From contig JAOZLK010000007.1 of assembly GCA_029934875.1 (NCBI GenBank), positions 1 to 21,739 on the forward strand: a stretch of 21,739 bases of DNA, read 5' to 3'. Origin of the DNA: Bacteroidales bacterium (lineage in GTDB: Bacteria; Bacteroidota; Bacteroidia; Bacteroidales; GCA-2748055). The notes below the pieces were generated by a model that saw only the letters and a list, made by a program, of their open reading frames with translations, had not been told where the DNA came from and made no database searches. A program made the translations under genes and the position numbers. Of the stretch, positions 1-21,739 are shown one piece after another. Every line of letters begins with the position of its first letter. The stretch's first letter is position 1.

Positions 1-384
1 AAGAATCCGGCTCTTCAGCATGAGTGCATAACGTACATCAGCTCCGTCTCTCACCTCTCCCAATCCGTATACTCCCTGGTTGGTATCAATACGAATAATT
101 GCTGTCCGGCCCAGTACGGTTGTCATGGCATAACGCATGTCGGTAATCTTCAACTCGGAAGGGGCTGATGCCCGTGACACACCCGCAGTAGTTTGTGCGA
201 TTGTATCTTCGACGGACAAATGCATTAAGCCAGCCAGCCCCACTCCTCCCAGGGCTGCTTTTTTTAGAAAATCTCTTCGCTTATTGCTGGTGGCAGGATG
301 TTGAATTTCTGCTTCGACAGCTTCTCTGTCAGCATTTTCCAATAGCCTGTTCTGTGCTGAAATTTGATTTATTATGCTTTTCAT
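1..384 (-). CDS. Enolase-superfamily (mandelate racemase/muconate lactonizing) enzyme, Tat-exported, N-terminal part
   Basis: Partial gene: it starts at ATG 384-382 and stays open for 128 codons to base 1, so the catalytic barrel lies outside the window. Residues 35-42 read KRRDFLKK, a twin-arginine (Tat) motif, followed by an Ala/Gly/Leu-rich segment (AALGGVGLAGLMHL), so export as a folded protein is expected. The 35-residue region before the arginines is unusually long. From about residue 78 the sequence (LKITDMRYAMTT, then IIRIDTNQGVYGLGE and VRDGADV) matches the N-terminal capping domain of the mandelate racemase/muconate lactonizing group. Enzymes of this superfamily abstract a proton next to a carboxylate, often in acid-sugar dehydration or racemisation; the substrate cannot be told from this part. 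It starts 11 bp after the stop of the RraA-like gene and is probably co-transcribed with it. Confidence 0.8.
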   Translation of the reverse strand, partial: MKSIINQISAQNRLLENADREAVEAEIQHPATSNKRRDFLKKAALGGVGLAGLMHLSVEDTIAQTTAGVSRASAPSELKITDMRYAMTTVLGRTAIIRIDTNQGVYGLGEVRDGADVRYALMLKSRIL

Positions 385-395
385 TTTGTGAAGGT

Positions 396-1328
396 TTAGT
401 AATTTCTTTCTTTAAGGTAATCGTCAAGCTCCTGCTTGGTCATTGGCAATTGTCCGGGATAGTTATTCAACCAATCAAGAAAGTCCGTTTTGATCTCTTC
501 GCTCCATTTACTGTCAATCTCACCTGGCAGATACGTCCCTTCCCTCAGTCTTTGGTGTCCAAATTCATCACGAAGACCAGTCACTTCCGAAGTCAACACC
601 AACTCTTCCGTTAGAAAGGCAGGTATGAAAATTACACCGTATTTATTGGCCAGAACAACGTCCCCGGGTAACACAATTGCATGACCTACCCGAATGGGAG
701 CATTGATGGCAGTCAGCATCATCCCTTTGATGTAAGAAGGATCCGAACCCTTAATCCACCCGTTAAAACCTTCAATTTCAGACAAGCCCTGCTCGTCCCT
801 TACAGATCCGAAAAAAACAACCCCGCGCTTCGAATTGGCGTAAATCGCATTTCCCAGGTTATCACCAATCAGCGTGCCATCCACGATTTTACCATAACCG
901 TCTGCCACATATACATCTCCGGTAGTCAGAATATCAATTGGCCAGGAATTGGTACCACCGGTTTGCGCCCTCTCCTCAACTTTTCCCTGTTCCTTAACCT
1001 GCTTCTGAAGATCAGGACGAGAAGGCATATACTGGGCAGTAACCACTCGCCCTGTCATGACCTCGTCCTGGTTAATCACATGCCAGTCCCCTTCATACTG
1101 ATTATGGAATCCTTTATTACGCAATACACCCCAGGCCTCTTCCATGGAGATCGCCTTTAATCTTTCAAGCATATTATCCGAAACCTTAGGTCGGCCATCT
1201 GTAAATCGTTCACCTTCCCATTCTGTGGTCAGGGCTTTTATGTACTCAGGAGAGGAGCCCACGCGCTGTGCAGTTAAACTGAAAACGCATAAAACAAAGG
1301 CAATGAAGAGTGTTACTTTTTTATTCAT
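396..1328 (-). CDS. Exported RraA-fold protein (HMG/CHA aldolase-like)
   Basis: 310 residues starting at ATG 1328. Residues 1-21 (MNKKVTLFIAFVLCVFSLTAQ) form a typical signal peptide, so the protein should act in the periplasm or outside the cell. The RraA-like fold is marked by GDNLGNAIYANSKRG (155-169), GSVRDEQG (174-181) and PGDVVLANKYGVIFIP (211-226). In 4-hydroxy-4-methyl-2-oxoglutarate aldolases of this fold the Arg-Asp pair of the VRD motif binds substrate and the divalent metal; here these are R177 and D178. The usual acidic residue in the 'PGDVVVADxxG' strand is Asn (ANKYG). The protein is longer than bare RraA proteins (about 160-230 residues), with extra N- and C-terminal segments. 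Next to an exported enolase-superfamily enzyme it probably serves oxoacid or acid-sugar breakdown, not RNase E regulation. The reaction is inferred. Confidence 0.82.
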   Translation of the reverse strand: MNKKVTLFIAFVLCVFSLTAQRVGSSPEYIKALTTEWEGERFTDGRPKVSDNMLERLKAISMEEAWGVLRNKGFHNQYEGDWHVINQDEVMTGRVVTAQYMPSRPDLQKQVKEQGKVEERAQTGGTNSWPIDILTTGDVYVADGYGKIVDGTLIGDNLGNAIYANSKRGVVFFGSVRDEQGLSEIEGFNGWIKGSDPSYIKGMMLTAINAPIRVGHAIVLPGDVVLANKYGVIFIPAFLTEELVLTSEVTGLRDEFGHQRLREGTYLPGEIDSKWSEEIKTDFLDWLNNYPGQLPMTKQELDDYLKERNY

Positions 1329-1407
1329 GATGTTGGTTTTTGAGAATATTTCCCTTAAAGTAATATTTTTTAAATCAAACCAAGCACCCGTAACAGGGGA
1401 AAGTATT

Positions 1408-1425
1408 GGCCGAGGCTATTCGGCC
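1408..1425 (-). terminator. Possible weak hairpin after the TPR-SpoIIE gene
   Basis: GGCCGA and TCGGCC form a perfect 6-bp stem with a 6-base loop, 60 bp beyond the stop of the phosphatase gene in its direction of transcription. No clear run of T follows on the minus strand, so termination is uncertain. The rest of 1329-1485 is unremarkable and shows no convincing promoter for the RraA-like gene. Confidence 0.25.
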
Positions 1426-1485
1426 TGGCCTATAAAATGGATGAAAATATGCTGCTTGGATGTGGGAACTCTTCTGAATAAGATT

Positions 1486-3597
1486 TTAGACCCTGACCCC
1501 GATCACAGAGATGTCGTCGATCTGCTCGTGATTACCTTTCCAGTCCACAAAGACCTTTTCGATGACCTGTCCCTGCTTCTCCATGGATTCCTTCTGAAGG
1601 GAAAGTAAAAGCTTTTTGAAATTAAGGCTCTTGAATTTCTTTCGGTTTTCGCCTCCGAACTGATCCACAAAACCATCAGAAAAGAGATAAAAGCTATCCT
1701 GCTCCTTCAGAAATATGGAATGGGAGGTAAACCTGCTTTCTTCCCAGTGTACACCAACCGGCTGTTTGTCAGCTTTTAGTTCAAAGAGCCGGTAGTCTTC
1801 GGCTTCGATAGACCGATAGGACGCAAGTTTGTCATCTACTTCCACCTCCTTATTACGAATTATATAGAGCGGGTTATTGGCGCCGGCATAATGTAGTTCC
1901 CTGGTGTTTTTGTTCAGGATCGCCAGGGCCATGTCCATGCCATCTTTCTGCTCATCGCTATCCCCTTCCTGAACCAGCATCTCTTTTACCTGCCGCCTGA
2001 GTTGCCCAAGGATTTCGGCGGGAGTATTAAAACAGCGATCACCGATCAGATCGTTGAGCATGGTGATGCCCAACATGCTCATAAATGCCCCGGGTACACC
2101 ATGGCCGGTGCAGTCGGCCCCAACAATAACCAGGTGATCCTTAACTTCCTTAACCCAGTAAAAGTCACCGCTTACAATATCCTTGGGCCTGAGAATTACA
2201 AAATGCTCCGGCATTAATTCATTCATCAATGCCGGCGAGGGCAAAATAGCAGACTGGATTCGCTGGGCATAGCTGATGCTATCGGTGATTAATTCATTCT
2301 GGGCATTCATCTTATCCCTGGTCGCCCTGATAAACTTCATTCTTTGATTGAGCCCGATAGCCATAGCCAGGAGCAATAATCCGAATAGTCCGGTGGAGAT
2401 AATAAGAGCTCGTTGCCTACGGCTCTGCAGATTGTCAATTTCTGACTGCTGTTCCAGGATTGCAATTTCGTCCTGTTTTTTCTCCATCTGGTAGGAAAAG
2501 ATAAGATTGTTAGCCCTTTCCTCGGAATCGATCCTGTAGATGGTGTTATCAATGGTATTCTGCAAGGACAAATACCTGTATGCATTGGGGAAATCAGAAA
2601 TCTCAGCATAGTTAGAGGCAAGTCCTTCGTATATACCTGAAAGTTCATTATTTAAACCGATCTCTTTGGCTATGGTTTCTGCCTGTTTAAAATACTCAAG
2701 GGCCCTCCAGGGCTGGGTTTGACTCTCATATACACTGGCCATGCCAAGAAGGCTGCTCACCATCTCGCGCTGCGCATCCTCTTGTTTTGCAAGTTCAAAG
2801 CCATCCTGGTAGTACTGAACTGCCTGTGGATAATCTTCCTTTTGAGAATAAATATTACCGATGAAGGTAAGGGAAGTCGAAATATCAATATTACTGCTTA
2901 AATGGCTCAGGGATTCCTGAAAAAAGAAGAGTGCAGAATCATACTCTTCCTTTTCCATGTAGAGCTCTCCAAGGTTAATATTACTCACTCCAACCAGCGC
3001 CTGATATCCGATGGCCTCTGCAATTTCCATCGTCCGATAATAATAAGACCTGGCCTTATCAAGAGTTGCGGGCTGCTCCGAATAAACCAGCCCTATGGTA
3101 TTGAGCAGGGTTCCTATTCTGGTACTGTCACCCAATTCTTCTGCAACTTTCAATGCCCGGATGGAATATTCAATAGCTTCCACATTATTTCCCGTTGTAT
3201 AATAAGCCGATCCCAGATTACTTAACATATTGGCCATCATCAGATCGTCGCCCGACTGCTTATAGAGCTCTAATGCCAACTCCCATTTTTTGATGGCCTC
3301 TGTATAGTAACCCTGCATATAATATCCAAGCCCGACTGTCTTATAGGCCTGTGCCAGTCCACTACTGTATTTGAGTTTTTCTGCCAGACTTTCTGCCTCC
3401 AGACTGTAGGCTATTGCCTCATCCGGAGAGATCCTGTATAAAATATAAGCGATATCGTTGAGGGTATTCACCCTGGAAGTATCCTCCTTGAGCTGCTCCA
3501 GAACCTGCTTTAGGCTGTCAAGGCCAGGCTCCTGGGCCCTGGATATTCCTCCCGCCAGAAGGAAAAACAGACTAAGATATATTGGAAGACTTTTCAC
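1486..3597 (-). CDS. TPR-transmembrane-SpoIIE/PP2C-type serine phosphatase
   Basis: 703 residues. Order: signal peptide 1-22; about seven tetratricopeptide-like helical pairs, roughly 40-350, with typical 'A..Y..AL..A' spacing; a short coiled-coil stretch (about 370-396); one membrane segment around 397-415 (ALIISTGLFGLLLLAMAIG); a linker; then a SpoIIE/RsbU-type phosphatase domain from about 440 to the end. Metal-binding acidic residues expected for PP2C are visible: D478 (SGDFYW), D495 (ADCTGHG), D552/D555 (DGMDMAL), D641 (FSDGFVDQFGG) and D694/D695 (QIDDISV). The TPRs should lie outside the inner membrane and the phosphatase in the cytoplasm, so an outside protein-binding signal could control dephosphorylation of a Ser/Thr target, such as an anti-sigma-antagonist. 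No partner kinase or STAS gene is in the window. This architecture is common in Bacteroidota. A terminator separates it from the giant gene upstream. Confidence 0.88.
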   Translation of the reverse strand: MKSLPIYLSLFFLLAGGISRAQEPGLDSLKQVLEQLKEDTSRVNTLNDIAYILYRISPDEAIAYSLEAESLAEKLKYSSGLAQAYKTVGLGYYMQGYYTEAIKKWELALELYKQSGDDLMMANMLSNLGSAYYTTGNNVEAIEYSIRALKVAEELGDSTRIGTLLNTIGLVYSEQPATLDKARSYYYRTMEIAEAIGYQALVGVSNINLGELYMEKEEYDSALFFFQESLSHLSSNIDISTSLTFIGNIYSQKEDYPQAVQYYQDGFELAKQEDAQREMVSSLLGMASVYESQTQPWRALEYFKQAETIAKEIGLNNELSGIYEGLASNYAEISDFPNAYRYLSLQNTIDNTIYRIDSEERANNLIFSYQMEKKQDEIAILEQQSEIDNLQSRRQRALIISTGLFGLLLLAMAIGLNQRMKFIRATRDKMNAQNELITDSISYAQRIQSAILPSPALMNELMPEHFVILRPKDIVSGDFYWVKEVKDHLVIVGADCTGHGVPGAFMSMLGITMLNDLIGDRCFNTPAEILGQLRRQVKEMLVQEGDSDEQKDGMDMALAILNKNTRELHYAGANNPLYIIRNKEVEVDDKLASYRSIEAEDYRLFELKADKQPVGVHWEESRFTSHSIFLKEQDSFYLFSDGFVDQFGGENRKKFKSLNFKKLLLSLQKESMEKQGQVIEKVFVDWKGNHEQIDDISVIGVRV

Positions 3598-3651
3598 TGA
3601 TTAATGTTCTACCCATAGAAAACAACATTTCCCTATAATAGTTCTCCGGAT

Positions 3652-3687
3652 GACAAAGAAAAGAGGAACCATCATTGATTCCTCTTT
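3652..3687 (-). terminator. Rho-independent terminator after the giant surface-protein gene
   Basis: AAAGAGGAA (3660-3668) and TTCCTCTTT (3679-3687) make a perfect 9-bp stem with a 10-base loop. Read on the minus strand the 3' arm runs into TTCCTCTTTTCTTTG, a T-rich tail. It lies about 40 bp after the stop of the 1965-residue gene and before the phosphatase gene, so it should end the giant transcript. Confidence 0.65.
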
Positions 3688-3726
3688 CCCAATTCACCCA
3701 AACAACATAACAATTATCTTAAATAT

Positions 3727-6700
3727 TTAATCCTTAATAAGCCGTACAACCCTGGCTGTATCTTCCATCACAATCCTGACAAGGTATTGCCCTGAAGGCA
3801 TGTGAGTCATATCGATCTCCAGGTGGTCGGCCCTTTTCTGGATGGATGTTAGCGGATAAGATTTGCCTGCCAGGTCATAGATGCTGATCATCTTGTATTC
3901 CTCAATACCCTGCATCCTGATGCTTACCCAGTCAACCACCGGGTTGGGATAGGCCACAACCTGGTCCTGGTCAGGCACCTCCTCCTCTTCAATATCTGTT
4001 TCGACCTGGGCAGCCTTGTGATTGCCCTTACACTTGGTGGATCTTGAATTGGCATTGGCCGCATTGCGAACTTTCTGGTCGCCGTCCCTGCTGTCAACAA
4101 TCCATGATAGCTCAGAGCCATCGAAGAATACAACAAATGATCCTCCACCCGGAGCAAACATGCTTGGAATTGCATCAGAAGCGGCCCAGTCGATACCACT
4201 TCCCAAAAGTAAGTTGTCATCGCCAAGAGGAACATAGACAGCCACATCGTTCTCATTCTTATACTCAAAATTGGCAACATAGTAATCTGTATCCATCTCC
4301 ATGATGCAGTTTAATACAGGCTTCACGGCACGTGTTCCAGGACCATAAGGATTTACATGCAGAGTGCCCGTTTCTGATGTAAAGATGTAGTTGCTATTGG
4401 ACGGCATCGGAGTCACGGTGTAGCTGCCTGCAGATTCAGATGACGTAAGGTCATAGGGAACATTATCCGTGTTCCTTAGAACGGTGTATCCATCATTCCC
4501 ACTATCACCTGGAATCCATCCAAGATAGTTGAAGGCAAAGACCGGCAGTGCATCTCCCTCCTTAATGTAAAGGAATGGATCCAGTGGAGAAACTGAAACC
4601 TCTCTTGGTGTAATATCAGCCAGGTCACGGGCACTGGAATTGGTCATATAGTTGCCTGCATCGGGTCCCGAAGATGAAACTTCGGCACTTACCTCGATTT
4701 CAGTGTCAACATCACTGCTAGCGAAAAGTCCCCCGCTTGATGAGACTGTTACAATATCTCCTTCCACCAGTCCACCTGCCACAAAGGCCGATGTGATAGC
4801 TTCTGTATTCCCATCATAGGTCTTATCCGCAGCACTGATTCCGACTACAAGATCCCTTTGAGTAATGCTTGCTGTGTCTGTAGCACTTACATTTGCCGAA
4901 TAGTTACCAGATTTGCTACCACCAACAAAGAGACCCAGTACGCTTACCTTTTTGCCTTCCCCCACCTGCTTATCTGCAAACAAGGCACTGGTGTAAGACA
5001 GGCTCAGGGTATCCTCTGGAAGAGAGTTGTCAGTAAGTTCAACATTTGCGATCCTGGTACCATCATACACTTTGTCCCAGGCACTCACTTCTATAAGCAG
5101 CTGTACCTGTGCAATGGTCAGTACGGCCGAATCATACTGCACGGCATAATTGTCTCCTGCACTCAGGCTTCCCTGGCGAATGGCATATTCCCCGGCATCC
5201 TCACCCTCATCGCGGATTAATGCCCCGGTAAGAGTATCACCGGAAAATAATCCTGTCTGTCTGTAGGTCAGTTCCGGATCCTCTTCGCCATAGGTCTTTG
5301 CCTTATCGTCAGCAGTAATGTTAAGTACGGCCGGATCGATGGTCAGTGTTCCCAGGCCATAACTAATTTCGTAATTATTGGAAATGTAGGTCCCTGGAAC
5401 AATCCAGTGCTTTCCGGCTGTTGTTCCAGTGATAAAGCTCATGGGAGTGAAGCTTACATCTTCTGCAGGAGCGCCCACATCGGTGGCATCAAAGACCATA
5501 ATGGTACCCTGATTGCTGCTGCTATTTACAGAGCTTCCATTTACAATCGCACCTTCATTGGAAAGAGGAGCCTCGTTTACAACAGCTATTCCCCTTACAT
5601 AGGCCAGTCCGTTGACAACTGCAATTCCATTTGCGATGGATACCTCTTCATAAATAAGGGAACTATCAGGCTGAATGGTTCCGGCAGCTATCTTCAGGGC
5701 ATTGGCATCAATTCCATCAAGCTCATTCACAACTGCAATACCCCTGAGGTTGGGAACCCCGCCATTGGCGATGGCAATACCACTTGCAAGGAAATTCATA
5801 TTCTCCAGGTTCACCACTTCATCACCGGTTCCTGCTTCATTGACAAGCGCTATACCATTTACAACGGCCAGGCCCCGGGTTAACTGGGTGCCATTGACCA
5901 TGGCAACTCCATTAACCATGGCAACTCCCCGGCGAATAAGTGCATTGATTATAACTCCATCCTCTTTCACCTGGCTTACCTCTCCTTCAAGCACCTCAAT
6001 TTCCAGGTTGTTAACTACGGCTATACCCCTGATCATTGGAATTCCGTTCACAACAGCAATTCCACGTACAGAAGGGAGTCCGTTTTCGATGGCGACATCA
6101 ACCCCGTTTACAACAGCTACTCCTCTTGAGATAAATGAGCTGTTTACAATTGCTACGCCTCGTATCACAGGTATTCCGTTTAGCTCAGCAATGCCGGTTG
6201 CAGGAACGGATGCTCCATCAATGGTGGTAATTCCATTCTCAATCACAACTTCATGTCCGTTCACAAGAGCAACTCCCCTGCTGAATCCGGCTCCATTGAC
6301 CATGGCCACCCCGCTTGTGGCGCGCACCTTGTTAACAAGTGCAACACCATTGAGCTCGGTCATATAACCATCATCAAAGGTGACCTGATCGCCATTTACT
6401 ACAGCAATACCGCGAACAATCTGGGTCATGTTCACAAAGGGTAAACCGTTTACCACGGCTATTCCCCTCATTAATCTGGCCCCATTGGCAAGAGGCTCAC
6501 CTGCCACATAAACAGTGGTGTCGCTCCCCTCTACCTCAACTTTCACTTCTACACCATTTACCACGGCCACGCCCCTGATCAATCTGACACCATTGACCAC
6601 CGCAACTCCCCTGATCAGGGGAATTCCATTTACCACGGCCACACCCCGAATCAATGAAATTTTATTGCTAAGAGCTGAAGTATGCTCATATTCCACATCA

Positions 6701-9624
6701 CTCAGAACGAGGCCAATGTCGGCAATATCCACAGTGCTGTCGCCTATTTCGTATAAGAAGTTAATACCTTCAGGTGGCAACTCCTCACCATAAGCAATGT
6801 CCACATCCATGGGTGTGATCACCAGTGGCAGTTTTTCAATGCTAAGGTTGCCATTTACAAATTCAAGAATATACTTTTCGGAAATGGCATTATCAATTTC
6901 TGTCAGGGGATTCTCCATATCCAGTGCAGGGTTCACTGAAGGTACAATAATGTATGCTCCCGCATCTGATGTATCACTGGCCGGTACAGAATACTGAAGG
7001 CCCGACAAACGGTCCGCCTCTTCCTGCAATACATTGCCATTAAGCACTGCGTCATCAAGACCCAGCGTATCTCCCTCCGGGGTGATAACTTTAATGTCGG
7101 CCGAATATTCGGGCATTACCTCGCCATACTTTTTGGCAACATTTGTAGCGCTTATGATAATATTTTGCCTTACAGGATCAGATAAGTAGATTACTTCTGA
7201 AACTCCTCCATCCAGTTCACTGGGCGAAATGTCATTTGTTGAAGCCTGCCATTCAGGAAATCCGATAAAGCCAGGATGCTCAACTGTAATGGTGTTTTCA
7301 TCCTCAATTACAACACCTTCTTCCAGGGGCTCACCCCGGAACAAAATCTGGGTCGAATCGGTAAAGAAGTCTCCTGTAACCGTAAAAGAGAATGGTCTGA
7401 TGGTATCACCGGGAGTAGCACTTTCTGAAGAAAGAATGAGATTTTCTATGTAGGGGGCAGGATTCGCAAAGGTCATCAGGGCCTTATGGGCCTGGACAAA
7501 TCCGGCTCCTGAAACAAGGTCTTCACCAGGTTCGTCCATATCCAGGGCAGTACTTTTCATCAAGGAGCGAATATCTTCAGGATCAAGCGGATTATCAGGA
7601 TCATACTTAAGTTTCCCTTCGATAAGCAAGGCCGCCATGCCTGCAGCATGAGGTGATGCTGCCGAGGTTCCAAAGAAATTAGGGTACAAAGTATCAGGAT
7701 CTACTGTGCTCACCCAGTCACCGCTTCCTAAATCGATGGTTGTATTCACTCCGTTTGGGGCAGTAATATCGGGTTTGGCCCTGACAAGCCCATCAACCGG
7801 TGTGCCCCCCCTCGAAGAGAAGGACATGATTACGGGCATTTCATATTCACCCGGACTATAGATGGGGTTCTTATCATAACGAACAGCACCCACCGAGATG
7901 GCCTTTTCAGCATTGGGGTGACCCACAATTGTAGATTTTCCCTGGTCACCGTATTCGATCATTTGGAATTGTGCCCCCCCTCTGAACAGGATATATTTAA
8001 ATTTTACAGCCACATCCGGTCCTGCAGCCCTGGCAATTACCACATTGGCATACACGCTGTCTCCTGACACAGCAAAAGGAACCACCTCAATGGGGAAGCC
8101 CCCGATATTTTCCCGGTTGAAGCCCAGGAGGGAAAATCCCACATCGTCGGACAGAAACAGGTCAAGATCGGTCTGGGTCGTAGTCATATCAGGATCCGAA
8201 CCATCGTCCCACTGAAGAACAAGGGTATAGGAACCTTCGGCTAACAAAACTGACTGGAAAGCATCACCAAGACCATTAAAATCATGTACCTCACCTGTGA
8301 TGGACAAGGGAGCTGTAGTTCCAACAAAGTCTGCTGCATATGAATAATCTCCAAAGTTTCCGGCTGAGGAGAAAAAAGTAATCCCCTCGTTAACAACCGA
8401 ATCAATGGTTTTAGAGATGATCCCATCGCGGAAAAACGGTTCTGTAATGTAGGATATATCGTCGACAATTACATCGCACAGAGCATCGGAAAGCTCCCTG
8501 ATACCAAGTGCCATATCCTGCTCACCCAGGAAGCCGGTTCTGAATGCCAGTTCTGCCCCTGGAGCCACATCATGAATGATTTGCAACATGGCTCTCCCTT
8601 CATCAGACAGGGTGCCGGACGTGGGCACAATATCTTTAAGTACATCTACTTCCAGTGTATCGCCGTTGGGATTTCCAATACCGGGAAGATCACCATTTCC
8701 AACATCAATATGGGCTGTCATCTGCGTATTATAGCTATTGGACAGCACACCAATTTTTACTCCAGAGCCATCGATATCATATCCCAACCGGGCAAAGTCG
8801 GAGTGCATTGCAAAATCACCCTGGCTTTTAGTAAGCCCGGTGGCCGGAACGATGTAATTACCAACTCCGGGATACACAGGTCTTGCATAAAAAAGGGCAT
8901 CAAAACCATTCAGTTGGAGAAGGACAGCAATATCAATCGATCCGGTGGCCTGGTTCAATGAGGTGTTTTGAGTGAGTAAAACAAATCCCACTGCATCAAG
9001 GCTGGCCAACATGTCTCCATACTGACCACTGAAAGCAACTACCTCGATGAGAACTCTGTCGCCTTCCAGCTGAAAAATATCATCGGTAGCTCCTGCGAAT
9101 CCAGAAGGATCAGCACTATAGACATTGTACAGGGAAGTAAGTTCTGCCCCAATCTTAGAATTATTCAGTTTCCCTCCTTCTGGAGGAAGGTAACCCGGAA
9201 TGATATCCAGGCTCGCAGGTACATCCTGGCAGTGATTTGAATTAATATCGGCATCTACCACTTTAACCTGCCCACTCGGAAGGGTAACGATCCACTGCAC
9301 ACGGTCTTTTGCATCAAACTCCTGGCTAAAGGCCTTTTCCTTAACACCAGGTTCAAAGGTATAGAGACCATACTTTTTGGATTGTCCATGGTTATAAATA
9401 AGCACGCTGCCTGTTTCATCCACCACAACTGTTTTCTTGCCGGTATTCTGATATCCAAAATGGGCCTTAATTTTTCCATCACCGATATACTCGGTGCAGC
9501 TGACAACAATATTAATATTATCCTTTTTTGGTCCTTTCTGAGCAATCAGGCTCGTAGGTATCAGAAGTAAAAAGGTAATGGAAAAAATGGCAAGGAACTG
9601 TGATCTATTGGCAAGGTTTTTCAT
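3727..9624 (-). CDS. Giant T9SS-secreted subtilase-like protein with MBG/YDG modules and RGVAVVNG repeats
   Basis: ATG at 9624 is preferred to the in-frame TTG at 9639 because it gives a normal signal peptide (MKNLANRSQF..SLIAQ, 1-29); length 1965 residues. Modules: Cys-bracketed beta-domain 38-132 (C43, C132); linker; S8-like subtilase about 280-715 with GTSAASPHAAG (S654) and SSAGN (N423), interrupted by a PPC-like beta insert (about 440-560); IPT/TIG-like domain about 719-815; MBG about 817-931; a second MBG split into 932-992 and 1364-1433 by the RGVAVVNG array (993-1363); MBG 1434-1506; YDG 1507-1589 and 1590-1673; MBG 1674-1758; a second Cys-bracketed domain (C1773, C1865); and a C-terminal sorting domain from about 1888 (AYPNPVVDW, YDLAGK, MPSGQYLVRI). 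The tail predicts export by the type IX system and surface attachment or release. The canonical subtilisin Asp and His motifs are not seen, so protease activity is doubtful. An adhesin or surface scaffold role is inferred. Confidence 0.9.
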   Translation of the reverse strand: MKNLANRSQFLAIFSITFLLLIPTSLIAQKGPKKDNINIVVSCTEYIGDGKIKAHFGYQNTGKKTVVVDETGSVLIYNHGQSKKYGLYTFEPGVKEKAFSQEFDAKDRVQWIVTLPSGQVKVVDADINSNHCQDVPASLDIIPGYLPPEGGKLNNSKIGAELTSLYNVYSADPSGFAGATDDIFQLEGDRVLIEVVAFSGQYGDMLASLDAVGFVLLTQNTSLNQATGSIDIAVLLQLNGFDALFYARPVYPGVGNYIVPATGLTKSQGDFAMHSDFARLGYDIDGSGVKIGVLSNSYNTQMTAHIDVGNGDLPGIGNPNGDTLEVDVLKDIVPTSGTLSDEGRAMLQIIHDVAPGAELAFRTGFLGEQDMALGIRELSDALCDVIVDDISYITEPFFRDGIISKTIDSVVNEGITFFSSAGNFGDYSYAADFVGTTAPLSITGEVHDFNGLGDAFQSVLLAEGSYTLVLQWDDGSDPDMTTTQTDLDLFLSDDVGFSLLGFNRENIGGFPIEVVPFAVSGDSVYANVVIARAAGPDVAVKFKYILFRGGAQFQMIEYGDQGKSTIVGHPNAEKAISVGAVRYDKNPIYSPGEYEMPVIMSFSSRGGTPVDGLVRAKPDITAPNGVNTTIDLGSGDWVSTVDPDTLYPNFFGTSAASPHAAGMAALLIEGKLKYDPDNPLDPEDIRSLMKSTALDMDEPGEDLVSGAGFVQAHKALMTFANPAPYIENLILSSESATPGDTIRPFSFTVTGDFFTDSTQILFRGEPLEEGVVIEDENTITVEHPGFIGFPEWQASTNDISPSELDGGVSEVIYLSDPVRQNIIISATNVAKKYGEVMPEYSADIKVITPEGDTLGLDDAVLNGNVLQEEADRLSGLQYSVPASDTSDAGAYIIVPSVNPALDMENPLTEIDNAISEKYILEFVNGNLSIEKLPLVITPMDVDIAYGEELPPEGINFLYEIGDSTVDIADIGLVLSDVEYEHTSALSNKISLIRGVAVVNGIPLIRGVAVVNGVRLIRGVAVVNGVEVKVEVEGSDTTVYVAGEPLANGARLMRGIAVVNGLPFVNMTQIVRGIAVVNGDQVTFDDGYMTELNGVALVNKVRATSGVAMVNGAGFSRGVALVNGHEVVIENGITTIDGASVPATGIAELNGIPVIRGVAIVNSSFISRGVAVVNGVDVAIENGLPSVRGIAVVNGIPMIRGIAVVNNLEIEVLEGEVSQVKEDGVIINALIRRGVAMVNGVAMVNGTQLTRGLAVVNGIALVNEAGTGDEVVNLENMNFLASGIAIANGGVPNLRGIAVVNELDGIDANALKIAAGTIQPDSSLIYEEVSIANGIAVVNGLAYVRGIAVVNEAPLSNEGAIVNGSSVNSSSNQGTIMVFDATDVGAPAEDVSFTPMSFITGTTAGKHWIVPGTYISNNYEISYGLGTLTIDPAVLNITADDKAKTYGEEDPELTYRQTGLFSGDTLTGALIRDEGEDAGEYAIRQGSLSAGDNYAVQYDSAVLTIAQVQLLIEVSAWDKVYDGTRIANVELTDNSLPEDTLSLSYTSALFADKQVGEGKKVSVLGLFVGGSKSGNYSANVSATDTASITQRDLVVGISAADKTYDGNTEAITSAFVAGGLVEGDIVTVSSSGGLFASSDVDTEIEVSAEVSSSGPDAGNYMTNSSARDLADITPREVSVSPLDPFLYIKEGDALPVFAFNYLGWIPGDSGNDGYTVLRNTDNVPYDLTSSESAGSYTVTPMPSNSNYIFTSETGTLHVNPYGPGTRAVKPVLNCIMEMDTDYYVANFEYKNENDVAVYVPLGDDNLLLGSGIDWAASDAIPSMFAPGGGSFVVFFDGSELSWIVDSRDGDQKVRNAANANSRSTKCKGNHKAAQVETDIEEEEVPDQDQVVAYPNPVVDWVSIRMQGIEEYKMISIYDLAGKSYPLTSIQKRADHLEIDMTHMPSGQYLVRIVMEDTARVVRLIKD
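5536..6648 (-). repeat. Coding tandem repeat: about 22 copies of a 12-residue RGVAVVNG unit
   Basis: Residues 993-1363 of the giant protein. The core is xG[VIL]A[VIM]VNG; 14 copies start with RG, the others with NG, SG or TG. The tightest stretch is three consecutive 12-residue units (for example IPLIRGVAVVNG then VRLIRGVAVVNG). Elsewhere units are separated by longer beta-like inserts such as VDVAIENGLPSV and HEVVIENGITTIDGAS. At DNA level some copies share long identical runs (the GTGGCCGTGGTAAATGG core in the first and third), while others differ at many third positions. The array is therefore partly homogenised and partly old. Strand-turn periodicity suggests a beta-solenoid or stacked hairpins; this is inference. 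Confidence 0.9.
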
Positions 9625-9754
9625 GGCGCTAAGGGTCAAATAAAAATTATCGTAAAGGGTTCTAAATGACGGGGTTAAAATTTGATTTAAGTAACTAGGC
9701 TAACACTACATTTATATTTATGTTCCTCCAAAAACATGGGTTTAACAACTTTTT

Positions 9755-9794
9755 AACATGGACCATGTTGGGCCTATATCTCCACGTGGACCAT
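9755..9794. promoter_or_regulatory. Palindrome AACATGGACCATGTT plus second TGGACCAT site upstream of the giant gene
   Basis: A perfect 7-bp inverted repeat around one base lies at 9755-9769, and its core TGGACCAT recurs at 9787-9794, 28 bp downstream. Both lie in the 274-bp space between the radical-SAM gene stop and the giant gene start. This fits a two-site operator for an unknown dimeric regulator. I found no convincing -33/-7 promoter nearby, so the role is a guess. Confidence 0.3.
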
Positions 9795-9898
9795 TTCATT
9801 TTCATAAAATTAAGCCCATTACACCCTATGTTGTTGTTAATGATATGCTAAAAAAGGCGGGAATGCACCTGAATTTGATGGGTGCTGCAAAATCGGAG

Positions 9899-10843
9899 TT
9901 AAATGCCTGTCTTCCTGAGCTGGTAGAATAGGCCGCGCTCCTGGTGGCTGGTTTCAATCTGCCCGGACTCTTCAAGAGTCCCCAGGTATTTATTGATTTC
10001 GTTGATGTGAATTCCCAGGATTTGCTGGATATCTTCCAGGGTGCAGGGTCTTCGGGATATGGTTTCAAGAATGGCAGCCTCCACATCGGTGCGAAAGGCA
10101 ACAGACTCCTCCCGTTGCTTTACCGGCACAACGATCTCAACATCCTTTACATCCCACTGTCCTGCAATGGCTTCCAGTTCTTGCCGGGAGGCAGGTCGCA
10201 AATCCTTTATTACCCCGGGCCGGTCAAGTGTATTCAATTGTATACGGTCGGGACCGATGGCGTGAATGGCCTTTTTCAGGGCCAGGATGTTATCTGGATC
10301 ATCATTGTACCCCGGTAAAATCAGGACCTCCAGCCAGAACTCTCCCCGACTCTCCTTCTTAAAATCAATCAGGCCCTGTACATATTGCTCTACTGTAAAT
10401 TCCTTTCGAGGCCTGTTAATCTTTCTGAACGCTGCATCTGTGGCCGCATCCAATGAAGGAAGGACCACATCCACATCCAGCATCTCTTTCCTGACTACAG
10501 AATCGGAAAAAAGGGTTCCATTGGTGATCAGAGCCACCCTGACTTTCGGTTTCAGCGCCTTGATCAGCCTTAAAATCCGACCTATTCCAGAATGCAGGGT
10601 GGGTTCACCAGCACCGGAAAAGGTGATAAAATCGGGATCCGGATTGTTTTCAAAGTAATTTTTTAGCTCATCCATCACCTCTTCCTCTGGCACATACTCA
10701 TCCCGCTCAAGCGTAAGCCGGGTGGTAGCTCCGCATTCGCAGTAGATGCAATTTAGCGAGCATACCTTATGAGGTACCAGGTCAACTCCCAGGGAGATGC
10801 CCAGTCTGCGAGAAGGTACCGGTCCGAAAAGGTGTTTATACAT
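9899..10843 (-). CDS. Radical SAM protein with C-terminal winged helix (COG0731-like)
   Basis: 314 residues from ATG 10843. The radical-SAM [4Fe-4S] motif CSLNCIYC gives C28, C32 and C35, in a CxxxCxxC context typical of the family that begins FGPVPSRRLGISLGVDLVP. SGAGEPTLH (76-84) is the SAM-binding 'GGE'-type motif, and ITNGT (106-110) the next core strand. C37 of CECG lies two residues after the cluster motif. From about 253 to 314 a winged-helix-like tail follows (EAAILETISRRPCTLEDIQQILGI...). The nearest recognisable group is the uncharacterised Fe-S oxidoreductases related to the wybutosine-type TYW1 core; the substrate is unknown. It stands alone, diverging from the peroxiredoxin gene across 113 bp with no clear promoter for either. 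Confidence 0.82.
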   Translation of the reverse strand: MYKHLFGPVPSRRLGISLGVDLVPHKVCSLNCIYCECGATTRLTLERDEYVPEEEVMDELKNYFENNPDPDFITFSGAGEPTLHSGIGRILRLIKALKPKVRVALITNGTLFSDSVVRKEMLDVDVVLPSLDAATDAAFRKINRPRKEFTVEQYVQGLIDFKKESRGEFWLEVLILPGYNDDPDNILALKKAIHAIGPDRIQLNTLDRPGVIKDLRPASRQELEAIAGQWDVKDVEIVVPVKQREESVAFRTDVEAAILETISRRPCTLEDIQQILGIHINEINKYLGTLEESGQIETSHQERGLFYQLRKTGI

Positions 10844-10956
10844 ATCCTAAAAAATCAATGCAAGGTAGTGCACTTGATCAATTCTTCAAAAATCCTGTGA
10901 TAAAATGTGTAACTTTTACCTCCAATAAACGTGCTCTAATTTATAAATTATCGACC

Positions 10957-11517
10957 ATGCAAAAGGCAATTGTTTTTACTCTCCTGATTTTCAGCCTAAC
11001 TCTCACCACACAGGCACAGGTAAGCCTGGGAGAGAAAGTTGACAATTTCACTGCCATCGACCAGGATGGATCCAAATGGGTCCTGAAAAAGGAAATGAGG
11101 TCGGCTGAATACATGGTGATATATTTTTACCCTGCCGCCTTTACAGGAGGATGCACCAAGCAGGCCTGTTCCTATCGCGATCAAAAAGCAGAACTTGCCG
11201 GTGTGGATGCACAGGTGGTGGGAGTCTCGGGAGACGAGCTTGCAACCCTTGGTCTTTTCGCCCTGGAGCACCAGTTAAATTTTACACTGCTTTCAGATGA
11301 ATCCGGTGAGATTGCGAACCTTTTTGGCGTTACACAAAAAGAGGGAGGCACCATACAGCGTGAAATAAAGGGGGAAACCCTTGATCTAAGCCGTGGTACC
11401 ACCATTCAACGTTGGACCTTCATCCTCGACCATAAGGGGATGCTGATTTACAAAGATGCAGAGGTCAATGCAGCAGAGGACAGCGGCAAAGTCATCGAGT
11501 TCCTCTCTTCACTTTAA
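10957..11517 (+). CDS. Exported BCP/AhpC-type peroxiredoxin
   Basis: An upstream in-frame ATG at 10858 would add 33 unrelated residues. ATG 10957 gives 186 residues beginning with a clean signal peptide (MQKAIVFTLLIFSLTLTTQAQ), so it is preferred. The peroxidatic site is YPAAFTGGCTKQAC, with the peroxidatic C66 in the F-T-x-x-C motif and C71 five residues on, as in bacterioferritin-comigratory-type peroxiredoxins where the pair forms an intramolecular disulfide. Downstream VVGVSGDE and FTLLSDESGEIANLFGV match the conserved Prx fold. It should reduce peroxides in the periplasm using a thioredoxin-like donor that is not encoded here. Most BCP proteins are cytoplasmic, so the signal peptide is noteworthy. 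The gene is monocistronic and is followed by a 226-bp gap before the activase. Confidence 0.9.
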   Translation: MQKAIVFTLLIFSLTLTTQAQVSLGEKVDNFTAIDQDGSKWVLKKEMRSAEYMVIYFYPAAFTGGCTKQACSYRDQKAELAGVDAQVVGVSGDELATLGLFALEHQLNFTLLSDESGEIANLFGVTQKEGGTIQREIKGETLDLSRGTTIQRWTFILDHKGMLIYKDAEVNAAEDSGKVIEFLSSL

Positions 11518-11670
11518 GGGAATTTCTTCCTTCCTGGAAACCAATCTTTTAACCCGAAATTACCGGAGAATTCATTCTTTAGATTGATTCTATATAATCT
11601 CCTTGCAGCATCATATCTTCCTTTTTAAGTCCGATTTTTTCTATTTTTCCATTACCCGACAGTTTTGTAA

Positions 11671-11707
11671 ATCCGGATTTTGAAAAGTTCAGCTTCATTA
11701 TCCGGAT
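11671..11707. promoter_or_regulatory. Two ATCCGGAT palindromes upstream of the activase
   Basis: The perfect 8-bp palindrome ATCCGGAT occurs at 11671-11678 and again at 11700-11707, 29 bp apart start to start (nearly three helical turns) and 37 bp before the chosen ATG. This may be a paired regulator site. The rest of 11518-11743 shows no convincing promoter, terminator or small gene. Confidence 0.25.
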
Positions 11708-11743
11708 ACTTAACAGAATTAAACTGATGTGAAAGAAAAGGAT

Positions 11744-14700
11744 ATGATGGAGAAATTTCAGTTCGGATTTGATATTGGTAGTATTTCGATCAATTCGGTA
11801 ATTATGGATTCCGGTGGCAAGATCATTGCCGATCGCTACGATTACAACCATGGGAAGCCCTTCGATAAACTAAAGGAGATACTTGAGGAGCTGGAAAAAG
11901 AGTATTCAAAAGATCAATTTGCTCACCTCAGTTTTACCGGAACAGGCGGTAAACTGGCCGCCAAGTTGTTAAACGGCTCCTTTGTGAACGAAATTGTGGC
12001 CCAGTCCACATCGGTTTCCAGACTTTATCCCCAGGTAAGAACTGTCATTGAAATGGGTGGTGAAGATTCCAAATTGATCTTCATGGATAAGCTGAGTGAA
12101 AATTCTTCCCGGCTTTCGGATTTCGAACTGAATACCCTGTGTGCCGCCGGAACCGGATCCTTCCTTGACCAACAGGCTAACCGCATTGGCGTCTCCATTG
12201 AAAATGAGTTTGGTGAGCTTTCTCTTATGTCGAAAGACCCACCGCGAATTGCAGGCCGATGCAGTGTTTTCGCTAAAAGTGATATGATTCACCTGCAGCA
12301 AATTGCCACACCCGTTCATGATATTGTGGCCGGATTATGTTTTGCCGTGGCGCGCAATTTCATTTCTTCATTAGGCAGGGGCAAAACCATTGCCTTTCCA
12401 GTGATCTTCCAGGGAGGGGTCTCATCCAATATTGGAATGGTCAGGGCTTTCAAAGAGTTGCTTAAGGCTAAGGATGGCGACCTGGTGATTCCCGATCACA
12501 ACACGTCCATGGGCGCCATGGGTGCCGTACTCAATAGTCTCGCAGAAGGGGAAAGGGAAGAAATTGAATACCAGGGAACTGGCGAGCTTGAAAAATACAT
12601 CCATGGTGAGAAATCCAGGGGAAAATCATTCGCACCCCTCTCGCCGCCCAAATCGGAAATTAAAAAAGAGGTTTTTCCATTACCCGAATCAGATGAACCC
12701 TATGAGGTCTACCTGGGACTCGACATTGGCTCCCTGAGCACAAATGTGGTTTTAATCGATGACCAGAATCGTGTGGTGGCCCGCCGTTATTTGCCCACTG
12801 CAAGCAAGCCCCTGGAGGCCATTCGCCGGGGCATGTCCGAGATCCAAGAGGAGATGGGAGACCGGGTTGTGGTTAAAGGCGCCGGTACCACTGGATCGGG
12901 CCGCTACCTGACCGGAGATTTCATCGGGGCAGATTTGATCCGTAACGAAATTACTGCCCAGGCCACAGCCGCCATCGCTTTTGATCCCAAGGTGGATACC
13001 ATTTTTGAGATTGGTGGACAGGATTCCAAGTACATTAGCATTGATAATGGCGTGGTCGTCGATTTTGAGATGAACAAAGTATGTGCTGCCGGAACAGGTT
13101 CTTTCCTGGAGGAGCAGGCAGAGAAACTGAACATCAATATCATTGAGGAATTTGGTGAAATGGCCCTTGGTGCCTGTCAGCCGGCCGGACTGGGAGACCG
13201 TTGTACCGTGTTTATGGAGTCGGACCTGAATGCCTTTCAGCAAAAAGGAGTTGAAAAAGATAACCTGGTGGGGGGACTTGCCTACTCCATCGTACATAAC
13301 TACATCCAGAAGGTAGTAAGGAAAAAACGAGTGGGTGAACACATCCTCTTTCAGGGTGGAGTAACCAACAACAAGGCCGTAGTAGCAGCCTTCGAAAAAG
13401 TTACTGGTAAAAAAATTCATATTCCGCCCCATTTTGATGTGACGGGAGCCATCGGGGCAGCCATGCTGGCACGGGACCACATTAAAAAGGAAAAACTGCA
13501 AACAAGGTTCAAGGGCTTTGATATCAGCAAAATTCCTTACACGGTGGACAAGTTCACCTGCAAGGCTTGCTCTAACCAGTGCGAAATCAGGCGAATCAAA
13601 ATTGAAGGCGAGAAAAAACCTCTCTACTTCGGGGGCAGGTGCGAGAAGTGGGAAATGGATGAACGTAAGGGCAAGGGCAAGGGAATCCCAAACTACTTTG
13701 AGGAGCGTCTCGGGATGCTGACCGATGGTTTCGAACCGGGTAAGGAAGAGGGGAAACAAACCATCGGAATCCCCCGCGGATTGATGGTCTTCTACCAGCA
13801 GTTCCCTTACTGGAGTACTTTCTTTAAAGAGCTTGGATTCAATGTGGTGGTTTCGGACGAGACCGACAATCAAACTGTAAAGAAGGCCCTAAACATGATT
13901 GTGGCCGAAACCTGTTTCCCTGTGGAGGTCATGCATGGACATATCTACGAGATGCTGGAGGACAAGGTGGATTATATCTTTACTCCCTTTATCATCAATT
14001 CCAAAGCCAGCAAGGACAATCCCACCTCCAATACAAACTGTCCCTGGGTACAGACCGTTCCCTTTATGGTCAAAGCCTCCATAAAAGAAGAGCAGCGGGA
14101 GAAGTTGCTGAGTCCCGCTCTCAATTTCCGCTACTACGGGAAGGTGGTGGAAAAAGAACTCTATGACTATTTTGGCCAAAGGTTCAAGCTAAGCAAAAAA
14201 CAGATCGTTGCAGCCATGCAAAAGGCTGATGCCAAGCAGGATGTGTTCGAAGAGCGTGTGAAAGCCAGGGGCCGCGAGGTCATGGCAGGTCTGCCCGAAG
14301 ACCAAGAGGTCCTGGCCATAATAGGACGTCCCTACAACACAGGAGACCCAGCACTCAATCTGAGCATGGTTGATAAACTGATCAATCTGGATGTGCTCCC
14401 CATCCCCATGGACTACCTGCCCCTGGAAGAGGAGCATATCACCGACGATTATAACAAGATGTACTGGCCCAACGGTCAGCGCATCCTGGCAGCTGCCAGG
14501 ATCATTGCCCGTGACGACCGCCTGCATGGCATCTACATGGGTAACTTCCGCTGCGGTCCCGACTCCTTCCTGGCCCACTTTGTCCACGAAGAGATGGCAG
14601 GGAAGCCCTATATGGAAATTGAGATCGATGAGCACGGCGCCGATGCAGGAATGATCACCCGTTATGAGGCCTTTCTTGATAGCCTGAGGGGCTCCAGAAT

Positions 14701-15997
14701 AAGTGACAACAGGAAGAAGAAGGTCTTTGTTCCCGGAGCGATGGCCTCCTCACCAATGACCGACCGGACCCTCTATTTCCCTTACCTGAGCGATGCATCC
14801 TATGTGATGGCTTCAGTTTGCAGAAGCTTTGGAATCAATGCCGAATCACTTCCCATGCAAACCCAGGAGGATCTGGACCTGGCCCGTAAATATACCTCGG
14901 CACGTGAGTGTTTCCCCATGATTGCCACCACGGGAAGTTTCCTGAAAAAACTGATGTCACCTGATGTGGATCCGGCCAAAGTCAGCTTCTTTATGCCCGA
15001 CCACAATGGTCCCTGCCGCTTTGGTCAGTACAATCGTTTCCAACGGGTACTGTTCGACCGCCTGGGCTATGATAAGACCGAAATCATTGCTCCCAGCAAT
15101 GACGACTCCTATGAGTCCATCTCCGGGGGACACGGTTCCAAATTCAGGCTCAATGCCTGGAAGGGTTTTGTAGCCATGGATATGCTCCGCAAGATGAAAC
15201 AGGAAAGGAGCCCATATGAGTTGGTACCCGGCACTACCGAACAGGTGTACCAACAGGCGCTGAAGGACCTGGTAAACTGTATGGAGAATGGTGGTGATAA
15301 TTTAACCGATACGCTGGCCGGAATCGCATATGCATTTACCCAGATTCCACTATCTAACGGTAAGCGCAAGCCTGTGATTGCCGTGGTAGGTGAGATCTTT
15401 ATGCGTGACAATGATTTCTGCAGTGCCCACCTTGTACAGAGACTGGAGAAATTTGGAGCCGAAACCTGGATCGCTCCCTTTGCAGAGTGGCTGTCCTACT
15501 CCACCATTCGCTATACACGTGACAGTAAATGGAAGGGTGACTTCAAGGGAGTCGTCAAATCCAAGTTGCAGGAGTACTTCCAGGAACGAACCGCCAGCAA
15601 GATTATCAAGCCCTTCCACGGATTGTTTGATGAGGACAAAGAAGTAGCTGTCAAAGATATGCTGAATGCCTGCGGGCCATATGTGCATCGCCATTACGAT
15701 GGCGACCCTGCTCTAAACCTGGGTACCTCAGCCATCCTGGCGGACAGGGGAATCTCGGGCATCGCTAATATCCTGCCCTTCACCTGTATGCCTGGAACCC
15801 TGGTAGCATCGGTATCGGACCAGTTGCGAAAAGACAAGGGAAATATACCCTATGTGAGCATTGCCTACGACGGACAGGAGGATGTCTCTATTGATCTTCG
15901 GCTCCAGGCCTTCATGCACCAGGCAAGCCAGTATGCAGAAGATAAAGGACTCACTTCCCCCGACGTGAACAACTGGGTTCTCAACACTAAGGACTAA
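11744..15997 (+). CDS. Fused acyl-CoA dehydratase activase: two BadF/BcrA-type ATPase domains plus HgdB-like region
   Basis: Start chosen at ATG 11744 (an ATG also lies at 11747, and an in-frame GTG at 11729); AAAAGG sits just upstream. 1417 residues. ASKHA ATPase domain 1, about 6-270: FDIGSISINS (9-18), GGEDSK, CAAGTGSF with C133, GRCSVF with C173. Domain 2, about 322-580: LDIGSLSTN (326-334), IGGQDSK, CAAGTGSF with C447, DRCTVF with C487. Then a Cys cluster (C606, C609, C613, C633), a DUF2229-like region (about 672-780, IPRGLMVFYQQFPYW and AETCFPVEVMHGH) and a 2-hydroxyacyl-CoA-dehydratase-like region to the end, with further conserved-looking Cys (C937, C1056, C1226, C1348). HgdC-type activases use ATP to push one low-potential electron from a [4Fe-4S] cluster into a dehydratase or reductase. 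No dehydratase subunit, CoA-transferase or ferredoxin gene is adjacent. The physiological reaction of such long fusions is not known to me. Confidence 0.88.
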   Translation: MMEKFQFGFDIGSISINSVIMDSGGKIIADRYDYNHGKPFDKLKEILEELEKEYSKDQFAHLSFTGTGGKLAAKLLNGSFVNEIVAQSTSVSRLYPQVRTVIEMGGEDSKLIFMDKLSENSSRLSDFELNTLCAAGTGSFLDQQANRIGVSIENEFGELSLMSKDPPRIAGRCSVFAKSDMIHLQQIATPVHDIVAGLCFAVARNFISSLGRGKTIAFPVIFQGGVSSNIGMVRAFKELLKAKDGDLVIPDHNTSMGAMGAVLNSLAEGEREEIEYQGTGELEKYIHGEKSRGKSFAPLSPPKSEIKKEVFPLPESDEPYEVYLGLDIGSLSTNVVLIDDQNRVVARRYLPTASKPLEAIRRGMSEIQEEMGDRVVVKGAGTTGSGRYLTGDFIGADLIRNEITAQATAAIAFDPKVDTIFEIGGQDSKYISIDNGVVVDFEMNKVCAAGTGSFLEEQAEKLNINIIEEFGEMALGACQPAGLGDRCTVFMESDLNAFQQKGVEKDNLVGGLAYSIVHNYIQKVVRKKRVGEHILFQGGVTNNKAVVAAFEKVTGKKIHIPPHFDVTGAIGAAMLARDHIKKEKLQTRFKGFDISKIPYTVDKFTCKACSNQCEIRRIKIEGEKKPLYFGGRCEKWEMDERKGKGKGIPNYFEERLGMLTDGFEPGKEEGKQTIGIPRGLMVFYQQFPYWSTFFKELGFNVVVSDETDNQTVKKALNMIVAETCFPVEVMHGHIYEMLEDKVDYIFTPFIINSKASKDNPTSNTNCPWVQTVPFMVKASIKEEQREKLLSPALNFRYYGKVVEKELYDYFGQRFKLSKKQIVAAMQKADAKQDVFEERVKARGREVMAGLPEDQEVLAIIGRPYNTGDPALNLSMVDKLINLDVLPIPMDYLPLEEEHITDDYNKMYWPNGQRILAAARIIARDDRLHGIYMGNFRCGPDSFLAHFVHEEMAGKPYMEIEIDEHGADAGMITRYEAFLDSLRGSRISDNRKKKVFVPGAMASSPMTDRTLYFPYLSDASYVMASVCRSFGINAESLPMQTQEDLDLARKYTSARECFPMIATTGSFLKKLMSPDVDPAKVSFFMPDHNGPCRFGQYNRFQRVLFDRLGYDKTEIIAPSNDDSYESISGGHGSKFRLNAWKGFVAMDMLRKMKQERSPYELVPGTTEQVYQQALKDLVNCMENGGDNLTDTLAGIAYAFTQIPLSNGKRKPVIAVVGEIFMRDNDFCSAHLVQRLEKFGAETWIAPFAEWLSYSTIRYTRDSKWKGDFKGVVKSKLQEYFQERTASKIIKPFHGLFDEDKEVAVKDMLNACGPYVHRHYDGDPALNLGTSAILADRGISGIANILPFTCMPGTLVASVSDQLRKDKGNIPYVSIAYDGQEDVSIDLRLQAFMHQASQYAEDKGLTSPDVNNWVLNTKD

Positions 15998-16039
15998 GGA
16001 CTAAGTACTGAGAACTGGGTACTGGGTACTGGGTACTAC
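15984..16039. repeat. Heptamer tandem repeat across convergent stop codons
   Basis: Seven clear 7-bp units run from 15991: GGACTAA twice, GTACTGA, GAACTGG, GTACTGG twice, GTACTAC; a weaker unit (ACACTAA, 15984-15990) precedes them. The consensus is GnACTRR. The TAA stop of the activase (15995-15997) lies in the first clear unit, and the TAG stop of sfsA (complement of 16036-16038) in the last, so the array fills the entire 38-bp gap. It may also serve in place of a terminator; no hairpin was found. Confidence 0.8.
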
Positions 16040-16758
16040 GCACTGTATGGTAGCATCCTGTTGAAAGCTATGCCTTCAGGGCTCACCCTGGCCTGGACCA
16101 CGTAGATTTCCACACCCCTGCGAATGGCCTCCTCCAGGGCACTGGCATATTCCGGATCGATCTCCCTGGCCGGGGAGAAAAGAGCGACATCCATCCGTTG
16201 AACCACGTATAGCATAACAGCCCGCATTCCAGACTGCTTAACCCTGATCAGTGTATTCAGATGTTTGCGTCCACGAGTGGTCACCGCATCGGGAAAAAGG
16301 GCCTTGTTCCCCTCCCTTAGGGAAACATTCTTTACTTCGATGAAACAGCCCCTGGAATGAGCAGATAAAAGCCCGGGCCCTGCCGCCGGCTCTTCACCAT
16401 AGATGTCAAAGCGGCTGTCTTCCCATGTCACCTCCCTTTTTAAGCAGCATAAATTCTCCAGTCCGGATATAAGCCCTTCTTGTATCCATTGAAAGGCCAG
16501 GGCATTGGGATGCGAGGTATTGATCCCCACCCATTCTCCAGCAATCATGATCATTTCCCATGTGAAACGGGTCTTCCTTTTTGGATCATCCACAGGTGTC
16601 AGGTACACCTCGGCTCCCTCCTCCATGCAACTTTTCATGGAGCCCGAATTGGTGCAGTGGGCTGTCACCGATCTACCGTCATCAAGGAGCACATCAGCTA
16701 GGAATCGCTTGTACCTTTTAATCAGGTGGCCGTGGATAAGCTGCTTCTTAAATTCCAT
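16036..16758 (-). CDS. sfsA: SfsA, sugar fermentation stimulation protein homolog
   Basis: 240 residues, the usual SfsA length, from ATG 16758. Family signatures are all present: HCTNSGSM (34-41), GINTSHPN (78-85), SRFDIY (115-120), EVKNVSL (141-147) and FPDAVTTRGRKHL (155-167). The fold combines an N-terminal OB-like domain with a C-terminal nuclease-like domain carrying the D/E...EVK pattern of restriction-endonuclease-type active sites (D118, E141, K143). E. coli SfsA was named for stimulating maltose use and binds DNA non-specifically; its exact job remains unsettled. It converges on the activase gene at the heptamer repeat and diverges from the DUF4412-like gene across 108 bp. Confidence 0.93.
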   Translation of the reverse strand: MEFKKQLIHGHLIKRYKRFLADVLLDDGRSVTAHCTNSGSMKSCMEEGAEVYLTPVDDPKRKTRFTWEMIMIAGEWVGINTSHPNALAFQWIQEGLISGLENLCCLKREVTWEDSRFDIYGEEPAAGPGLLSAHSRGCFIEVKNVSLREGNKALFPDAVTTRGRKHLNTLIRVKQSGMRAVMLYVVQRMDVALFSPAREIDPEYASALEEAIRRGVEIYVVQARVSPEGIAFNRMLPYSA

Positions 16759-16801
16759 AAAGACAAAATAGGCAAAAGCCTTTTGAAAATCCGATTTTAC
16801 A

Positions 16802-16831
16802 ATTGAATTGGGTTATTTTATTCCTAAATTG
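16802..16831 (+). promoter_or_regulatory. Possible Bacteroidota promoter for the DUF4412-like/TrmJ operon
   Basis: ATTG (16802-16805), a 19-bp spacer and TAAATTG (16825-16831) resemble the -33 TTTG / -7 TAnnTTTG pattern, with one T missing from the -7 box. The predicted leader would be about 30 bases. Match is imperfect. Confidence 0.3.
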
Positions 16832-16866
16832 CATGTAAGAAATAAGGATATAAAAATCGGGAAAAC

Positions 16867-17592
16867 ATGAAAAAAGTTCTTTTATTATTAGCTGTCCTGG
16901 CATTAATACTGCCGATTCAAAATATTCATGCTCAAGATCTTCAGGATATTATGGGTCAGCTGGGTGCGGGTTCTTCAAAGGCGGTATATGAACCTTCATA
17001 TAAATTTGACACCTACATGCAGATGGAGGTTTCTGACAATGAAGGTGAAAAAGTCAGCTATAACGCATATCTCACTAAGGATGGTAGCTCTTACGCCGTG
17101 ATTTTTGAGGATCAGGGAGCTAAATCGGTCATCGTTTTTGATACAAAAAACAGCACCATGCTAATGCTGGTTGAGAATGATGGCGAGAAAACAGGCTTTG
17201 CCATGGGTATCGATCCGGAAGCATTTGCTGATTTGGAGGAAGACAATGACTTCGAGGATGATTTTGAATACGAAAGTTTCAAAACAGGAAATAAGAAAAC
17301 CCTCCTGGGCTATGAATGTGACGAATACCTGATTAAGGAGGAGAGCTCGGAAGTCAGGGTCTGGTCATCTGAAAAGCTTGGCAAAGAGGTGGAAAAGAAG
17401 ATGTTTCGCAACCAGCAAATATTCGGTGGGGCATTTACACATGCAGCAGGCATGGAGGGAATGGCACTGGAATATGAATTCAAGGACCTGGAGAGCGGAG
17501 AACAGGGTATCATGAGGGTAACCAAGATTGACCTGAATTCCAATGAAACCATTTCTACCAGCGACTATACCGTGATGTCAATGGGGCAATAG
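16867..17592 (+). CDS. Exported DUF4412-like protein
   Basis: 241 residues. A signal peptide (MKKVLLLLAVLALILPIQNIHA, 1-22, cut before QD) predicts periplasmic or outer-envelope location; there is no lipobox Cys. The body is rich in short acidic beta-strands: an N-terminal half with YMQMEVSDNEGEKVSYNAY and VIVFDTKNSTMLMLVENDGEK, an acidic stretch (LEEDNDFEDDFEYES), then a second half with GYECDEYLIKEESSEVRVW. The phrase 'GYECDEY' followed by an altered-substrate-like strand is typical of DUF4412 and related LolA/LolB-like antiparallel sheets. No function is established, and I assign the family by eye only. It is followed after 4 bp by the next gene, so it probably leads a three-gene operon. 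An exported protein heading a transcript with an RNA methyltransferase is likely only linkage. Confidence 0.72.
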   Translation: MKKVLLLLAVLALILPIQNIHAQDLQDIMGQLGAGSSKAVYEPSYKFDTYMQMEVSDNEGEKVSYNAYLTKDGSSYAVIFEDQGAKSVIVFDTKNSTMLMLVENDGEKTGFAMGIDPEAFADLEEDNDFEDDFEYESFKTGNKKTLLGYECDEYLIKEESSEVRVWSSEKLGKEVEKKMFRNQQIFGGAFTHAAGMEGMALEYEFKDLESGEQGIMRVTKIDLNSNETISTSDYTVMSMGQ

Positions 17593-17596
17593 CCAC

Positions 17597-18115
17597 ATGG
17601 ATTTCAGAGCGCTTTTAATGGAGTTCCCATCCGGAATTGAAAAGGAGCTCTATATAAATGAGGTGCTATCCTCCCCGGAGAAATTCAAATCCCTCCTGGA
17701 TATAGCTTTAGTTGAAAAGGATCCGCTTGCCTGGAGGGCTGCCTGGGTGCTGGATGGAAGTGATGAAAAATCCAAGGGTCTGGCAAGAGACTATATTTCA
17801 GCCATCGTTTGTAAGCTCCCGGAAATAAAGTCCAAAGGCAGCATCCGCAGCCTCTTACGGATGCTCTGCAGGTACGATATTCAGGAGGATGACCAGGGAA
17901 TCCTGATTGATCTATGCTTTAAATACCTGGTTTCTGAACTCTACCCGGTTGCCGTAAAAGTGCATGCCATGCAGATCGTCTACCAGCATGTATTAATCTA
18001 CCCTGAGCTGAAAGAAGAGCTGGTGACAGTGATCCAGGACCAGGTGGGGAACAACTCGCTTGGTTTTAGATCCCGGGGAAGGCGAATTATAAAAAAGCTG
18101 GAAGGCATAAGTTGA
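17597..18115 (+). CDS. Hypothetical all-helical protein (HEAT-like)
   Basis: 172 residues, ATG 17597, only 4 bp after the preceding stop and 7 bp before the next gene. I do not recognise a named family. The sequence is made of amphipathic helices with HEAT/ARM-like spacing: LLDIALVEKDPLAWRAAWVLD, a stretch like ..KGSIRSLLRMLCRYD.., and YPVAVKVHAMQIVYQHVLIYPELKEELV, where a Pro-Val-Ala-Val-Lys-Val-[HR]-Ala-Met pattern recalls solenoid proteins of Bacteroidota often annotated simply as hypothetical. The basic tail (FRSRGRRIIKKLEGIS) could bind nucleic acid. There is no signal peptide or membrane helix, so it should be cytoplasmic. A scaffold or partner role next to the methyltransferase is only a possibility. 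Confidence 0.75.
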   Translation: MDFRALLMEFPSGIEKELYINEVLSSPEKFKSLLDIALVEKDPLAWRAAWVLDGSDEKSKGLARDYISAIVCKLPEIKSKGSIRSLLRMLCRYDIQEDDQGILIDLCFKYLVSELYPVAVKVHAMQIVYQHVLIYPELKEELVTVIQDQVGNNSLGFRSRGRRIIKKLEGIS

Positions 18116-18122
18116 CTGTAAG

Positions 18123-18806
18123 ATGGAGATTTGTTTCATACTTTATAAACCGGCCGTCCCAGGAAATGTGGGCGCAGCCGCCCGGGCCATGAATACCATG
18201 GGCTTTTCCCTCCTTCGACTTATCAAGCCATGCGACCATCTTGGAGATGAGGCCCGGATGCTGGCTCATGGATCACAACATATTCTTGAGAATGCAGCTA
18301 CGTTCGACTCCTTTGAGCAGGCTGTTCATGATCTGGACCTGGTCATTTGCACCACGGCTAGGGGACGCACAGCCAAACACGACTACCACTCCAGCAGAGA
18401 AATCCTGGGGCTGATAGAAAACAAGTCCACTCACCTGGGGCGGGTGGGAATCCTTTTCGGGACCGAGGAAAGCGGCCTTCCGAATAAGCTAATTTTGCAA
18501 TCGGACCTTGCAATGAGCATCCCCATGAAAGCAAGCTACCCATCGCTGAACCTCGGCCAGGCGGTTATGCTTACTGCCTATGAACTTGCACCTTTGAACG
18601 AACTTTCAAAGCCAGGGCAGGATCTGGTCAAATCGGGAGAAGGATGGGGCGAATTGAAATCCAGTGCAGAAATTCTTCTCGAGGAAGTGGGAATCCTTAA
18701 GGGAACGCCTCTTTACCACAGGATCATGGAGAGGCTCTCCATCATCGGGGCCAATGACATTCCCTTGTTTCTTTCGGTTATTAAAAGAATCAAAAGTCCA
18801 CTTTAA
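18123..18806 (+). CDS. trmJ: SpoU-family 2'-O-methyltransferase, TrmJ-like
   Basis: 227 residues. The three SPOUT motifs are present: NVGAAARAMNTMGF (15-28, motif 1, with the conserved N15 and R21), ILFGTEESGLPN (110-121, motif 2) and IPMKASYPSLNLGQAV (133-148, motif 3, forming the deep trefoil-knot SAM pocket). Overall spacing and the early start of motif 1 match TrmJ (E. coli TrmJ methylates the ribose 2'-OH at tRNA position 32), though TrmL or another rRNA/tRNA member cannot be excluded by eye. The C-terminal 60 residues (from about 165) correspond to the helical extension seen in TrmJ-type enzymes. It is last of a tight operon. Its 3' end overlaps the convergent sulfatase gene by 17 bp, and no terminator hairpin was seen between them. 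Confidence 0.85.
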   Translation: MEICFILYKPAVPGNVGAAARAMNTMGFSLLRLIKPCDHLGDEARMLAHGSQHILENAATFDSFEQAVHDLDLVICTTARGRTAKHDYHSSREILGLIENKSTHLGRVGILFGTEESGLPNKLILQSDLAMSIPMKASYPSLNLGQAVMLTAYELAPLNELSKPGQDLVKSGEGWGELKSSAEILLEEVGILKGTPLYHRIMERLSIIGANDIPLFLSVIKRIKSPL

Positions 18807-20196
18807 AATAATCGGGGCCATGGCGCTCCAGTAGTGTCTCATAGAAATCATGGTCAGCCTCATCACCAATGGAGAGTGAAGGTGGGAAAGGCCCTTTAGA
18901 AGCGACAAAAAGTTCCATAAGCTTTAGCATCTCAGCCAACTTTTCCGGCTCCTCCAGAGCAAGGTTTACCTGCTCCCGAGGATCATTCTTCAAGTTGAAA
19001 AGATAGATATCATGGGGAGCAGCCCCCTGCTTCCACCGGGCACCCCTGAATCCCTTATAGGGCAGCTTCAGTTTCCAATTGCCGTTTCTGTACCCTTCCA
19101 GAATGGCCAGGTCGTAATAGAGAAACTCCCGTGATTTCTGAGTCACTTCCCCTTTAAGCACAGGGAGGATGCTTTCGCCGTCATAATCCCTGTCTATGGG
19201 TAACTCTGCCCCGGCAATTTCCGCAAAGGTGGGAAACCAGTCCATCATCAATCCCATGTCCTTATATTCCAAACCTGCAGGGATCACGCCGGGCCACATG
19301 GCCAGGGTGGGTACCCTTTGCCCGCCTTCAAAGGTAAATTGCTTACCCTCACGAAGCATTCCGGCCGAGCCTCCCATCTCACGCATCACAAGCCATGGAC
19401 CGTTATCACTGGAAAATACCACCAGGGTATTGTCCAGGATGCCTTGCTCCTCCAGTTTAGCCAGCACTTCACCTACGCTCCAGTCGATCTCCTCAATCAC
19501 ATCGGTGTACAAGCCCTTACCCGAGCGGCCATCGAATTCAGGAGAGGCATAAATGGGTACATGAGGCATGGAGTGGGCCAGGTAGAGGTAGAAGGGTGTC
19601 CCGGTATGCCGCTCGATGAAATCACATGCCTTTTCAGTATAGGTTTTGCTTGTATAATGCTGGTCGACCCGGTACGCAGCTACTTCGTTACCATCCATGT
19701 AAACCACGCTGTGCATATCATTACTGTATGGTATGCCAAAGTACTCATCAAAGCCTCTCTGGAGAGGCAAATATTCGTGGCGGTGACCCAGGTGCCATTT
19801 CCCTACAATTCCCGTGGCGTAACCCCGTTTTTTCAACACATCGGCGATGGTAATCTCCTCAAGCGGCATCCCCGTATAGGATCTTGGGAAAAAAACTGAA
19901 TTTATCCCCATTCTTTGTGGAATCCTCCCTGTTAGCAATGCGGCCCTGGAAGGGGAACAGACAGGGGAAGCCGAATAGAACTCGGTGAATTTCATCCCTT
20001 CATCAGCCAGTCTGTCCACATTGGGAGTCCTGATTTCCTGGTTTCCAAAACATCCCAGATCGCCATAGCCCAGGTCGTCGCAATAGATAACAACAATATT
20101 GGGCAAAGCCTCCAGGCCCATGGGCCCTGCAGAGTTAGTGCATGCATTAAAAATTAAGGGGAAAAACAAGATCCAGAGTGCTCCAGCGTTTTTCAT
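18790..20196 (-). CDS. Arylsulfatase (alkaline-phosphatase superfamily), predicted lipoprotein
   Basis: 468 residues from ATG 20196. The N-terminus ends in FNAC (C19), a plausible lipobox, so it should be lipid-anchored after export. Active-site features: D40/D41 (YCDDLGYGDLG) for calcium; CSPSRAALLTGR (80-91), where C80 is the site of formylglycine formation; GKWHLG (132-137; K133, H135); H212 (MPHVP); SSDNGP (262-267; D264, N265); and the K285/EGG pattern. This is a standard family S1 (arylsulfatase A-like) enzyme; the substrate, probably a sulfated polysaccharide fragment or steroid/aryl sulfate, cannot be read from the sequence. It depends on a maturation enzyme (anSME or FGE) not encoded here, and no SusC/SusD pair or glycoside hydrolase is adjacent, so it is not in an obvious polysaccharide locus. 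The gene overlaps trmJ tail to tail. Confidence 0.92.
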   Translation of the reverse strand: MKNAGALWILFFPLIFNACTNSAGPMGLEALPNIVVIYCDDLGYGDLGCFGNQEIRTPNVDRLADEGMKFTEFYSASPVCSPSRAALLTGRIPQRMGINSVFFPRSYTGMPLEEITIADVLKKRGYATGIVGKWHLGHRHEYLPLQRGFDEYFGIPYSNDMHSVVYMDGNEVAAYRVDQHYTSKTYTEKACDFIERHTGTPFYLYLAHSMPHVPIYASPEFDGRSGKGLYTDVIEEIDWSVGEVLAKLEEQGILDNTLVVFSSDNGPWLVMREMGGSAGMLREGKQFTFEGGQRVPTLAMWPGVIPAGLEYKDMGLMMDWFPTFAEIAGAELPIDRDYDGESILPVLKGEVTQKSREFLYYDLAILEGYRNGNWKLKLPYKGFRGARWKQGAAPHDIYLFNLKNDPREQVNLALEEPEKLAEMLKLMELFVASKGPFPPSLSIGDEADHDFYETLLERHGPDYFKVDF

Positions 20197-20266
20197 TTCA
20201 ATAGATTTAGTTTTCTCAATATAGCAATTTGGCGATTAAAAGGTCATTGAATTGATGAGGAACTTG

Positions 20267-20274
20267 TAATTTTG
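20267..20274 (+). promoter_or_regulatory. Perfect -7 box (TAATTTTG) just before the AlbA_2 gene
   Basis: TAATTTTG fits the Bacteroidota -7 consensus TAnnTTTG exactly. ATTG at 20246-20249 is a possible -33 element with a short 17-bp spacer. Transcription would begin within a few bases of ATG 20282, giving a leaderless or nearly leaderless mRNA. Confidence 0.35.
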
Positions 20275-20281
20275 AAGAAGC

Positions 20282-20953
20282 ATGGAGACCAGGGGAGAAA
20301 AATATATTCGATCACTCATTGCCCAGGGGGAGCACCAGCAACTGGATTTCAAATTCGAAATCACCGATGCACGTAAGATCGCCCGCACCCTGTCGGCCTT
20401 CTCAAATACCAGTGGAGGAAGGTTACTGATCGGTGTCAAGGACAACGGTCGCATAAGAGGAGTTCGCTCCGACGAAGAATATTATATGGTTGAATCGGCA
20501 GCTACTCTGTACTGCAAACCGGAGCTAAGTTTCGACAGCCGGATCCATCAGGTAGAGGGGAAGAATATACTTGAAATATACATACCACCCTCAGAACATA
20601 AGCCTGTCTATGCCAGGGATGAGAACATGCGTTGGATGGCCTATATACGTGTAGCCGACGAAAGCATGCTGGCGGACATTGTTCAGCTCAGAATCTGGAC
20701 CGGCGAAGGGGAGAAAGAGGGAGATGACACCGGGGATCTCTTACTTAAATTCACTCGTAAGGAGCAAATTCTGCTCTCTACCCTGGAAGGAGCCCCCGGG
20801 GCAAGCCTTTCCAGGCTGAAAGAGGATACCGGGTTCAGGCGAAAAGAACTGGTGGATCTGATGACCAAGCTGGTCAGGTTCGATGTGGTAGAAATGGTAG
20901 TGATTGATGGGGCAAATGGATTCAAATTAAGAGAGAGGCCCGGTGAGGACTGA
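20282..20953 (+). CDS. AlbA_2 (Schlafen-like) DNA-binding protein with C-terminal winged helix
   Basis: 223 residues. Residues about 10-125 match the AlbA_2 domain: EHQQLDFKFE (17-26), the helix DARKIARTLSAFSNTSGGRLLIGV (29-52, with the hallmark NTSGG...GV) then KDNGRIRGV (53-61), and the last strands HKPVYAR and YIRVADES. A linker (EGEKEGDDTGD) leads to a winged-helix-like end (about 155-215: KEQILLSTLEGAPGASLSRL, FRRKELVDLM). AlbA_2 proteins of this short form are usually taken as transcription regulators; the ligand and targets are unknown. The gene stands alone. It is convergent with the PurQ-like gene (14 bp between stops) and divergent from the sulfatase (85 bp), which it might regulate, although that is a guess from position. 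Confidence 0.85.
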   Translation: METRGEKYIRSLIAQGEHQQLDFKFEITDARKIARTLSAFSNTSGGRLLIGVKDNGRIRGVRSDEEYYMVESAATLYCKPELSFDSRIHQVEGKNILEIYIPPSEHKPVYARDENMRWMAYIRVADESMLADIVQLRIWTGEGEKEGDDTGDLLLKFTRKEQILLSTLEGAPGASLSRLKEDTGFRRKELVDLMTKLVRFDVVEMVVIDGANGFKLRERPGED

Positions 20954-20967
20954 GCCCTGAGGGATAT

Positions 20968-21654
20968 TTAAAACGATTCCATAAGTGAATCAAAGATAGC
21001 CCTTCCATCTGTGTTGCGCCCAAAGGAGAACACTGCCCTTTCGGGCTGGGGAATTAAACCAAATACATTCCTTCTCTGGTTACAGACCCCTGCAATATTA
21101 TCCACAGAACCGGTCACGTTATTCTCCTCCGAGATCACTGCAAACTCATCACAGTAGCGAAACAAAATCTGATCATCCAGGCGCATATCTACCAGTACCT
21201 CATCCCTGGCAGCATAACGCCCATATCCTGTAGAAACGGGAATCTGGTAAGCCAGGTCACTGGATAATTTAGAGCTTAATACCGTGTTATTATTATCGGG
21301 TTTGATAAAAGTATTCCTGCAGATAAATCGTTGTGACTTATTCATCCTAAGCTTTCCGGGAATCAGTCCGGTTTCACACAGGACACGAAAGCCATTCCCG
21401 ATCCCGATCAGGATCTTACCTCGATCGGCGTGCTCCAGCATGGCATCGATCACAGGAGATTCATTAATACATCGTGAGGAACTTGATGAGCCTTTACAGG
21501 GAAAACCTCCGGGAATGATCAGGACATCAACTCCCTTGATACTGGTCTCCTTGTTTCCCACCGGAATCACCTTCTTAGCGTAGTGATCTTCGAGGACCCG
21601 GGTCAGTTCCCTGTCACCATGAGCGCCTGGAAATATGAGGATTCCGAATGTCAT
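20968..21654 (-). CDS. PurQ-like class-I glutamine amidotransferase homolog lacking catalytic Cys and His
   Basis: 228 residues, close to PurQ length. PurQ-like features: FGILIFPGAHGDRE (3-16), IIPGGF (46-51), ILIGIGNGFRVLCETGLIPGKL (81-102), VSTGYGRYAA (140-149) and FGLIPQPERA (198-207). In PurQ the nucleophile elbow reads GICNGFQ, and the His/Glu of the triad lie in MPHPER. Here the Cys is G86 and the His is Q203; only E205 remains. The 'HGEGRY' segment is also changed to TGYGRY, and the GFSYGDY loop to GFPCKGSSSSSRC. It therefore should not hydrolyse glutamine. The reading frame is otherwise intact with a good promoter, so a retained non-catalytic role (regulatory or structural) is more likely than decay. 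A DJ-1/PfpI-like relative is the alternative, but the length and PERA end favour PurQ. Confidence 0.78.
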   Translation of the reverse strand: MTFGILIFPGAHGDRELTRVLEDHYAKKVIPVGNKETSIKGVDVLIIPGGFPCKGSSSSSRCINESPVIDAMLEHADRGKILIGIGNGFRVLCETGLIPGKLRMNKSQRFICRNTFIKPDNNNTVLSSKLSSDLAYQIPVSTGYGRYAARDEVLVDMRLDDQILFRYCDEFAVISEENNVTGSVDNIAGVCNQRRNVFGLIPQPERAVFSFGRNTDGRAIFDSLMESF

Positions 21655-21675
21655 TTATCTGATACTTATCCTTAT

Positions 21676-21706
21676 CAAAGATAGCCAGATTGAGATTTCT
21701 CACAAA
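21676..21706 (-). promoter_or_regulatory. Bacteroidota -33/-7 promoter of the PurQ-like gene
   Basis: Read on the minus strand, TTTG (21706-21703), exactly 19 bp, then TATCTTTG (21683-21676), a full match to TTTG-N19-TAnnTTTG recognised by the primary sigma factor of Bacteroidota. The start codon at 21654 leaves a leader of about 15 bases. The remaining bases to the window edge show nothing else. Confidence 0.7.
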
Positions 21707-21739
21707 TTTGAACCTAATTATTAATTCGTTAGTTTTACC

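Follow-up and report, generated by a model that had tools for sequence, protein, structure and literature searches.

Many identical short words are kept alike by function in yeast alpha-factor and in neuropeptide precursors, and RRNPP-type TPR receptors such as Rap, PlcR and AimR bind short peptides. PMC6458997 describes a hexapeptide, AimP, to which the receptor AimR binds. A second relevant group is formed by the MBG_2/YDG stalk proteins, and PMC8201768, the paper that founded these Pfam families, gives MBG_2 as the stalk repeat of CdrA. Here we describe a locus with likenesses to each of these systems. The analysed window is a stretch of 21,739 nucleotides from a Bacteroidales bacterium (GenBank assembly GCA_029934875.1, contig JAOZLK010000007.1, positions 1 to 21,739), in which a gene for a giant exported protein with an array of short words is followed by a gene for a TPR protein. 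In the open-licence literature we found no description of such a word array or of the array/sensor gene pair.

Results

The array gene (Table 1) encodes an exported protein with an S8-like (subtilase-like) region, an MBG_2-type domain that is split by the word array, further MBG_2/YDG repeats and a T9SS sorting tail. Its Pfam matches are MBG_2, YDG, Peptidase_S8 and Por_Secre_tail, and its NCBIfam match is the T9SS type A sorting domain. A sequence-only reading of this DNA had called the protein secreted, and this is borne out by the tail, which scores as T9SS type A cargo with both TIGR04183 (31.9 bits, cut-off 23) and PF18962 (34 bits, cut-off 27). Because of this tail, the final place of the array protein is expected to be outside the outer membrane. 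The S8 region agrees with the PF00082 family profile, the best stretch covering profile positions 145-288, and it contains the Ser motif GTSAASPHA. At the other conserved S8 motifs, SNS is found instead of SDS (SDS is present in P0042-P0045), and DEGRAM occupies what we take to be the position of the expected catalytic His, the assignment of the S8 catalytic residues likewise being our assumption. Where its motifs are found, the active site of the long form looks non-canonical, judging by these residues.

Regarding the split domain, the first half of the window protein alone gives zero Pfam matches, and in the relatives L024 and L025 the Pfam MBG_2 family falls on this half with 23.0 and 22.7 bits (cut-off 25). 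The second half alone scores 22 bits with MBG_2 in the window, which is also under the cut-off of 25, and the whole window protein passes MBG_2 with four stretches.

Table 1. Features of the array gene and its neighbour in the window.
Feature	Positions	Strand	Product, residues and basis
Array gene	3727..9639	minus	1970 aa; open reading frame and translation
Peptidase S8 match	7501..8043	minus	residues 533-713; PF00082, 60.3 bits (cut-off 21.8)
MBG-type domain, first half	6658..6837	minus	residues 935-994; conserved ITP..YG columns in alignments
Word array	5575..6648	minus	residues 998-1355; 21 hexapeptide-word units, RGVAVV/RGIAVV, with conserved spacers
Predicted beta stretch	6088..6588	minus	about residues 1018-1184; AlphaFold2 model
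MBG-type domain, second half	5332..5433	minus	residues 1403-1436; MBG_2 profile positions 42-72, invariant columns
Next MBG_2 domain	5116..5325	minus	residues 1439-1508; Pfam PF18676, best stretch
YDG domain	4888..5094	minus	residues 1516-1584; Pfam PF18657, best stretch
Type IX secretion sorting tail	3751..3951	minus	residues 1897-1963; PF18962 and TIGR04183
Intergenic gap, array gene to sensor gene	3598..3726	minus	129 bases
Candidate partner (sensor) gene	1486..3597	minus	703 aa; downstream of array gene; Pfam TPR_12 and SpoIIE

The sequence-only reading had placed about 22 copies of a 12-residue repeat at 5536..6648. The place is right, although the array is on the minus strand, and the copies are real: a loosely set pattern picks out 21 units (14 with an initial R) running from position 6648 down to 5575 (residues 998-1355). 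The stricter pattern of that reading matches 15 times in residues 1001-1420, whereas 2000 shuffles of the residues gave 0.008 matches on average and never more than 1. The period had to be revised: autocorrelation reaches 0.184 at lag 6 and 0.191 at lag 12, and the base period is six residues. At the level of sequence, the true repeat unit is a hexapeptide word and not a 12-mer, and instead of a simple tandem array the words form a domain in which the spacers are conserved. Spacing was analysed over just two intervals, from the start to PFV, which is 128 residues in 27 of 40 cases, and from PFV to GYMT, which is 24 residues in all 24 cases where it was found. Among indels longer than four residues the sizes 6 and 12 are the commonest, followed by 11, and the number of copies per array gene ranges from 5 to over 30.

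Profile and sequence searches found no characterised family that covers the array, in line with the earlier remark that no familiar enzyme family fits. The sole formal Pfam match of the window domain is to Pam3_gp18 (PF22479), with 25.0 bits against a cut-off of 24.2 and zero stretches passing alone, and L028 scores above the cut-offs with both PF22479 (80.5 bits, seven partial stretches) and LED_rpt (PF20854, 70.7 bits). A PF22479 match is precomputed on 6 of 45 homologues, a LED_rpt search of 31 genomes gave one sub-threshold match, and no open-licence paper on LED_rpt was found. The Pam3_gp18 and LED_rpt scores are sums of short partial stretches, and we judge that they probably reflect a low-complexity likeness to VNG-type repeats. 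Against PHROGs, L028 and L025 had incomplete matches driven by the repeats (best 3e-13) and the window domain had none, and viral contigs gave no array match. The window domain also matched neither the Hexapep nor the YdcK profiles at E up to 5, and PDB sequence searches returned mainly S8 and T9SS-tail regions, chance-like matches or nothing.

Two AlphaFold2 models were obtained, both of low overall confidence. The fold of the beta-rich model is uncertain (mean pLDDT 52, pTM 0.37). Over the predicted beta stretch it contains short beta strands, several of which are parted by two-residue NG/DG turns, and 13 of 17 ten-residue blocks have a pLDDT of 70-89. Foldseek searches of the PDB and of viral models, together with VIA-align, gave no usable fold match, the top PDB rows having E values of 0.002 and weaker. 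Thus, of the earlier proposal of a beta solenoid or a stack of hairpins, what stands is a prediction of strands with NG/DG turns over some 170 residues at low fold confidence. The Asn ladder that was part of this proposal is not supported, as Asn is not kept at the ladder position. Specifically, Asn is replaced by Asp through most of the array in the same-genus genome G013 (VDG 35, VNG 6), and the L041 and L045 words have Ser instead; such whole-array changes do not suit a buried Asn and argue against an Asn-ladder solenoid. Nothing in these data favours the ice-binding, mineral-binding or amyloid roles that the sequence-only reading had also suggested.

The word itself differs by lineage, being RGVAVV in the window and NGIALV, DGIPMV, NGRAIV, SGKAIV, NGKRSV or NPRVIT elsewhere, with word spacing kept. 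Mean unit identity is 0.710 within genes versus 0.443 between genes (26 genes), and when units were shuffled among these 26 genes none of 500 trials reached 0.710, the maximum being 0.485. The most private word positions are 3 and 5, with identities of 0.60 and 0.82 within genes versus 0.18 and 0.41 between genes (23 genes), and positions 4 and 6 are more widely common between lineages in the 23 genes. In some words, the position for a small residue is taken by Pro, Gln or Arg. A strictly species-level word is ruled out by genomes G466, G683 and G684, each of which has more than one word. Directly tandem neighbours are more alike than shuffled units (0.804 versus 0.733, 0/1000), a likeness that is confined to tandem units and is not seen across spacers. 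In the long forms, the likeness of units within a gene exceeds that of orthologous units in no more than 306 of 903 pairs. Over short times each unit is thus kept according to its position, a pattern that a purely structural constraint would equally produce.

Codon usage was informative as to how the words stay alike. Between non-adjacent units, pS is 0.59-0.87 in 22 of 26 genes and pN/pS is 0.06-0.45 in 24 of 26, and in the window gene the between-unit codon match (0.298) is that expected gene-wide (0.297). For example, NGLSVI is identical in 13 of 13 units despite a pS of 0.77, and NRLRAVVN is identical at five sites with scrambled codons. Since synonymous codons within words are largely scrambled, word uniformity is maintained mainly at the protein level. 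In near-identical gene pairs the units are inherited by position with no recent homogenisation. In 20 of 21 genes, non-adjacent units match in their codons more than expected gene-wide, an excess that lies largely in L042, L032, L038, L029 and L030 and indicates a trace of older DNA copying. For adjacent units, a raised codon match is seen in several genes, including L025 and L029. In genome G460, two genes carry NGRAIV but spell its Arg differently, with AGA in eight of nine units of one and CGT/CGC in nine of nine units of the other.

Several genomes contain two types of array gene, X and Y, that diverged long ago and fall on either side of a supported split (99/97) in the S8 tree. In the eight genomes with both types, same-genome word similarity is 0.601 versus 0.030, and only the true X/Y pairing among 40,320 permutations reaches 0.601. 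Left out of this test were genomes without both types, G461 (a near-copy of G460), G467 (near-identical copies and a fragment), G472 (where one copy lacks words) and G639 (the G463 record again). S8 identity, used as a control, has no same-genome effect (6606/40,320), and outside the repeats the X and Y domains are also more alike within a genome, though less markedly so (14/40,320). The X-Y codon match in words is raised in G723 (0.67 versus 0.37) and G724 (0.53 versus 0.32) and slightly up in G463 (0.44 versus 0.35) and G727 (0.38 versus 0.33). Given the same-genome excess outside the words and the raised codon match, some of the word matching may be due to exchange of DNA between paralogues. 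In the X/Y genomes, words track the genome and not the gene lineage, with a possible contribution of DNA exchange in two of these genomes.

The sensor encoded next to the array gene in the window has a signal-peptide-like start, TPR repeats, one membrane segment at about residues 398-416 by hydropathy and a SpoIIE phosphatase output at residues 487-703. For the 129-base gap between the two genes, a scan of 3400-3900 detected no promoter- or terminator-like site on the minus strand. More generally, the sensors beside array genes are transmembrane TPR proteins with a cyclase or SpoIIE output. They are located directly downstream on the same strand at 13 of 20 loci in set 1, 6 of 14 non-duplicate regions in set 2, 4 of 10 in set 3 and at four further loci, and are missing near L094, L104 and L111 of set 1 and near others in sets 2 and 3. 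The best sensor match adjoins the array gene in 13 of 15 other genomes searched (8/9 and 5/6), the exceptions being G178, where it is two ORFs away, and G010, where the array gene is flanked by no more than a fragment at the contig end. The two genomes with two sensor-flanked word genes use two words, NGRALV and NARALA in G466 and NPRVIT and SGRVVT in G683. A diverged copy in G472 (L086/L043) is followed by a sensor gene even though it contains no repeated word. Note that a periplasmic location is expected for the TPR domain and one beyond the outer membrane for the T9SS cargo, which is in tension with a sensor that reads the array.

Discussion

Our leading explanation, which is tentative and for which we see a nearly even chance, is that the array consists of repeated recognition words on an exported S8-like protein that are read by a partner common to the word proteins of a genome, most likely the neighbouring sensor. 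This partner would enter the membrane by a signal peptide and a single helix, with its TPR domain presumably in the periplasm and its cyclase or SpoIIE output in the cytoplasm. Filling of the TPR groove, either by the intact protein as it crosses the periplasm or by short released pieces, would change the output; here we infer TPR-word binding, signalling by binding and the place of binding. The word copies would stay identical to each other because all must fit one partner, and the choice of word would drift between lineages as the partner drifts. The occurrence of one word through long-split genes with different codons points to such recognition co-evolving with a partner. The uniform lineage-private words, their upkeep at the protein level, the recurrent sensor gene downstream, the X/Y word matching and the two words of G466 and G683 speak for this explanation. 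Weighing against it are the array genes that lack a nearby sensor, the sensor beside the wordless G472 copy, the codon traces of DNA copying and exchange, the position-wise conservation of units in the long forms and the different compartments expected for the two proteins. Going further, these loci may form a self-recognition system of a new kind in Bacteroidota, in which lineage-private words in a giant exported protein are read by a genome-encoded TPR membrane sensor with a cyclase or PP2C output, a possibility in which we place somewhat less confidence. The emitters of one genome would then use one word through one common sensor, a second sensor would permit a second word, and the words would be exchangeable addresses or pherotypes.

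Uniform words would also be expected if they form a beta-solenoid or beta-hairpin stack in which each word packs on the others and hence must match, with X and Y of the same genome co-assembling and the TPR gene either sensing assembly or being only functionally linked. We regard such self-stacking as somewhat unlikely. It is in keeping with the strands and NG/DG turns modelled over about residues 1018-1184, with 6 and 12 residues being the commonest indel sizes above four and with the private positions 3 and 5, which would share one strand face. It is also in keeping with the score of L041, the gene with the SGKAIV word, against the YdcK beta-solenoid repeat, which at 29.6 bits lies just under the cut-off of 30 (E. 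coli YdcK itself scores 38.5).

That the array is instead a multi-copy signal precursor, cut by the S8-like domain or another protease into peptides that exit, re-enter the periplasm and act on the TPR sensor, we consider improbable, as is the corollary that the peptide would be a lineage-specific autoinducer. The many copies of a lineage-private short word, often adjoining a TPR receptor gene, would suit a precursor, as would the AimP/AimR precedent (PMC6458997); however, there is no obvious processing site between directly abutting words, the S8 active site of the long form looks non-canonical (SNS, DEGRAM) and conserved spacers would be needless for a mere precursor. Least probable, to our judgement, is that the words are roleless and their uniformity a by-product of slippage and gene conversion that copy hexamers within and between paralogues. 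Such copying would account for the likeness of tandem neighbours, the raised adjacent codon match in L025 and L029, the above-expectation match of non-adjacent codons in 20 of 21 genes and the codons that the G723 and G724 paralogues have in common above expectation. It is argued against by the high synonymous difference with little amino-acid change seen for NGLSVI and NRLRAVVN, by the conserved word spacing and by near-identical pairs without recent homogenisation.

If the TPR sensor is indeed the partner, these loci would represent a peptide-word signalling or sorting system in Bacteroidota for which natural word/sensor pairs are available, and if the words stack, they would be a natural experiment in how beta-repeat proteins stay uniform. 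According to a survey of protein repeats (PMC5120217), only a few highly homogenised, number-stable repeat proteins allow confident inference of mechanisms beyond recent duplication, and the array family looks like such a case.

Among known systems, RRNPP signalling resembles this locus in having a short peptide word, here lineage-private, and an adjoining TPR protein gene (in the window and at most set 1 loci). However, in the present loci a membrane anchor joins the TPR protein to a cyclase or phosphatase output, and the word is repeated in a giant exported protein. Unlike multi-copy peptide precursors, the array is bacterial and has conserved spacers, and no processing sites were noticed. 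The YdcK-type and hexapeptide left-handed beta-helices (PF18836, PF00132) likewise repeat every six residues and place V, G and A similarly within the repeat, whereas the words of this family are lineage-private and uniform. Finally, MBG_2 and YDG domains are also found in stalk proteins such as the Periscope-type surface proteins (PF18676, PF18657), but here one MBG-type domain is split by the word array, and it is the word that varies and not the domain copy number.

A repeated word within a split domain

The protein encoded by the array gene matches Peptidase_S8, MBG_2, YDG and a T9SS tail in Pfam, the tail being found with NCBIfam as well. The sequence-only reading had described its repeat as a series of 12-residue units. 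The array itself is real, with 15 pattern matches against a maximum of 1 in residue shuffles, but its base period is six residues and therefore the 12-mer RGVAVV-NGIPLI is two hexamers, which we call words. An MBG-type domain encloses the array: its ITP..YG half precedes the words and its GTTAGKHWIVPGT..SNN..ISYGLGTLTI half follows them. Taken by itself, the second half scores 22 bits against MBG_2, under the cut-off of 25, and a Pfam search with the first half alone gave no match. An antisense open frame of 230 aa crosses the array, and a long antisense frame is also present in the related locus L085; such frames are probably a by-product of repeated codons.

Features of the window around the array gene
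Feature	Position	Strand	Basis
Array gene, 1970 aa	3727-9639	minus	ORF and translation
Word array, 21 units, 14 with initial R	residues 998-1355	minus	unit pattern count
S8 region	7501-8800		
TPR-SpoIIE sensor gene	1486-3597	minus	
Antisense open frame	5675-6367	plus	
BadF/BcrAD-DUF2229 CoA-enzyme-activase-like gene	11729-15997	plus	

A protein search returned 45 relatives, 33 of which are 52-80% identical over the full length of the query region. Wherever measurement was possible, the words are rigidly spaced: PFV and GYMT lie 24 residues apart in all 24 of the 40 sequences in which both anchors could be located, and the distance from the domain start to PFV is 128 residues in 27 of the 40. 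The array domain, in which indels of 6 and 12 residues are seen, comes in a 500-aa form and a short form of ~245 aa. The conserved motif that follows the array served as key for a genome scan, which found 21 loci; their record titles place all of them in Bacteroidota, including Bacteroidales, Flavobacteriales, Chitinophagaceae, Sphingobacteriales and Lentimicrobiaceae. With the source genome counted, 5/395 genomes of a spread sample of the phylum match at 1e-8, and 12/295 genomes of a class sample carry the S8 family. Precomputed Pfam labels assign parts of six relatives (P0004, P0008, P0014, P0015, P0033 and P0036) to cyanophage Pam3_gp18 (PF22479), probably a low-complexity match to the VNG repeats. 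L053 (G013:C118), from the same genus as the window, encodes a 2287-aa protein whose array region has about double the length and seems to comprise two array domains on one chain, both with DGIPMV and with diverged spacers.

In the S8 region of the window, and in those long-form sequences that yielded the motif, SNS and DEGRAM stand at conserved active-site-like motifs. Relatives P0042-P0045 have SDS where the long form has SNS, and the Ser motif GTSAASPHA is intact in the long form. From these motifs the S8 part of the long form is possibly sedolisin-like or an inactive protease.

A TPR sensor gene often adjoins the array gene

Gene clustering over 20 loci revealed one recurrent partner, a TPR protein present in 16, which as a rule has a start resembling a signal peptide, a single membrane segment and an output domain in the cytoplasm. 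Its gene lies directly downstream of the array gene on the same strand at 13/20 loci (the window, L095, L096, L097, L099, L100, L101, L102, L105, L106, L107, L109 and L112) and upstream at L098 and L110, with a distant relative ~4 kb upstream at L103. No sensor was found at L094, L104 (near-identical orthologues) or L111, and a contig end cuts L108. An output-domain scan, which covered the loci named here, assigned SpoIIE to the window and L112, a histidine kinase to L103, and adenylate/guanylate cyclase to L095-L099, L101, L102 and L106. The BadF/BcrAD-DUF2229 gene is found again close to the array gene at L100, L108 and L109, which is probably local synteny of the genus.

A second set comprised the regions of all 16 further S8-family hits of the class sample, two of which (L132, L133) belong to the same record as L095. 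Among the other 14, the sensor is directly downstream in six (L131, L134, L136, L137, L141, L144) and upstream in L135, while L138 and L140 are cut. The region taken held no sensor in five: L139, L142, L143 (with an 88-aa fragment 5 kb on, at the contig edge), L145 (with just 0.7 kb of contig downstream) and L146. The last also lacks an array, making it a single natural control; this S8 relative (G250:C1) has, in place of words, four units 183 aa apart (NAGPDQTVC...). A further family set of ten gave four loci with the sensor downstream, five without and one cut, and the sensor is downstream at four more loci (L043, L088, L089, L090).

When one TPR-cyclase was used as query, its best match adjoined an array gene in 8/9 other genomes and lay two ORFs off in G178. 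The window's TPR-SpoIIE gave the same result in 5/6 other genomes; in G010 the array-adjacent match is a contig-end fragment outscored by other SpoIIE proteins. Such sensor-like proteins account for 3-27 matching stretches per genome, in many cases the output domain alone, which makes it seem unlikely that the repeated adjacency arose by chance. In one genome of the same genus (L109 / G003:C30 and L011) the array has collapsed to 5 units in a 187-aa domain. Stop codons interrupt the reading frame in the S8 part of its array gene and, once, in the sensor gene beside it, which may mean joint decay of the two genes if the stops are not errors of assembly. By contrast, G005 has a full array beside a sensor gene with an in-frame stop.

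Words are private to lineages and tend to be shared within genomes

Within the genus of the window the words are RGVAVV (the window), RGIALV, NGIALV, NGFGMV and DGIPMV. Other lineages use NGIPLV, NGRAIV, NARALV, NATALV, SGKAIV, SLRGIV, NGLSVI, NGKRSV, NPRVIT, SGRVVT and NQKGLV, and longer words also occur (the 7-mers NRLRAVV and NGSRGIA and the 8-mer NGKSIVIS). NGIPLV, NARALV and NGRAIV were each seen again in separate lineages. Over 26 genes the mean unit identity is 0.710 within a gene versus 0.443 between genes, and 0.467 when units are shuffled among genes (sd 0.006, maximum 0.485 in 500). Lineage privacy is strongest at positions 3 and 5 of the word.

This uniformity is mostly not recent DNA copying. 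Synonymous codon match between units of the window gene is 0.298 versus 0.297 predicted from its codon use; some excess is seen in each of the remaining 20 genes of the 21 tested, greatest in L042, L032, L038, L029 and L030. Between units, pS is 0.59-0.87 in 22/26 genes (lower in L030, L032, L037 and L042), and pN/pS is 0.06-0.45 in 24/26, the exceptions being L032 (1.11) and L042 (0.65). In two near-identical pairs, L030/L031 from two genomes and L037/L038 from two contigs of one MAG, codon match between orthologous units is 0.85 and 0.93, similar to that of spacers (0.76 and 0.90), and lower between paralogous units (0.61 and 0.55); more distant pairs show little orthologous-paralogous codon difference. 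For long-form pairs with flanks >70% identical, orthologous units are 0.83-0.89 alike versus 0.68 within a gene, and with flanks <40% identical the values are 0.46 versus 0.56; within-gene likeness exceeds orthologous likeness in 306/903 long-form pairs. Each unit is therefore passed on in its own position over short times, and the units change in concert over long ones. Extra likeness between tandem neighbours indicates that slippage has a part.

A tree of 27 S8 genes has a supported split (99/97) between two long-diverged array-gene types, X and Y. Across the eight fetched genomes with both, X-Y word similarity is 0.601 within the same genome versus 0.030 otherwise, a value reached by the true pairing only of 40,320 permutations. 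S8 identity shows no same-genome effect (0.566 versus 0.559; 6606 of 40,320), and the remainder of the array domain has one that is weaker than that of the words (0.228 versus 0.149; 14 of 40,320). The highest same-genome values for this remainder are those of G724 and G723, where word codon match is also raised (0.53 versus 0.32 and 0.67 versus 0.37), and thus DNA exchange between X and Y may act there. Codon match is slightly up in G463 (0.44 versus 0.35) and near random in G727 (0.38 versus 0.33), where X and Y words are identical. The comparison of X with Y in G683 gave no shared word. Two G460 genes, 53-55% identical outside the words, both use NGRAIV, its Arg codon being AGA in 8/9 units of one and CGT/CGC in 9/9 of the other; 2/71 between-genome pairs of like divergence are equally alike in words.

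In numbers that are small and from many incomplete genomes, words match or nearly so where several array genes were seen with one sensor (G460, G463, G727, G724, G726, G491), and differ where each has its own sensor (G466, G683). The G726 words are NPRVVT twice and NGRVVT, and in G491, whose second copy ends near a contig edge, 59/71 word columns are alike versus 95/183 others. In G684, which belongs to the one-sensor group, one copy matches partly and one, cut by a contig end, does not. In G472 (L086/L043, L087/L089) one paralogue has five NRLRAVVN copies and the second keeps the domain but lacks any repeated word; both have a TPR sensor gene downstream.

A proposed shared reader and the fold of the array

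The pattern of uniformity inside genomes, freedom from one lineage to the next and constraint mainly at protein level is the one that a shared reader of the words would impose. TPR grooves bind short peptides, as in RRNPP proteins and AimR, which makes the conserved TPR sensor the obvious candidate. Topology poses a problem for sensor reading, as the array protein is T9SS cargo and the expected place of the TPR domain is the periplasm; that domain might meet the cargo in transit, or meet released pieces. The strongest rival to a shared reader is self-stacking, in which words would stack on one another and X and Y proteins would co-assemble.

A solenoid and a hairpin stack are both possible folds for the array. 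In other arrays Asn has been replaced almost completely by Asp or by Ser, which contradicts the earlier suggestion of an Asn ladder. The structure prediction proposed with it gave short strands with NG or DG turns but no confident fold: from 43 alignment rows, AlphaFold modelled the window domain at mean pLDDT 52 and pTM 0.37. In residues ~1018-1184, where 13/17 ten-residue blocks reach pLDDT 70-89, several short strands are divided by these two-residue turns; the first word block and stretches beyond ~residue 1230 are mostly at pLDDT <50, and the short form has pLDDT 39. Fold searches with the array models gave no usable match. In a profile search the window array shows no likeness to the YdcK beta-solenoid repeat, in contrast to the SGKAIV dialect, which resembles that repeat at 29.6 bits, just under the cut-off of 30.
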